Shown here in pieces: positions 1 through 64,000 of a DNA stretch of 64,000 nt (position 1 is its first letter; each line of letters starts with the position of its first letter). The notes beneath the pieces are model-generated. The model was given only the letters and a program-made list of their open reading frames with translations. It was not told the origin of the DNA and did not search any database. A program made the translations under genes and the position numbers. The stretch comes from Paenarthrobacter nicotinovorans (GTDB lineage: Bacteria; Actinomycetota; Actinomycetes; Actinomycetales; Micrococcaceae), in the NCBI RefSeq assembly GCF_021919345.1, contig NZ_CP089293.1:2976001-3040000 (forward strand), given 5' to 3'.

Positions 1-1221
1 AGCGGCCTGCTGTTCAAGGTCCTGCCTGTATTGAAAGCCCATCAGGGGCGCAGTGACCACGGCAAGGCAGGCGACGATCGCGATGAACGAACGGCGGCGC
101 TTCATCTCGGGCCACTTCCACTGGCGGAAGGGCTTCTCGATGTACTTGGTGGTGAGGAACGCCAGCGTCAGCGAGAGGGCGATGATGGCCGTGCCGGAAA
201 GCCATCCAGCGTGCTCTTTGCCGCTCCAGCCCAGCGCGATGACCAGGATGGGCCAGTGCCAGAGGTACAAGGCGTAGGAATTGTCGCCCAGGCGGACCAG
301 GAACTTGGAGCTCAGGATCCGGTCGACACCGAAGCGGCTGCCGGTCTGGCCTGCCGCGATGACGGCGACGGCTGCCAGGGTGGGCCACAATGCCACGAAA
401 CCCGGGAAAGCCGTCTGGACCTGCAGCACGATGCCGCAGGTGAGCATGGCAATGACGCCGATCCAGCCCATCAGTACGCGGACGGGTTTGGAGAAGTTCA
501 AGCCCGGCAGCACCAGGGCCAGCAAGGTGCCCAAGGCAAATTCCCACAGACGGGCGAAGGTATCGAAGTACGCCACAGCCTGGTTGGTGGCCGTGAAGAT
601 GATGGAGTAAACGAACGAGACCAGGAAAATTATGGCGAAGACGTACACGAGGGTCGCCCGGTACCTGAGGGCAAAGCGGCGGCACAGAAGCGCGACCGCT
701 GCGAAGATCACCGGCCAGATGATGAACACCTGGCCCTGGATGGACAGTGACCAGAAGTGTTGCACCGGGCTGGCCATGCTGTGGTCCGTGGCGTAGTAGT
801 CCACCGCAAGCTGTTGGAGCAGCCAGTTCTCGTAGTAGAACAAGGACGCCCAGGCCTGCTGGACAATTTCAGCCCACCGGGTAGGTGGCAGGAGGACGAA
901 GGTGGCTGTCAGCGTTCCCAGAAGGACAACCACGACGGCGGGCAGCAGCCGCCTGAACAGGTGCAGCCAGTGCCGCAGGAGGTCCATGGGGCGGCCCTGT
1001 TTATAACGGCCCGTGAACTGCAGGGTCATGAGGAACGCGGAGATGAGGAGGAAGACATCCACCCCTCCGGAAACCCGGCCGATCCAGATGTGATAGCTCA
1101 CCACCATGAGGACGGCCAGTGACCTGAGACCTTGGATTTCAGGGCGGAACTTGGACTTTCCAACGGGACCGGAAGCCCGCCTACCGCGGTGGGCAGGGGC
1201 TGTAATCGCTGGGGTAGTCAC
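1..1221 (-). CDS. Acyltransferase 3 (OafA/YrhL-like) membrane protein, 3' end outside the window
   Basis: The reading frame is open from a GTG at 1221 to the window edge, giving the first 407 residues of a larger protein. The N-terminus carries the family start FRPEIQGLRSLAVLMVV (about residues 25-41), then SGGVDVFLLISAFLMT, the usual acyltransferase-3 pattern, followed by a chain of hydrophobic segments. After the last visible membrane segment the chain continues (PLMGFQYRQDLEQQAA), so an extracellular C-terminal domain such as SGNH is possible but cannot be seen. The family transfers acyl groups to cell-envelope glycans. AAGGA lies 10 bases before the GTG. The longer-looking frame at 14-685 on the same strand is a shadow. 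The substrate cannot be told from sequence. Confidence 0.85.
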   Translation of the reverse strand, partial: MTTPAITAPAHRGRRASGPVGKSKFRPEIQGLRSLAVLMVVSYHIWIGRVSGGVDVFLLISAFLMTLQFTGRYKQGRPMDLLRHWLHLFRRLLPAVVVVLLGTLTATFVLLPPTRWAEIVQQAWASLFYYENWLLQQLAVDYYATDHSMASPVQHFWSLSIQGQVFIIWPVIFAAVALLCRRFALRYRATLVYVFAIIFLVSFVYSIIFTATNQAVAYFDTFARLWEFALGTLLALVLPGLNFSKPVRVLMGWIGVIAMLTCGIVLQVQTAFPGFVALWPTLAAVAVIAAGQTGSRFGVDRILSSKFLVRLGDNSYALYLWHWPILVIALGWSGKEHAGWLSGTAIIALSLTLAFLTTKYIEKPFRQWKWPEMKRRRSFIAIVACLAVVTAPLMGFQYRQDLEQQAA

Positions 1222-1460
1222 GTTAGGCAGTTCCTTAAAGCGGCTGGCACAAAGCATCCATAATACGCGGTTCAGCCCACCCGCCCCCAGTTCGAGGATG
1301 CTGCTGACCGCCTTCCGCACCTCCCCCGGGCCCGGTTCAGCCATCCATTCTTGCAGCTCTTCCTGTGTGTGACCTGTGCCGATGCGTCATTCGGGTCCCT
1401 GCGGCCACAGCGATACGCCGGCCCGGAAGTTGTGATGCATCGCACAGGATCTTAACAGCA

Positions 1461-1496
1461 GAAACCCCGGTCACAACTAGGTGCGACCGGGGTTTC
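1461..1496 (-). terminator. Rho-independent terminator of groES-groEL
   Basis: A perfect 12-bp inverted repeat (GAAACCCCGGTC and its complement) with a 12-base loop lies 15 bases past the groEL stop. There is no long T-run, as is common in actinobacteria. Confidence 0.75.
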
Positions 1497-1510
1497 CGCG
1501 GGACAGGCGC

Positions 1511-3208
<1,698 letters not shown>

Positions 3209-3505
3209 TTACTTTACGACGATCGCAAGGACGTCGCGGGCGGACAGAACGAGGTACTCGCTGCCGCCGGTCTTGACTTCGGTTCCACCGTACTTGGAGT
3301 AGATGACGACGTCGCCAACAGCTACGTCAACCGGTACGCGGTTGCCGTTGTCATCGAAGCGGCCGGGGCCGATTGCAACAACTTCGCCTTCCTGCGGCTT
3401 CTCCTGCGCGGAGTCCGGAATAACCAGGCCGGAAGCCGTGGTCTGCTCTGCTTCGAGCGGGCGAACAACAATACGATCCTCAAGAGGCTTAATCGAGACC
3501 GACAC
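3209..3505 (-). CDS. groS: 10 kDa co-chaperonin GroES
   Basis: 98-residue GroES, the heptameric lid of GroEL. The core [16 protein letters not shown] at the N-terminus, the mobile-loop region around [18 protein letters not shown], and [14 protein letters not shown] near residues 68-81 are typical. I start it at the GTG at 3505 because AAAAGGAGA lies 6 bases upstream and the protein then has family length. An in-frame ATG at 3535 would add an unneeded 10-residue extension. First gene of the groES-groEL unit. Confidence 0.97.
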
Positions 3506-3600
3506 TCGGACTCTCCTTTTCATGAGCTGATTCATGGACTAAGAACTAGGGTGCCGTGGCGTACAACCGTCGTCGCGGTGCCGGTGGACGCCTGGCGTGA

Positions 3601-3627
3601 TTAGCACCCTCAAGGGGAGAGTGCTAA
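3601..3627 (-). promoter_or_regulatory. CIRCE operator 1 (HrcA site)
   Basis: TTAGCACcC, nine bases, then GAGTGCTAA. This matches the CIRCE consensus (TTAGCACTC-N9-GAGTGCTAA) with one mismatch. It lies just downstream of the -10 box of the groES promoter, between promoter and gene. By established knowledge HrcA binds here and represses groESL until heat shock. Confidence 0.93.
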
Positions 3628-3631
3628 CTAG

Positions 3632-3661
3632 ACTCTATGTAAGGCGTTAGCACTCGGTCAA
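3632..3661 (-). promoter_or_regulatory. groES promoter
   Basis: On the minus strand, a TTGACC -35 box (3656-3661) and a TAGAGT -10 box (3632-3637) are separated by 18 bases, and sit between and partly under the two CIRCE elements. Confidence 0.7.
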
Positions 3662-3673
3662 GGTGAGTGCCAG
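3647..3673 (-). promoter_or_regulatory. CIRCE operator 2 (HrcA site), slightly degenerate
   Basis: TTAGCACTC, nine bases, then GAGTGCcAg. One arm is perfect and the other has two mismatches. It overlaps the predicted -35 box. Its start lies 46 bp from the start of CIRCE 1, so HrcA could bracket the promoter. Confidence 0.85.
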
Positions 3674-3696
3674 CATTTCGTCATCGGTGAACGTTG

Positions 3697-4059
3697 TCAC
3701 TGGTCCCTGAGGTCATCAAGGTCGTAGTCTTCGCCGTCGTCGTCCTCATCCAAGGAAGCGCTGCCGCGGTTCAGGTAGAGCACCACCGCCGAAGCAACCG
3801 CCACGACGCCGGAAACCACCAGCGCGATGATCCCGCCGAGTCGCGCACCGGCGTAGAGGTCGCGGATGTCGCGTGCCTCATCCGTCGCATCGTTCACGCT
3901 CTTGCCACTGACGGAGTAGGCCGCTGCGTTGAAGGAATCCAGCGCGAAAATAACGATCAGCAAGCCTATGCAGACCACCGCGATGACAGCGCCCGCGATC
4001 AGGGCGGGACGGGCATACGTGGTGAGGCGGGAGGGCTGTGGTGCTGCGTTGTCTTCCAT
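3697..4059 (-). CDS. Small membrane protein with two transmembrane segments and an acidic tail
   Basis: 120 residues, family not recognised. Two hydrophobic segments (LIAGAVIAVVCIGLLIVIFA at about 20-39 and GGIIALVVSGVVAVASAVVL at about 75-94) flank a loop that is polar and probably outside the cell. The C-terminus is strongly acidic (LDEDDDGEDYDLDDLRDQ). The start ATG at 4059 has no Shine-Dalgarno but lies 7 bases after a TAGGGT -10 box, so the mRNA is probably leaderless. It stands alone between groES and a divergently transcribed methyltransferase. The composition and frame look real, but no function can be assigned. Confidence 0.8.
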   Translation of the reverse strand: MEDNAAPQPSRLTTYARPALIAGAVIAVVCIGLLIVIFALDSFNAAAYSVSGKSVNDATDEARDIRDLYAGARLGGIIALVVSGVVAVASAVVLYLNRGSASLDEDDDGEDYDLDDLRDQ

Positions 4060-4126
4060 GAAAACAACCCTATCCGGCTGATTCCCCAGTCACGCAGCCA
4101 TGACGCGCGACGTTAGGCTTGTTCCC
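4060..4126. promoter_or_regulatory. Divergent leaderless promoters
   Basis: Minus strand: TAGGGT at 4067-4072, 7 bases before the ATG at 4059. Plus strand: TAGGCT at 4114-4119, 7 bases before the ATG at 4127. Neither gene has a visible ribosome binding site. Both fit the actinobacterial TANNNT-N6/7-ATG arrangement, with transcription starting at or next to the start codon. Confidence 0.6.
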
Positions 4127-5362
4127 ATGCCTCATGCACCGCAGGAACAGATCGCACCTTTATTGACCACTGAAGGTTGGGAGCTTCTTGCCTCGCTGGG
4201 ACCCTACCGTGAGGCTGATGCCTTCAGCGTCAATGCCAGCCTCCGCAAGGCCGGCCACTCCCCGGAACTCGTGGCCGCCGTCCTGACCCAATCACGCCTG
4301 CGGACCCGCGCCGAGGCGAAGTTCGGCGAATTCGCCCGGCAGATGCTGTTCACCCAGGCGGGCCTGGAGCAGGCAACCCGGCTGAACGTCGCCGCCCGCC
4401 ACGCCGATCGTTTTGCCCAGGCCGGCATCACCCATGTGGCCGATCTCGGCTGCGGCCTCGGCGCCGATTCCATGGCGATGGCTTCCATGGACATTGCTGT
4501 CACCGCTGTGGAGATGGACGAAACCACCGCTGCCTGCGCCATGATCAACCTCATGCCTTTCCAGCATGCAACGGTGGTGCACTCGGACGCGGAATCAATG
4601 GACCTCGAGGGCATCGACGGCGTGTGGATGGACCCTGCCCGACGCACCACGTCCACGTCGGGAACCAAAAGAATCTGGGACCCGGAGGCGTTCTCGCCCC
4701 CGTTGTCCTTCGTGGAGAGCGTGGCGGCCACAGGGCGTGCGGTAGGGGTAAAGATGGGCCCGGGCATCCCCCACGACTCGGTGCCTTCGGGCTGCGAGGC
4801 CCAATGGGTCTCCGTTGGCGGCGATGTCACCGAGGCCACCCTGTGGTTCAACTCAGTAGCCCGCCCGGGCGTCCGCCGCGCCGCATTGCTCCTTGGCAGC
4901 CAGGGCGCCGCCGAAATCACCAGCGGCGAGGACTTCGGCGGTGGCCCGGAAGCCGCCGTCGGGCCTGTTGAAGGCTTTCTCTACGAACCCGACGGTGCGG
5001 TGATCCGCGCAGGCATGGTGGCCGACGTCGCCGAGCGGCTGGGCGGGCACCTGGTGGACGAGCACATCGCGTATATCTGCGCCCCGGAACTCCACGACAC
5101 TCCGTTTGCCCGGGCCTACAAGGTGCTGGACGTCATGCCGTACAACGTCAAGGCCCTCAAGGCCTGGGTGAAGTCGAACGGCATCACCGTGTTGGATATC
5201 AAGAAGCGCGGCACGGCAGTGACACCCGAGGAACTGCGGAAGCAGCTGCTCCCCGCCAAACCCGCAAAGGACAAGGATGCGAAAACAGCCACCCTTGTCC
5301 TCACCAGGATCGGCGAGGAAAGAGTGGCTGTCGTGGTGGAACCGGTGACCGCCCAGGCTTAG
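4127..5362 (+). CDS. Class I SAM-dependent methyltransferase with C-terminal THUMP-like domain
   Basis: 411 residues. A Rossmann methyltransferase core follows an N-terminal helical part: motif I VADLGCGLGAD at about 104-114, an acidic ribose-binding residue in AVEMDE near 129, and MDPARR near 168-173, the position where base-modifying methyltransferases carry their catalytic motif. The last roughly 90 residues (RAYKVLDVMPYNVKALKAWV through the Lys-rich end) resemble the THUMP-like domain attached to this family, which suggests an RNA substrate. I start at the ATG at 4127, not the in-frame ATG at 4100, because a TAGGCT -10 box sits exactly 7 bases upstream. The substrate is unknown. Confidence 0.87.
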   Translation: MPHAPQEQIAPLLTTEGWELLASLGPYREADAFSVNASLRKAGHSPELVAAVLTQSRLRTRAEAKFGEFARQMLFTQAGLEQATRLNVAARHADRFAQAGITHVADLGCGLGADSMAMASMDIAVTAVEMDETTAACAMINLMPFQHATVVHSDAESMDLEGIDGVWMDPARRTTSTSGTKRIWDPEAFSPPLSFVESVAATGRAVGVKMGPGIPHDSVPSGCEAQWVSVGGDVTEATLWFNSVARPGVRRAALLLGSQGAAEITSGEDFGGGPEAAVGPVEGFLYEPDGAVIRAGMVADVAERLGGHLVDEHIAYICAPELHDTPFARAYKVLDVMPYNVKALKAWVKSNGITVLDIKKRGTAVTPEELRKQLLPAKPAKDKDAKTATLVLTRIGEERVAVVVEPVTAQA

Positions 5363-5375
5363 CAGGCCTGCGGCG

Positions 5376-6188
5376 TCAGCGACGCGAGAATTCCGAGGCC
5401 TCCCGTACTTGGCCGGGCGTCGGGCGAACGCCGGTGTACAGGACGAACTGTTCCTCGGCCTGAATGGCGATGACCTCGGCTCCTGTGATGACCGGCTTGC
5501 CCGCAGCGCGCGCGGCGGTGATGAGCGGCGTTTCGGAGGGAAGGGCCACCACATCGAACACCACCTGCGCGGCTGCGATGGTGGCGTCGTCAAAGGACTG
5601 GGCGGTTTCGTCCGCGCCGGCCATGCCCAGCGGGGTGACGTTGATGATGAGGTCCGCGGTGACTCCGTTGACGTCGTCCTGCCAATCGAAGCCGTAGAGG
5701 TCGGCGAGCGCTCGGCCGGTGGTTTCGTTGCGGGCCACGATGGTGACGGCAGTGAACCCGGCGTCCCTCAGGGCGGCCGCAACAGCTTTGGCCATTCCCC
5801 CGGCGCCGCGGAGCAAGACAGTATGGCCGCTGGGGACTTCATGGTCCTTCAGAAGCCTGGCGATCGCGATGTAATCGGTGTTGTAGGCAGTGAGGACGCC
5901 GTCGTTGTTCACGATGGTGTTCACCGAATCGATGGCCTTGGCCGACGGATCCATGACGTCAACCAGCGGAATGACTGCCTCTTTGTAGGGCATGGACACC
6001 GCGGCACCCCGGATCGGGAGGCCGCGGATGCCCGCCACCGCAAGGGTGATGTCCGCGGGGGCGAATGCCTTGTAGACAAAGTTCAGGCCGAGCAGATCGT
6101 ACAGATAGTTATGGAACCTCGTCCCGATGTTGCTGGGCCGGGCCGCGAGCGAAATGCACAATGACATGTCTTTGTTCAGGATGGGCAT
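5376..6188 (-). CDS. Shikimate 5-dehydrogenase-like protein (SDH-L type)
   Basis: 270 residues, normal AroE-family length. It has the catalytic Lys in VSMPYKEA (about 69), the Asp of AYNTDY (about 105), and the NADP-binding GAGGMAKA (about 128-135). The N-terminal substrate loop is PSNIGTRFHN where true AroE has a Ser-x-Ser loop, so it fits the shikimate-dehydrogenase-like branch and the real substrate may differ. The start at 6188 gives the family length, but ribosome-binding evidence is weak (GGAGGGG is about 18 bases upstream). It follows the zinc-free L36 gene by 38 bp with no terminator between, so it may be the third gene of the putative Zur operon. Confidence 0.88.
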   Translation of the reverse strand: MPILNKDMSLCISLAARPSNIGTRFHNYLYDLLGLNFVYKAFAPADITLAVAGIRGLPIRGAAVSMPYKEAVIPLVDVMDPSAKAIDSVNTIVNNDGVLTAYNTDYIAIARLLKDHEVPSGHTVLLRGAGGMAKAVAAALRDAGFTAVTIVARNETTGRALADLYGFDWQDDVNGVTADLIINVTPLGMAGADETAQSFDDATIAAAQVVFDVVALPSETPLITAARAAGKPVITGAEVIAIQAEEQFVLYTGVRPTPGQVREASEFSRR

Positions 6189-6226
6189 CCACCCATTAAA
6201 CAACGCCCCTCCGGGCTTCCGTGCGG

Positions 6227-6349
6227 TCAGCCCTGGCGGGCCTTCATGCGCGGGGTGTTCTTGTTGATGACGAACGTGCGGCCACGCCTGCGGACGATTT
6301 GCGCCCCGGGGATCTTCTTGAGTGCACGCAGCGAGTTTCGGACCTTCAT
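6227..6349 (-). CDS. rpmJ2: Zinc-independent ribosomal protein L36 paralogue (YkgO type)
   Basis: 40 residues, too short for routine calling. It begins [17 protein letters not shown] and ends MKARQG, clearly L36. It contains no cysteine at all, whereas the housekeeping L36 at 49046-49159 in this same window has the complete C-C-C-H zinc ribbon. Zinc-free paralogues of this kind replace the zinc form when zinc is scarce. AAAGGAG lies 7 bases before the ATG. It starts 29 bp after the Mrf/CobW-like gene on the same strand, a pairing typical of Zur regulons. Confidence 0.93.
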
Positions 6350-6378
6350 GGTGTTTCTCCTTTTTGTTGGTGTTTGGC

Positions 6379-7533
6379 TTAGAGGGCGTCGCTGAGTTCC
6401 AGGGGGTCATCCCACGCGTCGGCATCCATGGCCATTTCGGCCTCCGTCAGCTGGCAGCCTTCCAGGAGTTCACGGATTTCCGCGGCGTCAACATCGTCGG
6501 CCCGCCCAGTGATGGCCAGGACGGTTCCGCGGTCCCCGTGGCTGGGGTGCCAGTCGAGGAAAGCGTCGACGTCGGCACCCACTTCTCCGCGCAGGCCTTC
6601 TCCCATGGGGGCTGCTTCCGTGGAATCGGCCATCCAGTTGCCCGCGCTTTCGAGCCAGATCCGTGGACCGATGCCTTGGACAGCTATCCGCTTGGTGGGA
6701 GCGGAGGCGATCCACAGGCGGCCCCGCATCCAGTGCATGCCGACAGCCAAGCGCGGAAGCGCCTCCCTGAAACGGCCCGGATGAAGTGGCCGGGCAGCCC
6801 GATGGAGCACGGTCCGGAAGGAACCTTCCGTTTCAGCCAGGGGCACACGCACGACGCCGGGACGGTTGCGGGCAGCTGCTTCGGCGGGGTCGAAGCAGCC
6901 CGGCCGGAAATCATCGGCCGCTGCGGCAACGGTTGCATGGGGTGCCAATTCGCCGAGCAACTCCACCCCCGACACCCACTGCGGCGAACCCTCGCGGGGA
7001 TCCCCCGTCAGCACGGCACCCAATCCCGGATAGGTCATCACGGTGTCCACGTGTCCGAATTCGCCGACCAGGAATTCGCCACTGGTCCGCTCGTCCTGGG
7101 GCATGGACGTGAAGCCGGACTCAAACAGGGTGTGACGGTCCCAGATGTGGTCGTCCAACTCTGCGGGGTCCAAGGCGAGCACGGCGTTGTCGATGACCGC
7201 CGGGCGGCTGAGCCCACTGCGGAGCTCCGCCACGGCCATTCCGGCTGCGACGCCTGGCGGCAGGCCCAGGACGACGTGGTCGAAGCCGCAGGCGGCGAGT
7301 CGTTCCGCCGTCGGGACCACGTCAAGCCGGACGGTGCAGCTCAGGCAACCGTGCTCCAGGACCGTCGTCCCGCGTTCGAACAACCGGCCGTTGCGGTAAA
7401 CGCGCCGCAGGACCAGTGAGCCATCCAGGAGATCGTGGAGGACCACCACGGAATTGGCATGGGTCCGCCCCAGCCTTTCGGTGGCTGCCTCACGGCATTG
7501 GCTGTCCAAGGAACTGACGATCGTGAGGTGCAT
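6379..7533 (-). CDS. mrf: CobW/COG0523-family protein, probable Mrf-type ribosome hibernation recruiter
   Basis: 384 residues. The CobW family is recognised by the metal-binding [10 protein letters not shown] (about 60-69) and the C-terminal CobW domain ([19 protein letters not shown], then [16 protein letters not shown]). The N-terminal Walker A motif of ordinary CobW GTPases is not recognisable: the equivalent stretch reads [18 protein letters not shown]. Mycobacterial Mrf, encoded with zinc-free ribosomal proteins under Zur control, recruits the hibernation factor to ribosomes in low zinc. Context and length suggest this is its counterpart, but orthology is inferred. The start ATG at 7533 lies 7 bases after a TAGAGT -10 box, so it is probably leaderless. 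Confidence 0.8.
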
Positions 7534-7540
7534 GGCACAC

Positions 7541-7569
7541 ACTCTAATGCGAATGGTTCGCATTAGCAA
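7541..7569 (-). promoter_or_regulatory. Leaderless promoter with embedded Zur-like palindrome
   Basis: On the minus strand, a TTGCTA -35 box (7564-7569) and a TAGAGT -10 box (7541-7546) are spaced 17 bp, with the ATG 7 bases further on. A perfect palindrome, CTAATGCGAA, a 3-base centre, and its exact complement (7544-7566), fills the space between the boxes and overlaps both. The TAATG..AAT..TT..CATTA layout resembles actinobacterial Zur boxes. A repressor bound here would block RNA polymerase directly. Confidence 0.75.
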
Positions 7570-7688
7570 ATGACGGGTCATTTCTCCCGCGCACCCGCCG
7601 CAATCATGCGAGTTCCGGCTGCATTAGACTTGATCCGACCGCTGGCGGCCCCGCAGCGGGGAACCGTGTCCGGCCGAAACAACACATT

Positions 7689-7718
7689 GCCGGACAGTAC
7701 ACATAGCCGGACAGTACA
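7689..7718. repeat. 13-bp direct repeat upstream of the carboxylate-amine ligase
   Basis: GCCGGACAGTACA occurs at 7689-7701 and 7706-7718, 17 bp from start to start, ending 15 bp before the GTG at 7734. It could be a tandem activator site. No function is proven. Confidence 0.5.
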
Positions 7719-7733
7719 AACCGAGGGGACTAC

Positions 7734-8885
7734 GTGCAGATTGATTTTGCGCCATCCAGGCAATCGACACTGGGTGTGGAATGGGAGTTGGCGCTCGTCA
7801 ATGCACGCACAGGGGAACTGGTATCCGTCGCGAACGACGTCCTGAAAGGCGTTGCGGCAAACCACCCGGACCTCAATGAGGACGACGAACACCCCCATAT
7901 CAAGCGCGAACTGCTCCTCAACACGGTGGAACTCGTCACGGGCATCTGCGAGACCGTCAACGAAGCCAAAGAGGACCTCAGCCGGTCCCTCGCCGCAGTG
8001 CGCGAAGTCACCGATCCCATGGGTGTCGAAGTGTTTTGCGCCGGCAGCCACCCCTTCAGCCCTCCCCTGCTGCAGCCGGTCACCGACAAAGAGCGGTACG
8101 CCAAACTGATCGAGCGGACCCAATGGTGGGGACGCCAAATGGTCATCTACGGCGTTCACGTCCACGTGGGCATCGACAGGAAAGAAAAAGTCCTCCCCGT
8201 CCTGGATGGCCTGGTCAACTACTTTCCGCACTTCCAGGCATTGTCAGCTTCCAGCCCCTACTGGGCCGGTGAGGAAACAGGGTACGCATCACAACGCGCG
8301 CTCATGTTCCAGCAGCTTCCGACAGCCGGCCTGCCGTTCCAGTTCGAAACCTGGGAGGCGTACGAGTCCTACGTCCAGGACATGTTCACCACCGGAGTGA
8401 TCGACTCAACCTCCGAAATCCGCTGGGACATCCGCCCGGTTGCCAACCTTGGCACCATCGAAATGCGCATCTGTGACGGCCTGGCAACCCTTGAGGAAGT
8501 CGGTGCCATCGCGGCCCTGACCCAGTGCCTGGTGGACGAATTCTCCTCCATTCTTGATGCCGGGGGCAGCATCCCCACCATGCCTCCGTGGCACGTGCAG
8601 GAAAACAAGTGGCGCGCTGCCCGCTACGGCATGGAAGCCATCATCATCCTCGATGCCGCGGGCAACGAGCAGCTCGTTACCGAGCACCTGGCCGAAACCG
8701 TCGCGCGGCTTGAGCCTGTGGCAGCCAGGCTTGGCTGCTCCGAAGAACTGGCCGATGTCCTGAAGATCGTCGAACGCGGTGCCAGCTACCAGCGGCAGCG
8801 CCGCGTCGCCGCCGAACACAACGGCGACCTGCAGGCAGTGGTCATGGACCTCGTCCAGCAGATGCGAAAAGGTCCCGACGCCTAG
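7734..8885 (+). CDS. Carboxylate-amine ligase, glutamate-cysteine ligase family 2 (YbdK type)
   Basis: 383 residues, normal for this ATP-grasp-like GCS2 family. It has GVEWELALVN near the N-terminus (metal/ATP-binding Glu residues), EVFCAGSHPFSP, VIYGVHVHVGID near residue 140, and the substrate-loop region RWDIRPVANLGTIEMRICD. The family joins an amine to a carboxylate, classically glutamate to cysteine. In mycothiol-making actinobacteria such proteins are weak gamma-glutamylcysteine ligases or act in ergothioneine-like pathways. No ergothioneine gene is next to it, so the product is open. GTG start with GAGGGG 5 bases upstream. Convergent with tsaD. Confidence 0.88.
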   Translation: MQIDFAPSRQSTLGVEWELALVNARTGELVSVANDVLKGVAANHPDLNEDDEHPHIKRELLLNTVELVTGICETVNEAKEDLSRSLAAVREVTDPMGVEVFCAGSHPFSPPLLQPVTDKERYAKLIERTQWWGRQMVIYGVHVHVGIDRKEKVLPVLDGLVNYFPHFQALSASSPYWAGEETGYASQRALMFQQLPTAGLPFQFETWEAYESYVQDMFTTGVIDSTSEIRWDIRPVANLGTIEMRICDGLATLEEVGAIAALTQCLVDEFSSILDAGGSIPTMPPWHVQENKWRAARYGMEAIIILDAAGNEQLVTEHLAETVARLEPVAARLGCSEELADVLKIVERGASYQRQRRVAAEHNGDLQAVVMDLVQQMRKGPDA

Positions 8886-8896
8886 CGGTTCCCGGT

Positions 8897-10054
8897 TTAC
8901 CTGCCCGGGCCGGCAGCCTGGGCAGGTACTGACACTGTGGTGACAGGCATGGAGGAATCCGGTGCGAACTCCACTCCGCTGGGGTCGATGCCGGCCATGA
9001 TCAGCTGGGCGCCCAGCGCCGCCACCATGGCCCCGTTGTCCGTGCACAGATCCAGCGGCGGAACGTGAAGCCTGATCCCGGCCGAGGTACAGCGCAGTCC
9101 GGTCAGTTCCCGGAGCCGGGAATTGGCAGCCACGCCGCCGCCCAGCAGGAGGTCCGTGATGCCGTTCTCTTTACAGGCCAGAACCGCCTTTGAGGTGATG
9201 ACATCCACTACGGCTTCCTGGAACGCGGCAGCGATATCCGCCACCGGCACTTCCTCGCCGCGGGCCTCGAACTGTTCCACGCAGCGGGCCACCGCGGTTT
9301 TCAGACCGCTGAAAGACCAGTCATAACGGTGCGGCCCCTTCTCCTCGGCGGTCCCCATGTACTTGGGTTGCGTCAGGCCACGCGGGAAGCGGATGGATTT
9401 GGGGTTGCCCTGGCGTGCCAGTTTGTCGATTGCGGGTCCGCCCGGATAGCCCAGACCAAGGATGCGCGCCACTTTGTCGTAAGCCTCCCCGGCGGCGTCA
9501 TCGATGGTTGAACCCAGCAGCTCGACATCGTCCGTGATGCTCCGGATGCGCAGGATTTCAGTGTGGCCCCCGGACACCAGGAGCGCCCCGAGGTTCTCCG
9601 GCAACTGCCCCGCACCCAGGCCGGCGGCAGCACCGGCGTCGGGCTTTCCTTCCGGGGTTCGCCTTTGATCCAGCAAGCCAACGCCAACGTGCGCCACCAA
9701 ATGGTTGATCGCGTAGAGCGGCTTCCCCGTGGCAACCGCCAGGGCCTTCGCAGCACAAACACCCACCATGAGCGCCCCGGCGAGGCCCGGGCCGGACGTT
9801 ACGGCAATGGCGTCGATCTCGTCCAGGGTGACCCCGGCTTCAAGCAGCGACTCCTGCAACGTGGGCACGAAGGCGTCCAGGTGCGCCCGCGAAGCGATTT
9901 CCGGGATGACGCCGCCAAAACGCACGTGCTCGTCCATGGAGGAAGACACAGTGTTGGTCAGCAACGTTGTCCCGCGGACGATGCCCACACCGGTCTCGTC
10001 GCAGGACGACTCGATGCCGAGCACCAGCGGCTGCTGTCGATTAAGGCCGCTCAC
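8897..10054 (-). CDS. tsaD: tRNA N6-adenosine threonylcarbamoyltransferase TsaD
   Basis: 385 residues. It transfers threonylcarbamoyl to A37 of ANN-decoding tRNAs, working with TsaB and TsaE encoded in the same operon. ASKHA nucleotide-binding fold begins [15 protein letters not shown] (11-25). The iron/zinc-binding HxxxH is HLVAH at 118-122. [12 protein letters not shown] and the Asp of LCTDNGAM lie in the C-terminal half. The GTG start overlaps the rimI stop by 4 bases (GTGA), so translation is coupled. Last gene of alr-tsaE-tsaB-rimI-tsaD. Confidence 0.97.
8898..8928. terminator. Possible bidirectional terminator at the tsaD 3' end
   Basis: A 9-bp inverted repeat, TACCTGCCC and its complement, spans the last codons of tsaD and faces the convergent ligase gene. 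There is no T-run. Support is structural only. Confidence 0.4.
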
Positions 10055-10554
10055 GCTGGGGCTCCTTCGGAAGGGTGTTGTTCGTTCAAGGTCAGCCTCA
10101 TGATCAAGGCGTCTGTTCCGTCGCGGTAATAGCGGGGACGGACGTGGATCTGCTCAAACCCGAAACGCACATAGAGTTGCTGCGCGCGGGGATTGTCCGC
10201 CCGCACTTCCAGCAACACGTCTGCCGCGCGGCGTCGCCGCGCCTCATCGATGAGCTCCGCAAGGACCGCGGAGCCGATGCCCCGGCCTTCGAATTCAGGC
10301 ACGACGGCGATCGTCTGGACGTCCGCGATGGGCTCGATGCACATCAATCCCGCATAAGCGACGATCTCCCCTGCGGCCTCGGCCACCACGTAACGGCGGG
10401 TTTCGGGCTGGGCCAGTTCGTCGAAGAACATCTGCAGCGGCCATGCGTCCACAGGGAACAAACGGCGCTCCAAAGCCTCTACGGCCGGGATGTCGGCTTC
10501 GGTCATGTCGCGCAGGGAAACCCCGGCGAGCTCCAGTTTGGGTGACAATTTCAC
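10051..10554 (-). CDS. rimI: Ribosomal protein S18 alanine N-acetyltransferase RimI
   Basis: 167-residue GNAT acetyltransferase. [18 protein letters not shown] at the start, acetyl-CoA loop [15 protein letters not shown], and the RimI-type [19 protein letters not shown] with the catalytic-region [13 protein letters not shown] at the end. It acetylates the N-terminal alanine of S18 and, in actinobacteria, is routinely encoded between tsaB and tsaD. I start at the GTG at 10554, 13 bases after tsaB's stop. The longer in-frame ATG would run back through tsaB. Confidence 0.94.
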
Positions 10555-10567
10555 AGTTCCCGTCCCA

Positions 10568-11239
10568 TCACAGTGCGCGCTTCCGGGGTCCCGGTACTTG
10601 GGCGTCGGATTCCCGCAGGTACAGAGGGGTCGAATCCAGAAGGGGCCGGCCCGATGCGAGCCGGGCAAGGGCGAACTGGCCAAGGGAAGCGGCGTCGGGG
10701 TGCGTGGACGCAAAGTCTTCATCGGCCCTGAGCACATCCGCGTACAGGCCGGCGCCGGCACCGAACACCGGCAAGTCGGGCAGTTCGGAGGCGAAGCCCA
10801 CGTGCGGTCCATCAACGAGATCCGGCAGCTGGCCCTCCTTCAGGGAGTACCGGGCCCAGTAGACCTCTTTGCGCCGGGCGTCCGTTGCCACCAGGAACCC
10901 GGGAACTGCCGCTGTGGATTCAGCCACCTCAAGGGCAACGGCGTCCAGGCTCATCAGTCCGTACAACGGTTTGTTCCACACGAACGCCAAGGTGCGGGCG
11001 GTCGCGATACCGGAGCGGAGCCCGGTAAACGGGCCCGGGCCCACACCTGTGACGATCGCATCGATGTCCGCGCCGGTAACGCCTGCTCCGGTCAACAGCT
11101 TCTCAATACCCGGGGCAAGAACTTCGGCGTGGCTACGGGTATCTTCCGTGGCGAAGGAATCCACCACGCCTTCCATGGCGTCGTCGGAGATCAGGGCTGC
11201 GCTGGCAACGGCGGAAGTATCAATGGCCAGGATCAACAT
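10568..11239 (-). CDS. tsaB: tRNA threonylcarbamoyladenosine biosynthesis protein TsaB
   Basis: 223 residues, the non-catalytic ASKHA partner that scaffolds TsaD in t6A formation. It begins LILAIDTSAVASAALI and has GVGPGPFTGLRSGIATARTLAF (about 65-86), the family signature. The last two thirds (YWARYSLKEGQLPDLVDGP) are the variable domain. Its ATG overlaps the tsaE stop by one base (TAATG). Codon use and context match its neighbours. Confidence 0.95.
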   Translation of the reverse strand: MLILAIDTSAVASAALISDDAMEGVVDSFATEDTRSHAEVLAPGIEKLLTGAGVTGADIDAIVTGVGPGPFTGLRSGIATARTLAFVWNKPLYGLMSLDAVALEVAESTAAVPGFLVATDARRKEVYWARYSLKEGQLPDLVDGPHVGFASELPDLPVFGAGAGLYADVLRADEDFASTHPDAASLGQFALARLASGRPLLDSTPLYLRESDAQVPGPRKRAL

Positions 11240-11850
11240 TAGTTATCTCCCTCATGTGCGTTGTCCGGTTGCGCTGCGCTGTCCGGCTGTCCTGCGGTGG
11301 CCAGGAGCCGTGGCTCATCCGCCCACCGTGGACCGAATCCCCGGAACACAATGGTGCGGGGCTCGTCGTCGTCATCGCTCTCAAAGTCCAGGACGTCATC
11401 CGTCACCGTTCCTGCCGAGGCGCCGCCGCCCACGGCCCTGTGCAGCTCCACTTCCAGGCGGCTATCCGAGAGATGCTCCACCCGGTCCCGCCCCCACTCC
11501 ACCACCGTGACGGCGGTGTCCATGGTGTTTTCGAGGTCGATGTCGTCGATCTCTGCGGCCGAGTCCAGCCTGTACGCGTCAACATGGACCAAGTCAGGCC
11601 CACCCGGCCTGGGACCGTCCGGAAGGTTCGGATGGATCCTGACCAGCACAAAGGTCGGCGAGATGATGCCGGCCCTTACACCCAGGCCCTCCCCCAGCCC
11701 CTGGGTGAACGTGGTCTTTCCAGCGCCCAGTTCCCCGGTCAGGACAAGGAGATCGCCGGCCTCAAGCACCTCACCGAGCGCTGCTGCGAGCGCGTGTGTC
11801 TGCTCCGCCGTCGTGACCTTCAACGTGCGTTGCCACAGGGGTTCGCTCAC
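11239..11850 (-). CDS. tsaE: tRNA threonylcarbamoyladenosine biosynthesis ATPase TsaE
   Basis: 203 residues, longer than the roughly 150-residue minimum because of a C-terminal extension. Walker A is TGELGAGKTTFTQGLGEGL (about 38-56). ISPTFVLVRIHPN and HVDAYRLDS are the conserved switch and Walker-B regions. It supplies ATP hydrolysis to the TsaBDE t6A complex. The region after about residue 130 (HLSDSRLEVELHRA, then an Asp/Glu-rich stretch) is poorly conserved in the family. GTG start overlapping the alr stop (GTGA). Confidence 0.95.
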   Translation of the reverse strand: MSEPLWQRTLKVTTAEQTHALAAALGEVLEAGDLLVLTGELGAGKTTFTQGLGEGLGVRAGIISPTFVLVRIHPNLPDGPRPGGPDLVHVDAYRLDSAAEIDDIDLENTMDTAVTVVEWGRDRVEHLSDSRLEVELHRAVGGGASAGTVTDDVLDFESDDDDEPRTIVFRGFGPRWADEPRLLATAGQPDSAAQPDNAHEGDN

Positions 11851-13097
11851 AGCGCTGCTGCTTTGGCGTCGGTGGCAACGTCGGTCTGCGATGCCGGCTG
11901 GGAGGGTACTTCATTGACGTAGCTGCGAGGCACCCGCTGGCTGATGCGCGTGACGATTTCGTAGTTGTTGGTTCCGGCAGCTGCGGCCCAATCGTCGGCC
12001 GTGGGGCCGTGATCGGAGCCATTGCCGAACATGACGGCTTCGGCGCCCCGAAGCTCCGCGGCTGCCTCAGGAGTCAGGGGGCCCAGGTCGATGACCATCT
12101 GGTCCATGGCGATCCTGCCCACTACCGGGTAGTTGACGCCATTGACGCGGACCGGTCCGCCGGTGGCGATCCGCGGAACCCCGTCTGCGTAGCCCAACGG
12201 GACCAGGCCCAAGGTGCTTTCTTCGCTGGTGCGGTAGTTCAGGCCGTAGGAGACGCCCTGCCCTTCCGGGACCTGCTTGCAATTGGACAGGAGCGTGCGG
12301 ACGGTCATGGCGGGGTGCAAGCCAAGTTCGGCCGACGTCGCGCCTTCGAAGGGCGACAATCCGTAGACGCCGAGGCCCACGCGCACCAGGTCGAAGTGCG
12401 AATCCGGGCGAGACAACGCAGCGGGAGTGTTGGCGATATGCCGGACCTCCGTGTCCACACCGGCGTCTTCAGCCATGGCGATGGCCTCACGGAAGACAGC
12501 GAGCTGCTCATCGGTTTCGGGGCGGTGCGGTTCATCGGCCACGGCGAGATGAGAGAAGATCCCCACCACGCGCAGCAGGCCCTGGTCCTGGTAGTCCATG
12601 GCCTGGCCCAGCAGTTGGTCCCAGTCAGCAATGGTGCAGCCATTGCGGCCCAGACCGGTGTCCACCTTGAGGTGGACCCGCGCGGGCCGTTCCTGTTCGC
12701 GGGCTGCCGCGACTACGGCGTCCAGCTCCCAGCCGGAGATTCCGACGTCGATGCCGGCGGCGACGGCTGCCTGGAAGTTGCTCTCGTGGGTGTGCAGCCA
12801 GGCAAGCAACGGAGCATCGATGCCCGCGGCCCGCAAGGCGAGTGCCTCGGAAATGTGCGCCACCCCGAGCCATGCCGCACCGGCGTCGAGGGCTGCCCGC
12901 GCAACCTGGACGGCTCCGTGACCATACGCGTCGGCCTTCACTACGGCCATGACCGCGGCAGGAGAGGCGATGGCGACGAATTGCCGCACGTTGTGGCGTA
13001 CAGCTTCGAGATCGATCACCGCGGACCGTTCCAGGACCGCCGACTTGGCTATTGAGGCCTTTTCGCCGATCCCGATATCTGCTGCTTCATAAGTCAC
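11847..13097 (-). CDS. alr: Alanine racemase
   Basis: 416 residues, PLP enzyme making D-alanine for peptidoglycan. The PLP lysine sits in MAVVKADAYGHGA (Lys about 54), and the second catalytic Tyr is in the GVSYGLNYRT region. The GRIAMDQMVIDLG and GDGVPRI-type segments of the beta-barrel are also present. First gene of the alr-tsaE-tsaB-rimI-tsaD unit. The GTG at 13097 lies 7 bases after a TAGAAT -10 box and has no Shine-Dalgarno, so it is probably leaderless. About 35 residues precede the usual family start, a common actinobacterial feature. Confidence 0.96.
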   Translation of the reverse strand: MTYEAADIGIGEKASIAKSAVLERSAVIDLEAVRHNVRQFVAIASPAAVMAVVKADAYGHGAVQVARAALDAGAAWLGVAHISEALALRAAGIDAPLLAWLHTHESNFQAAVAAGIDVGISGWELDAVVAAAREQERPARVHLKVDTGLGRNGCTIADWDQLLGQAMDYQDQGLLRVVGIFSHLAVADEPHRPETDEQLAVFREAIAMAEDAGVDTEVRHIANTPAALSRPDSHFDLVRVGLGVYGLSPFEGATSAELGLHPAMTVRTLLSNCKQVPEGQGVSYGLNYRTSEESTLGLVPLGYADGVPRIATGGPVRVNGVNYPVVGRIAMDQMVIDLGPLTPEAAAELRGAEAVMFGNGSDHGPTADDWAAAAGTNNYEIVTRISQRVPRSYVNEVPSQPASQTDVATDAKAAAL

Positions 13098-13110
13098 CCT
13101 AGAGATTCTA
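13098..13110 (-). promoter_or_regulatory. Leaderless promoter of alr
   Basis: TAGAAT on the minus strand (13105-13110), 7 bases before the GTG start. No Shine-Dalgarno is visible between. Confidence 0.6.
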
Positions 13111-13154
13111 GTGGTGCCGGTGAATTCGGGTTAACTGCGCACGGGCGTTCACCC

Positions 13155-14249
13155 CTACTGGGCATCCGACAAGTGCGCGATGGTGGCCCGGGCGCGTCGT
13201 TGGGCTTCAGCGGGGATGTCCTTCACGATCGGTTCCAGGAACGCGAAGCGCCTCAGCCACTGGCTGCTTTGCCGCTCCTTCCGCGCGTTCGCCCGCTGCC
13301 ACCAGTCCGCGATGTCTCCCCAGCCGGGTGCGGCCAGGGACCCGCCAACCTCCTGGACGGCAAGCGAAGCGCACAGGTTGGCAAAACGCAGGCGGTCACC
13401 CAGCCGCCATCCTGCGAGGCACCCCACGATGAAGGCCGCACCGAAGCAGTCCCCTGCTCCCGTTGGATCAGAAGCCGGGACCGGCAAAGAAGGCACCCAC
13501 TCTTCCTCGCCGCTCTCCGAGTCCACCGCCACTGCCCCTTGGGGACCCAAGGTCACCACGGCTACCGGCACGCGGTCAGCCAGCGAGTACAGCGCCGCCC
13601 AGGGGTCGGATTTGCCGGTGAACGCCATGGCCTCGGGAGCGTTGGGCAGGAAAGCATAAAAGTTCTCCAGCTGGTCCAGCCGGCGCTCCGACCATTTCCC
13701 GGTAGGGTCCCACCCCACCACCCCAAAAAGCTTGGTACCGGATTTCATTGCGGCCAGCATCCACGGCTCCATCTCCTCCTCCAGGTCCGCAACGGCTGCG
13801 AGCGCCCGCGGAGGCTGGCCAATCAGCTGGGAAGCAGAGATCGGGGCGGGATGGCCGTGGGTGACCATGGAGCGGTCCTGGTTCACGCACATGGAAACAG
13901 TCACTGGTGAGTGCCACCCGGGAACCCGCTGCGACAACGACAGGTCCACGTGCTCCTGCTTCTCCAGGATCTGCCAGTTGTAGTCGCCGTAACCGTCGTC
14001 TCCGAAGGTCGCTGCAAGGTTGGTCCGCAACCCGAGCCGCGCTGCCGCAATGGCCTGGTTGGCCACCCCTCCCGGGCAGCTTCCCATGCCCTCGCTCCAC
14101 ACTTCCGTGCCCGGTTCCGGCGCTTGGGGAAGGCCGGTGAAAATGATGTCCTGGAAGACCGTGCCGGTCAGGAGAAGGTCGCACCCGGCGTCAGCGTCTG
14201 ACCTTACGGAGGCAAGGGGGTCGAATCGTCGCTGCGGCATAGCGTCCAT
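13155..14249 (-). CDS. PfkB-family carbohydrate kinase
   Basis: 364 residues. The ribokinase fold is shown by LLLTGTVFQDIIFTGLP at the start, the sugar-binding GGVANQAIAAARLGL, and the ATP/catalytic DPTGAGDCFGAAF near the C-terminus (anion hole GAGD). It phosphorylates a sugar or nucleoside, but the exact substrate cannot be read. I start at the ATG at 14249 because a TAGTCT -10 box lies 7 bases upstream. The ATG at 14285 would place the promoter inside the gene. Its promoter abuts that of the divergent GH4 glycosidase, so the two may serve the same sugar. Confidence 0.88.
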   Translation of the reverse strand: MDAMPQRRFDPLASVRSDADAGCDLLLTGTVFQDIIFTGLPQAPEPGTEVWSEGMGSCPGGVANQAIAAARLGLRTNLAATFGDDGYGDYNWQILEKQEHVDLSLSQRVPGWHSPVTVSMCVNQDRSMVTHGHPAPISASQLIGQPPRALAAVADLEEEMEPWMLAAMKSGTKLFGVVGWDPTGKWSERRLDQLENFYAFLPNAPEAMAFTGKSDPWAALYSLADRVPVAVVTLGPQGAVAVDSESGEEEWVPSLPVPASDPTGAGDCFGAAFIVGCLAGWRLGDRLRFANLCASLAVQEVGGSLAAPGWGDIADWWQRANARKERQSSQWLRRFAFLEPIVKDIPAEAQRRARATIAHLSDAQ

Positions 14250-14296
14250 GAACGGCAGACTACGCTGCAGCTTGCGGAGCTGCATAGACTCGGATC
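14250..14296. promoter_or_regulatory. Back-to-back leaderless promoters, PfkB kinase and GH4 glycosidase
   Basis: Minus strand: TAGTCT at 14257-14262, 7 bases before the kinase ATG at 14249. Plus strand: TAGACT at 14285-14290, 6 bases before the glycosidase ATG at 14297. The two start codons are only 47 bp apart, so the -35 region of each promoter overlaps the other's -10 region, and mutual interference is likely. Confidence 0.6.
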
Positions 14297-15676
14297 ATGC
14301 GGCTTATGATCGCCGGCGGTGGCGGATTCCGGGTTCCCCTTGTGTACCGGGCGTTGTGTACTGGCCCCTTCGCCGGCCTGGTCAGCGAATTGGTGCTTTT
14401 CGACGTCGATGGGCAACGGCTCCAAGCAATTCAGGCCGTACTCCGCGATATGCACACAGGCCCCGGTTCCGGTCCCGCCGTCGTCGCCTGCAGCGACCTT
14501 GGCCAGGCGCTCACGGGAACCGACGTGGTTTTCGCGGCCATCCGGCCTGGTGGAACGGCCGGCCGGATCGCCGATGAGCGTGTTGCACTTGATCTGGGGC
14601 TGCTGGGCCAGGAGACCACCGGAGCAGGCGGGATTTCCTACGCCCTGCGATCCATCCCCCGGATGCTCGAACTCGCCCAGGCCATGCGGCGTCACTGCCC
14701 CGGTGCATGGCTTATCAACTTCACCAACCCCGCCGGAATGGTCACCGAGGCATTGGTGCCGCTGCTTGGGAACCGGGTGATTGGGATCTGTGATTCCGCT
14801 GGGGGCCTGGCCCAGCGGGCGGCCCGGGCAGCCGGTGTCCCGCTGGAGGAAGGAAACCTCGACGGCGTGGGCTACTACGGGCTGAACCACCTCGGCTGGC
14901 TCTACCGGCTGGCACCAGGTGGCACGGACCTCCTGCCCGGGCTGCTGGCGGATCCTGCCGCCCTTGAGTCGATTGAAGAAGGGCGCCTGTTCGGGCAGCG
15001 CACCCTGGAAAAGCTCGGCTGTCTGCCCAACGAGTACCTCTACTACTACTACCAGACGTCGCAGGCCACCCAGGCTATCCGTGGACAACGGCAAACTCGT
15101 GGGGCGTCCATCCACCAACAGCAGCATTCGCTCTACCCCGATCTGCTGCGGGCGGAGGACGCCTATGCGCTATGGGATGCAGCCCGGCGATCCCGTGAAG
15201 AGGGGTACCTCGCCGAAGCCCGCACCCACGGGGAACAGCGCGACGAGTCCGATCTCGCTGGAGGCGGCTACGAGAGGGTGGCTCTGTCCGTGATGCGGGC
15301 CCTCTTGGGCGGCGGGACCGCCCAGCTCATCCTCAACGTGCCCAACGCTCCCGTGCTGCCCACCGGGAGTCTTCACCCGGCGGAGGTGGCCGTGCCCGGG
15401 CTGCCGCCGGACGCCGTCGTCGAAGTCCCCTCCCAGGTGACGCCCGACGGCGCCGTGGCAGTCGCGCAGGAAAGGCCGCCGGGCCCGTTCCTCACCTTGA
15501 TGCAGCGCGTCAAGGAGGTGGAGCGGCTGACGATCCGCGCCGTCCGTGACCACGACCGGGAAGCAGCCGTACAGGCGTTTGCGTCGCACCCGTTGGTGGG
15601 ATCGGAGCTGCTGGGCACGCAGCTGCTGGCAGGCTATGAGGAGGCATTCCCCGGGATGGCCGGGCTCTGGGGGTAA
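14297..15676 (+). CDS. Family 4 glycoside hydrolase (6-phospho-beta-glucosidase type)
   Basis: 459 residues, usual GH4 length. The N-terminal NAD-binding loop is MIAGGGGFRVPLVY (4-17). NFTNPAG at 141-147 and GICD at about 163-166 (the Cys that helps bind the divalent metal) are GH4 hallmarks, and the active-site Tyr region YYYYQTSQAT lies near 250. GH4 uses NAD and a metal for a redox-elimination mechanism. 6-Phospho-beta-glucosidase is the closest label, but no PTS gene is nearby to make a 6-phosphorylated substrate. Probable leaderless start at 14297. Confidence 0.88.
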   Translation: MRLMIAGGGGFRVPLVYRALCTGPFAGLVSELVLFDVDGQRLQAIQAVLRDMHTGPGSGPAVVACSDLGQALTGTDVVFAAIRPGGTAGRIADERVALDLGLLGQETTGAGGISYALRSIPRMLELAQAMRRHCPGAWLINFTNPAGMVTEALVPLLGNRVIGICDSAGGLAQRAARAAGVPLEEGNLDGVGYYGLNHLGWLYRLAPGGTDLLPGLLADPAALESIEEGRLFGQRTLEKLGCLPNEYLYYYYQTSQATQAIRGQRQTRGASIHQQQHSLYPDLLRAEDAYALWDAARRSREEGYLAEARTHGEQRDESDLAGGGYERVALSVMRALLGGGTAQLILNVPNAPVLPTGSLHPAEVAVPGLPPDAVVEVPSQVTPDGAVAVAQERPPGPFLTLMQRVKEVERLTIRAVRDHDREAAVQAFASHPLVGSELLGTQLLAGYEEAFPGMAGLWG

Positions 15677-15689
15677 GGGCGGGACAAGG

Positions 15690-16199
15690 CTAGAGTTTGC
15701 GGTACATCACGTGCAGGCCCACGTAGCCGATCTCCGGATGGTTGAAGGCCTCCGGCACCGTGGCAAGGATTCGGAATCCCATGGACTGCCACAGCCACAC
15801 GGCCCTGACGTTGCTCTCCACCACCGCGTTGTACTGCATCGCGTAGAACCCCGCAGCTTTGGCTTCCTGGAGCGAGTATGCGCAGAGCGCCCGCGCAATG
15901 CCCTGGCCCGAATGGTTGGCCGCCACCATGTAACCGGCGTTGGCGACATGGCTGCCACCACCGCCCTGGTTGGGGTGGAATTCGCCGGTCCCGAGAATCT
16001 TGCCGGATTCCCTGTCGACGGCCACAAACGTCTGGCCGGGCTCTTCCTTGGTCCACTTCGCCTTCGCTTCGTCCTCCGGTGTGCCGCGGTCCCAGGTGAA
16101 GGTCTCGCCCTCCCGGATCACGGGTTCCAGGATGGACCAGATGCCGGCCCAGTCGCCCGGTGTTGCGACGCGGATGTCAAAGCTTTGTTCTTGGCTCAC
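15690..16199 (-). CDS. GNAT-family N-acetyltransferase (phosphinothricin-acetyltransferase-like)
   Basis: 169 residues. DIRVATPGDWAGIWSILEPVI at the start resembles PAT/BAR-like acetyltransferases. The acetyl-CoA site is VAANHSGQGIARALCAYSLQ (about 97-116), followed by NAVVESNVRAVWLWQSMGF, the usual C-terminal GNAT strand-helix. I start at the GTG at 16199, 7 bases after TAGCGT. The in-frame ATG at 16292 would extend into mshA's promoter region. The substrate is unknown. Convergent with the GH4 gene, 13 bp away. Confidence 0.87.
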   Translation of the reverse strand: MSQEQSFDIRVATPGDWAGIWSILEPVIREGETFTWDRGTPEDEAKAKWTKEEPGQTFVAVDRESGKILGTGEFHPNQGGGGSHVANAGYMVAANHSGQGIARALCAYSLQEAKAAGFYAMQYNAVVESNVRAVWLWQSMGFRILATVPEAFNHPEIGYVGLHVMYRKL

Positions 16200-16212
16200 A
16201 GCCCACACGCTA
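16200..16212 (-). promoter_or_regulatory. Leaderless promoter of the GNAT gene
   Basis: TAGCGT on the minus strand (16207-16212), 7 bases before the GTG at 16199. No Shine-Dalgarno. Confidence 0.5.
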
Positions 16213-16243
16213 GCAGCCTTGTCCACATAGCGGGGCCGCTTTA

Positions 16244-16271
16244 TTGAGGCACGGTTTGGCAGGAGTAGTGT
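16244..16271 (+). promoter_or_regulatory. Candidate mshA promoter
   Basis: TTGAGG (16244-16249), 16 bases, TAGTGT (16266-16271), about 48 bp before the mshA ATG. Confidence 0.5.
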
Positions 16272-16318
16272 TTTCTGCAGGGCAAAAGCCACGTGCGGTG
16301 AAAGTCAGGAGGAGTGCG

Positions 16319-17563
16319 ATGCCGATGGTCCGTCGAGTGGCGTTCTTGTCACTGCACACCTCCCCCATGGAGCAGCCCGGGGCCGGTGACGCCGGTGGGA
16401 TGAACGTCTACGTCAGGGCCTTGGCCATGGCACTTGCCGAGTCGGGTGTTGAAGTGCAGATCTTCACGCGCGCCACCAAAGCCAGCCAGCCCGCCGTCGA
16501 GCATCCCGGTCCCGGCGTGTGCGTCCACAACGTCAAGGCCGGACCACGCCGGAAGATACCCAAGGAAGAACTGCCCGAACTTCTGCACCACATGGTGGTG
16601 GAGATCGACAATATCCGGAACCGGCAACTGCATGGCCGCTACGACGCCATCCACTCGCACTATTGGGTCTCCGGCGTTGCGGGGCTTGAGTTGGCCTCAT
16701 TGTGGGGAGTTCCTCTGGTGCACACCATGCACACCATGGCGAAGGTAAAGAACCTCGTGCTGCAACCCGGCGAACACCCGGAGCCGCGGCGCCGCGAGAA
16801 CGGCGAGCAGCGGATCGTCGATGGCGCGGCCCGCCTGATAGCCAATACCCCAGCTGAAGCCGATGAACTCGTGTCGCACTACGGGGCGGACCGCGACCGG
16901 ATCGACATCGCTCCGCCCGGCGTAGACCTCAACGTCTTTACGCCGTCGTTCCGCAAGAAGTCACGTGCCCGGCTGGAGGTGCGGCCGGAGAGCTTCCACA
17001 TTCTGTTTGCCGGCCGGATCCAGCGGCTCAAAGGTCCCCAGATTTTCGTCAAGGCCGCCGGAATCCTCCGCAAGCGCAGGCCGGACATCGACCTGGAAAT
17101 GACCATCCTGGGCTCGTTGAGCGGCGCCAAGGACTTCAACCTCCAACAGATCATCCACGAAGCAGGACTCGACGACGTCGTCACCCACCGTCCGCCGGTG
17201 GTGGCGCCCGAACTCGCCGGGTGGTTCCGCTCGGCCGACGTCGTCGTGATGCCATCGTTCAGCGAGTCCTTTGGCCTGGTGGCTTTGGAAGCACAGGCGT
17301 GCGGTACACCCGTAGTCGCCACCAACGTCGGTGGTCTGTCCCGGGCAATCTCGGACGGCCGCACCGGAATCCTGGTGGACGGACACGACCCCACGGACTG
17401 GGCCGATGCCCTCGAGGACCTCTACGACGACGTCCAGACCCGCGAGGACATGGGCCGGCTCGCGGCCACCCATGCCGAATCGTTCGGCTGGCAGCGCACA
17501 GCTGCGATCACCTTGGACAGCTACCGTGAAGCCGTCGGGGGCCTGTTGCTTCCGAGGACCTGA
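16319..17563 (+). CDS. mshA: D-inositol-3-phosphate glycosyltransferase MshA
   Basis: 414 residues, GT4 glycosyltransferase that transfers GlcNAc from UDP-GlcNAc to inositol 3-phosphate, the first step of mycothiol synthesis. It shows HTSPMEQPGAGDAGGMNVYV near the start (donor/acceptor loop), HSHYWVSG, VHTMHTMAKVKN, GVDLNVFTP, and the GT4 E-x7-E signature in SESFGLVALEAQACGTPVVA near residue 320. AGGAGG lies 8 bases before the ATG at 16319, and an in-frame ATG at 16244 is too far upstream. ino1, which makes the inositol phosphate acceptor, is 2 kb downstream on the other strand. Confidence 0.92.
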   Translation: MPMVRRVAFLSLHTSPMEQPGAGDAGGMNVYVRALAMALAESGVEVQIFTRATKASQPAVEHPGPGVCVHNVKAGPRRKIPKEELPELLHHMVVEIDNIRNRQLHGRYDAIHSHYWVSGVAGLELASLWGVPLVHTMHTMAKVKNLVLQPGEHPEPRRRENGEQRIVDGAARLIANTPAEADELVSHYGADRDRIDIAPPGVDLNVFTPSFRKKSRARLEVRPESFHILFAGRIQRLKGPQIFVKAAGILRKRRPDIDLEMTILGSLSGAKDFNLQQIIHEAGLDDVVTHRPPVVAPELAGWFRSADVVVMPSFSESFGLVALEAQACGTPVVATNVGGLSRAISDGRTGILVDGHDPTDWADALEDLYDDVQTREDMGRLAATHAESFGWQRTAAITLDSYREAVGGLLLPRT

Positions 17564-17666
17564 GGTTCCTCAGCGTCGGGCCTCGCGGCTGGTAGATTGT
17601 CGCGCACAGCGTTAGCGCGCCATAAGCGTCAGCCGTGACACGGGAACATCCAGCCGAAGGACAACG

Positions 17667-19355
17667 ATGTCTGAAAACAAGGCCATGAGTGATCTTGAGA
17701 TTGCCCGCAATGCCGCCATGCTCCCCATTGAGGAGATCGCCCAAAGAGCGGGCATCAACGTGGATGCCCTTGAGCTGTACGGGCGTTACAAAGCCAAGAT
17801 CAACCCTGGAAAGCTGGCGTTCCCTGCCGACAAGGTGCCGGGAAAAGTGGTGCTTGTTTCAGCCATGTCCCCCACTCCCGCCGGAGAAGGCAAATCAACC
17901 ACCACCGTAGGACTCGCCGATTCCCTGGCCCGCGCCGGACACAAAGTCATGATCGCGCTTAGGGAGCCTTCCTTGGGGCCGATCCTGGGGATGAAGGGCG
18001 GGGCTACGGGAGGTGGCTACTCCCAGGTCCTGCCGATGGACGACATCAACTTGCACTTCACCGGGGATTTCCACGCGATCACCTCAGCAAACAACGCCCT
18101 CATGGCCTTGGTGGACAACCACATCTTCCAAGGGAACCAGCTGGGAATCGACCCCCGCCGCATGACGTTCAAACGCGTCCTTGACATGAACGACCGTGCC
18201 CTGCGGGAAGTGGTGATCGGCCTTGGTGGCCCCGCGCAGGGCGTGCCACGGCAGGATGGATTCGACATTACCGTGGCGTCCGAGATCATGGCCGTCTTCT
18301 GCTTGGCCACGGACCTGGACGATCTCCGATGCCGCCTGGGCAGGATCACTTTCGGGTACACCTATGAGCGGGCACCGGTCACCGTCGCGGATCTCGGTGT
18401 TGAAGGCGCACTTACGATGCTCCTGAAGGACGCCATCAAGCCAAACCTCGTCCAGACCATCGCAGGAACTCCGGCGCTGGTACATGGGGGTCCGTTTGCG
18501 AACATCGCCCATGGATGCAATTCGCTGATCGCCACCAGGACGGCCATGCAGCTGGCTGACGTGGTGGTCACCGAGGCCGGCTTCGGGGCGGACCTTGGCG
18601 CCGAAAAGTACATGGACATCAAGGCGCGGATCGCAGCAGTGGCGCCATCCGCCGTCGTGGTTGTTGCCACCATCCGGGCCCTCAAGATGCAAGGCGGGGT
18701 TCCCAAGGAACACCTCGGCGAGCCCAACATGGATGCCATGGCTGCCGGAGTGGAGAACCTCAAGAGGCATGTCCGGAACGTGGCCAAATTTGGTATCACC
18801 CCGGTTGTCTCCATCAACAAGTTCGCCACCGACACTGCGGAAGAACTCGACTGGCTCCTTGCATGGTGTGCAGCGGAAGGGGTGGAGGCCGCCGTCGCAG
18901 ATGTCTGGGGCCGCGGTGGAGGCGGCGACGGCGGGGACGAACTGGCCGCCAAGGTGGCAGCTGCCTTGGATGCGCCGTCCGGTTTCCATCACCTCTACCC
19001 GTTGGAGCTGCCTGTGGAGGACAAGATCCGGACGATCGTGCAGGAGATATACGGGGCCGATGGCGTGGAGTTCTCCGTGCCGGCCCTCAAACGCCTTGCG
19101 GAGATTGAGAAGAACGGCTGGTCCGGCCTTCCCGTCTGCATGGCCAAAACCCAGTACTCCTTCACTGATGACGCCTCCAGGCTCGGGGCACCCAAGGGTT
19201 TCCGGGTGCACGTTCGCGACCTCATCCCGAAAACCGGTGCCGGTTTCATCGTGGCACTGACCGGGGCCGTCATGACCATGCCCGGGCTTCCGAAGGAACC
19301 GGCAGCCATGCGCATGGACATCGACGCCGACGGCAACCCCACGGGCCTTTTCTGA
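17667..19355 (+). CDS. fhs: Formate--tetrahydrofolate ligase
   Basis: 562 residues, full family length. ATP-dependent formation of 10-formyl-THF from formate for purine and one-carbon metabolism in the cytoplasm. The P-loop TPAGEGKST is at about 70-78. Other family blocks are [29 protein letters not shown], and AFGGFGA-type [16 protein letters not shown]. The C-terminal [17 protein letters not shown] is also present. GAAGGA lies 5 bases before the ATG. No ZTP riboswitch core could be recognised in the roughly 100-bp leader. Confidence 0.97.
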
Positions 19356-19363
19356 CCCTTCCT

Positions 19364-19427
19364 CACACCCCACGCCCTTCAACCAAACCCTCCCGCACAC
19401 CCCACGCCCTTCAACCAAACCCTCCCG
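19364..19427. repeat. Two exact tandem copies of a 32-bp unit
   Basis: Copies at 19364-19395 and 19396-19427, each starting CACACCCCACGCCCTTCAAC and ending CCTCCCG, begin 8 bp past the fhs stop. CCCTTCAA in the second copy (19407-19414) can pair with TTGAAGGG at 19435-19442, giving a weak stem at the end of fhs. Confidence 0.9.
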
Positions 19428-19430
19428 CAC

Positions 19431-19588
19431 GCGTTTGAAGGGGTGAGTAAGCGTCGGCGTCAAACCATAGGGATGTGAGTAAGCGTCACCACCAAACCAT
19501 AGGGATGTGAGCAAGCGACCGTGGGAAACCATAGGGATGTGAGCAAGCGACCGTGGGAAACCATGGGGATGTGGAAGAGGGTCCTGGA
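19431..19588. repeat. 32-bp tandem repeat array, about five units
   Basis: The unit reads (C/G)AAACCATAGGGATGTGAG plus 14 more bases. Units start at 19461, 19493, 19525 and 19557, a strict 32-bp period. A diverged 30-bp unit precedes them (19431-19460). Units 2 and 3 are nearly identical, and the last is degenerate at its 3' half. The array fills most of the gap between convergent fhs and ino1. There are no spacers, so it is not a CRISPR array. Confidence 0.93.
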
Positions 19589-19594
19589 GACGAC

Positions 19595-19625
19595 TGACGC
19601 CCCCGCACACAGTGCGGGGGCGTCA
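19595..19625 (-). terminator. Terminator of ino1
   Basis: Perfect 14-bp stem (TGACGCCCCCGCAC and its complement) with a 3-base loop, 24 bp past the ino1 stop. It may serve fhs as well, being symmetrical. Confidence 0.8.
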
Positions 19626-19649
19626 GGTGACAAAGGGGTCCTGCGGTGT

Positions 19650-20735
19650 TTAGCGTTCGATGTCGCCGCGGATGAAGGCTTCGACCTTTTCGCGGGCGAT
19701 GTCGTCGTTGAACTGCTCCGGCGGCGACTTCATGAAGTAGCTGGAAGCGGAGAGCAGCGGGCCGCCGATGCCGCGGTCCAGGCCGATCTTGGCGGCGCGG
19801 ATGGCATCGATGATCACGCCGGCAGAGTTCGGGGAATCCCATACCTCGAGCTTGTACTCCAGGGATACAGGGGCGTCGCCGAAGTTGCGGCCTTCGAGGC
19901 GGACGAAGGCCCACTTGCGGTCATCAAGCCAGGCGACGTAGTCGGAAGGCCCGATGTGGACGTCGTCGGCGTGCAGCTCGGCCTCGACGTTTGAAGTAAC
20001 GGCCTGGGTCTTGGAGATCTTCTTGGATTCCAGGCGGTCGCGCTCCAGCATGTTCTTGAAGTCCATGTTGCCGCCGACGTTCAGCTGGTACGTACGGTCC
20101 AGGGTGACGCCGCGGTCTTCGAACAGCTTGGCCATGACACGGTGGGTGATGGTGGCACCGATCTGGCTCTTGATGTCGTCGCCCACGATCGGGATACCGG
20201 CAGCAGTGAACTTGTCGGCCCATTCCTTGGTGCCGGCGATGAACACGGGCAGTGCGTTGACGAAAGCGACGCCGGCGTCGATGGCGCACTGGGCGTAGAA
20301 CTTGGCGGCCTGGTCCGAACCAACAGGCAGGTAGCAGACCATGACGTCCGCTTTGGCTTCGCGCAATGCAGCGACGATGTCCACGGCCTCTTCCGGAGCC
20401 TCAACGATGGTTTCGCGGTAGTACTTGCCCAGTCCGTCCAGTGTGTGGCCGCGCTGGACGGTGACGCCCGTAGCGGGGACGTCGGCAATCTTGATGGTGT
20501 TGTTTTCGCTGGCGCCGATGGCGTCCGCCAGGTCCAGTCCAACCTTCTTGCTGTCGACATCGAAAGCAGCAACGAAGTGGACGTCGTTGACGTGATACTG
20601 GCCGAACTCGACGTGCATCAGACCCGGGATCGTGGCCTTGGGGTCAGCGTCGCGGTAGTACTGAACACCTTGGACCAGCGATGCGGCGCAGTTACCTACG
20701 CCGACAATGGCAACACGAATCGGATGTGAAGACAC
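19650..20735 (-). CDS. ino1: Myo-inositol-1-phosphate synthase
   Basis: 361 residues, the actinobacterial/archaeal-size form. NAD-dependent conversion of glucose 6-phosphate to inositol 3-phosphate (1L-myo-inositol-1-phosphate), feeding inositol lipids and mycothiol. The NAD site is [17 protein letters not shown] at 7-23. [33 protein letters not shown], and [14 protein letters not shown] carry the conserved active-site Lys/Asp/Asn blocks. The GTG at 20735 has AAAGGAG 4 bases upstream. The in-frame ATG at 20846 is a fortuitous extension. Confidence 0.96.
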
Positions 20736-20832
20736 GGAACTCCTTTGAGAACTAAACCTCAGGTGCCAGGCGCACCGCTGGCTGAGTCCAGGGCACGACT
20801 GATTGGCACGGCGCCATTCGGCGCACACTTGC

Positions 20833-20838
20833 ATTGTA
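20833..20838 (-). promoter_or_regulatory. Candidate -10 box of ino1
   Basis: TACAAT on the minus strand, about 100 bp before the GTG, leaving a leader of about 90 bases. No convincing -35 box. Confidence 0.45.
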
Positions 20839-20847
20839 GCCAACACA

Positions 20848-20881
20848 GGAGGGGCCGCCTTTGTTCCCGACCGGCCCCTCC
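20848..20881 (-). terminator. Terminator of the aldo/keto reductase gene
   Basis: 10-bp stem GGAGGGGCCG and its complement, 22 bp past the reductase stop and just ahead of the ino1 promoter. Confidence 0.65.
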
Positions 20882-20903
20882 CGTTTATGTCAATCGTGAA
20901 CGG

Positions 20904-21941
20904 CTACTTTTGCGCCCACAGGTTGATGTCCGATTCAACAGCAAACTCGTCGATCGCCGTCAGTTCTTCCGTGGTGAACTCCAGGTTTTGGATGGCGCTG
21001 AGCGTGTCTTCCAGCTGCTTCACACTGGAAGCTCCCACCAGTGCCGACGTCACCGGCGAGCCCTTCGGCTGATCCCGGAGGATCCAGGCCACAGCCATTT
21101 GGGCGAGCGTCTGTCCCCGGCCCTGGGCGATTGCGTTGAGCCCGCGCACCCGGTCAAGCTTGTCCTCGGTCAGCTGCGACTCGGACAGGAAACGTTCCTT
21201 TGCTGCGCGGGAGTCGGCCGGCACACCGTTGAGGTACCGGTCGGTCAGCATCCCCTGGGCCAAGGGCGAGAAAGCGATGGAGCCTGCGCCCACCTGGTCC
21301 AATGCCTCGTAGAGGTTGGGTGAGCCATTCTCGGTCCACCGGTTCAGCATGGAGTAGCTCGGCTGGTGGATCAGCAGCGGGGTGCCGAGTTCTTTGAGGA
21401 TCCGGGCCGCTTCGAGGGTCTGCTCAGGGGTGTAGGACGAGATGCCCGCGTAGAGCGCCTTGCCTGAACGGACCGCGTAGTCCAGGGCGCCCATGGTTTC
21501 TTCCAAGGGTGTTTCGGGGTCCGGGCGGTGGCTGTAGAAGATGTCCACGTACTCCAGGCCCATGCGTTCGAGGGACTGGTCGAGGCTGGAAATCAGGTAC
21601 TTGCGGGATCCCCATTCGCCGTACGGACCAGGCCACATGTAGTAGCCGGCCTTCGTGGAGATGACGAGTTCGTCGCGGTAGGGCTTGAAGTCGTCCTTCA
21701 AGTGGCGTCCGAAGTTCGTTTCGGCCGATCCGTCCGGCGGACCGTAGTTGTTGGCGAGGTCGAAGTGATTGACGCCGAGGTCGAAAGCCCTTCGCAGGAT
21801 GGCGCGTTGCTCGTCGAATCGCTTGTCGTCGCCGAAGTTGTGCCAAAGGCCCAACGAGATGGCGGGCAGCTTGAGTCCGCTGCGTCCGACACGGCGGTAG
21901 GGCATGGTTTCGTAGCGGTTTTCCGCGGCCGAATAAGTCAT
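20904..21941 (-). CDS. Aldo/keto reductase (YghZ/L-glyceraldehyde-3-phosphate reductase type)
   Basis: 345 residues, NADPH-dependent (alpha/beta)8-barrel reductase. The catalytic Asp and Tyr are in HFDLANNYGPP (about 60-69), the Lys is in VISTKAGYYMW, and the His is in DIFYSHRPD. The C-terminal VTSALVGASSVKQLEDTL binds the cofactor. The YGPPDGSAE and KAGYYMWPGPYGEWGSRKYL stretches match the YghZ/GPR subgroup, which reduces methylglyoxal and glyceraldehyde 3-phosphate. The start at 21941 has AGGA 8 bases upstream; an ATG three codons earlier is possible. Single-gene unit. Confidence 0.92.
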   Translation of the reverse strand: MTYSAAENRYETMPYRRVGRSGLKLPAISLGLWHNFGDDKRFDEQRAILRRAFDLGVNHFDLANNYGPPDGSAETNFGRHLKDDFKPYRDELVISTKAGYYMWPGPYGEWGSRKYLISSLDQSLERMGLEYVDIFYSHRPDPETPLEETMGALDYAVRSGKALYAGISSYTPEQTLEAARILKELGTPLLIHQPSYSMLNRWTENGSPNLYEALDQVGAGSIAFSPLAQGMLTDRYLNGVPADSRAAKERFLSESQLTEDKLDRVRGLNAIAQGRGQTLAQMAVAWILRDQPKGSPVTSALVGASSVKQLEDTLSAIQNLEFTTEELTAIDEFAVESDINLWAQK

Positions 21942-22023
21942 ACGTACCATCCTGCCACTGTGGAAACCGGGGCGACGGCGGTGTCCGCCATGTGGGCGCC
22001 GTCACCCCGGTTCACTGCTTGTG

Positions 22024-23796
22024 TCAGTTGACGCGTACGACGGCGGCGCTGGCGCCCGGGAGCGTCAGCGTGTCCTCGTCCATGGCAGCTTCGGAATCGG
22101 TAGACAGCAACAAGGACCCCTCGAGGGGCGTCACGAGTGCGTCCTCACCGAAGTTGCACACAACACGGATTCTCCCCCGGGACATCTGCAGCCACTGTTC
22201 CGCGTCGTCGAACTCGACGGAGGTGTCCCCGAAGCCGCCGTCGACTAGTTCAGGCGTTTTTCGGCGCAGCTGTGCCAAATCCCGGTACAACCGGAGCAAG
22301 CGGGCGTGGTCTCCCTCGCCGGCCTCCTCCCACTTGAGCTTGGAGCGTTCGAACGTCTCAGGATCCTGCGGATCGGGGACAACAGCCGGATCCCACCCCA
22401 TCCGCTCGAACTCCTTGATCCGTCCCTCGGCTGTGGCCTTGCCTAGATCGGGCTCCGGGTGGGAGGTGAAGAACTGCCACGGCGTTGAAGCACCGAACTC
22501 CTCTCCCATGAACAGCATGGGGGTGAAGGGAGAGGTCATGGTCAGCACGGCACCTATGGCCAACTTGCCATAGGACAACGTCGCCGTGAGTCGGTCACCT
22601 ATGGCCCGGTTTCCGATTTGGTCATGGTTTTGCAGGCAGACCACCAGGGCCGATGGGTGCGCGAGGTCATGCCGGATTGACCGGCCATGATGGCGACCCC
22701 GGAAGCTCGAGTAGCTGCCATCGTGGAAGAAGCCGTGTTCCAGGACCTTGGCAAGCACGGACAGCGATTCAAAGTCCGAGTAGTAGCCGGTGGTTTCTCC
22801 GCTGAGGTTGACGTGGACGGCGTGGTGGAAGTCGTCGCTCCACTGCCCCTCCAGCCCGTAGCCGTTGTCCTTGCGGGGATAGATGAGGCGCGGGTTGTTC
22901 AGGTCCGATTCTGCGATGAGGGTTTTCGGTATCCCCGTTTCAGACTCGATCTGGTCAGCCAGCGCACCAAAGTCCTCCAGGATGTGCACGGCCCGTTCGT
23001 CCCGGAGTGCATGGACGGCATCGAGCCGAAGTCCGTCAACGTGGTAGTCGCGGAGCCACATCGCCGCATTCTCCAGAATGTAGCGGCGCACGTCATCGGA
23101 GCCCGGGCCGTCAAGGTTGACGGAGTCACCCCAGGTGTTGCCCTCCCCCGATTTCAGGTAAGGACCGTACTTTGGCAGGTAGTTTCCGCTCGGACCGAGG
23201 TGGTTGTAGACGACGTCCTGGATGACGCCAAGCCCCGCAGCGTGCGCCGCGTCAACAAAGCGCTGATAGGCGGCGGGACCACCATAGGGTTCATGCACGG
23301 CGTACCAAAGGACGCCGTCGTAACCCCAGTTGTGGACACCGTTGAACCCGTTGACCGGCAGGAGTTCAATGAAATCGACGCCGAGGTCCACCAAGTAGTC
23401 CAATTTTCCAGCGGCGGCATCCAGTGTGCCCTCCGGCGTGAACGTGCCCAGGTGCAGTTCGTAGATGACGGAACCCTTGAGGTTCCGTCCCTTCCAGCCG
23501 GAATCCTTCCATTCGTGGATGGACGGGTCGAACGTTGAAGACAGGCCATGGACGCCGTCCGGCTGCCGCCGCGAACGCGGATCAGGGAACGGTCCTTCTC
23601 CATCCACAAGATAGCCGTACGGCACGCCGTCGACTCCCCCTGCCACCGCCTCAGCCGGCGCGTGCCACCAGCCGTGGGCAGCGGCGTCGTCGTATTGCTC
23701 CATGCCGTATTCGTGGCCTCCGGCCACCAGCCGAACAGTTTTTGCGTTCGGCGCCCAGACATCAAAGAGATTCTTTCCAGCAGCGTGCTTCAGCAT
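22024..23796 (-). CDS. treZ: Malto-oligosyltrehalose trehalohydrolase TreZ
   Basis: 590 residues, GH13 enzyme that releases trehalose from maltooligosyl-trehalose. An N-terminal beta domain ([18 protein letters not shown]) precedes the barrel. The catalytic residues are in [12 protein letters not shown] (nucleophile Asp), TLIAESDLN (acid/base Glu) and [11 protein letters not shown] (third Asp). Last gene of treX-treY-treZ, 52 bp after treY. AGGGGAA lies 4 bases before the ATG. All three enzymes for turning glycogen into trehalose are present. Confidence 0.96.
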
Positions 23797-23848
23797 GATG
23801 TTCCCCTGTACGTTCCTTAAGCGTGCGTTGCCGTGATTCGTGGTGGCG

Positions 23849-26161
23849 TCAGTCAGTGGGTACCAGCAGCGCCACAGGGTACCGCTCCAGCAGGGTGCTC
23901 AACTGGACAGCACCCGGGGCATAGCTCGCCCCTGTGAGCTCGTCCCTGCAGTTCACCGTGAGTTCGATGACGGTGTCCCGCCAGCCGCCTTCCCGTGCAA
24001 GACGACGGGGAAGGCGCGTGGCGACAGTCAGCGCGCCACGACGACCAGACCCGCGGTCGAAGGCCACCACATGTGCTGCTGCCGCTCCCTGCGCCGCGAC
24101 GGGCAAGTAACCTTCGAACAGCTCGGGCCGGTCCCTACGCAACCTCAACGCCCGGGAGAGCACCAGCAACTTGGCCGATTCCTCCGTGAACGACGGTGTC
24201 GCTCTCTGGTCCAATGCTGCCAAAGCTTCTTTGCGTGCCTTGAAGTCCACCGGCCGTCGGTTGTCCGGATCGGTCAGTGATCCGTCCCGGAACTCCGTGC
24301 CTTGGTAAACGTCAGGGACGCCGGGCATGGTGAGCTGGATCAACTTGGCGGACAGCGAGTTGGAGGTCCCGTATGGTTCCAGCTCAGCCACGAAGTTCTT
24401 CAAGGCGGCCGCGACCTCGGGAACGTCGAACGCGGCGTCGACGGCGGCTGCAAGCTGCCTTTCGAACTCCGGGTTCGGGTCGGTCCAGTTGGTGGAGTTG
24501 CCGGCCTCGCGCGCCGCCTTCAACGCGTATGACTGAAGCCGCCCGCGGTCTGCCGGCCAGGCACCCACGATCGACTGCCAGACCAGCGCCGCCAACGGTC
24601 CGTCCGGAATCGGCGCGAGCTGCTGAACTGTTCCAAGGAAAAGTTCCCACTCCGGCACGGCCTCGGAAATAACCGATATCCGCGCCCTGGCGTCCTCGCT
24701 CCGCTTTGTGTCGTGCGTGCTCAGGGTGGTCATGGAGAGCGGCAGGAGCCGCTGGCGCCGAGCCATCCGTTCGTGGAAGACCCCGCTGGGCAACGAGAAC
24801 TCCGTGGGGTCTGCGCCGACTTCGGTGAGAGAGCCCAATCGGGTGTAGCGGAAGAACGCGGTGTCCTCCACGCCCTTGGCCATGACCATTCCCGATGTCT
24901 GCTGGAACCGCCGCGCCAAAGCACTTTCGGGATCCAGCAGGAGCGGCTGCAGCTTCCCAAGGACGGGTTCGAGTTCGGGGCGGTGTCGGCCGGCCCGCTC
25001 GATTGCTTCCACGAGGGTTTTCCCGCCGTAGGGCAAATATGTCCGGTAAATGGGGAACCAGCAGATGACCTCGGCAAGGGAGTCGGCCACCTTGGCGAAC
25101 GGCAGTTCCAGGGAGACCGGTACCAAGCGGGCAAGCCGCAGGATCTCTGAACGCAGGATGCCGTCAGCGATCCGCCGCTTGGTCCCATGGATCATCTCGG
25201 CGTAATCGGCCGCTTTCTCCGAGTTCCGCAACCGTGCGTCCAGGGAATTGAGGTATTCCTCGGCGGTTGGATCCACGAACAGGCGGTCTACGTCCGCGAG
25301 GGCGTCATAACCGGTTGTTCCTTCGCAGCTGAAAGTCTCCGGAAGTTGCTCGCCGGGTTCGAGGATTTTCTCCACAAGCAGGTAAGCGCCCCCGGTCGCC
25401 TCGCGAAGCCTGGCAAGGTAGCCTTCCGGATCGGCAAGCCCATCCGGATGGTCGATCCTGAGTCCGTCCACCAGTCCTTCGTGGAACCAGCGGACAACCT
25501 CGGCGTGCGACTCGTCGAACACCCAGGGAATTTCGACCCGGATGCCGGCCAGGGTATTCACGGCGAAGAATCGGCGATAGTTCAGATCCGCATCTGCCCG
25601 CCGCCATCCGATCAATTCGTAGTGCTGGCGCGAGTGGACATCCTTGGGGCTGTCTCCTGAGGCGAACGTTCCTTCGGCCAAGGGGAAGCGGTGGTCGTAG
25701 TAGTGCAGTTCGCCGTCCACCAGCTTGAGCTGGTCGAGGTCGTCGTCGCTGCCCAGGACCGGGATCCGGATCTTGCCGCCGCCGAATTCCCAGTCCACGT
25801 CGAAGGCCTCGGCGTATTTGGAATCCCGCCCGTCTTTCAGGAGGTTCCACCACCAGGCGTTCTGCTTGGGAGTAGCAACACCCATGTGGTTGGGCACGAT
25901 GTCGGCAAGAATTCCCATGCCGTTGTCCTTGGCGGCCCTGGTCAGGGCAGCCAAACCCTCGGGGCCACCCCGGGAGGGGTCCACCGTGGAGGGATCGGTC
26001 ACGTCATAGCCGTGGTCCGAGCCCTGCTCCGCGGTCAGGATGGGCGAGACGTACACCCAATCGACGCCCAGGGAGTGCAGGTAACCCGTGAGTCCGGCGG
26101 CATCCTGCAAGGTGAAGCCGGGACGGATCTGGAGACGGTAGGTGGAGACCGGCGTCCTCAT
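23849..26161 (-). CDS. treY: Malto-oligosyltrehalose synthase TreY
   Basis: 770 residues, GH13 transglycosidase that converts the reducing-end alpha-1,4 bond of maltodextrins to alpha,alpha-1,1. It begins [20 protein letters not shown], typical of TreY. The catalytic segments are [12 protein letters not shown] (Asp), [11 protein letters not shown] (Glu) and [14 protein letters not shown] (Asp). The late [12 protein letters not shown] block is also conserved. Its ATG overlaps the treX stop by 4 bases (ATGA), indicating translational coupling. A normal family length with no disruption. Confidence 0.97.
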
Positions 26162-28470
26162 GATTCGGTCTCCTTCGCCTCGCCCGCTTCCGTAACCTCG
26201 CCCGCTTCCGCAGCTTCGCCGGCGTCGTCCCCTTCGTCGGGGCCCTTGTAGTCATACGGCAGCGACGTGACGGCGGGAGCCGTAATCGAGGCCGTTTCAG
26301 GGGTGCTCGTCTGCGTCAATGCTGCAAGCGAGGCAGCGACGGAGTGGTCCGGCTCGATCTCGGGAGTGCTGTGCGCACGGAGGACCACCAGCGACTTACC
26401 GCCAACGGAAAGGATCTGGTCGGGCTTGATGACGCCCGCTTCGGCTCCCTCTCCGGCAGTATCGATCATGACATCCCAGGCCGGCGCGTATTCATCCGAG
26501 GGAATCCGGAAGTCGACGTCTTCCTGGTCGGCGTTGAAGTACAGCAGGAAGTTGACGTCTGTAATGCGGCGGCCCTGATTGTCGCGGCCATGGATGCCGT
26601 CACCGTTCAGGAACACGCCAACGGAGCGGCCCAGGGCTTCATCCCAATCCGAGGGACTCATGGTGCTGGCGTCAGCATCCAGCCATACGATGTCCGGGAG
26701 CCGCTCGCCCTCCCCACGCAGGACAGGGCGTCCATCGAAGAACCGGCTGCGCCGCAGACTGGGGTGCTTGGCACGCAGTGCGCTCACGGCCGCGGTGAAT
26801 TCGATCAGGGGCTGGTCCACGTTGTCCCAGTTGATCCACGTAAGTTCGGAATCCTGGCAGTAGCCGTTGTTGTTGCCGTTCTGCGTCCTGCCAAGTTCAT
26901 CACCGTGCAGCAGCATGGGAACGCCCTGCGACAGGAACAGGGAGGCAATGAAGTTCCGCTGCTGACGCGCCCGCAAGCCGAGGACGATGGGGTTGTCTGT
27001 CGGCCCCTCCTCGCCGCAGTTCCATGAACGGTTGTGGGACTCGCCGTCGTTGTTGTCTTCGCCGTTGGCCTCGTTGTGTTTCTCGTTGTAGGAGACGAGG
27101 TCTGCCAGCGTGAAGCCATCGTGGGCGGTGACGAAGTTGATCGATGCCACCGGCCGCCGGCCTGAGTGTTCGTACAGGTCAGCCGACCCGGTCAGCCGGG
27201 AAGCGAATTCGCCCAGAGTCGAGGGTTCCCCGCGCCAGAAGTCACGGACGGTATCGCGGTACTGGCCGTTCCATTCCGTCCACTGCGGCGGGAAGTTGCC
27301 AACCTGGTAACCACCGGGACCAACGTCCCACGGTTCGGCAATGAGCTTTACCTGCGAAACCACGGGATCCTGCTGGATGAGTTCGAAGAAGGTGGAGAGT
27401 TTGTCAACGTCGTAGAACTCGCGTGCCAGGGTGGAGGCGAGGTCGAAGCGGAAGCCGTCGACGTGCATTTCCGTGACCCAGTAGCGGAGGGAGTCCATCA
27501 GCAGCTGCAGGGAGTGCGGGCTGCGGACGTTCAGCGAGTTGCCCGTACCCGTGTAGTCCATGTAGTACTTCTGGTCATCTTCCACCAAGCGGTAATACGC
27601 GGAGTTGTCGATGCCCTTGAACGACAACGTGGGTCCCAGGTGGTTGCCTTCGGCGGTGTGGTTGTACACAACGTCCAGGATGACTTCGATTCCCGCGGTG
27701 TGCAGCGCACGGACCATGGCTTTGAAGTCCTGGACCTGCTGGCCGGTGTCGCCCTTGGAGCTGTAGCTGTTGTGGGGCGCGAAGAAACCAATGGTGTTGT
27801 AGCCCCAGTAGTTGTTCAGGCCCTTGTCCTGCAGGATGCCGTCGTTGACGAACTGGTGCACCGGCATCAGTTCGATTGCGGTGATCCCGAGCTTCTGCAG
27901 GTGCGAGATGACCGCGGGGTGTGCCACGCCGGCGTAGGTGCCGCGCTGCTCTTCGGGGACTTCCGGGTGCAGCTGGGTCAAGCCTTTGACGTGGGCCTCA
28001 TAGATGACCGACTTGTGGTAGGGAATCCTCAGGAGCTTGTCGCCGTCCCAATCGAAGAACGGGTTGATGACGACGCCAAGCATCATGTGCGGCGCTGAGT
28101 CCTCATCGTTCCGCGAATCGGGGTCTCCCAGGTTGTAGGAGAAAAGGGACGGATCCCAGTCGATCTGCCGGTGGATGGCTTTTGCGTACGGATCCAGCAG
28201 CAGTTTGTTGGGGTTGAAACGCTGACCGGCGTCGGGATCGTAGGGCCCGTGAACCCGGTAGCCGTACTTCTGTCCCGGCTGCACCTGCGGAAGGTAGCAG
28301 TGCCATACGTAACCATCTACCTCGGTAACGTCTACGCGGACTTCGCCGCCGTCGTCGTCAAAGAGACACAACTCCACTTTTTCGGCCTTCTCGCTGAAAA
28401 GCGCGAAGTTGGTGCCGGTGCCGTCAAAGGTGGCACCCAGCGGATAAGCCGATCCAGGCCAGACTTCCAT
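26158..28470 (-). CDS. glgX: Glycogen debranching enzyme TreX/GlgX
   Basis: 770 residues, GH13 isoamylase-type enzyme that trims branches so TreY can act. A CBM48-like N-terminal domain ([19 protein letters not shown]) precedes the barrel, with catalytic Asp in [11 protein letters not shown], Glu in LIAEPWDVG, and Asp in [11 protein letters not shown]. The C-terminus carries an unusual acidic, repetitive tail ([20 protein letters not shown]) made of imperfect GEA/AEAGE units, absent from most homologues and probably unstructured. I start at the ATG at 28470, with AGAGGAGAA just upstream. First gene of the tre operon. Confidence 0.96.
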
Positions 28471-28505
28471 GCGTTCTCCTCTTGATGATGCGAACAACTG
28501 TTGCA

Positions 28506-28511
28506 AGCCTA
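28506..28511 (-). promoter_or_regulatory. Candidate -10 box of the treXYZ operon
   Basis: TAGGCT on the minus strand, about 35 bp before the glgX ATG. TTACTG lies 19 bases further upstream as a weak -35 box. Confidence 0.4.
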
Positions 28512-28538
28512 CTCAGTACCCTGACAACGACAGTAACC

Positions 28539-30116
28539 TTACGGTATTGTTCGGTCGTATTCCGCGCTGAGCGAACCAATAACGCGCGGCACAGCCGCAG
28601 CAATTGCCGAGGCTGTAAGGGGGCCACCGTCGCAATCCGTCGACGCCAGGGCACCTGCCCTGCCGTGGATGCCCGCCGCCACGGCCGCCACAGCAGCCCA
28701 GCGGTCCGCAGGGTCCAGGCCCAGGCCGGCATACGCGCCGTCGTCGCCGCCTATCTCTTCAGCGGCCTGAGCCAGCAACGCTCCCAGCACTCCGGCCAGG
28801 ACATCGCCGCTGCCGGCGGTCGCCATCCAGGGGATGCCCTCCGACTGGCTGAAAACAATTCCCGACGGCGACGCCACAAGTGTCGTGGCACCCTTCAGGA
28901 GCACTGTGGCTCCGGTTTGTTGGGCCGCCTGGCGTACGAAGTGCAGGGGCCGGGATTCGACGTCGGCCCGGGTCACCGCAACTTCGCCCGTGGACGGCAG
29001 CGAATCCAGCAAGGACGCAAGTTCGCCGGCGTGCGGGGTAAGGATCCATTGGGGCGGGCAACGTTCCGGGAGGAGGCTCAGCGCCCCGGCATCGACCACT
29101 ACCGGAAGGTCATGGCCCAGGGCCGCCTCCACGGCAGCCCCTGCACGGCCCAATTGCTCTTCCCCGTCGACGCCCGGACCCACTACCCATGCCTGGACCC
29201 GGCCCGGATCCTTGTCCTCCCACAAGGCCTCCGGGGTCCGGGAGAGAACCATTCGCGCCGCGGACCCGGGGCCGACGTAGCGCACCATGCCCACCCCGGC
29301 GAGGGCTGCGGCGTGCACACCCAGGACAGCGGCGCCGGCAAAACGGGACGAACCTGCAACAATTCCCAGGACACCGCGGGAGTATTTATGTGATCTCCGG
29401 CCGGGGCGGGGCAGCAAGGCGCCAAGGTCCGGGTCGGTCAGGCGGCGCAACTCCGGCGCCTGGTCCTGAAGCGCGGCCTCGATGCCGATCTGCACCAGTT
29501 CCACCCGCCCCGCGCAGCCCTCACCTGGATCGGTCAGGAGCCCTGCCTTGACACCACCGAACGTGACCGTGACATCGGCATCCAGCACGGGCCAGTGGAC
29601 CTCCCCGGTGCCTGCATCCAGCCCGCTTGGGACGTCACAGGCGACAACCAGCCGTGGTCCGAGTTCCTGCAGCGCGGCAATCAGCTCGGCCGGGGCTTCG
29701 CGCAATCCCCCGCGGGCGCCGGTACCCAGCAGGGCGTCGATGATCACGTCCTCACCGGCACACAGAACAGCGAGCTCTTCGGCATTTGAAGGACCGAGCT
29801 GCAAAACCCGCCCACCTGCGGCGAGAAGAGCAGCCAATGCTTCCGCGTGGACGGAATCGCCGGCGAGTACCGCCGTCGCACGCATTCCGCGTCGGGCGAG
29901 ATACGCGGCAGCATAGAGGCCATCGCCGCCGTTGTTGCCTTTGCCGGCGAGAACCGTGACGCATGCACCGGCCAACCGGCGTTTTTTCTTCAGCTCACGG
30001 ATCACGGCCTGGGCGAGGCCGTACGCTGCCCGTTGCATAAGAACAGCGCCCTCACCGGAGTCCAGGAGCGGCTGTTCCGTGTCCCTGATCTGTTGTCCGG
30101 TGAAGGCGCTGATCAT
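28539..30116 (-). CDS. nnrDE: Bifunctional NAD(P)H-hydrate epimerase / ADP-dependent dehydratase
   Basis: 525 residues, a two-domain fusion. The N-terminal YjeF epimerase (about 1-215) has VLAGKGNNGGDGLYAA and VIIDALLGTGARGG. The C-terminal YjeF dehydratase (about 230-525) is ribokinase-like, with SHKYSRGVLGIVAGS, LTPHAGELASLL, VLLKGATTLVASPSG, and WMATAGSGDVLAGVLGALLA. Together they repair damaged NADH/NADPH hydrates in the cytoplasm. The frame begins 16 bp after acpS ends, so it is likely in one unit with glmS and acpS. The Walker-like and GSGD residues are intact. Confidence 0.95.
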   Translation of the reverse strand: MISAFTGQQIRDTEQPLLDSGEGAVLMQRAAYGLAQAVIRELKKKRRLAGACVTVLAGKGNNGGDGLYAAAYLARRGMRATAVLAGDSVHAEALAALLAAGGRVLQLGPSNAEELAVLCAGEDVIIDALLGTGARGGLREAPAELIAALQELGPRLVVACDVPSGLDAGTGEVHWPVLDADVTVTFGGVKAGLLTDPGEGCAGRVELVQIGIEAALQDQAPELRRLTDPDLGALLPRPGRRSHKYSRGVLGIVAGSSRFAGAAVLGVHAAALAGVGMVRYVGPGSAARMVLSRTPEALWEDKDPGRVQAWVVGPGVDGEEQLGRAGAAVEAALGHDLPVVVDAGALSLLPERCPPQWILTPHAGELASLLDSLPSTGEVAVTRADVESRPLHFVRQAAQQTGATVLLKGATTLVASPSGIVFSQSEGIPWMATAGSGDVLAGVLGALLAQAAEEIGGDDGAYAGLGLDPADRWAAVAAVAAGIHGRAGALASTDCDGGPLTASAIAAAVPRVIGSLSAEYDRTIP

Positions 30117-30131
30117 TGTTTAAGTGTCCGT

Positions 30132-30479
30132 CTAGCCCTCAGCGAGGACGGTTGCCGTGGCGATGCCGCCGTCGTGGCTCATCGACAGGTGCCAACGCTT
30201 GACGCCCTTGGCCTCAGCGACGGCAAGCACAGTTCCCTTGACCTGGATGGTTGGACCATTCTGGTCAAGGCCGATCCAGCAATCCTGCCAGTTCATGCCT
30301 GCCGGTGCGCCCAGGACCTTGGCCACTGCTTCCTTGGCCGCGAAACGGGCAGCCAAGGAACGTGTGTTGAGTTCACGCTCGGCGGGCACAAACAGGCGAT
30401 CCCTCAGCCCGGGAGTCCGTTCAAGCTGCCGGCCAAACCGCTCAATATCTACGACGTCTACGCCAATGCCAACAATCAT
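30132..30479 (-). CDS. acpS: Holo-[acyl-carrier-protein] synthase
   Basis: 115 residues, transfers 4'-phosphopantetheine from CoA to the serine of acyl carrier protein. The magnesium-binding [14 protein letters not shown] at 4-17 and [15 protein letters not shown] near 45-59 are diagnostic, and [13 protein letters not shown] closes the active site. It follows glmS by 4 bp. TAGAAT lies 6 bases before its ATG, so an internal leaderless promoter is also possible. coaA (for CoA synthesis) is 2 kb away. Confidence 0.95.
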
Positions 30480-30483
30480 GCCG

Positions 30484-32367
30484 TTATTCTACGGTCACGC
30501 TCTTGGCGAGGTTACGCGGCTGATCGACGTCGTATCCCTTCGCCCCGGCCAGTTCGGCAGCAAAGATCTGCAACGGAACCGTGGTGAGCAGCGGCATGAG
30601 CAGCGTGGGCGTCTCCGGTACGTAGAAGACATGCTCTGCGTAGTCCTTGACCGACTCGTCGCCCTCTTCGGCGATGACCAGGGTGCGTGCACCACGTGCG
30701 CGGACTTCCTGGATGTTGCTGACCACCTTGGAGTGCAGGGAGTCACGGCCACGCGGGGACGGCACGACGACGAAGACCGGCTGGCCGTCGTCGATCAGGG
30801 CGATCGGCCCGTGCTTGAGCTCGCCGGCGGCGAAGCCTTCTGCGTGGATGTAGGCGATTTCCTTGAGCTTCAGGGCGCCTTCGAGGGCAACCGGGTAGCC
30901 AACGTGACGGCCGAGGAACAGCACGGACTTTTCGTCCTTCATGCTGCGGGCCAGCTCGCGCAGCGGTCCTGCGTTGTCCAGGATTGTCTGGATCTTGGCC
31001 GGGATCTTGTTCAGGTCCGCGAGGACATCCTTGATCTGGCCGGAGAAGATGTTGCCGCGCAGCTGGGCCAGGTAGAGGCCCAGGAGGTAGGCAGCCGTGA
31101 TCTGCGCAAGGAACGCCTTGGTGGAGGCGACAGCGATTTCCGGACCGGCGTGCGTGTAGAGCACGGCGTCGGACTCGCGCGGAATGGTGGAACCGTTGGT
31201 GTTGCAGATCGAGATCGTCTTGGCACCCTGTTCCCGGGCGTAACGGACGGCCATGAGGGTGTCCATGGTTTCGCCGGACTGGCTGATGGAAACCACCAGG
31301 GTGTTGGAGTCCACGATCGGGTCACGGTAACGGAACTCGTGGGCGAGCTCCACCTCGGTGGGGATGCGGCACCAGTTCTCGATGGCGTACTTGGCCACCA
31401 GGCCCGCATAGGCTGCCGTACCGCAGGCGAGGACGATGATCTTGTCCACCTGCTTGAGGAGCTCGGGATCGATACGGAGTTCGTCCAGCGTCAGCTTGCC
31501 GTTGAGGTCGGAGCGTCCCAGGAGGGTCTGTGCCACAGCGTCGGGCTGGTCGTTGATTTCCTTCTCCATGAAGGAGCTGAAGCCACCCTTTTCAGCCGAA
31601 GCCGGGTCCCAGTCAACGTGGTATTCCTTGCCTTCAGCCGGTGCACCGAAGAAGTCGGTGATCTCAACGCTGTCCGCGGTGATCGTGACGATCTGGTCCT
31701 GGCCCAGTTCCACAGCGCGGCGCGTGTAGTCAATGAAGCCGGAGACATCGGAGCCGAGGAAGTTCTCGCCATCGCCCAATCCCACGACCAGGGGAGAGTT
31801 ACGGCGGGCAGCAACAACTACGTCCGGCTGGTCAGCGTGCACTGCCAGGAGCGTGAAAGCACCCTCGAGCCGCTGGCAGGCGAGGCGCATCGCTTCGGTG
31901 AGGTTGCCGCCGTCGCCGTTGAGCTGGTTCCGGAAGATGTCTCCCAGAAGTGCCGCAGCGACCTCGGTGTCCGTTTCGGATTCGAACGTGACGCCCTTGG
32001 CGAGCAGTTCCTGACGGAGCTCGGCGAAGTTCTCGATGATTCCGTTGTGAATGACAGCCAACCGCCCACCATCGGAAAGGTGCGGGTGGGCGTTGCGGTC
32101 GGTGGGGCCGCCGTGCGTGGCCCACCGGGTGTGGCCAATGCCTGTCAGGGACTTGGGAACGGGATGCGCTTCCAGTTCCTCGATCAAGTTGCTCAGCTTG
32201 CCGGACTTTTTACGGGACGAGATGGCCCCATCAGCCACTACTGCGACGCCGGCGGAGTCATAGCCGCGGTACTCCAGACGGCGCAGCCCTTCCACCACGA
32301 CGTCAAGGGCGCTGTAACCAGCTGCCTCGCGAGACGAATTGCCAACATAGCCTACGATTCCACACAT
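30484..32367 (-). CDS. glmS: Glutamine--fructose-6-phosphate aminotransferase (isomerizing)
   Basis: 627 residues, makes glucosamine 6-phosphate, the entry step to UDP-GlcNAc for cell wall and mycothiol. The class II glutaminase domain begins with catalytic Cys2 (MCGIVGYVG) and has [16 protein letters not shown]. Two SIS domains follow ([36 protein letters not shown]), and the C-terminus [13 protein letters not shown] is the usual end. I start at the ATG at 32367, since residue 2 must be Cys. TAGGCT lies exactly 7 bases upstream and there is no Shine-Dalgarno. No glmS ribozyme is seen. Confidence 0.97.
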
Positions 32368-32374
32368 GGGTACA

Positions 32375-32380
32375 AGCCTA
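32375..32380 (-). promoter_or_regulatory. Leaderless -10 box of glmS
   Basis: TAGGCT on the minus strand, 7 bases before the ATG. The sequence from box to start codon differs by one base from that of the methyltransferase gene at 4114-4129. Confidence 0.6.
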
Positions 32381-32506
32381 ACGGCTAACGCAAACAACTG
32401 ATGTGGGACATCCCATTTCATGGGGTCCCTGACGACCTTTACGGCACCCATAATTCATCCCCCAGCCATCGCGCATTTCCTGATCAGCCGCGCGGAGGGC
32501 AGAATC

Positions 32507-33478
32507 ATGATCGTGACTTTGCAACGCACCGAAGCTAATGGCGACGGCGCTTCCCCGTTTGTCGAGCTGGACCGCCAGACCTGGTCCAGGCTTGCAGCAC
32601 AGATGGAGCAGCCCCTCAACGAAGAGGACATCTTCCGTCTGCGCGGGCTCGGCGATCCCCTGGACATGAAGGAAGTCCGGGAGGTCTACCTCCCCCTCTC
32701 AAGGCTCCTTCACCTCTATGTCCAGGCATCCCACCAGCTGCACGCCGCAACCACCACCTTCCTTGGTGAGCAAACCCAGCGCACGCCATTCGTGATCGGC
32801 GTGGCCGGTTCCGTGGCAGTAGGCAAGTCCACCATCGCCCGCGTTCTCCGCGAGATGCTGCGCCGCTGGCCAGGAACGCCGAACGTGGAACTCATTACGA
32901 CGGACGGCTTCCTCTACCCCCTGGCTGAGCTCAAACGCCGGCACCTGCTTGAGCGCAAGGGCTTTCCGGAGTCCTACGACCGGCGGGGGCTCCTTCGCTT
33001 CGTTTCGGAGGTCAAAGGCGGCGCAGAGGAAGTCCGGGCGCCCTGGTATTCGCACGTTACCTACGACATCGTGCCGGGCAAGGAAGTTGTTGTGCGCCGC
33101 CCCGATGTCCTGATCGTCGAGGGTTTGAATGTGCTGGCACCGGCACGGCCCCGCATGGACGGCAAACAGGGCCTGGCCGTCAGCGACTTCTTCGATTTCT
33201 CCATTTACGTCGACGCCAAGACCTCGTACATCGAGGAATGGTACGTGGACCGCTTCCGGAAGCTGCGCAGTACGGCTTTCGCCCAGCCCGAGTCATACTT
33301 CCACCGTTACGCCACATTGTCGGACGACGACGCCGAGTCCACCGCCCGGGGTATCTGGAAGCGCATCAACGAGCCCAACCTCAAGGAAAACGTGCTGCCG
33401 ACACGTGGTCGGGCACAGTTGGTGCTCACCAAGGACGCAGACCACTCCATCAGGCGCATGCTGCTGAGGAAGGTCTAG
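32507..33478 (+). CDS. coaA: Type I pantothenate kinase
   Basis: 323 residues. Phosphorylates pantothenate, the committed step of CoA synthesis. The P-loop is [12 protein letters not shown] at about 98-109. [29 protein letters not shown], and VEGLNVLAP follow in the order of CoaA. The C-terminus [14 protein letters not shown] is typical. The ATG at 32507 has GGAGG 8 bases upstream; the in-frame ATG at 32420 adds an unconserved 29 residues. The stop codon is directly followed by the TTG start of the next gene. Confidence 0.95.
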
Positions 33479-34357
33479 TTGCCGAACGAAATCACACCGA
33501 TGCCCAGCCGCCGGGCTTTCGCCGGGCTGCTCACAGTCAGTGCCGGCCTCGCCGCCCTGACGGCGTGCACGCCACAGGACGGGGCTCCCTCCCCTGCTGC
33601 CGCAAGCATGCCGGCCCAGACCGACGTGGCGGCTCCTGCACCAGCTTCAAGCGCCGCTGCCGCAACACCAACGCCGTCCGCCACAGCAGAGCCCACCGCA
33701 GAGCCCACCGCGGCCACCAGCCCGGGCCCGGCCCCTTCCAGCACCATCAAGACCCAGCACTCCCTGACCGATCCGACCAGCCCCTGGGTGATCGTCAACA
33801 AGCACAGGCCGCTGAATCCTCAGGACTTCGTGCCGGCCGACTTGGTGCAGCCGGCCATCCGGCTCGCCGTCAGCGGCGAAGCGGCCCTTTTGAACAGCAC
33901 GACGGCGGCTGCCGCAGAGAGGATGTTCGGGGCAGCGGCATCGGAGGGCGTCATCATGACGCTGGCTTCGGGCTACCGTTCCTACACAACGCAGGTGTCC
34001 ACCTACAACGGATATGTTGCCAGCACAGGGCAGGCCGCAGCCGATCGCGCCTCCGCGCGGCCCGGACACTCCGAACACCAGACAGGCTGGTCATTCGATA
34101 TCGGCGACGGAGGCGGAGCCTGCAGCTTCCAGCCATGCTTCGCCGAGCAGCCTGCAGCCGTCTGGGCCAAAGCCAATGCGCACAAGTTCGGATTCGTCGT
34201 CAGGTACCCCTGGATGTTCCACGACACCACAGGCTACTTCTACGAATCCTGGCACCTCCGGTACATCGGAGTGGATGCCGCGGTGGACATGGCCACACGC
34301 GGCATCACGACTCTCGAAGAGTACTTCGGGCTTGAAGCTGCTCCGGACTACCTGTAG
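33479..34357 (+). CDS. VanY-type D-alanyl-D-alanine carboxypeptidase, exported lipoprotein
   Basis: 292 residues. A signal peptide with a twin-arginine-like SRRAFAGLL and the lipobox LTAC indicates export, possibly by Tat, and lipid anchoring outside the membrane. A Ala/Pro/Thr-rich linker (about 40-85) leads to the M15B domain with ASGYRSYTTQVSTYNG, zinc ligands in PGHSEHQTGWSFDIG, and the catalytic ESWHLRYIG. It trims D-Ala from peptidoglycan stems. I prefer the TTG at 33479 because GAGGAAGG lies 5 bases upstream inside coaA. The ATG at 33500 has no good ribosome binding site. Confidence 0.9.
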   Translation: MPNEITPMPSRRAFAGLLTVSAGLAALTACTPQDGAPSPAAASMPAQTDVAAPAPASSAAAATPTPSATAEPTAEPTAATSPGPAPSSTIKTQHSLTDPTSPWVIVNKHRPLNPQDFVPADLVQPAIRLAVSGEAALLNSTTAAAAERMFGAAASEGVIMTLASGYRSYTTQVSTYNGYVASTGQAAADRASARPGHSEHQTGWSFDIGDGGGACSFQPCFAEQPAAVWAKANAHKFGFVVRYPWMFHDTTGYFYESWHLRYIGVDAAVDMATRGITTLEEYFGLEAAPDYL

Positions 34358-34365
34358 CCCGGTTC

Positions 34366-35730
34366 TTAGACAGCCAGTTCGCTGGAGGCGCCCAGGCGCT
34401 CCTTGACCACGGCAGCGAGCTCGGTGCAGATGCGCTCGGCCGTTTCCATGTCCGCCGCTTCCACCATGACGCGGACCAGGGCCTCGGTGCCTGAAGGGCG
34501 GAGGAGCACCCTGCCGGTCTCACCGAGTTCGAGCTCGGCTGCAGCCACTGCCGCGGCAACGCCTTCGTCAGTGGCGGCACGCGCCTTGTCGACACCCTTG
34601 ACGTTGATCATGAGCTGCGGAAGCTTGGTCATCGCGCCGGCAAGGTCCTGGAGCGTGCGGCCGGTGAGGGCCACTTGGGCTGCCAGCTGCAGTCCGGTCA
34701 GGACGCCGTCGCCTGTGGTTGCGTAATCGGAGAAGATCACATGGCCGGACTGTTCGCCGCCAAGGTTGTAACCGCCGTCGCGCATTTCTTCAAGCACGTA
34801 GCGGTCGCCGACGCCGGTCTCCCGGATGGTGATGCCGGCATCGCGAAGGGCGATCTTCAGCCCGAGGTTGCTCATGACCGTGGCAACCAGGATGTCATCC
34901 TTGAGTTTGCCGGCCTTCTTGAGTGCCAGCGCCAGGATCGCCATGATCTGGTCACCGTCCACTTCGTTGCCTTCGTGGTCGACGGCCAGGCAGCGGTCCG
35001 CGTCGCCGTCGTGCGCCACGCCAAGGTCTGCGCCGTGCTTGACCACGGCTTCTTTCAACGGACCCAGGTGGGTTGAACCGACGCCTTCGTTGATGTTCAG
35101 TCCGTCAGGCTCTGCTCCGATGACCACCACGTCCGCGCCGGCGTCCTTGAATACCTGGGGCGAGCATCCACTCGCGGCACCGTGGGCGCAGTCAAGCACC
35201 ACCTTCAGGCCGTCCAGGCGCTTCGGGAGCGTGCCGAGCAGGTGCACGATGTACCGGTCTTCCGCGTCCGAGAAGCGCTGGATGCGTCCGACGTCGGCGC
35301 CTACGGGCCGCTGCGGCTCTTTGCCAAGCTGCGCTTCGATGGCGTCCTCGACGTCGTCGGGAAGCTTCTGGCCGCCCCGGGCGAAGAACTTGATTCCGTT
35401 GTCCGGCGCAGGGTTGTGGGAGGCGGACAGCATGACGCCGAAGTCGGCGTCGAGATCTGCCACCAGGTAGGCCGCGGCCGGGGTGGGGAGGACACCGGCG
35501 TCGTAAACGTCGATACCGGAGCTGGAAAGCCCGGCCTCCACGGCGGCGGCGAGGAATTCACCGCTGGCCCTGGGGTCCCTGGCTACCACGGCGCGGGGCC
35601 GCTTTCCGTCTGTCGCGCGGTCGTGGCCGAGTACGACGGCGGCCGCTTGCGCGAGCTGCATAGCCAGTTCAGCGGTGAGTAATCCGTTCGCGAGACCGCG
35701 CACGCCATCTGTTCCAAATAATCTAGACAT
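34366..35730 (-). CDS. glmM: Phosphoglucosamine mutase
   Basis: 454 residues, interconverts glucosamine 6- and 1-phosphate, the step after GlmS. The start is [15 protein letters not shown]. The phosphoserine loop is [11 protein letters not shown] (Ser about 104), the metal-binding DGDADR is mid-protein ([13 protein letters not shown]), the sugar loop is [10 protein letters not shown], and the C-terminal [12 protein letters not shown] binds phosphate. TAAACT lies 7 bases before the ATG at 35730 and no Shine-Dalgarno is visible, so it is probably leaderless. It ends 8 bp from the convergent carboxypeptidase. Follows rpsI/rplM on the same strand, after their terminator. Confidence 0.97.
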
Positions 35731-35737
35731 CGGGTCA

Positions 35738-35743
35738 AGTTTA
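35738..35743 (-). promoter_or_regulatory. Leaderless -10 box of glmM
   Basis: TAAACT on the minus strand, 7 bases before the glmM ATG. Confidence 0.55.
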
Positions 35744-35833
35744 GACGACGCCACGGCACCACCTGTTCATCGGGCCACCGGAGCGCCTTGACCCGGTCCA
35801 CGCGCGTGCGCAGTGACGGCAGCGTTAAACGAC

Positions 35834-35870
35834 GGAAGCCCGCCCCACCGAAACGGCGGAACGGGCTTCC
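35834..35870 (-). terminator. Terminator of rplM-rpsI
   Basis: 9-bp stem GGAAGCCCG and complement, 27 bp past the rpsI stop. Confidence 0.75.
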
Positions 35871-35897
35871 GATACCCCTGTAATGGGGCGAAGCGAA

Positions 35898-36407
35898 TTA
35901 ACGCTTGGAGTACTGCTGGGCCTTGCGTGCCTTCTTGAGACCAGCCTTCTTGCGCTCGATGACGCGGGCGTCACGGCTCAAGTAACCGGCCTTCTTCAGG
36001 GTGGCGCGGTTGTTGTCGACGTCGATCTCGTTCAGCGAGCGGGCAACACCGAGACGCAGGGCACCGGCCTGGCCGGAGATGCCACCGCCGTGGATACGGG
36101 CGATGACGTCGTAGGCGCCTTCGAGATCAAGGATCTTGAAGGGCTCGTTGACGTCCTGCTGGTGCAGCTTGTTCGGGAAGTAGTTGTCCAGCGTGCGGCC
36201 GTTGATGGTCCACTTGCCGGAACCCGGAACAACGCGAACGCGTGCAACGGCTTCCTTGCGGCGGCCAACAGCTGCGCCGGCAACGGTCAGTGCCGGGCGC
36301 TCCTTCTTGGGAGCATCTTCAGCAGCGGCGCTGCTTTCAGAGGTGTAGCTGGTGAGGGTTTCCTCAGCCTCGACGGCTTCGGCGGTCAGTTCTTCGTTCT
36401 GAGCCAC
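35898..36407 (-). CDS. rpsI: 30S ribosomal protein S9
   Basis: 169 residues. The S9 core starts near residue 43 ([21 protein letters not shown]) and ends with the conserved basic tail [17 protein letters not shown] that reaches the P site. An acidic, low-complexity N-terminal extension of about 40 residues ([21 protein letters not shown]) is typical of actinobacterial S9. Follows rplM by 39 bp in the usual rplM-rpsI pair. AAGGAGA precedes the ATG. Confidence 0.98.
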
Positions 36408-36446
36408 GGTTCTCCTTGTAATAAAAAGTTTAGTTGGTGGCCAGGA

Positions 36447-36890
36447 CTACTGGGCGACCTGGGTGATTTCGAAAGTCTTCGGCTGCTGTGCAGCGTGGGG
36501 GTGCTCGGGGCCTGCGTAGACCTTGAGCTTGCCCAGCTGCTGAGCTGCGAGGGAGTTCTTGGGGAGCATGCCCTTGATGGCCTTCTCAACAGCGCGAACC
36601 GGGTTGGATTCCAACAGCTCGGCGTAGTTGACGGAGGTCAGGCCGCCCGGGTAACCGGAGTGGCGGTATGCGCGCTTCTGCTCCAGCTTGGCGCCGGTGA
36701 GGGCAACCTTTTCAGCGTTGATGATGATGACGAAGTCGCCCATGTCCATGTGGGACGCAAAGGTCGGCTTGTGCTTTCCGCGCAGCAGTGTTGCGGTCTG
36801 GCTGGCAAGACGACCAAGGACAACGTCGGTGGCGTCAATGACGTGCCACTGGCGGTTGATATCGCCGGGCTTCGGGGTGTACGTACGCAC
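36447..36890 (-). CDS. rplM: 50S ribosomal protein L13
   Basis: 147 residues, binds 23S rRNA early in large-subunit assembly. It begins [29 protein letters not shown] and contains [20 protein letters not shown] and [16 protein letters not shown], all family blocks. The start codon is GTG at 36890, with GAGG about 7 bases upstream. First gene of rplM-rpsI. The roughly 290 bp between it and the divergent pilus locus hold the promoters of both. I could not fix a clear -35/-10 pair for rplM. Confidence 0.98.
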
Positions 36891-37141
36891 GGTTTTGCCT
36901 CGTTCTTGTTCTGGCGTTCATGTTTTAGGCGACACGCAGTGAGGCGTGTACCTACTATGTATGCGCTACCGGAGCAGAGGTGAGGGCTCTATGTACCAGT
37001 TATCCCAGGATCTCGAAATGCCCATGGAGTTAGCGATCCTGCAACTGGATCCCCCTGTAGGCATGTGTCATCGAGATAGGACACGCACAACGACTCTAAA
37101 CAATACCTTCAACGGGGCGCCCGGGTCAAAATGGGGTGAGC

Positions 37142-37161
37142 ACACAGGGGTGAACCTGTGT
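37142..37161 (+). promoter_or_regulatory. Inverted repeat just upstream of the tad prepilin peptidase
   Basis: ACACAGG, 6 bases, then CCTGTGT, ending 16 bp before the GTG start. It could be an operator or a short 5' mRNA hairpin. No regulator gene is adjacent. Confidence 0.4.
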
Positions 37162-37177
37162 TAATGAGGGAGTGCAC

Positions 37178-37822
37178 GTGACTGACGGACTTGCCATGCC
37201 GCTTCTGCTGGCTCTCGCCGGCCTCCTTCTGAGTCCGGCGGCCGAGTTGCTGATCGCGCGGACGCTGCCGCGACTCGGCGGCCTCCCCTCCCTGAAGATA
37301 CGGATCACGACGGCGGTGGTCACCGCGCTGCTCTTTGCTCTGCTTGGGTGGCGGTTTGGAATGGCAACTGAATTGCCGGCCTTCCTTTTGTTGGCACTTC
37401 TGGGAGTGCAGCTTTCACGCATTGATTTCACGCTCCATTTACTCCCCAATCCCCTTGTTTTGACCCTTCTTGGCGGCGCCTTGGGGCTCCTGGCACTGTC
37501 TTCGTTGCTTGAACCGGGCTGGACGGACCTGCTCCGAGCACTGGCCGGCGGCTTCATACTCTTCGTTGGCTACCTGATTTTGGGGCTGATTTCGCCCGGG
37601 AGCCTCGGAATGGGCGATGTGAAGCTCGCGGCACCACTTGGAATGTACTTGGGCTACTTGGGTTGGCAGCAAGTACTCTTCGGCGGTTTGCTTGGATTCG
37701 TGGTGGGCGGAGTGCTGACGGTCGCGTTGTTGCGGCTGCGTTCCGCGGAAAAGCCAGCCGAATCAGCCCACGGGCCGGCAATGGTTCTCGCGGCTTTTGG
37801 TGTGATCCTCGCCCTGCACTGA
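37178..37822 (+). CDS. tadV: Prepilin peptidase, A24 family (TadV/CpaA-like)
   Basis: 214 residues, membrane aspartyl protease that cleaves Flp prepilin. It has about six hydrophobic segments. The two catalytic Asp residues are in LSRIDFTLHLLPNP (about 87-100) and SLGMGDVKLAAP (about 144-155), the family's GxGDxK motif. It lacks the N-methyltransferase domain of PilD, as Tad-type enzymes do. I start at the GTG at 37178 because GAGGGA lies 6 bases upstream; the ORF's first GTG at 37172 has no spacing. First gene of the pilus locus, 320 bp before the pilin gene. Confidence 0.9.
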   Translation: MTDGLAMPLLLALAGLLLSPAAELLIARTLPRLGGLPSLKIRITTAVVTALLFALLGWRFGMATELPAFLLLALLGVQLSRIDFTLHLLPNPLVLTLLGGALGLLALSSLLEPGWTDLLRALAGGFILFVGYLILGLISPGSLGMGDVKLAAPLGMYLGYLGWQQVLFGGLLGFVVGGVLTVALLRLRSAEKPAESAHGPAMVLAAFGVILALH

Positions 37823-38142
37823 GCCCGGGTAAGTACGTGCTTATCCCCGCTTGACGGCGCTTCCCAATTAGTAAGTCTCCTTCTGGAACCAAGTAGTTCC
37901 CGCCTGTTCAGAGGCCGAAACTGAGTACTTCGCGCCCACCTGCCCATCCGGCAAGTAATGGTCGCCCTAATAAATCGAGTACGGCTACGCATTGTGGCTT
38001 TTGGTGCAATGGGTGAATTCTTATGTCATCGAATTCGAACGGCTTGAAGCAACAAGGGCCTTTCAAATCTCGAACTGCTTTATACACCAGCATTACTCAC
38101 TCGTTTTTTTAAATCAAATTCATTTCTGGGAAGGATTTTCCA
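37823..38142 (+). promoter_or_regulatory. Long, comparatively A/T-rich leader of the Flp pilin gene
   Basis: 320 bp without a gene. It contains a near-palindrome TAAGTACGTGCTTA (37830-37843), several AAGTA-type words (37831, 37873, 37891, 37953, and TACTT at 37926), and a TATACA -10 candidate (38081-38086), about 56 bp before the pilin ATG. Base composition is visibly lower in G+C than flanking genes. Probably the pilin promoter and its control region. No small gene or known riboswitch is recognised. Confidence 0.5.
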
Positions 38143-38340
38143 ATGTCTACTTTCATGATCCACACCATCGCATTTATTGCCGGCGTCAAGGACCGCTTCA
38201 CCCGGGAAGAGAAGGGCGCGACAGCCGTTGAATACGGTCTGCTCGTGGCCCTGATCGCCGCCATCATCGTCGGCACCGTGGCCACTCTGGGCCAGGACGT
38301 CTTGAAGGGCTTCAAGACCGTAGCTGACACCCTGCCGTAA
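38143..38340 (+). CDS. flp: Flp-family type IVb pilin
   Basis: 65 residues, the major subunit of Tad pili. The prepilin cleavage site is in REEKGATAVEYGLLVALIAA: the peptidase cuts after the Gly, leaving Ala, with the Glu at +5 and the Tyr at +6 that are diagnostic of Flp pilins. The hydrophobic helix follows. GGAAGGA lies 8 bases before the ATG. A strong hairpin separates it from tadE, consistent with the pilin needing more mRNA than the assembly genes. Confidence 0.95.
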   Translation: MSTFMIHTIAFIAGVKDRFTREEKGATAVEYGLLVALIAAIIVGTVATLGQDVLKGFKTVADTLP

Positions 38341-38369
38341 CCCGGACTTGGCCGGCTTCAATTCGATAC

Positions 38370-38413
38370 CCGGGCCGGCTGCTCCGATGAACCATCGGCT
38401 GCAGCCGGCCCGG
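38370..38413 (+). terminator. Nested hairpin between flp and tadE (partial terminator or processing site)
   Basis: Outer 13-bp perfect stem (CCGGGCCGGCTGC and its complement) enclosing a 6-bp stem (CCGATG/CATCGG, 3-base loop). No T-run follows. It sits 30 bp past the pilin stop and 22 bp before tadE, so it probably limits read-through or stabilises pilin mRNA. Confidence 0.7.
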
Positions 38414-38435
38414 ACTCATTCATCTGGGAGAAGCA

Positions 38436-38846
38436 ATGAGATCCAAAAAGACCAAGGGCCAGTCTGGTGCGGTCGCTGTTGAGTTCGCTTTGGTGCTGCC
38501 GATATTTCTCGTCTTGGTGCTCGGCATCTTTGAGTTTGGTCGGGCCTTCAACATCCAGATCTCGTTGTCGGAAGCCGCCCGGGAGGCAGCACGCTACGCC
38601 GCAATTCATCAGTCCGATGCGGGCTACAGTGTTGCCGCTGCTCAGGCCGCGGGAGTGGCTGCTGCCCCGTCGGTTGCCCTGAAGCCGGGGGATGTGGCGG
38701 TTGTGTCATCAGGTTCGACCCCTTGCAATGTGACGGTCACCGTTTCCTACAGCACACCGTGGATGACAGGCTTTCCAGGCCTGGTGCCTGGAATCCCGTC
38801 GCAGTTGAAGACCTCGGGTAAAGGAGTCATGCGATGTGGCGGCTGA
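38436..38846 (+). CDS. tadE: TadE-like pseudopilin
   Basis: 136 residues. The N-terminal GAVAVEFALVLPIFLVLVLG is the TadE pseudopilin signature (processing before AVAVEF, Glu at the fifth position of the mature part), followed by EFGRAFNIQISLSEAAREAARYAA. The rest is a soluble domain with one cysteine. TadE is processed by the prepilin peptidase and needed for pilus assembly. GGGAGAA lies just before the ATG. Its 3' end overlaps tadG by 13 bp. Confidence 0.9.
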   Translation: MRSKKTKGQSGAVAVEFALVLPIFLVLVLGIFEFGRAFNIQISLSEAAREAARYAAIHQSDAGYSVAAAQAAGVAAAPSVALKPGDVAVVSSGSTPCNVTVTVSYSTPWMTGFPGLVPGIPSQLKTSGKGVMRCGG

Positions 38847-39895
38847 AGCATGACGACCCCGAGCGGGGAGCAGTGGCCCCCATGACAGCGATTCTCATGG
38901 TGGTGCTCTTGGGCATGACCGCTTTCGCCGTCGATGTGGCGATGATGTATTCCGAGCACGCGCAACTGCAGAATGGTGCTGACTCAGCCGCCATCGGCAT
39001 CGCCCAGGCTTGTGCGAAGAGCGCCAGCTCAAGCGACTGCGCCGCTCCGTCGTCGGCCGCGACCTCCCTGGCCGGCATGAATGCCCTTGACGGCGTCAGC
39101 AATGCGCCGGTCGCATCAGTCAACCTCAGTACCGGTACCGTCGATATCACTACCCAATCACGCAGCACCTCCGGGGATAACCATTTCTCCCTGGTGTTTG
39201 CCCGCGCTCTTGGCGTTGAGACGGCCGACATCAAAGCTAAATCGCAAGCGAAATTCGGTGGTTTCAAGGCAACCGATGCGTTGCCGCTGACGTTCTCCAA
39301 GTGTGAGTCGGACCCGAGCTTCACCAAAGGCCTCCAGTTCTTTCCGGTCCATGGGACCAAACTGACCGATGACCCCGCGTACGCCTGCCCACACCAGTCA
39401 TCTTCGGGCTTCGAAGTTCCCGGAGGCTTTGGCTGGCTCGATCACACGGGGCAATGCACCATACATCTCGACGTGAGCAATCCTTGGATCAATTCCAACC
39501 CGGGCAATGACTTTGACTCGACCTGCAGCTCCACTTTCGCTTCATGGGAAGCAAAGCTCAAGGCCGGCAAACCTGTTGAAGTCCTTATTCCCGTCTTCAA
39601 CACGTACTGCCCCGTCAAGAAGGGCTCGGGCACAAACCCCTGCAATTCCGCTCCATCCGGCAAAGTCTTCAAAATCGAAGCATTTGCCGAGATTTCACTT
39701 AGAGGCTGGCATCTCACTGGTGGCGGCCCAACGTATATGTCCTCCGATGCTGCGGCGTTGCAGAAGTCGTTGAAGTTGGGCAACAGCGACACCGGCCTGT
39801 TCGGCACATTCATCAAAAAAGTAAGTCTGACGGAGGCCGCGACTCTGGGCGGTCCAACCACGTACGGCGCCTTGGGCGTCCAACTCACTAAGTAG
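38834..39895 (+). CDS. tadG: TadG-like pilus assembly protein
   Basis: 353 residues. The N-terminal RGAVAPMTAILMVVLLGMTAFAVDVAMMYSEHAQLQNGADSAA is the Tad/TadG membrane-anchor signature (about 11-53; quoted here in two parts in the literature of this family). The remaining roughly 280 residues are extracytoplasmic, with about seven Cys (for example CESD, CPHQ, CTIH, CSST, CPVKK, CNSA), suggesting disulfides. I see no von Willebrand A domain with a MIDAS motif, so this is a shorter TadG variant. Overlaps tadE by 13 bp. Confidence 0.82.
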   Translation: MWRLKHDDPERGAVAPMTAILMVVLLGMTAFAVDVAMMYSEHAQLQNGADSAAIGIAQACAKSASSSDCAAPSSAATSLAGMNALDGVSNAPVASVNLSTGTVDITTQSRSTSGDNHFSLVFARALGVETADIKAKSQAKFGGFKATDALPLTFSKCESDPSFTKGLQFFPVHGTKLTDDPAYACPHQSSSGFEVPGGFGWLDHTGQCTIHLDVSNPWINSNPGNDFDSTCSSTFASWEAKLKAGKPVEVLIPVFNTYCPVKKGSGTNPCNSAPSGKVFKIEAFAEISLRGWHLTGGGPTYMSSDAAALQKSLKLGNSDTGLFGTFIKKVSLTEAATLGGPTTYGALGVQLTK

Positions 39896-39941
39896 CAATC
39901 AATCTGGGAGAAAACTCCAAGTGCAATAAGGGAGAACCGAA

Positions 39942-40688
39942 ATGAAAACACGCCTACTGGGAGGCATAGTGGCGGTAGTGCTGGCGATAGTCGGCACACT
40001 GCTCCTGGTCACATACGTACAAGCAGCTGACGCACGCGCGCAAAAGGACCTCCAACCTGTTGATGTCCTGGTCATCCAAAAACAGATTCCAGAGGGTGCC
40101 GACCTTCAGCAGATCAAGTCTGCTGTCAAGCTAACTTCCCTCCCGGCAGCTTCCGTGCCAAACGGGGCCCTCAAATCCTTATCCGGGCTTGAGGGGAAAG
40201 TCGCCGGGGTCGAACTTATCCCTGGTGAAGCCTTGCTCGGCGTCCGTCTCGTGGATCCGAGCAGTCTGGCCGCGCCAGGATCCGTGCCGGTGCCCGAGGG
40301 CCTCCAGGAAGTTTCCGTGCAACTCGACGCACAGCGGGTTGTTGGCGGACGACTGGCTGCCGGGGACACCGTAGGCGTCGTTGTGCTGGTCGGTGATTCG
40401 GGGCAAACAGAGGCTGACGCGTCAGCTCAGCTCGTCTTCCACAAAGTCCTGGTTACCAGCGTTCAGCGCGCCACAGCTCGAAACACCAACACTGCCCAAG
40501 CAAGCTCCGAGCAGGCGAATACCCAACTGCCTGAGGGCTCGTTCATAGTGACGCTCGCACGGAGCGACATCGACGCAACCAAGATCGTCTATGGGGCCAA
40601 GTACGGGGACATCTGGCTGACCAAGGAACCGACTGATGCGAAAGAAAGTGCTCGCGTCACCATCAAGAAGGCAGAGGTGCTCCAATGA
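39942..40688 (+). CDS. cpaB: Flp pilus assembly protein CpaB/RcpC
   Basis: 248 residues. One N-terminal transmembrane segment (LLGGIVAVVLAIVGTLLLVT, about 4-23), then an SAF-like domain (KQIPEGADLQQIKSAVKL) and an RcpC-type C-terminal domain (VPEGLQEVSVQLDAQRVVGG, AGDTVGVVVLVGD). In diderms CpaB/RcpC works with the outer-membrane secretin. This monoderm has no secretin here, so its role is presumably in the wall. GGGAGAA precedes the ATG by about 6 bases. Overlaps the next gene by 4 bases (ATGA). Confidence 0.87.
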   Translation: MKTRLLGGIVAVVLAIVGTLLLVTYVQAADARAQKDLQPVDVLVIQKQIPEGADLQQIKSAVKLTSLPAASVPNGALKSLSGLEGKVAGVELIPGEALLGVRLVDPSSLAAPGSVPVPEGLQEVSVQLDAQRVVGGRLAAGDTVGVVVLVGDSGQTEADASAQLVFHKVLVTSVQRATARNTNTAQASSEQANTQLPEGSFIVTLARSDIDATKIVYGAKYGDIWLTKEPTDAKESARVTIKKAEVLQ

Positions 40689-41881
40689 GCCGTTTCCTTG
40701 TAATCACGTCGGATGTTGAGTTTGAAAGGCGCGTACGGCAGGCGGCATCCGGCTTGCATGGCGATGTCCAATCCATCATCGCGGACTATCTGCCCCAGGG
40801 GCCAGACGATGTCCTCCGGGTCCTCTCCGGCGAACTGCTCGAAGTCCTCGTGCTTGGCCCCGGCCTCCACGTCGATGATGCCATTCGGTTGGCGAGTCTC
40901 TTTGACCTCCAATACCCCGAAATCAGCGTCGTCCTGGCTGCGGGGAATGCAGCCGAAGTGGCGCTGCCGGCCATGCGGGCAGGTATCCGCGACCTTCTGG
41001 ACCCAACCGCCGACGAGTCTTCCATCCGTGTCCTGCTTGAGCGGGCAAGTCTCGCATCAGCAGGCCGCAGACGTGGATTGGGCGCCCAAGTCGACGGGAC
41101 CCGGCAAGGTGGCCGGATCATTGCCGTGATGTCACCCAAAGGCGGAGTGGGGAAGACGACGATTTCGACCAATTTGGCCGTCGGGCTCGGACGTATCTCG
41201 GCGATGAAAGTGGTCATCGCCGATCTCGATCTTCAGTTTGGCGATGTAGCTTCCGGCCTACTTCTCGAACCCGAAAAAACCATTGCGGATGCCGTCATAG
41301 GCGCAGCAGTTCAGGACAGCATGGTGTTGAAGTCCTATCTGACCGTGCACCCTGCTGGTATTTATGCTCTATGCGCGCCCCGTAATCCCTCGCAGATTGA
41401 CCAGATTTCTGCCGATCAGGTAGGGCATCTTCTTGAGCAGCTGGCCGAGGAATTTGATTACGTCATTGTCGACACAGCACCAGGTCTTGGCGAACACGTT
41501 CTGGCGACACTGGAACGAGCCTCCGATGTCGTTTGGGTGTGCGGAATGGACATTCCGAGCATCAGGGGGCTCCGCAACGGTCTTGAGGTCCTGGACGAGA
41601 TTGGGTTGATCCCGGAACACCGCCATGTGGTGCTGAATTTCGCTGATAAGCGCAGTGGCCTCACGCTGGCTGACGTGGAAGCCACCGTTGGTTGCCCCGT
41701 GGACGTCACATTGCCACGATCACGTTCGCTCCCCTACTCGACCAACAGGGGCGTACCTGTACTACAGGACGGAGCCAAGGACGTGACGCTCAGGGGCTTC
41801 CGCCAGCTCGTTGAACGCTTTAAGCCCGGCTGGGAAGAACGGCCACACAAGCAGCTGCACAGAAGGGCGGTAGTCAAATGA
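40685..41881 (+). CDS. tadZ: TadZ/CpaE-like ParA-family ATPase
   Basis: 398 residues. An N-terminal atypical receiver domain (about 1-130) precedes a MinD/ParA ATPase with deviant Walker A SPKGGVGKTTISTNLAV (about 150-166). Other conserved parts are the DLDLQFGDVASGL and IVDTAPGLGEHVLA blocks. TadZ positions the Tad machine, usually at a cell pole. Starts inside the cpaB stop and overlaps tadA by 4 bases, so the series cpaB-tadZ-tadA-tadB is translationally coupled. Confidence 0.92.
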   Translation: MSRFLVITSDVEFERRVRQAASGLHGDVQSIIADYLPQGPDDVLRVLSGELLEVLVLGPGLHVDDAIRLASLFDLQYPEISVVLAAGNAAEVALPAMRAGIRDLLDPTADESSIRVLLERASLASAGRRRGLGAQVDGTRQGGRIIAVMSPKGGVGKTTISTNLAVGLGRISAMKVVIADLDLQFGDVASGLLLEPEKTIADAVIGAAVQDSMVLKSYLTVHPAGIYALCAPRNPSQIDQISADQVGHLLEQLAEEFDYVIVDTAPGLGEHVLATLERASDVVWVCGMDIPSIRGLRNGLEVLDEIGLIPEHRHVVLNFADKRSGLTLADVEATVGCPVDVTLPRSRSLPYSTNRGVPVLQDGAKDVTLRGFRQLVERFKPGWEERPHKQLHRRAVVK

Positions 41882-43320
41882 GTCTCGCAAAGCGCCTCCA
41901 GTCGGTCCGGGGCACAGGACAAGAATCAACTTCCGTTGGGCCGTCGGGCGATCCCTGGGCTATATCAACCACACATGTTCCTGACTACCTCGCTGCGTCA
42001 CCGCTGCCAGGAGGAATCACCGAGGATTCAAGCCAAGCGTTGGGAGCGGTTAAAGAGCGCACCAGCAACGCGCTGTTTGATCGAATGGGCTCACGGATTT
42101 CGGACACAAGCCTCGATGAAGGCGAACTCCACCGGTACGTCAAAGAAGAACTCCGCGCGGTCATCGACGAGGACGACATACCCCTGACGCCTTCTGAACG
42201 ACAACGTCTCGTGCAGGAGATCGCGGACGACGTTCTGGGCCTTGGTCCTCTTCAACGGTTCCTTGACGACAAGGACGTCACAGAGATCATGGTTAACGGC
42301 GCGGACAGGGTCTATGTGGAAATTGCCGGCAAACTCCATCTGACCAATGTCCGCTTTACTTCCGAAGAACACTTGCGCAGGATTATCGAGCGGATTGTGT
42401 CCAAGGTGGGCCGCCGCATCGACGAATCATCCCCGCTAGTTGATGCCAGGCTTGTCGATGGTTCCCGCGTCAACGCAATCGTTCCTCCGCTCGCAGTCAG
42501 TGGTTCGTCTCTCACGATCCGCAAGTTCGGGCGGGTACCTTTGACCGCACAGAATCTCGTTCAACTGGGAACCATGAGTCCCGAGATCATGGAACTCCTG
42601 CAGGCCTGCGTCCAGGCACGGTTGAACATCATAGTCTCGGGCGGTACGGGAACCGGCAAGACCACCCTCCTGAACGTCCTGTCATCGTTTCTTCCTGCAG
42701 ACGAGCGAATCATTACGATCGAGGATGCCGTGGAACTGCAGCTGCAACAGTCCCACGTTGTTCGATTGGAGAGTCGTCCGAGCAATATCGAGGGTAAAGG
42801 CGAGATCGCTATCCGGGATCTCGTCCGTAACTCGCTGCGTATGCGCCCGGACAGGATCGTGGTCGGAGAAGTACGCGGCGGCGAGGCCTTGGACATGCTC
42901 CAGGCCATGAACACCGGACATGACGGCTCCATTTCCACAGTTCACGCGAATTCGCCGCGAGATGCCATGGCCCGCCTTGAGACGCTGGTCCTGATGGCTG
43001 GGATGGATCTCCCACTCCGCGCAATCAGGGAGCAGATTTCTTCCGCAGTGAACCTGGTCGTCCAAATCTCACGGTTGCGTGATGGAACCCGGCGCATTAC
43101 CCATGTGACAGAAGTGCAGGGCATGGAAGGCGACGTGGTGACCCTCCAGGATGCCTTCACCTTCGATTACTCCGCCGGAATGGATACCAACGGACGATTC
43201 CTTGGAAGGCCGGTACCGACAGGAGTCCGGCCACGATTCGTCGATCACTTCGCCGACCTGGGCATCCGCCTTTCACCGTCTGTCTTCGGATCAGCAGCTA
43301 TTGGAGGTGGAAAACGATGA
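41878..43320 (+). CDS. tadA: TadA/CpaF secretion ATPase
   Basis: 480 residues, hexameric type II/IV-secretion-superfamily ATPase that powers pilus assembly at the cytoplasmic membrane. It has the N-terminal DDKDVTEIMVNGADRVYVE domain, Walker A SGGTGTGKTTLLNVL (about 254-268), the Asp box ITIEDAVELQLQQ, Walker B RIVVGEVRGGEALDML, and a His box GHDGSISTVHANS. The C-terminal extension carries the SAAIGGGKR end. All catalytic motifs are intact. Overlaps tadZ and tadB by 4 bases each. Confidence 0.96.
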   Translation: MSLAKRLQSVRGTGQESTSVGPSGDPWAISTTHVPDYLAASPLPGGITEDSSQALGAVKERTSNALFDRMGSRISDTSLDEGELHRYVKEELRAVIDEDDIPLTPSERQRLVQEIADDVLGLGPLQRFLDDKDVTEIMVNGADRVYVEIAGKLHLTNVRFTSEEHLRRIIERIVSKVGRRIDESSPLVDARLVDGSRVNAIVPPLAVSGSSLTIRKFGRVPLTAQNLVQLGTMSPEIMELLQACVQARLNIIVSGGTGTGKTTLLNVLSSFLPADERIITIEDAVELQLQQSHVVRLESRPSNIEGKGEIAIRDLVRNSLRMRPDRIVVGEVRGGEALDMLQAMNTGHDGSISTVHANSPRDAMARLETLVLMAGMDLPLRAIREQISSAVNLVVQISRLRDGTRRITHVTEVQGMEGDVVTLQDAFTFDYSAGMDTNGRFLGRPVPTGVRPRFVDHFADLGIRLSPSVFGSAAIGGGKR

Positions 43321-44264
43321 CTGCTACCAACCCGCTGATACTCGTCGCCGGATTGATCCTCGGTCTCGCGGCACTGGCCATCAGCCTGTTCCTCATCCCG
43401 CGGTCACGAAACTCGGAAATCGCGTTGTCGCGGAGGCGTCCCAACGCGGACAATGAAGGTTCGGTGCTGACGCGGGTAACGAATTCGGCCGTCGCCCTGG
43501 TGGACAGCAATGTATCCGCAAGCCGTGCTTCGGGAACCAGGCTCCTCTTGGAGCAGGCCGGATTGCGCATGCGACCCGCCGACTATGTTCTGTTGGTCAT
43601 CTGCGGCACTGTCACCGGCGGGCTGATCGGCTTTGTCCTCGGAGGACTCATCGGAACCATCCTCTTTGCCATCGGGGTACCACTAGCCGCGCGCCTCGTG
43701 CTGAAGGTCAGGACATCGCGGCGCCGTGCGCAGTTCGAGGCTCAGCTGGGCGACACCCTGCAGATGCTGTCCGGAAGCATGAGGGCAGGTCACAGCCTGC
43801 TCCGGGCAGTCGACGCCGTTGCCCAGGAAGCACAGTCACCCACCCGGGACGAATTCGCGAGGATCGTAGGCGAAACCCGTTTAGGACGCGATCTGCGGGA
43901 CGCAATGATGGAGGCTGCAGGCCGTCTTCACAGCGAGGACTTCCTGTGGGCCGCGCAGGCCATTGAGATCCATCGCGAGGTAGGCGGTGACCTGGCTGAA
44001 GTGCTGGATCACGTAGCCGAAACAATTCGCGAACGCTCTCAAATCAAGGGCCAGGTCCGGGCGCTCAGCGCAGAGGGTCGCCTGTCGGCATACGTCCTTA
44101 TAGCGCTGCCCACCGGCATGTTCTTCTACCTCAGCCTCGCCAACGGCACCTACATCCGGCCGCTGTTCACCAACCCCATCGGGTGGGTCATGCTGGTGGT
44201 CGCCGTCATTCTTCTGGGCGTGGGTACGTTCTGGCTCAGCCGCGTCGTCAAGATCAAATTCTAG
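43317..44264 (+). CDS. tadB: TadB inner-membrane platform protein
   Basis: 315 residues. GspF/TadB-type platform protein: two N-terminal hydrophobic segments (about 7-25 and 90-120), a cytoplasmic domain with GDTLQMLSGSMRAGHSLLRAVD (about 144-165) and WAAQAIEIHREVGGDLAEVLD, then two C-terminal membrane segments (AYVLIALPTGMFFYLSLANG and WVMLVVAVILLGVGTFWLS). With TadC it forms the platform driven by TadA. Overlaps tadA by 4 bases; 9 bp before tadC. Confidence 0.93.
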   Translation: MTATNPLILVAGLILGLAALAISLFLIPRSRNSEIALSRRRPNADNEGSVLTRVTNSAVALVDSNVSASRASGTRLLLEQAGLRMRPADYVLLVICGTVTGGLIGFVLGGLIGTILFAIGVPLAARLVLKVRTSRRRAQFEAQLGDTLQMLSGSMRAGHSLLRAVDAVAQEAQSPTRDEFARIVGETRLGRDLRDAMMEAAGRLHSEDFLWAAQAIEIHREVGGDLAEVLDHVAETIRERSQIKGQVRALSAEGRLSAYVLIALPTGMFFYLSLANGTYIRPLFTNPIGWVMLVVAVILLGVGTFWLSRVVKIKF

Positions 44265-44273
44265 GGAGCGACC

Positions 44274-45164
44274 ATGAATCTCATCGCTTGGGCTGCCGTT
44301 GCACTGATCGTTCTTCCCGTCGCCTTCATGGCATGGGCTTTCATTTCAGTGGACCGAGCTGGCCTCGCCACTGTCCGTACCAACCTTGGCCGAAGCGCAG
44401 GAGCCACAGCCGAGCTTGGACCGCAGTCCTCTGGGGAAACCCTGAAACGCCTCGCGGCCCGGTTGACTCCCAAGGCTTATACGGTTTGGCTCGATAAATT
44501 ACTCGCCAGGTGGGGACGTCCAGCCGGAATGCCACTGGGACGTCTCCTTGTCCTCAAGCCGATCCTGGCCTTGGGGGCGGGAGCCGTCGGCCTATTCTTC
44601 CTTCTCCGGGCACCGTCCGGACCCGGCTTCCTTCTGTACCTCGGCGCAGTCTTCCTGGTCTACTTCATCCCTGACCTTCTGATCCATGGCCGGGCTGCCG
44701 AGCGTCAAAAGGCTATCCAGACTGAACTGCCAAACACCCTTGACCAGATGCTTATTTCCGTAGAAGCCGGCCTTGGCTTTGAAGGCGCAATGGCAAGGGC
44801 AGGACAAAATGGATCCGGACCTTTGGCCCTTGAAATTCTTCGCACTCTTCAGGACATGCAAGCCGGACGCAGCCGCAAGGAAGCCTACGTTGCCCTTGCT
44901 GATCGCGTCGATGTCCACGATCTAAGGGCATTTGTAGGCGCAGTCGTGCAGGCGGATACCTACGGTATTGCAATCGCCAACGTCCTACGCACCCAAGCCA
45001 AGCAGATGCGGGTTAAGAGGCGTCAGCGAGCCGAGGAACAGGCCATGAAACTGCCTGTCAAAGTCCTCTTCCCACTGATGTTCTGCATCCTGCCCGTGCT
45101 GTTCATCGTGATCATGGGTCCGGCGGTCCTCAACGTCATGAATAACCTGGCCGGTTCCTTCTAG
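44274..45164 (+). CDS. tadC: TadC inner-membrane platform protein
   Basis: 296 residues. Same GspF/TadC domain layout as its neighbour: membrane segments near 2-22 and 95-130, LPNTLDQMLISVEAGLGFEGAM (about 155-176) as the platform motif, AFVGAVVQADTYGIAIANVLRT, and C-terminal KVLFPLMFCILPVLFIVIMG. Last gene of the tad locus, 60 bp before a terminator. With tadV, flp, tadE, tadG, cpaB, tadZ, tadA and tadB, the set needed for a monoderm Tad pilus looks complete. Confidence 0.93.
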   Translation: MNLIAWAAVALIVLPVAFMAWAFISVDRAGLATVRTNLGRSAGATAELGPQSSGETLKRLAARLTPKAYTVWLDKLLARWGRPAGMPLGRLLVLKPILALGAGAVGLFFLLRAPSGPGFLLYLGAVFLVYFIPDLLIHGRAAERQKAIQTELPNTLDQMLISVEAGLGFEGAMARAGQNGSGPLALEILRTLQDMQAGRSRKEAYVALADRVDVHDLRAFVGAVVQADTYGIAIANVLRTQAKQMRVKRRQRAEEQAMKLPVKVLFPLMFCILPVLFIVIMGPAVLNVMNNLAGSF

Positions 45165-45223
45165 GATCACCCCACCCATAGACCGGCAATTCGCGGATCC
45201 CAGACCACGGAGTGCCACAACGG

Positions 45224-45254
45224 CCCCCTTCCGGTACCCAGAGCCGGGAGGGGG
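45224..45254 (+). terminator. Terminator between tadC and truA
   Basis: 11-bp stem (CCCCCTTCCGG paired with CCGGGAGGGGG, one G-T pair), 60 bp past tadC. It may also terminate truA from the other side. Confidence 0.65.
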
Positions 45255-45299
45255 TCCTCCAACGTCCGGGCTAACAACATCCGGGCGAGGACAGGAAGG

Positions 45300-46190
45300 C
45301 TACTCCCGCCGGGCCCGCGTCAATTCAGCCCTGGCGAGCAGCTCACTGTCCGACGGGTAGGCCACTTCTTCGAGGACCAACGGATGAGGCGCGGCGAGCA
45401 CCGACTTGGCATCGCGTCGGCGCTCCAACAGCCGCGAGTGCAGCCATTCAGGAGTTTCCAGCCCCTCCCCCACCCGCAGAGCCGAACCAACCAACGAACG
45501 CACCATGTTGTGGCAGAAAGCGTCAGCCTGAACGGTAGCCACGATGACGCCGTCGCTTCCGCGATCAAACGAGAACTTCTGCAGCTCACGGATGGTGGTG
45601 GCACCTTCCCGGGGTTTGCAGTAGGAACGAAAATCCTGGAGCCCCAACAAGGACCGGGAACCCTGGTTCATCAAGGCAACATCCAAGGGCGCTTTGTGCC
45701 ACAGCGTGATCCCACGGAGCACCGGGTCCCATCTCCCCGGACCGTCGGCAATCCGGTAACTGTACCTGCGCCACAACGCCGAGAAGCGCGCGTCGAAACC
45801 CTCCGGCGCCAGACCGGCGTCGTGCACTTCCACTGCACCGGTGAGGTCGCCGAGGATACGGCTCAAGGCTCCGCGGAGGCGTCGCAAAAGGGCGACGGCG
45901 GGATCAAGTTCGTGGCCACGCGGCAGTGAGAGCCACTCGGCTTCGGTGACATCGAGATGTACTACCTGGCCGCGGGCGTGGACGCCGGCATCGGTGCGGC
46001 CGGCAACAGTAACGCGGACGGGTCGTTGCAACAACAGCGCCAGTGCTTCTTCCAAAGAACCCTGCACGGTACGCAGCCCCGGCTGCAATGCCCAGCCGCT
46101 GAACGGGCCGCCGTCGTACGAAAGATCCAGCCGGACACGCAAAAACCCGCCGCCCCCCATAACGGGGGCAGCGGGTTTTCGTTCGTTCAT
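45300..46190 (-). CDS. truA: tRNA pseudouridine(38-40) synthase TruA
   Basis: 296 residues. LDLSYDGGPFSGWALQPGLRTVQG (about 21-44, split by the family's variable loop) and the catalytic Asp of VAGRTDAGVHARGQV (about 58-72) are clear. RRYSYRIADG and FCHNMVRSLVGSALRVG complete the fold. It modifies U38-40 of tRNA anticodon stems. The first 12 codons overlap the rplQ terminator hairpin, and the start is therefore uncertain: ATG 46190, ATG 46160, or a TTG a few codons later are all possible. Last gene of the alpha-operon series here. Confidence 0.93.
   Translation of the reverse strand: MNERKPAAPVMGGGGFLRVRLDLSYDGGPFSGWALQPGLRTVQGSLEEALALLLQRPVRVTVAGRTDAGVHARGQVVHLDVTEAEWLSLPRGHELDPAVALLRRLRGALSRILGDLTGAVEVHDAGLAPEGFDARFSALWRRYSYRIADGPGRWDPVLRGITLWHKAPLDVALMNQGSRSLLGLQDFRSYCKPREGATTIRELQKFSFDRGSDGVIVATVQADAFCHNMVRSLVGSALRVGEGLETPEWLHSRLLERRRDAKSVLAAPHPLVLEEVAYPSDSELLARAELTRARRE
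46142..46179 (-). terminator. rplQ terminator embedded in the 5' end of truA
   Basis: On the minus strand, AAAACCCGC plus GCCCCC (one mismatch between) pair across a short loop with the complementary arm, followed by a T-run. It lies 44 bp past the rplQ stop and 10-50 bases past the annotated truA start. Confidence 0.75.
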
Positions 46191-46222
46191 AGACTTAAGT
46201 CTACTGTGAAGAATTCAGTGAA

Positions 46223-46795
46223 TTACTTCTTGTCCTCAGCGGCCGGAGCCTCTTCGGTTTCAGCAGCTTCAGCTTCCGGAGCCTCTTCGGTCTCAGCGAC
46301 TTCAGCGGCAGGAGCCTCTTCAGACTCAGCAGCTTCGGTTTCGACGGCTTCGGTCTCTACGACCTCTTCCTCGGCAGCCGGAGCAGCCTTGGCAGCAGCA
46401 GCGGTTGCTTCAGCAACAACGGCCTGCTTCGGGGAAACCGGCTCGAGAACGAGCTCGATGACAGCCATGGGAGCGTTATCGCCCTTGCGGTTGCCGATCT
46501 TGGTGATGCGGGTGTAGCCACCATCGCGGTTGGCAACGGCGCCGGCGATGTCGGTGAACAGCTCGTGGACAACGCCCTTGTCGCTGATCAGGCCGAGAAC
46601 GCGGCGGCGGGAAGCGAGGTCGCCACGCTTGGCGAAGGTGACCAGACGCTCTGCGTACGGCTTGAGGCGCTTGGCCTTGGTGACCGTGGTGGTGATGCGC
46701 TTGTGCTCAAACAGAGCAGCTGCCAGGTTCGCGAGCATCAGACGCTCGTGAGCCGGGCCGCCTCCGAGGCGCGGACCCTTAGTGGGGGTAGGCAT
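46223..46795 (-). CDS. rplQ: 50S ribosomal protein L17
   Basis: 190 residues. The L17 core (about 1-120) starts [24 protein letters not shown] and contains [19 protein letters not shown]. The last roughly 65 residues are an acidic Ala/Glu-rich extension ([17 protein letters not shown]) of repeated TEEAP/AEA units, common in high-G+C actinobacteria. It sits at the polypeptide-tunnel exit side of the large subunit. Follows rpoA by 66 bp. Confidence 0.98.
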
Positions 46796-46861
46796 AGTTA
46801 TTTCTCCTGTTGTGTAAGCCGGTCAGGTCCATTGCTGGACCCGGCGGCCAAGATCTGCTGT

Positions 46862-47872
46862 TTAGAGCTCGTCGTCGCTGAACGCGGCGTCGTCCTCTTC
46901 GATGGCTGCGGCGCGGGCTGCGAGATCGAAACCGGGAGGGGAGTCCTTGAGGGACAGACCCAGTTCGACGAGCTTTGCCTTGACCTCGTCGATGGACTTC
47001 GCACCGAAGTTACGGATGTCCATCAGGTCAGCCTCGGAGCGGGCAACGAGTTCACCCACGGTGTGGATGCCCTCACGCTTGAGGCAGTTGTAGGAACGGA
47101 CGGTGAGGTCCAGATCCTCGATCGGCAGAGCCATGTCGGCTGCCAGGGCAGCGTCCGTCGGCGACGGGCCAATCTCGATACCTTCAGCTGCGGTGTTCAG
47201 CTCACGAGCCAGACCGAACAGTTCCACCAGGGTGGTGCCTGCGGAAGCAACAGCATCGCGGGGAGCGATTGCCTGCTTGGTCTCGACGTCGACAATGAGC
47301 TTGTCGAAGTCGGTGCGCTGCTCAACACGGGTAGCTTCCACGCGGAAAGTTACCTTCATGACCGGCGAGTAGATCGAGTCAACCGGAATACGGCCGATCT
47401 CGGAGTCGCCGGACTTGTTCTGAGCTGCCGAAACGTAGCCACGGCCGCGCTCGATGGTCAGTTCGAGTTCGAACTTGCCCTTCGAGTTCAGAGTGGCAAT
47501 GTGCAGATCCGGGTTGTGGAATTCGACGCCGGCCGGCGGAGCAATGTCCGCGGCGGTGACGACTCCGGGGCCCTGCTTGCGCAGGTATGCAACAACCGGC
47601 TCATCGTGCTCGGAGGAAACCGAAAGGTTCTTGATGTTCAGGATGATCTCAGTGACATCTTCCTTGACACCGGGAACCGTGGTGAACTCGTGCAGCACGC
47701 CATCGATCCGGATGCTGGTTACAGCGGCACCGGGGATGGAGGAGAGCAGGGTACGGCGGAGGGAGTTTCCGAGGGTGTAACCGAAGCCCGGCTCCAGCGG
47801 TTCAATGATGAAACGGGAGCGGTTCTCGGATACAACTTCTTCAGACAGGGTGGGGCGCTGTGCAATGAGCAC
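46862..47872 (-). CDS. rpoA: DNA-directed RNA polymerase subunit alpha
   Basis: 336 residues, standard length. The N-terminal assembly domain has [19 protein letters not shown] and [17 protein letters not shown]; the C-terminal domain has [22 protein letters not shown], the alphaCTD helix-hairpin that contacts UP elements and activators, and [17 protein letters not shown] start ([12 protein letters not shown]) with AAAGGAAA 5 bases upstream. The acidic C-terminal tail ([12 protein letters not shown]) is usual for the phylum. Confidence 0.99.
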
Positions 47873-47951
47873 TTAGGTTTCCTTTCGGCGAGCATCCGCT
47901 ATATGACGCAACACAGGTGGTGGAAATCGGCTTCGGTTTCCAGCCTGACCA

Positions 47952-47996
47952 GCCGGGCCATGCTGATGGAAGCAAAACCTCCATAGCAGGCCCGGC
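47952..47996 (-). promoter_or_regulatory. Hairpin between rpsK and rpoA
   Basis: An 8-bp G+C stem GCCGGGCC/GGCCCGGC, prolonged by flanking pairs and an inner ATGGA/TCCAT stem, lies in the 146-bp gap between rpsK and rpoA. No T-run. It may be an attenuator or RNA processing site within the operon. Confidence 0.5.
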
Positions 47997-48018
47997 CAGT
48001 CAGGCAGGGAAGACCTAA

Positions 48019-48420
48019 TTAGACGCGGCGGCGCTTCGGGGGGCGGCAACCGTTGTGGGCGCTGGGGGTGACATCCTGGATGGAGCCAACCTCGAGGCCA
48101 GCGGCCTGAAGTGAACGGATTGCGGTTTCGCGTCCGGATCCCGGTCCCTTGACGAAGACGTCAACCTTGCGCAGACCGTGCTCCTGGGCGCGCTTTGCAG
48201 CAGCTTCGGCAGCCATCTGGGCAGCGAACGGGGTGGACTTACGGGAGCCCTTGAAGCCAACCTCACCGGCGGAAGCCCATGAGATAACAGCACCGTTCGG
48301 GTCCGTGATGGACACGATGGTGTTGTTAAAGGTGCTCTTGATGTGCGCCTGGCCAAGCGCAATATTCTTCTTATCCTTGCGACGCGGCTTACGAACCGCT
48401 CCACGAGTCTTCGGGGGCAT
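48019..48420 (-). CDS. rpsK: 30S ribosomal protein S11
   Basis: 133 residues, platform protein of the small subunit that borders the mRNA exit. It starts [23 protein letters not shown] and contains [20 protein letters not shown] and [22 protein letters not shown]; the C-terminus [15 protein letters not shown] is diagnostic. Follows rpsM by 51 bp. Confidence 0.99.
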
Positions 48421-48471
48421 TGTTTCTCCTACAGAAAGTTATCGGGGGAAAACCAGGTCAATCCCGAGGGA

Positions 48472-48849
48472 TTAACGTCCGGCCTTCTTCTTGCCGGCGA
48501 CGGTGCGCTTCGGGCCCTTGCGGGTACGAGCGTTGGTCTTCGTACGCTGTCCGCGTACGGGCAGGCCCTTGCGGTGGCGCAGGCCTTCGTAGCTGCCGAT
48601 CTCAACCTTGCGGCGGATGTCAGCGGCTACCTCGCGGCGAAGGTCACCCTCAACCTTGTAGTTGCCTTCAATGTAGTCACGCAGCTGAACCAGTTCGGCG
48701 TCAGTCAGGTCCTTGACGCGAACGTCAGCGCTGATGCCGGTGGCAGCCAGGGTTTCGTGTGCACGGGTCTTGCCCACGCCGTAGATGTAAGTAAGCGCAA
48801 TTTCCAACCGCTTTTCGCGGGGAATGTCTACGCCAGCGAGACGAGCCAT
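48472..48849 (-). CDS. rpsM: 30S ribosomal protein S13
   Basis: 125 residues. [20 protein letters not shown] at the start, [20 protein letters not shown] (about 20-39), and the basic C-terminus [20 protein letters not shown]. It contacts the head of the 30S subunit and the P-site tRNA. The ATG at 48849 has AAGGAG 10 bases upstream; a longer in-frame ATG at 48966 is spurious. Confidence 0.99.
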
Positions 48850-49045
48850 AGTGGCGGTACTCCTTGAATAAACCGGAGGTCGTAGGCAGTACACCCGCAC
48901 GTTCCGTGCGGCCCCAGCCTCCGACCGGGGGTTCGCTGACCAGGCTCTGTAATGCAGTCCTGGCACAGCTTGTGCTGCCTTTATTTACTTGCGTGGGCTA
49001 GCAACCCAGGTTTGCCCTTGCGGGCGCTGATTCCCGGAAGGGGAA

Positions 49046-49159
49046 TTAGCCCTGGCGCTGCTTGTGGCGCGGGTTCTCGCAGATCACCATGACCCGGCCG
49101 TTACGGCGGATCACTTTGCACTTGTCGCAGATCTGCTTGACGCTCGGCTTGACCTTCAT
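49046..49159 (-). CDS. rpmJ: 50S ribosomal protein L36, zinc-ribbon form
   Basis: 37 residues: [20 protein letters not shown] then [17 protein letters not shown]. Cys11, Cys14, Cys27 and His32 form the complete zinc ribbon, unlike the Cys-free paralogue at 6227-6349. It lies between infA and rpsM, its usual place. Too short for most ORF callers, but unmistakable. Confidence 0.97.
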
Positions 49160-49231
49160 GGCGTTCCTTTGCGTGTTTTGCAGTTGATCTGCTGGAGCGG
49201 CTTGGGCACTATTGCCCTGCCGCCCAGCAAT

Positions 49232-49453
49232 TTACTTGTAGCGGTAGACGATACGACCACGTGTGAGGTCGTATGGGCTCAGCTCCACCACTACCCGGTC
49301 CTCTGGGAGAATCCTGATGTAGTGCTGACGCATCTTCCCAGAGATGTGTGCGAGAACGACGTGCTTGTTGGTGAGCTCAACGCGAAACATCGCATTGGGC
49401 AGCGCCTCAGTCACAACGCCCTCGATCTCAATGACCCCGTCCTTCTTGGCCAT
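49232..49453 (-). CDS. infA: Translation initiation factor IF-1
   Basis: 73 residues, OB-fold factor that occupies the A site of the 30S subunit during initiation. It has [40 protein letters not shown], and ends [11 protein letters not shown], as in all IF-1. In most actinobacteria it follows map; here map is about 5 kb away behind an inserted transporter. Its own promoter is at 49588-49616. Confidence 0.99.
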
Positions 49454-49587
49454 ATCCTCCGCTAACTGTTGTTTGCCACCGTCCTACGATGAGGCACCGA
49501 AGATCCAGCGGACGTTTTTTTGTTTGCTTGGCCGCCTTGGAACCACGACACCAAAAAGGGCGCGGCTGCACAGACAACCAACAAATA

Positions 49588-49616
49588 ACTCTACGCCAAT
49601 CGGGCTGGAAAGTTAA
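49588..49616 (-). promoter_or_regulatory. infA operon promoter
   Basis: On the minus strand, TTAACT (49611-49616), 17 bases, TAGAGT (49588-49593), about 135 bp before the infA ATG. This is expected if the insertion cut infA off from the upstream adk/map promoter. Confidence 0.6.
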
Positions 49617-49649
49617 ATCCGACCATGGTAGCGCACGTGTCCCCCGCCG

Positions 49650-50663
49650 TCACTCCCCCGCTTGGCGATAAGCCGGGAAGTGACCGGCCGCCGTCGTGAT
49701 GCTTTCGGCCGCCAGGACGCCGTCCAGAATGGCCAACCGGACCGCCTCGGCCGCCGCGCTTTGGAGGGTGATCAGCGATACCTGCCGCGCTTGTTCGGTG
49801 CTGCGGTCAAGAGCGACGGCGCCTGTGGCCAGGGCGAAAATGGTGTCTCCGTCCGCGAGGGTGTGGGAAGGATCCAGGGCCCGCGCCAGCCCGGCATGCC
49901 CGGACGAGGCAGTCCGCTTGCACTCAGCCACATCCAGCACCGCATTAGTAGCGATCACCACGAGGGTGGTGTTGAGTCCCTGGGGTTCGACCCGCGCTGG
50001 CTTATCCTCGGCCTGCGGGACTGGAGCCCGGCCGCGCGCGTCTATGGGAGGAACGACCGAGCGCGCAGAGGGCTGCAGGTCCGCAGGACCAAACTGGGGC
50101 GAACCCAGCGCGTTAACCACCGCCAGCGCACCTACGATCACGCCGCCGTCGAGAGTGATCGAGGAGCTGCCCACACCGCCTTTGTACTGTCCGCGGGCAA
50201 CAACGGCACCGGTCCCCGCGCCGACGTTTCCACGTTCGACGGCGGCATGGTCGCCTGAGGCGAACGCTGCCGCAGCTGCCCGGTAACCCATGTCGGCATC
50301 GGGTCGGGCGCGCACGTCGCCACCGCGCCCGAGGTCGAAGATGGCAGCAGCGGGAACGATCGGCACGACAGTTCCAGGGACGGCGAAGCCGCGGCCCTGT
50401 TCCTCACACCAGAGTTGGGCACCCGTGGCCGAAGCCAAACCGAAAGCACTGCCGCCGGTCAAGACCACGGCATCGACCGTGGACACCAAGGTGGTCGGGT
50501 CCAGGGCGTCGGTCTCGTGTGTGCCAGGGCCCCCGCCGCGGACGTCAATGGAACCCACGGTTCCCGGTGGCGGAAGGACGACTGTAACGCCGCTCAGCCA
50601 CCCGCCGTCGTTCTTCTGCATGTGCCCAACCCGGATACCCGGGACATCGGTGATCGCCGTCAT
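49650..50663 (-). CDS. P1-family N-terminal-nucleophile peptidase (DmpA/BapA-like)
   Basis: 337 residues. The Ntn-hydrolase fold with TDVPGIRVGHMQ at the start, DAVVLTGGSAFGLASA (about 86-101), and GGVGSSSITLDGG (about 199-211), where self-cleavage before the Ser creates the active enzyme. Then ALAVVNALGS follows. Such enzymes remove N-terminal amino acids or cleave beta-peptides. The start at 50663 has GGTGGAG about 9 bases upstream; an ATG at 50693 is an alternative. Transcribed away from the ABC transporter, 224 bp apart. Confidence 0.88.
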   Translation of the reverse strand: MTAITDVPGIRVGHMQKNDGGWLSGVTVVLPPPGTVGSIDVRGGGPGTHETDALDPTTLVSTVDAVVLTGGSAFGLASATGAQLWCEEQGRGFAVPGTVVPIVPAAAIFDLGRGGDVRARPDADMGYRAAAAAFASGDHAAVERGNVGAGTGAVVARGQYKGGVGSSSITLDGGVIVGALAVVNALGSPQFGPADLQPSARSVVPPIDARGRAPVPQAEDKPARVEPQGLNTTLVVIATNAVLDVAECKRTASSGHAGLARALDPSHTLADGDTIFALATGAVALDRSTEQARQVSLITLQSAAAEAVRLAILDGVLAAESITTAAGHFPAYRQAGE

Positions 50664-50887
50664 GGGTCCATTCTCCACCCCCGGGCCGGTCATGAAACGG
50701 GAGTCGAACCTCAAATACGAACTCGTGAGTAACGCCCGGTAAACGGGTCCGGAAGTGTAAGACAACTCTCGCTACGAAGGACCATTTTGGCCCGGGCACG
50801 CGGCGTCAATGTGGTGAGCTAGGCCTGTCTTCGCCGCCCCTGGCAGGGAGCAGGCGCCCCGCATTCCGCCGAAACCGTGAGTAATAC

Positions 50888-51817
50888 ATGACTGTCCCTT
50901 TGATGAACAACAGCACCGCCGTGCCCGCAAGACGACGCTGGTCCGGTCGCAGCCGCAAGGACTTCGTGGTGTTCCTTGCCATGGCCTTGCCCAACCTGAT
51001 CCTGATCGGCACGTTTACCTACTGGCCCCTGATCATCAACATCTACTACTCCACACTGGACTGGACCTTGGGCTCGGCCTCGGCCACCGTTGTCGGGCTC
51101 CAGAACTACGTCACGTTCTTCACCAGTGAGGATGCGTCCAAGGTCCTCGGAACCACGGCCATCTTCACGGTGTTCACCGTAGGCGGCTCCATGATCCTTG
51201 GCCTACTGGTGGCCCTCGCGCTCAATTCGAAAGTCCGTGGAACCACCTTCGCCCGGTCAGCGGTGTTCGCGCCCTACGTACTCTCCGGAGTGGGCGTCGG
51301 CCTGGTGTGGCTGTTCATCTTCGATCCCGGTTACGGAGTGCTGGCCTGGATCCTGCGCGGACTCGGGCAACAGAGCCCGCAATGGATCAACGATCCGCAG
51401 CTGTCCCTGGTGATGGTCATCATCGTCTACGTGTGGAAGAACCTGGGCTACTGCGCCGTGGTTTTCCTGGCAGGGTTGCAGTCCCTTCCCCGCGACGTGA
51501 TGGAGGCCGCGGCACTGGATGGTGCCAACAGTTTCCGGCGGTTCTTCAACATCTCTTTGCCGCTGCTCTCCCCCACCACGTTCTTCCTGCTCATCACCAC
51601 CATGCTCAGCTCCTTGCAGGCCTTCGACCTCATCCGCATCATGACCCCTCTGGGCAACGGCACCAGCACGCTGATCTACGAGGCGTACCTGCAGGCCTTC
51701 GGGGCATACAACCGGGCAGGCTATTCGGCCGCAATTTCGGTGATCCTCTTCGCCATCCTGCTGGTCATCACCGTCCTCCAACTGCGGTTCGTTGAGCGAA
51801 AGGTCCACTATTCATGA
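50888..51817 (+). CDS. Carbohydrate ABC transporter permease, MalF/UgpA type
   Basis: 309 residues with six transmembrane segments (first at about 27-47). The EAA loop that docks the ATPase is EAAALDGANSFRRFFNISLP (about 205-224). It pairs with the next permease; the solute-binding lipoprotein follows. The order permease-permease-binding protein is usual for CUT1 importers of oligosaccharides or glycerol phosphates. No ATPase gene is in the locus, so a shared MsiK/UgpC-type ATPase elsewhere is likely. No regulator gene is adjacent. Start ATG 50888 (weak GTGAG upstream); ATG 50903 is possible. Confidence 0.92.
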   Translation: MTVPLMNNSTAVPARRRWSGRSRKDFVVFLAMALPNLILIGTFTYWPLIINIYYSTLDWTLGSASATVVGLQNYVTFFTSEDASKVLGTTAIFTVFTVGGSMILGLLVALALNSKVRGTTFARSAVFAPYVLSGVGVGLVWLFIFDPGYGVLAWILRGLGQQSPQWINDPQLSLVMVIIVYVWKNLGYCAVVFLAGLQSLPRDVMEAAALDGANSFRRFFNISLPLLSPTTFFLLITTMLSSLQAFDLIRIMTPLGNGTSTLIYEAYLQAFGAYNRAGYSAAISVILFAILLVITVLQLRFVERKVHYS

Positions 51818-52734
51818 GCGCCCCTGCACCCGTCGTCGTGCGTGAAGAACCCCAACAGACTGCTTCACCGGAGGGTCCGCCCGCCAGGCCCAACCCCCTG
51901 TCCAGGTCCAATCTCCTCCAGACCGTGGCCACCGGCTATGTTCCCCTGATCGTCGCAACGCTGGTGGTCTTCCTGCCGCTGCTGTGGATGCTCCTGAGTT
52001 CCTTCAAGCAACCCGGCGAAATCGTCACCATGGACCTTCGGATCCTTCCCCAGTCACTGAACCTGCAGAACTACGTCACGGCCATGACCACCGTTCCGTT
52101 CGCACAGTTCTTCGCCAACAGCCTGATCGTCACCATCGTGGGCTCGTCGGTCAAAGTGGTTCTGGCAATCCTCACCGCCTATGCCTTGGTGTTCGTGCGC
52201 TTCCCGTTCAAAAACGTGATCTTCGTGCTGATTCTTGTGGCTCTTATGGTCCCCGCGCAGGTGTCGATCCTGCCCAACTACATCCTGATCGCCGGCATGG
52301 GCGGAAAGAACACCCTGTGGGGCATCATCCTTCCCGGGCTCGGCACGGCGTTCGGCACGTTCCTCCTGCGCCAGCACTTCCTGACGCTGCCGCCGTCGAT
52401 CCTTGAAGCGGCGGAGATTGACGGCGCCGGACACTGGCGCAGGCTGTGGCAGATCATCGTTCCCGTGTCCGTCCCGTCGATCGCCACCGTGGCGCTCGTG
52501 ACCGTGGTCAGCGAATGGAACGACTACATCTGGCCCCTCATCATCACGGACCGGCCCGAAACCATGACGCTTCCGGTAGGACTGACCCTCCTCCAGAACT
52601 CCGAAGGCAACGGAGCCGGCTGGGGAATCCTCATGGCCGGCGCGGTACTGGTGATCGTCCCCATCCTGCTGGTCTTCGCAGCACTCCAGCGCTACATCGT
52701 TGCCGGTCTGACCCAAGGCAGTGTCACCGGTTGA
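51814..52734 (+). CDS. Carbohydrate ABC transporter permease, MalG/UgpE type
   Basis: 306 residues. A Pro-rich N-terminal tail (EEPQQTASPEGPPARPNP) precedes six transmembrane segments. The EAA loop is EAAEIDGAGHWRRLWQIIVP (about 193-212), and the C-terminus LQRYIVAGLTQGSVTG is the MalG-type end. Overlaps the upstream permease by 4 bases (ATGA), so they are translationally coupled. The binding-protein gene starts 49 bp downstream. Confidence 0.93.
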   Translation: MSAPAPVVVREEPQQTASPEGPPARPNPLSRSNLLQTVATGYVPLIVATLVVFLPLLWMLLSSFKQPGEIVTMDLRILPQSLNLQNYVTAMTTVPFAQFFANSLIVTIVGSSVKVVLAILTAYALVFVRFPFKNVIFVLILVALMVPAQVSILPNYILIAGMGGKNTLWGIILPGLGTAFGTFLLRQHFLTLPPSILEAAEIDGAGHWRRLWQIIVPVSVPSIATVALVTVVSEWNDYIWPLIITDRPETMTLPVGLTLLQNSEGNGAGWGILMAGAVLVIVPILLVFAALQRYIVAGLTQGSVTG

Positions 52735-52783
52735 TTCTCCACCACACCATTCGCATCAAAGTCAGTAATTGAGAGGAAGCATC

Positions 52784-54130
52784 ATGCGCACCAACCTTGA
52801 CCGCCGCCATTTCCTGGGATTGGCAGGCCTCGGAGCCGGAGCAGCGGCCCTCGCCGCATGCGGCGGACCGTCGACGGCGGGCACGGCAGACGCCGTCGAC
52901 ACCGCCACTATCGACTTCAGTGGCGTCAAGCCGGCCGCCTCCATCGACTTCTGGACGAACCACCCCGGCAAGTCGCAGGATGTGGAAAAGGCGATCATCG
53001 AGAAGTTCCACGCCAAGTTCCCCGATATCAAGGTCAACCTGGTCACCGCGGGCGCCAACTATGAAGAGATCGCGCAGAAGTTCCAGACGTCCCAGGCAGC
53101 CAAAACCGGTCTGCCCGGGCTGGTTGTGCTCTCCGACGTTTGGTGGTTCCGCTACTTCTCCAACGGCAGCATCATCCCCATCGATGGCCTGGTGAAGCAG
53201 CTGGACATCAAGATCGACGACTTCCAGAAATCGCTGGTCGACGACTACAAGTACGACAACAAGCAATGGGCCCTTCCGTACGGCCGTTCCACCCCCTTGT
53301 TCTACTACAACAAGGACCACTTCAAGGCAGCAGGCCTGCCGGACCGCGCACCGGCCACGTGGCAGGAGTTCGCCGAGTGGGCTCCCAAACTCAAGGCCAC
53401 CTCCGGAGCGCAGTACGCCTACATCTACCCGGCCCTGGCGGGCTATGCCGGGTGGACGCTGCAGAACAACCTGTGGGGTTGGGGCGGTGCCTGGTCCAAG
53501 GGCTGGGACATCACCTGCGACTCCAAGGAATCCGTGGCCGCGCTTCAGTGGGCCCAGGACTCCATCTACAAGGATGGCTGGGCCGGTGTTTCATCCAAGG
53601 AGGCCGCTGACGACTTTGCCGCCGGAATCACCTCGTCCACCATTTCTTCCACGGGTTCGCTCCTGGGGGTCCTGAAAGCAGCCAAGTTCAACGTGGGTGT
53701 CGGGTTCCTTCCCGGCGGTCCCGAGGTCCCGAGCAGCGTCTGCCCTACCGGCGGTGCGGGTCTCGGCATTCCCAGCGGCATCACCAAGGAGGAGCAGCTG
53801 GCCGCGGCAACCTTCCTTAAATTCATGACCGAGCCGGAGAACACTGCCGCGTTTTCAGCCGCCACCGGCTACATGCCCACCAGGCTCTCGGCAGACATGT
53901 CCTCTGTTCTCGCGGCCACTCCGCAGATCAAGACAGCCATGGACCAGCTCGCTGCCACCAAGGTCCAGGACAACGCCCGCGTGTTCCTGCCGGGCGCCGA
54001 TCAGGAAATGGCCAAGTCAGCAGCCAAAATCCTCACGCAGCAGGGCGATGTCCAGGCGACCATGACCGAGCTGAAGAAGACGCTTGAGGGCATCTACACC
54101 AAGGACGTCAAGCCGAAGCTGAAGTCCTGA
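52784..54130 (+). CDS. Extracellular solute-binding lipoprotein (UgpB/MalE-like)
   Basis: 448 residues. The signal peptide has twin-arginine LDRRHFLGLAGLG and lipobox LAAC (about 25-28), so the protein is probably exported folded by Tat and lipid-anchored outside. The SBP-1 fold is shown by IDFWTNHPGKSQDVEKAIIE and ALPYGRSTPLFYYNKDHFKAAGL near residues 165-187. The TEPENTAAFSAATGYMPTRL end is typical of sugar or glycerol-3-phosphate binders. GAGAGGAA lies 5 bases before the ATG at 52784. Confidence 0.92.
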   Translation: MRTNLDRRHFLGLAGLGAGAAALAACGGPSTAGTADAVDTATIDFSGVKPAASIDFWTNHPGKSQDVEKAIIEKFHAKFPDIKVNLVTAGANYEEIAQKFQTSQAAKTGLPGLVVLSDVWWFRYFSNGSIIPIDGLVKQLDIKIDDFQKSLVDDYKYDNKQWALPYGRSTPLFYYNKDHFKAAGLPDRAPATWQEFAEWAPKLKATSGAQYAYIYPALAGYAGWTLQNNLWGWGGAWSKGWDITCDSKESVAALQWAQDSIYKDGWAGVSSKEAADDFAAGITSSTISSTGSLLGVLKAAKFNVGVGFLPGGPEVPSSVCPTGGAGLGIPSGITKEEQLAAATFLKFMTEPENTAAFSAATGYMPTRLSADMSSVLAATPQIKTAMDQLAATKVQDNARVFLPGADQEMAKSAAKILTQQGDVQATMTELKKTLEGIYTKDVKPKLKS

Positions 54131-54148
54131 CCCCTCTGGAAAAAACAA

Positions 54149-54180
54149 AAGAGCGCGGCTACTTCGGTAGCCGCGCTCTT
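54149..54180. terminator. Bidirectional terminator with UUCG loop
   Basis: Perfect 14-bp stem AAGAGCGCGGCTAC and its complement with a TTCG tetraloop. An A-run lies on the left, so on the minus strand a T-run follows. It sits between the convergent ABC operon (plus) and map (minus) and can stop both. Confidence 0.9.
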
Positions 54181-54193
54181 CCTTTTGGAGCAG

Positions 54194-55021
54194 TTACGGG
54201 ATGGGGACAGGCACGACGCCGAGGGGCGCCAATTGCTCTGCGCCTCCATCGGGGGCGGACAGCACCCAGATGCCCTTTTCATGCACTGCTACGGAGTGCT
54301 CCCACTGGCAGGAACGCTTGCCGTCAGTGGTGACCACGGTCCAGTCGTCGTCGAGGGTGGCCGTTTCGATGCCGCCGCGAACCAGCATTGGCTCAATCGC
54401 AAGGCACAAGCCCGGGCGGATCTTCGGACCACGGTGGCTGGTCCGGTAGTTCAGGACATCAGGTGCCATGTGCATTTCGGAACCGATGCCATGGCCGACG
54501 TAGTCCTCCAGGATGCCCAGCGGCTTGCCCGGGACCGAGGAGACGTAGTCATCGATGGCGTTTCCGATGTCTCCCACGAACTTGCCCTTGGCCAAGGCAG
54601 CGATACCCCGCCACATGGCGGCCTCGGTGACGTCCGACAGCCGCTGGTCCTCGGGATCCGCGGTGCCCACGATGACCGTCCGCGCCGAGTCGGAGTGCCA
54701 GCCATCCACGATGCAGCCGCCGTCGATGGAGATGATGTCTCCGTCTTGGAGGACGCGTCCACCGGGGATGCCGTGGACCACTTCCTCGTTGACGGAGGCG
54801 CAGATGGTCGCCGGGAACCCGTGGTATCCGAGGAAGTTGGACTTGGCTCCTGCGTCATTGAGGACTGCTGCAAAGACGTCGTCCAGGTCCTTGGTGGTGA
54901 CGCCGGGCTTGGCAGCCGCAACGGCAGCGTCCAGTGCCCTGCTCAGGACAAGCCCGGCCTGCTGCATCGTACGCATCTGCTCGTTGTTCTTATATTCAAT
55001 GCGGGGCTGACCGAACGCCAT
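54194..55021 (-). CDS. map: Methionine aminopeptidase, type I
   Basis: 275 residues. It removes the initiator Met from nascent proteins. The metal ligands are recognisable: Asp in ISIDGGCIVDGWHSDSARTV (about 101-120), His in GHGIGSEMHMAPDV, Glu in LCLAIEPMLV, and Glu in CQWEHSVAVHE. Conserved HGFPATICASVNEEVVHGIP contains the substrate His. AGAGGAG precedes the ATG. It sits only 33 bp after the OleD-like gene on the same strand, with no terminator, so it probably depends on transcription from the inserted cluster. Confidence 0.97.
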   Translation of the reverse strand: MAFGQPRIEYKNNEQMRTMQQAGLVLSRALDAAVAAAKPGVTTKDLDDVFAAVLNDAGAKSNFLGYHGFPATICASVNEEVVHGIPGGRVLQDGDIISIDGGCIVDGWHSDSARTVIVGTADPEDQRLSDVTEAAMWRGIAALAKGKFVGDIGNAIDDYVSSVPGKPLGILEDYVGHGIGSEMHMAPDVLNYRTSHRGPKIRPGLCLAIEPMLVRGGIETATLDDDWTVVTTDGKRSCQWEHSVAVHEKGIWVLSAPDGGAEQLAPLGVVPVPIP

Positions 55022-55054
55022 GTTCTCCTCTGGAAGGTTTGCTGTTGGGACCGA

Positions 55055-55966
55055 TCAGGCCCCGTGCTCCAACCATTTTCCCGCATCGGAGACCGTGGTC
55101 GAAATTGGCTCGATTCCCAGCTCGTCCCGCAGCCGGTCCAAACGGTACGTCCGCTGCTTTCCTACCTGGCTGACGGCGTAGCGGGTCAGCTTCGGAGCAC
55201 GGCCCGTAGCCCGCGAAGCTGCTTCCGAAACGGCCGCGAGCGCCATGGCCGCGGGCTCCGGAAGGTAGGTGACGGGGACGTCGCTGCGTCCTGAAACATC
55301 GAGTACCTGCCGCAATACAGCCCCCAGCTCCACAGGCTGGGCATCCCCCACGTTCACCGCACCGCGCACCGTCGACTGGCAGGCGGCCAGGACGGCCCGT
55401 GTCAGGTTGTCTACATGGGTCAGTTGATGTTTCACCCCGGGGTGCCCGATGCTGAGCAGCCGCCCTGCACGAATGTTGCTGACGAGGCGGGGCAACAGCG
55501 TCCGGTCACCCGGGCCGTACACGGCGTGGGGACGCAGTGCCACGGCATCGCCGTGTTTCCTGGCTTCGACGTCGGCGAGCGCCTTGCTGCGTCCATAGGC
55601 ATTCAGGTGTCGCGCAGCAACCTCATCTTCGGGGCGATCCACGCATGGTTCCCACCACGGATAGACGCTGGAGCTTGAGATATGGACCAGGCGTGTCCCG
55701 GCGAACGCTTCGGCGACCGCCCTTGTCCCCTCGACGTTTGCCCGGTGAAAAACGGCAGCGTCTCCCCAGTCGGCCACCTGGGCACCGGCGTGGACAACCG
55801 CATCCACGTGCGGAAGCCGGGCAGGCGGCAGCCCCGCCAGGTCCCAGTACTCCAAGCCCTCTCCCTGGCGGCGGGCATAGCGGACGACGTCCCAGCCACG
55901 GGCTTCAGCCGCATCCGCCACGGCTCCTCCAACGAACCCCGTCGCGCCTGTCACTGCAATCCTCAC
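55055..55966 (-). CDS. NAD(P)-dependent epimerase/reductase, OleD-like (3-beta-HSD family)
   Basis: 303 residues, short-chain dehydrogenase of the extended class. Nucleotide-binding AVTGATGFVGGAVADAA at 4-20; catalytic Ser region ISSSSVYPWW (about 98-107); catalytic YGRSK (Tyr-x3-Lys) at about 128-132; then VALRPHAVYGPGD and HVDNLTRAVLAA. In olefin/beta-lactone clusters OleD reduces the 2-alkyl-3-ketoacid made by OleA to the 3-hydroxyacid. That role is inferred from fold and from the OleA- and OleC-like genes upstream. Overlaps the ligase gene by 4 bases (GTGA); map follows at 33 bp. Confidence 0.83.
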   Translation of the reverse strand: MRIAVTGATGFVGGAVADAAEARGWDVVRYARRQGEGLEYWDLAGLPPARLPHVDAVVHAGAQVADWGDAAVFHRANVEGTRAVAEAFAGTRLVHISSSSVYPWWEPCVDRPEDEVAARHLNAYGRSKALADVEARKHGDAVALRPHAVYGPGDRTLLPRLVSNIRAGRLLSIGHPGVKHQLTHVDNLTRAVLAACQSTVRGAVNVGDAQPVELGAVLRQVLDVSGRSDVPVTYLPEPAAMALAAVSEAASRATGRAPKLTRYAVSQVGKQRTYRLDRLRDELGIEPISTTVSDAGKWLEHGA

Positions 55967-57684
55967 GTGGCCTCCCCGGGGTCCCGGCGTGCGGCAAACA
56001 TCCCGCGCAGGGCCACCCGGTCCGGCTTCCTGTGCCTGCCGGAGGATGGGATGGATTCCACGACTTCGATATGGTCCGGAAGGGCGGACTCGTCGATGAG
56101 CATGGGCAGTTCCCTGGCCAGCCGAGACTTCAGCTCAACAGCGGATTGGTCCGGTTCAGGGACCACCGCCAGCCATACCGCCTCGTCTCCGATAGTGTCC
56201 GGTACCCCCACCATGACGGCAGTCCGGACCCCTTGCACAGCTGCGATGACCGGCTCATACAACGCGGGGTAGATGTTTGTCTTACCCCGGATGATCATGT
56301 CCTTCTTGCGTCCGATCATGACCAGCCTGGGCGCACCGGTTCCTCCGTGGTCCAGCCGGACGAGGTCGCCAGTGGCGTGCTCCACCATGGGGTCCTCGCC
56401 CAAGTAGCCACGGCACATGTTCGGCCCACGGGCGAACAGCTCGTGGTCGGCTGCTACGCGGATCCCGACGGCGGGCAGCGGCTCCCCGAGGAAGTCGCCC
56501 TCACCGCTGCCATCGGGCGCAGTGAACCCGGCTTCGGCGCCGGACGCGAAGGCCAGTTTCTCCCGGCCATCGGCAATGGCGATGGGCAGCACCTCGGTCA
56601 TGCCGTAGATGAGTTTGAACCCGACCCCGGGCAGGAGCTTCATTGCCCGTTCAAGGAAGGGAGCAAGGATGGGGGCGGCCCCCAGCATCACTGTTCTCAG
56701 TGTCGCGGGCAGAGTGACGGAACCGTCTTCGATGGCGTCCAGGATGGGCGCCAGTTGGGAGGGCACCAGGAAAAGGTGCGTGGCGGCGTCGTACGACGTT
56801 TCTTTGCCGGCCACGGCACCCAACTCGCCGGCCAGGCGAAGCGGGTCGATGTGAGCCGAGAAACCATAACCGGGCATCGTCCAGTGGGCGCCGGCGATCA
56901 AGGCCGGAAGGCCCATCATGAGCTGCTCGGAGTGGATCCGGTCCCCCTCACCGAAGCTGCAACGCGTCGATAATTGCCCGAAACCTGCTGCCAGGGAACC
57001 CCTCGTGTGAATGACCCCTTTGGGTGAGCCGGTGGTACCGGAGGTGAAGATGATCACCGCTTCCTGTTCGGTCACCGTTTCTGTGGGTCTGGCGGATTCT
57101 TGCCCCTGAGGGAGTGTTGCCGCAAGCCCTTTTACCGGCGAAGCGCCGCGGGGGACGCCGGGGAGCCACGGCCCGGAGTAGTAGTGGCGGACATCCATGG
57201 CCCCGTAGTCCGGGAGCAGCAGGCCGCGGCCGCGTGCGATGGGACGGAGCGGGCTCCTGGCGCTGACGGCATACAGGAGTGACTCCGACGCGGCCCAGCG
57301 CGGCGCAGCGAGTTCTGCCCGGTCCCGGAAGAGCGAAGGCCCTATGCCGGGATCGATGAACACCACGGAGCCGCCCGCCCTGACGGCTCCAAGTGCCAGA
57401 ATGAACGCTTCGGGACTGGGACGGACCGAGAAGAGCATCCGCTCCCCTGTCCCGAATCCGTCATCCTGCAAACGCCGGGCCGTGGCCTCAATGCCATCCA
57501 CCAACTCGCGGTACGTGATGGTACGACCGGGCCGGACGCCGTCGTTTCTCCGCCGTGCCCACGGTGGCCGGCTTTTGCCTGGTGCCGTGATGGCGGGACG
57601 GTCCGGAACACGGTCCGCCACGGCATAGACGGCGGTGATCAGATCCTCTGCCATCAGGGGTAGGCCGGGTGTCTCGTCAGGCAT
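55963..57684 (-). CDS. AMP-dependent synthetase, OleC-like (beta-lactone synthetase type)
   Basis: 573 residues, ANL superfamily. P-loop FTSGTTGSPKGVIHTRG (about 216-232), the A5 block YGMTEVLPIA, the A7 Asp in GDLVRLD, the hinge GRKKDMIIRGKTNIYP, and the A10 Lys in SSGRHRKPDRVA. OleC of olefin clusters uses ATP to turn a 3-hydroxyacid into a beta-lactone; fold and context suit this, but the same fold serves acyl-CoA ligases. No alpha/beta-hydrolase (OleB) domain is fused, unlike the OleBC fusion described in Micrococcus. Overlaps the P450 gene by 8 bases and the OleD-like gene by 4. Confidence 0.85.
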   Translation of the reverse strand: MPDETPGLPLMAEDLITAVYAVADRVPDRPAITAPGKSRPPWARRRNDGVRPGRTITYRELVDGIEATARRLQDDGFGTGERMLFSVRPSPEAFILALGAVRAGGSVVFIDPGIGPSLFRDRAELAAPRWAASESLLYAVSARSPLRPIARGRGLLLPDYGAMDVRHYYSGPWLPGVPRGASPVKGLAATLPQGQESARPTETVTEQEAVIIFTSGTTGSPKGVIHTRGSLAAGFGQLSTRCSFGEGDRIHSEQLMMGLPALIAGAHWTMPGYGFSAHIDPLRLAGELGAVAGKETSYDAATHLFLVPSQLAPILDAIEDGSVTLPATLRTVMLGAAPILAPFLERAMKLLPGVGFKLIYGMTEVLPIAIADGREKLAFASGAEAGFTAPDGSGEGDFLGEPLPAVGIRVAADHELFARGPNMCRGYLGEDPMVEHATGDLVRLDHGGTGAPRLVMIGRKKDMIIRGKTNIYPALYEPVIAAVQGVRTAVMVGVPDTIGDEAVWLAVVPEPDQSAVELKSRLARELPMLIDESALPDHIEVVESIPSSGRHRKPDRVALRGMFAARRDPGEAT

Positions 57685-58876
57685 GGGCCAACTCCAACTT
57701 CCGATACCCGGGAATCAGCACTCCCCTGCTGACCTGGCGGGCAGCGATCAACCACGGCCGCTGGGCGTACATGTCCAGGAGCAGCTCGAGCGTCTTGTTG
57801 ATTTCCGCCATGGCAAGCGGCATGCCGATACAGAAATGCGGTCCGGCACCGAACCACAGTTGACGTGCCTGCTGTGGTGTTGCCTGTGCCGGATCAAATC
57901 CACCCAGGCTCTTGGCTGCGTGGATGGTTGAGAGCAGGATCCTGTCCCCGGCGAAGACCTTCGTACCGCCTATGTATCCATCAACCACTGCGTCCCGCAG
58001 CATCATGGGCGAAGGAACCGTGAAGCGCAGGGCCTCGTTGACGGCGGCCGGAACAACGGACCTGTCCGCGGCCAGTTCACTGAGCCGTCCACTGTCAGCA
58101 AGCAACGCCACCAGCCTTGGCACAAACGACACCAGCGTCTCGGTGCCCACCATCACGAACGCACTGATGATGCCCATGGCTTCGTCCTCTGCCATACCGA
58201 GCTCACGCAGCCTGCCGGGGAAGGTATCCGGGTCGCTTTCCCTGTACGCCGTCCGGACCGGTCCAGCCAAAACCGCGACGGCGGATTTTCCCCTGGCCAC
58301 TTGGCCCGCCGTCAGCGTCGGCCGGCCCAGGCGGACAAGCGACGAGATGGAGGAGCCGAGGTCGAAAAGCTCCCTGTCCGCCAGCCTCCCCGGGGCATCG
58401 TCCGGAACCCCCAGCAGGCGCGAGATGACCCCGCCGGCCAGTTCTTTGACGCAGTCCACCAGATCCACGCGGCCGTTCGCGTCCAAATCACCGTGCAGGC
58501 GCGCCTTCAGAGCTGCCGCTGCCGGTTCCACGATGCCCTCCACGGAGCGGGGAGTGAAAAGGTCACCCAGGCGCCGCCGCAGCAGCCTGTGTTCCTCACC
58601 ATCCATGTTCACCAAGGCCTTGGGCCCCACAACGGGGGTCCACAGCGCACCCGAGCCTGATGGGCCGTTCTTGACGTAGGCGTCCTGGCTCATCAGCACC
58701 TCCCGAACCAGTCCCGCTTCGCTGACCAGCACACCGAGTCCCGGGATGCGAACCACAGGACCCATGGCACCCAGGCCGCGGATCACGGGATACAACACGG
58801 GGTGGGCTCCCAGATGGACGCGGCGCTCCCAACGTTCCGCCGTACACTGCGGGTTGATCGCTGCAAGGCCCCGCAT
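57677..58876 (-). CDS. Cytochrome P450
   Basis: 399 residues. The heme-ligating Cys (about 349) is in FGAGPHFCIGMPLA, the canonical bacterial class I pattern. The I-helix has the VGTET threonine motif, and the K-helix ExxR is EALR in VNEALRFTVPSP. The heme-loop sequence argues against the CYP152/OleT fatty-acid decarboxylase type. The ATG at 58876 shares a base with the glycosyltransferase stop (TGATG). An earlier ATG at 58948 would overlap that gene by 73 bases. Its redox partners are not in the window. Substrate unknown; a lipid chain is suggested by context. Confidence 0.93.
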   Translation of the reverse strand: MRGLAAINPQCTAERWERRVHLGAHPVLYPVIRGLGAMGPVVRIPGLGVLVSEAGLVREVLMSQDAYVKNGPSGSGALWTPVVGPKALVNMDGEEHRLLRRRLGDLFTPRSVEGIVEPAAAALKARLHGDLDANGRVDLVDCVKELAGGVISRLLGVPDDAPGRLADRELFDLGSSISSLVRLGRPTLTAGQVARGKSAVAVLAGPVRTAYRESDPDTFPGRLRELGMAEDEAMGIISAFVMVGTETLVSFVPRLVALLADSGRLSELAADRSVVPAAVNEALRFTVPSPMMLRDAVVDGYIGGTKVFAGDRILLSTIHAAKSLGGFDPAQATPQQARQLWFGAGPHFCIGMPLAMAEINKTLELLLDMYAQRPWLIAARQVSRGVLIPGYRKLELAHA

Positions 58877-59673
58877 CACCGGATATCCACGTGTTCGGGG
58901 CGGTACCGGTGGTCCGCGTACCAGGCGAGAGTGTTCTTCAGCCCCCACGCTTTGACCCGTCGGGAGGAACCGAACACCACAACATCGCGTCGAAGGGCGT
59001 AGTTGCGCGTCAATTTACGCACCCGGTTGGACAAGGCGCGGTCCTCATGGAGATCTTCGATCCTGGTCCTGGGGAAACCCCCTGAACGGTGATACATGTC
59101 TGCGGTGATGGCCATGTTGCAACCAGGAAGCATCTGGTACGGACCCAAGTATCCCTCGCCCTTGTTTCCCGGGCGGATCCGGCCGAAGAACGACGCCACC
59201 TCGACGGCCAACAACATCATGATCCGCTCCCGGGCAGTTATGCCCTCGTCCTCCCTGGGATTCAGCTGTCCGGCAACCAGCTCCAGGCCGTCATCGAATG
59301 CAGCCATGATCCGCTCTGTCCAGTCCGGTGCGGCCAGGCAATCGGCATCGGTGCGGGCCAGCCAGCGCGCACCGTGCTCCACGCCGAAGCGCATGCCGGT
59401 ATCAGCTGCCGCGCCCGTGCCCTTCTCGCTGTCGTGAACCAATCGGACATCCATCCCCGGGTGCGCTGACGCGAACTCAGTCACGATGGCGCAGCTGAGA
59501 TCCGTGGAGCCGTTGTCCACCACCACTACCGTGAAATCCTGAAACGTCTGCGCCGCCAGCGAATCCAGTGCCTGCCGTACCAGCTTCTCTTCATTGAGCA
59601 TCGGCATGGCCACGCATAAGGACTTTGTGGAAGCCGTACTCGCAAGCCTGTTGCGAATCTCTTGCGGGCTCAC
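58876..59673 (-). CDS. Family 2 glycosyltransferase
   Basis: 265 residues. The GT-A fold starts CVAMPMLNEEKLVRQALDSL. VVDNGSTDLS (52-61), the DAD metal-binding motif at about 109-111 (LARTDADCLAAPDW), and a catalytic-base ED in TRIEDLHEDRALSNRV are seen. The C-terminus has no membrane helix. Donor and acceptor are unknown; neighbours suggest transfer of a sugar to a lipid or a lipid intermediate. The GTG start overlaps the OleA-like stop by 4 bases. Confidence 0.88.
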   Translation of the reverse strand: MSPQEIRNRLASTASTKSLCVAMPMLNEEKLVRQALDSLAAQTFQDFTVVVVDNGSTDLSCAIVTEFASAHPGMDVRLVHDSEKGTGAAADTGMRFGVEHGARWLARTDADCLAAPDWTERIMAAFDDGLELVAGQLNPREDEGITARERIMMLLAVEVASFFGRIRPGNKGEGYLGPYQMLPGCNMAITADMYHRSGGFPRTRIEDLHEDRALSNRVRKLTRNYALRRDVVVFGSSRRVKAWGLKNTLAWYADHRYRPEHVDIR

Positions 59674-60713
59674 AGCCGCACCACCGCCATTCCCAGGCTC
59701 ACGCCGCCGCCCAAACCGACCAACGCCACCAGGTCCCCGGGTCCGGCCCTGCCACTGTCCACGGCAAGCTTCAGTTGCAATGGAAGGCTGACGGAGGCGA
59801 GGTTTCCGAAGTCCTCAACGGAATGAACCAGCAAGTCCGCAGGCACACCGGCACCTTCGGCGAATATTTGCCGGTACGGTGCGCTGACCTGGTGTACGCA
59901 GACGACAGCGAAGTCCGTCCACGCGAGGTGCATCTCCGCGAGAGTCGCATCAAGGATGTCGGAGCCGAGGTCCAAGAACGCATCCTTGAGCTTTTCCCCG
60001 TCCATGTTGAAGTAGCTGGCCTCTGGATCACGGGGGAAGGCCGACCCTCCCGCCGCCAAGGTACCCACGGACCAATGGCTGCTTCGCGCGGTGAAGCCCA
60101 TGGCCAGGATTCCGGCCGCCCCGTCTGCAGCTGCGGCGGGATCAACCGCGGCCTCCAGCAACACTGCTGCGCCGCCGTCGCTCATGGTGTACCCGGGGAA
60201 GCTGGAGGCGAACGTCGGGAAGTCCGGCACCGACCACCGCACCGCCCGGGAAGGCGACTCCCCCGTGACCACCAGAACCCTCCCATAGCGCCCTCCGGCG
60301 ATCAGAGCGTCGGCAACCTCCATACCGTTGAGGAAACTGTTGCAGGCGTTCTTGACGTCCATCACAGGGCATGAAAGTCCCAGTTTCGCTGCCACCATGT
60401 GTCCCGTAGCGGGTTCAACCATGTCCTGGCTGGCAGAGGCAAAGACCAGCAGGTCCACGTCAGGTGCCTGCAATCCGCATTCCGCCAGGACCTTGGCAGC
60501 GGCGTTGGCGGCCAGATCCGACGCCTGCTCCGTCGGGGACATGACACTCCTCGAGCGGATCCCCGTGACCCGGCCAATCAGACCTGTCGGCACGCGGAAG
60601 CCAGGGCTGGATTCGGCAATGCGGCGTTCGACGGCGGCCGTATCCAGCCGCGTCGGTGGCAGGTAGACCTCAAGCCCCGAAATCCGGCTACGTCCTGACA
60701 GAGCTGTCTGCAT
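59670..60713 (-). CDS. OleA-like acyl-condensing enzyme (thiolase superfamily, KAS III type)
   Basis: 347 residues. Catalytic residues: Glu about 100 in SQDMVEPATGHMVAA, Cys about 124 in MDVKNACNSFLNGM, His about 274 in VCVHQVSAPY, and Asn about 304 in DFGNLASVSL. The VEP Glu is the feature that separates OleA from FabH: OleA uses it to deprotonate one acyl chain for head-to-head Claisen condensation of two acyl-CoAs. That residue assignment is from memory of the Xanthomonas enzyme. The ATG at 60713 has GGGGGAA just upstream; the frame's first ATG lies in the adk terminator. First gene of the inserted five-gene cluster. Confidence 0.85.
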   Translation of the reverse strand: MQTALSGRSRISGLEVYLPPTRLDTAAVERRIAESSPGFRVPTGLIGRVTGIRSRSVMSPTEQASDLAANAAAKVLAECGLQAPDVDLLVFASASQDMVEPATGHMVAAKLGLSCPVMDVKNACNSFLNGMEVADALIAGGRYGRVLVVTGESPSRAVRWSVPDFPTFASSFPGYTMSDGGAAVLLEAAVDPAAAADGAAGILAMGFTARSSHWSVGTLAAGGSAFPRDPEASYFNMDGEKLKDAFLDLGSDILDATLAEMHLAWTDFAVVCVHQVSAPYRQIFAEGAGVPADLLVHSVEDFGNLASVSLPLQLKLAVDSGRAGPGDLVALVGLGGGVSLGMAVVRL

Positions 60714-60747
60714 GCGCTTCCCCCAAGAATGTGCCGCTTCAACGAAA

Positions 60748-60786
60748 AAGGGTGTGTCCCGCACCCATGGTACGGGACACACCCTT
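60748..60786 (-). terminator. Terminator of secY-adk
   Basis: Perfect 14-bp stem AAGGGTGTGTCCCG and complement followed on the minus strand by a T-run. It lies 38 bp past adk and 35 bp before the OleA-like ATG, marking the boundary of the insert. Confidence 0.88.
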
Positions 60787-60823
60787 CACTCCAGCTCCGG
60801 TTCCCCGGCTATGTGGAAAAACG

Positions 60824-61402
60824 CTAGACAGCCTTGGCCGACTCGATGGCTGTGAGCACGCGGTCGGTAACTTCATCGATACCGCCGATGCCATCCACCT
60901 GAGTAAGGATGCCGCGCTCAGCGTACTTGGCCACAACGGCTTCGGTCTGCTCGTGGTAGAGGTCAAGACGGTGACGGATCACGGCCTCGTTGTCGTCCGA
61001 ACGTCCCGTTTCCTTGGCACGGCCCAGAAGGCGTGCAACCAGTTCTTCGTCATCCGCGGTCAGCTGGAGCACGACGTCGAGCTCCTGCTCACCCTCAGCG
61101 AGGATCTGGTCGAGGTAGTCAACCTGCGCGGTGGTGCGCGGGTAGCCGTCGAGCAGGAAGCCGTTCTCGACATCGCTCTGGCTCAGTCGATCGCGAACCA
61201 TGTTGTTCGTGACGCTGTCCGGAACGAAGTCACCGGCGTCCATGTACTTCTTGGCTTCGATACCCAAGGGCGTTTCACCCTTGACGTTGGCACGGAAGAT
61301 GTCGCCGGTGGAGATGGCGACTACGCCGAGGCGCTCCGAAATCCGCTCAGCCTGCGTACCCTTGCCCGAACCGGGAGGTCCAATGATCAGCATTCTCGTC
61401 AT
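60824..61402 (-). CDS. adk: Adenylate kinase (short form)
   Basis: 192 residues, catalyses ATP + AMP to 2 ADP. P-loop LIIGPPGSGKGTQAERI (5-21); AMP-binding DGYPRTTAQVDYL; LID region is the short type (GRAKETGRSDDNEAVIRHRL) without a zinc-finger. Its ATG overlaps the secY stop by 4 bases. Followed by a strong terminator. Confidence 0.98.
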   Translation of the reverse strand: MTRMLIIGPPGSGKGTQAERISERLGVVAISTGDIFRANVKGETPLGIEAKKYMDAGDFVPDSVTNNMVRDRLSQSDVENGFLLDGYPRTTAQVDYLDQILAEGEQELDVVLQLTADDEELVARLLGRAKETGRSDDNEAVIRHRLDLYHEQTEAVVAKYAERGILTQVDGIGGIDEVTDRVLTAIESAKAV

Positions 61403-62709
61403 CGCAAAAGCCCTTCGTAGTGACGTTGTTGTAGCTGCGCATCAATCTGCTTGACGGTTTCCAGGCCGACACCCACCATGATCAGGATTGACGTGCCACC
61501 GAACGGGAAGTTCTGGTTGGCATTGATCAGGACGAGTGCAACCAGCGGAATCAACGCCACGAAGCCCAGGTAGAGGGCTCCAGGCAAAGTAATCCTGGAA
61601 AGCACGTACTGCAGGTAGTCCGCGGTCGGTTTACCCGCCCGGATGCCCGGAATGAACCCGCCGTACTTCTTCATGTTGTCCGACACTTCTTCAGGGTTGA
61701 AGGTGATGGCTACGTAGAAGTAGGTGAAGAACACGATCATGGCGAAGTAAAGCGCCATGTAGATGGGATGGTCGCCACGGGTGAGGTTGTTGTTGATCCA
61801 CTCAACCCACGGGGCCATCTGCTCCCCTGGCTTCGGCTGGTTGAACTGCGAAATCAAGCCGGGCAGGTACAGCATGGAGGAAGCGAAGATGACGGGCACG
61901 ACGCCGGCCATGTTCACCTTGATGGGAATGTAGGTGCTGGTGCCGCCCACGGTGCGACGACCAATCATGCGCTTGGCATACTGCACCGGAACACGGCGCT
62001 GCGACTGCTCCACGAAGACCACCAGGGCCACCGTAAGCAGGCCGATGGCAAGAACGACGAAGAAGGTTCCCGGGCCCTTGGTCTCCCAGATGGAGCCAAG
62101 TGAGCGGGGGAAGCCGGCTGCGATGGAGGTGAAGATCAGCAGCGACATGCCGTTGCCAACGCCGCGCTCGGTGACGAGCTCGCCCATCCACATGATCAGG
62201 CCCGTGCCCGCTGTCAGCGTGATGATGAGCAGAAGGGTGGTGATGATGCTCTCATCGGGGATGATCGGCAGGTTGCAGCCGGGCAGCAACTGACCCGAGC
62301 GGGCCAAGGAGACCAGGGTTGTGGCGTTCAGCAGGCCCAGTGCGATGGTGAGGTACCGGGTGTACTGCGTCAGCTTGGACTGCCCCGATGAGCCCTCTTC
62401 GTACAGCTGCTGGAACCGGGGAATAACCACCCGAAGCAACTGCACGATGATGCTCGCCGTGATGTAGGGCATGATGCCCAAGGCAAAGATCGAGACCTGC
62501 AGCAACGCGCCGCCGCTGAACAAGTTCACCAGCTGGTAGATGCCCTGCGAGGTGTCACCGTTGTTCAAGCATTGCTGGACATTCTGGTAGTTCACACCAG
62601 GCGAGGGGATGAAAGCTCCCAAGCGGAAGATTGTGATGATTCCCAGCGTGAACAACAACTTGCGTCGCAAATCAGGCGTCCGAAACGCCCGGCCGAATGC
62701 GCTTAGCAA
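61399..62709 (-). CDS. secY: Protein translocase subunit SecY
   Basis: 436 residues, ten transmembrane segments, the channel subunit of the Sec translocon. Begins LSAFGRAFRTPDLRRKLLFT; the plug and lateral-gate parts include IPSPGVNYQNV, the TM5 region VGNGMSLLIFTSIAAG, and NPEEVSDNMKKYGGFIPGIR. The start is TTG at 62709 with AGGAGG 4 bases upstream. A TAGACT -10 box candidate lies about 65 bp upstream. First gene of secY-adk; a terminator separates it from rplO. Confidence 0.98.
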   Translation of the reverse strand: MLSAFGRAFRTPDLRRKLLFTLGIITIFRLGAFIPSPGVNYQNVQQCLNNGDTSQGIYQLVNLFSGGALLQVSIFALGIMPYITASIIVQLLRVVIPRFQQLYEEGSSGQSKLTQYTRYLTIALGLLNATTLVSLARSGQLLPGCNLPIIPDESIITTLLLIITLTAGTGLIMWMGELVTERGVGNGMSLLIFTSIAAGFPRSLGSIWETKGPGTFFVVLAIGLLTVALVVFVEQSQRRVPVQYAKRMIGRRTVGGTSTYIPIKVNMAGVVPVIFASSMLYLPGLISQFNQPKPGEQMAPWVEWINNNLTRGDHPIYMALYFAMIVFFTYFYVAITFNPEEVSDNMKKYGGFIPGIRAGKPTADYLQYVLSRITLPGALYLGFVALIPLVALVLINANQNFPFGGTSILIMVGVGLETVKQIDAQLQQRHYEGLLR

Positions 62710-62823
62710 GCGTCCTCCTGAGTAGAAAGTACAAGGATGTGGTCGGGCTCAATGAAACCCAACAACCGAGTCTAACTGCTTGTGACGCCGTCGGAATAAT
62801 CGAGAGTCCACAACCACCAAAAA

Positions 62824-62863
62824 AATCCCGGTATCCGGGGCCGAAGCCCCGCATACCGGGATT
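62824..62863 (-). terminator. Terminator of the spc operon after rplO
   Basis: 11-bp stem AATCCCGGTAT and complement, one mismatch, then a second 6-bp stem closed by a TTCG loop on the minus strand, followed by a T-run. 33 bp past rplO. Confidence 0.9.
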
Positions 62864-62896
62864 CTTTGTTACAGCGGGCTGATGCCCCACAAACCC

Positions 62897-63379
62897 TTAG
62901 AGGGCGTTGGTGGATCCGCCTGCTGCGGCAATCTTTTCCGCAGCGCTGGAAGAGAATGCGTGCACGGTGACGTCAACCTTGACGGTGATGTCGCCGGTGC
63001 CGAGCACCTTTACGGGCTGGTTCTTGCGAACGGCACCCTTCTCTACCAGGGACTCAACGGTGACGGTGCCACCTTCCGGGAAGAGCTCGTTGAGCTTCTC
63101 CAGGTTTACAACCTGGAATTCAACCCGGAACGGGTTCTTGAAGCCGCGCAGCTTCGGCAGGCGCATGTGCAGCGGCAGCTGGCCGCCGGCAAAGCCAGCC
63201 TTTACCTGGTAGCGGGCCTTCGTACCCTTGGTACCGCGACCAGCGGTCTTACCCTTGGAGCCTTCACCACGACCAACACGGGTCTTGGCTGTCTTGGCAC
63301 CCGGGGCGGGACGCAGGTGGTGGACCTTCAGAGTGTTCTGCTTCTCAGCAGCCTCTGCGGCGGTCTTGTTCTCTGCCAT
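62897..63379 (-). CDS. rplO: 50S ribosomal protein L15
   Basis: 160 residues. [20 protein letters not shown] and [20 protein letters not shown] are typical of L15. It starts at the rpmD stop with a 1-base overlap (TAATG) and its C-terminal half is the conserved globular part ([13 protein letters not shown]). Confidence 0.99.
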
Positions 63380-63585
63380 TACTTCGCCTCCTCTACATTC
63401 ACGAGGTGCGGAACCGTGTTCAGCATGCCAACGGTCACGGCGTCAGCGGTACGGACAACGGTGTGTCCGATGCGCTTCAGGCCGAGGGACCGAAGGGTGG
63501 CGATCTGGTTCTGCTTGGCGCCGATGACGCCCTTGATCTGGGTGATCTCCAACTTGGCGTCGGAGGGAGTCAGGTTCTTAGCCAT
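63379..63585 (-). CDS. rpmD: 50S ribosomal protein L30
   Basis: 68 residues, starting [21 protein letters not shown]. The [20 protein letters not shown] core and [15 protein letters not shown] match L30. The ATG at 63585 lies 2 bp after the rpsE stop; longer in-frame starts fall inside rpsE. Confidence 0.98.
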
Positions 63586-63587
63586 GA

Positions 63588-64000
63588 CTAAACACCTGCC
63601 TTCTGGTTCTGGAGCGCGCGCACCAGAGCAGCAGGAGCAACCTCGTCCAGCGGCAGGCCACGGCGGGCAGCCACGGAAGCGGGCTCTTCGAGCTGCTTCA
63701 GAGCGGCAACGGTCGCGTGAACGATGTTGATCGCGTTGGAAGAACCGAGCGACTTGGAGAGGATGTCGTGGATACCCACGCACTCCAATACCGCGCGGAC
63801 CGGACCACCGGCGATAACACCGGTACCGGCGGAAGCCGGACGCAGCAGGACAACGCCTGCAGCAGCCTCACCCTGCACACGGTGCGGGATGGTGTTGCCA
63901 ACGCGGGGAACGCGGAAGAAGGACTTCTTGGCCTCTTCTACGCCCTTTGCGATAGCAGCGGGAACTTCCTTGGCCTTGCCGTAGCCAACGCCGACCATGC
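63588..64000 (-). CDS. rpsE: 30S ribosomal protein S5, 5' end outside the window
   Basis: The last roughly 137 codons of S5. [38 protein letters not shown] and [20 protein letters not shown] are diagnostic. The window ends inside the RNA-binding domain, so the start is not seen. The short ATG at 63998 is internal, not a start. Confidence 0.98.

Follow-up and report, generated by a model that had tools for sequence, protein, structure and literature searches.

A second, diverged Ole-type gene set with P450 and glycosyltransferase genes between adk and map of Paenarthrobacter nicotinovorans and the tailored lipid it may make

In the 64,000-nucleotide stretch of DNA analyzed here (the window), which comes from the soil bacterium Paenarthrobacter nicotinovorans, five minus-strand genes lie between adk and map, and they raise the question of what an Ole-type gene set would make when it carries a P450 and a glycosyltransferase and lacks an OleB of its own. 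An earlier note on this DNA had described the five genes, their overlaps of 1-8 bases and map 33 bp on, and all were located as it said. The upstream edge of the insertion is adk (60824..61402, minus strand), named from its sequence and its position behind secY. It is separated from the first gene by an interval with an intrinsic-terminator-like hairpin (60745..60784, minus strand; GGGTGTGTCCCG...CGGGACACACCC, then TTTTT), and a strong hairpin after adk is also present in relatives without the cluster. The first gene (59670..60713; 347 aa) starts with ATG, is preceded by the ribosome-binding-like GGGGGAAG, and encodes an OleA-like candidate head-to-head condensing enzyme. It overlaps by 4 bases with the gene for a GT2 glycosyltransferase (58876..59673; 265 aa), which is followed by the cytochrome P450 gene (57677..58879). 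The start of the latter was corrected to GTG at 58879 or ATG at 58876, giving an overlap of 4 bases or 1 base, respectively; the start as listed (58948) makes the reading frame longer than suggested by the related gene in L044. The gene for an OleC-like acyl-AMP-forming ligase, a candidate beta-lactone synthetase (55963..57684; 573 aa), overlaps the P450 gene by 8 bases and that for an OleD-like NAD(P)-dependent 2-alkyl-3-oxoacid reductase (55055..55966; 303 aa) by 4 bases. The downstream edge is map, encoding methionine aminopeptidase (54194..55021, minus strand), with a strong terminator-like hairpin behind it (54147..54182, minus strand). The promoter scan found 0 sites. GC content was 62-67% in the cluster versus 59-66% in the surroundings, and the base composition of the cluster showed no clear foreign mark.

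Pfam and NCBIfam concur on the broad families of the cluster proteins, and the best-fitting models for the OleA-, OleC- and OleD-like proteins score far under their curated cut-offs. For the reductase, OleD was the best NCBIfam model (113 bits, cut-off 580), as it was in 3/3 further members scanned, and the residues of the OleD-like Tyr-x3-Lys and GxxGxxG motifs (Y124, K128, G7, G10 and G13) were each found in 72/72 rows. Similarly, D109 and D111 (DxD) and H209-E210-D211-R212 of the GT2 protein were present in all 81 aligned rows, and the ExxR, GTET and heme Cys motifs of the P450 were all intact. When the same genome was searched with a P450 query from L097 (E up to 1e-15), no second P450 was found elsewhere, the sole match being that of the cluster.

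The cluster is spread patchily across actinobacteria, and the 80 loci collected span 31 named genera and ten named families. The adk/map insertion site was seen in all 18 named Micrococcaceae loci. Among the 72 usable loci, defined as those of the 80 with at least 6.5 kb downstream, 67 keep the order OleA-like, GT, P450, OleC-like, OleD-like; P450 and OleC are swapped in L182 and L183, and a second P450 occurs in 33 of the 80 loci. The dN/dS ratio was 0.05-0.20 in 14 of 15 comparisons, which indicates from the sequences that the cluster is under purifying selection. Because the order is kept and selection is purifying, the gene set appears to be more than a chance arrangement. In a search for further conserved genes around the cluster, the flanking genes, picked by a crude caller that placed some on the wrong strand, vary between families and give no hint of the product. 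Ten representatives of the recurrent flanking families were scanned, and nine carried Pfam domains (ABC transporter, ilvD-type, TPP enzyme, pterin/glyoxalase, molybdopterin oxidoreductase, alpha-amylase, GHMP kinase, DegT aminotransferase and rRNA dimethylase) and one carried none.

The earlier note had stated that OleB is neither a separate gene in the cluster nor fused to its OleC, and Pfam indeed assigned an OleB-type hydrolase domain to none of the five proteins. Its further premise, that OleB might be missing from the rest of the genome, failed: a canonical oleA-oleBC-oleD locus (L043) was found at C1:2019736-2024521, approximately 1 Mb from the window cluster. This is the olefin locus of Micrococcaceae, which has the OleA, OleC and OleD types of the window cluster (PMC7158056, part of the text). 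The identity between the two sets is 27%, 26% and 30% for OleA, OleC and OleD, respectively. OleB is fused to OleC and the condensing enzyme reads NACL in the canonical locus, whereas the window cluster has no OleB and reads NACN, and no P450 or GT2 match was found in the 20 kb fetched around the canonical locus. The window cluster is thus a second, diverged Ole-type set in the genome. The case that the note had named against its own reading, an OleB elsewhere accounting for plain alkenes, therefore holds as to the presence of OleB, but this OleB belongs to a distinct, complete locus that encodes an OleA and an OleD of its own. The genome further gave a weak OleB-like hydrolase match at C1:2867966-2868670 (30%, E 2.2e-10). 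By tblastn (E up to 1e-6), OleB was found in 0 of 80 related flanks. Among five carriers of the same genus, G008 and G043 had an OleB-type match, with a fused OleBC in G008, whereas three had no convincing OleB: G005 and G020 gave zero matches and G016 one weak partial match (E 1.7e-6), and no canonical-type OleA match was listed for these three. Because OleB was missing from the related flanks and no convincing one was found in three of the five carriers, the window cluster looks OleB-independent as far as sequence comparison goes.

A cluster of this kind is already in print. Smith et al. (2020) described an OleB-free Actinoplanes cluster of OleA, GT, OleC, P450 and OleD, for which they predicted a hydroxylated, glycosylated beta-lactone as product (PMC7064751, of which part was available here, as for all statements from it below). 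The Actinoplanes atraurantiacus cluster encodes the same five protein kinds as the window cluster, likewise with oleB absent, but names OleC before P450, the reverse of the window order, and its genome is reported there to contain no OleB at all, which is not the case in the present genome with its fused OleBC. Judged from gene content alone, we infer a kinship between the two. In cells, the Actinoplanes OleA turned over p-nitrophenyl esters, and the purified protein, which precipitated, did not condense the C8-C16 acyl-CoAs tested (PMC7064751). The same paper attributes the beta-lactones nocardiolactone and lipstatin to oleACD-type clusters without oleB, the former cluster being mentioned also in the part of PMC7413640 consulted, and the window cluster fits the third type in Fig. 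6 of PMC7064751, in which the OleA, C and D kinds occur together and oleB is absent. Compared by description, it differs from the nocardiolactone and lipstatin clusters in its additional P450 and GT2, and it has a single OleA-like gene, whereas lipstatin depends on a heterodimer of two OleA homologues, LstA and LstB (PMC7064751). The literature searched contained no report on what a cluster of this kind produces. antiSMASH 'betalactone' regions are noted in Arthrobacter kin, and the published text consulted ties them to neither the window cluster nor the canonical one.

An OleA/C/D-type set that has no OleB of its own and carries P450 and GT2 genes most likely yields a tailored lipid and not a plain alkene. 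We consider that there is about an even chance that the window cluster is a second, specialized Ole-type pathway to a glycosylated, hydroxylated long-chain lipid with the beta-lactone as end product. In this pathway the OleA-like enzyme would join two acyl-CoAs head to head, in a non-decarboxylative manner, to a 2-alkyl-3-keto acid, which the OleD-like enzyme would reduce to the 2-alkyl-3-hydroxy acid. The P450 would place a hydroxyl on an alkyl chain and the GT2 protein would add a sugar to it, and the OleC-like enzyme might then adenylate the carboxylate and close the beta-lactone ring. The lactone would be the end product because there is no dedicated OleB. The substrates, the order of the tailoring steps, the sugar and the beta-lactone itself are presumptive.

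The condensing enzyme could instead be FabH-like and use a short extender on ACP, so that the product would be a tailored fatty acid or small polyketide and no head-to-head dimer. The window protein scored 168 bits with PRK09258 (curated cut-off 285). Four further condensing enzymes were scanned, and three of them scored slightly higher with the FabH-type model PRK09352 than with PRK09258. In the tree comparison proposed by the earlier note, the AU test rejected neither a clade with canonical OleA (p 0.49) nor one with FabH (p 0.22); a firm placement by tree was dropped as unproven, the clans being held together by long branches. The residues point the other way. The Glu, Cys, His and Asn that the note had listed are E100, C124, H274 and N304, kept in 83/83, 83/83, 83/83 and 82/83 aligned rows, and P101 follows the catalytic Glu in 83/83. 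A Glu-Pro stands also at position 117 of Xanthomonas OleA, where Glu is the general base (PMC7064751). This Glu was present in 29/29 window-type and 26/26 canonical OleA rows versus 0/13 rows that we labelled FabH-like, and the window type shares HQV with OleA where FabH-like rows have HQAN. The published OleA pattern EPxx[AS]x(14,18)DxxNACL (PMC7158056, part of the text) was not matched, because the window type has NACN, with N125 in 83/83 rows; its own signature is EPAT...DxKNACNS. On these alignments the catalytic Glu favours OleA over FabH, and with OleC-like and OleD-like genes constantly alongside we regard a FabH-like condensation as improbable.

The ligase bears on whether a lactone is formed. 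The OleC-like enzyme might make an acyl-CoA or acyl-AMP for transfer, and the product would then be a short mycolate-like glycolipid, namely an open-chain glycoside of the 2-alkyl-3-hydroxy acid, or else its ester. The stretch KDMI..G..NIYP is common to the cluster ligase and two other ligases of the genome (L006 and L008) and absent from canonical OleC, and five of the seven further cluster ligases scanned were fitted best by the general long-chain acyl-CoA ligase model PRK06187, ahead of PRK09274. The window ligase scored 140 bits with PRK09274 (curated cut-off 478) and 90 of 900 bits with the NCBIfam olefin beta-lactone synthetase model, which is named for Xanthomonas-type proteins. Against the open-chain product, OleC-like (18 rows) and canonical OleC (7 rows) formed one clade apart from six other ligases (support 99/93, in a tree with long branches; 88 SH-aLRT in an earlier quick tree), and the A10 lysine K553 (75/78 rows) lies in an RKPDR-type stretch closer to canonical RHNAKIDR than to SGKIRK (L008) or SGKVRK (L006). 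The putative role of the OleC-like enzyme as beta-lactone maker is unproven, and we judge the open-chain glycoside unlikely, though the most serious of the alternatives. Finally, the fused OleBC in this genome and in G008 might decarboxylate the lactone in trans to a tailored alkene, so that the cluster would feed the olefin pathway. This is very improbable, given the three carriers and the 80 flanks described above and a canonical locus that owns a separate OleA and OleD.

As to novelty, the note's expectation of a tailored glycolipid or lactone stands as the most likely outcome, whereas its 'not yet described' does not hold for the cluster type, whose content and predicted product appeared in 2020 (PMC7064751). 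Because the prediction was printed then, the cluster is no surprise, and it is more a testable case; what is added here is the gene order across loci, the condensing-enzyme signature, the adk/map site and the frequency of the second P450. Somewhat short of an even chance, the signature may mark a distinct OleA subfamily and a widespread, unrecognized group of actinobacterial glycosylated, hydroxylated long-chain beta-lactones, made alongside olefins in some Micrococcaceae, OleB-free in others and involving a pair of P450s in other families. Some beta-lactones from this type of pathway are medically used enzyme inhibitors, among which PMC7064751 names lipstatin, and a five-gene set that is conserved across ten named families and whose product is missing from the literature searched is a clean target for isolation. 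With the canonical ole locus and the cluster in one genome, both lipid products are readable from one strain. The cluster would also show how OleC-type enzymes come to stop at the lactone where there is no OleB.

The five genes described in the earlier note between adk (60824-61402, minus strand) and map (54194-55021, minus strand), which form the edges of the cluster, were found as tightly overlapping minus-strand genes encoding OleA-like, GT2, P450, OleC-like and OleD-like proteins. Pfam and NCBIfam confirmed the broad family of each; scores for the curated models that fit best were low. The ORF list begins the P450 too far upstream: from the GGTGATG at the junction, the start is at 58879 (GTG) or 58876 (ATG). 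Catalytic residues were counted in aligned rows, leaving out loci covering <60% of the query (usable: 85, 82, 81, 80 and 73 of 85) and three genome-repeating loci, and adding the window. E100, C124 and H274 of the OleA-like protein were present in 83/83 rows and N304 in 82/83; D109, D111, E210 and D211 of GT2 in 81/81; C373, R308 and T271 of the P450 in 79/79, with E305 and E270 in 78; K553 of the OleC-like protein in 75/78; and Y124 and K128 of the OleD-like protein in 72/72. When the five genes were compared with three relatives, rough dN/dS values, with dS high at 0.67-2.3, were 0.05-0.20 in 14 of the 15 comparisons; the one P450 pair without a value has a TGA within the aligned stretch, which we read as the alignment overrunning the start codon. 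The window cluster is real and conserved, and is probably functional.

The condensing enzyme was compared with both OleA and FabH. The OleA glutamate is present in 29/29 window-type and 26/26 canonical rows and in 0/13 FabH-like rows, a label set by tree position and the HQAN motif. The AU test did not reject a grouping with canonical OleA (p = 0.49) or with FabH (p = 0.22). NCBIfam scores were close, PRK09258 being top in the window and in one of four further members and a FabH-type model in the other three. PDB matches were headed by 3fk5 and 3row, both named 3-oxoacyl synthase III; we take 3row to be Xanthomonas campestris OleA. NACN was found in 83/83 window-type aligned rows. Because it replaces the NACL required by the OleA search pattern in the excerpted text of PMC7158056, that pattern would miss the window-type enzymes. 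Elsewhere in the genome, inspection of the translation by eye gave a type III polyketide synthase-like protein at G000:C1:2236838-2240089 (fetched locus L004).

The OleC-like protein, for which the earlier note had proposed a tree with other ligases, groups with canonical OleC (support 99/93). In seven further cluster ligases, scanned with the own-genome ligase L006 as comparison protein, a general acyl-CoA ligase model was best in five and PRK09274 in two, and OleD was the best NCBIfam model for the reductase in the window and in 3/3 other members. Since scores fall under the curated cut-offs, the window-type proteins are, as judged from sequence, a diverged subfamily.

The predicted glycolipid or lactone had been made to depend on there being no OleB elsewhere in the genome, and a check of the whole 4.48 Mb (the window is C1:2976001-3040000) contradicts this. 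A second ole locus at C1:2019736-2024521 (L043:7736-12521) encodes a canonical OleA (PRK09258, 460 bits, above the cut-off of 285), a 914-aa protein and OleD, with 27%, 26% and 30% identity to the three window proteins. Because an alpha/beta-hydrolase domain precedes an AMP-binding domain in the 914-aa protein, the genome does have an OleB, as a fusion with OleC within a full olefin-type locus. Using this OleB domain in tblastn (E up to 1e-6), OleB was found in 0/80 flanks (up to 9 kb, less at contig ends) of window-type loci, the best 80 of 161 relatives. The same query against 12 chosen genomes gave a strong match in a frame also holding OleC in G000 (own genome), G008, G029 and G041. In G043 the match was also strong (62%) and lay within a 1265-aa frame. 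Matches were weaker in G226 and G406 (best E 5.2e-16 over 128 residues), single, weak and partial in G016 (E 1.7e-6), and absent from G005, G012, G020 and G022; G005, G016 and G020 carry the cluster.

The scan of named genomes gave 161 relatives of the OleA-like protein, and the best 80, which were kept and studied, cover 31 named genera and 10 named families, a few loci being without a named rank. Among named relatives, Paenarthrobacter histidinolovorans has the most similar OleA-like protein (96% identity), in a scan that may omit records very close to the window. The order A-GT-P450-C-D was observed in 67 of the 72 loci with at least 6.5 kb downstream, the contigs of the remaining 8/80 ending too early. 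The exceptions are L077, L084, L106, L108 and L122, with no OleD match at the last three. At L077 (Rhizohabitans arisaemae) the gene for the OleC-like protein sits within the cluster in reverse orientation (L077:11907-13427, minus strand), and at L084 (Actinomadura craniellae) OleA-like and OleC-like genes were seen, with no GT2, P450 or OleD-like match at the locus. Window-type OleA occurred at E <1e-100 in 5/37 same-genus genomes (own included) and 1/22 others of the relatives' set, and at E up to 1e-60 in 3/396 genomes (own included) drawn evenly across the phylum, with five candidates scored per genome; the cluster is therefore patchy and rare. A second P450, with 29-43% identity to that of the window and often divergent from the oleA-like gene, was seen in the fetched stretch at 33/80 loci (for example L097:7469-8872 and L101:7656-8888, minus strand), in Promicromonosporaceae, Microbacteriaceae, Cellulomonadaceae, Pseudonocardiaceae and others; it was found at 0/18 Micrococcaceae loci, and the own-genome search gave the cluster P450 only.

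Within the best 80 of 161 relatives, adk and map flank the cluster in 18/18 Micrococcaceae loci, and seven Micrococcaceae window-type rows form one clade in a quick OleA tree. Among 25 same-genus map loci, the OleD-like gene adjoins map in 5 and adk directly precedes it in 20, with a spacing of 80-226 bases between alignment edges. In the window, adk is followed by a strong hairpin, GGGTGTGTCCCG...CGGGACACACCC, and then TTTTT; it was also seen in relatives bearing the cluster, such as L044 and L049. Since cluster-less relatives likewise have a strong hairpin behind adk (17/20 covered in full, the other three cut at a 170-base limit; many without the T-run), the hairpin probably predates the cluster, which sits behind it. 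The T-run ends only about 30 bases before the ATG of the oleA-like gene (window 60713-60784), and a promoter scan gave no sigma-70-like site. The cluster may be transcribed in one run with map. By eye, sugar ABC transporter-like genes (two permeases and a binding protein; 50888-54130, plus strand) converge on map. Outside Micrococcaceae the neighbours vary between families, and the five genes therefore look like a mobile unit.

As the protein families suggest for every chemical step, two acyl-CoAs would be fused head to head and the product then reduced; with the tailoring order left free, the P450 would hydroxylate, GT2 would glycosylate and the OleC-like enzyme would close a beta-lactone. 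The earlier note regarded the possible product as not yet described; a cluster of this kind, with the same predicted product, is already in print: the excerpted text of Smith et al. 2020 (PMC7064751) names OleA, glycosyltransferase, OleC, P450 and OleD genes in A. atraurantiacus, reports that this genome has no oleB candidate and proposes the same kind of product. According to the same excerpts, p-nitrophenyl esters were substrates of the Actinoplanes OleA in cells; the purified enzyme, which precipitated, gave no reaction with any acyl-CoA tested. The order in which these genes are named there, A-GT-C-P450-D, is that of the class-level relatives L182 (G226) and L183 (G406), whose OleA-like proteins show 48% and 45% identity. 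Our search of openly licensed PMC papers recognized no product or later study of such a cluster. What is new here is the spread of the cluster, the subfamily signature, the adk/map site, the presence of a canonical ole locus in the same genome and the variants of gene order.
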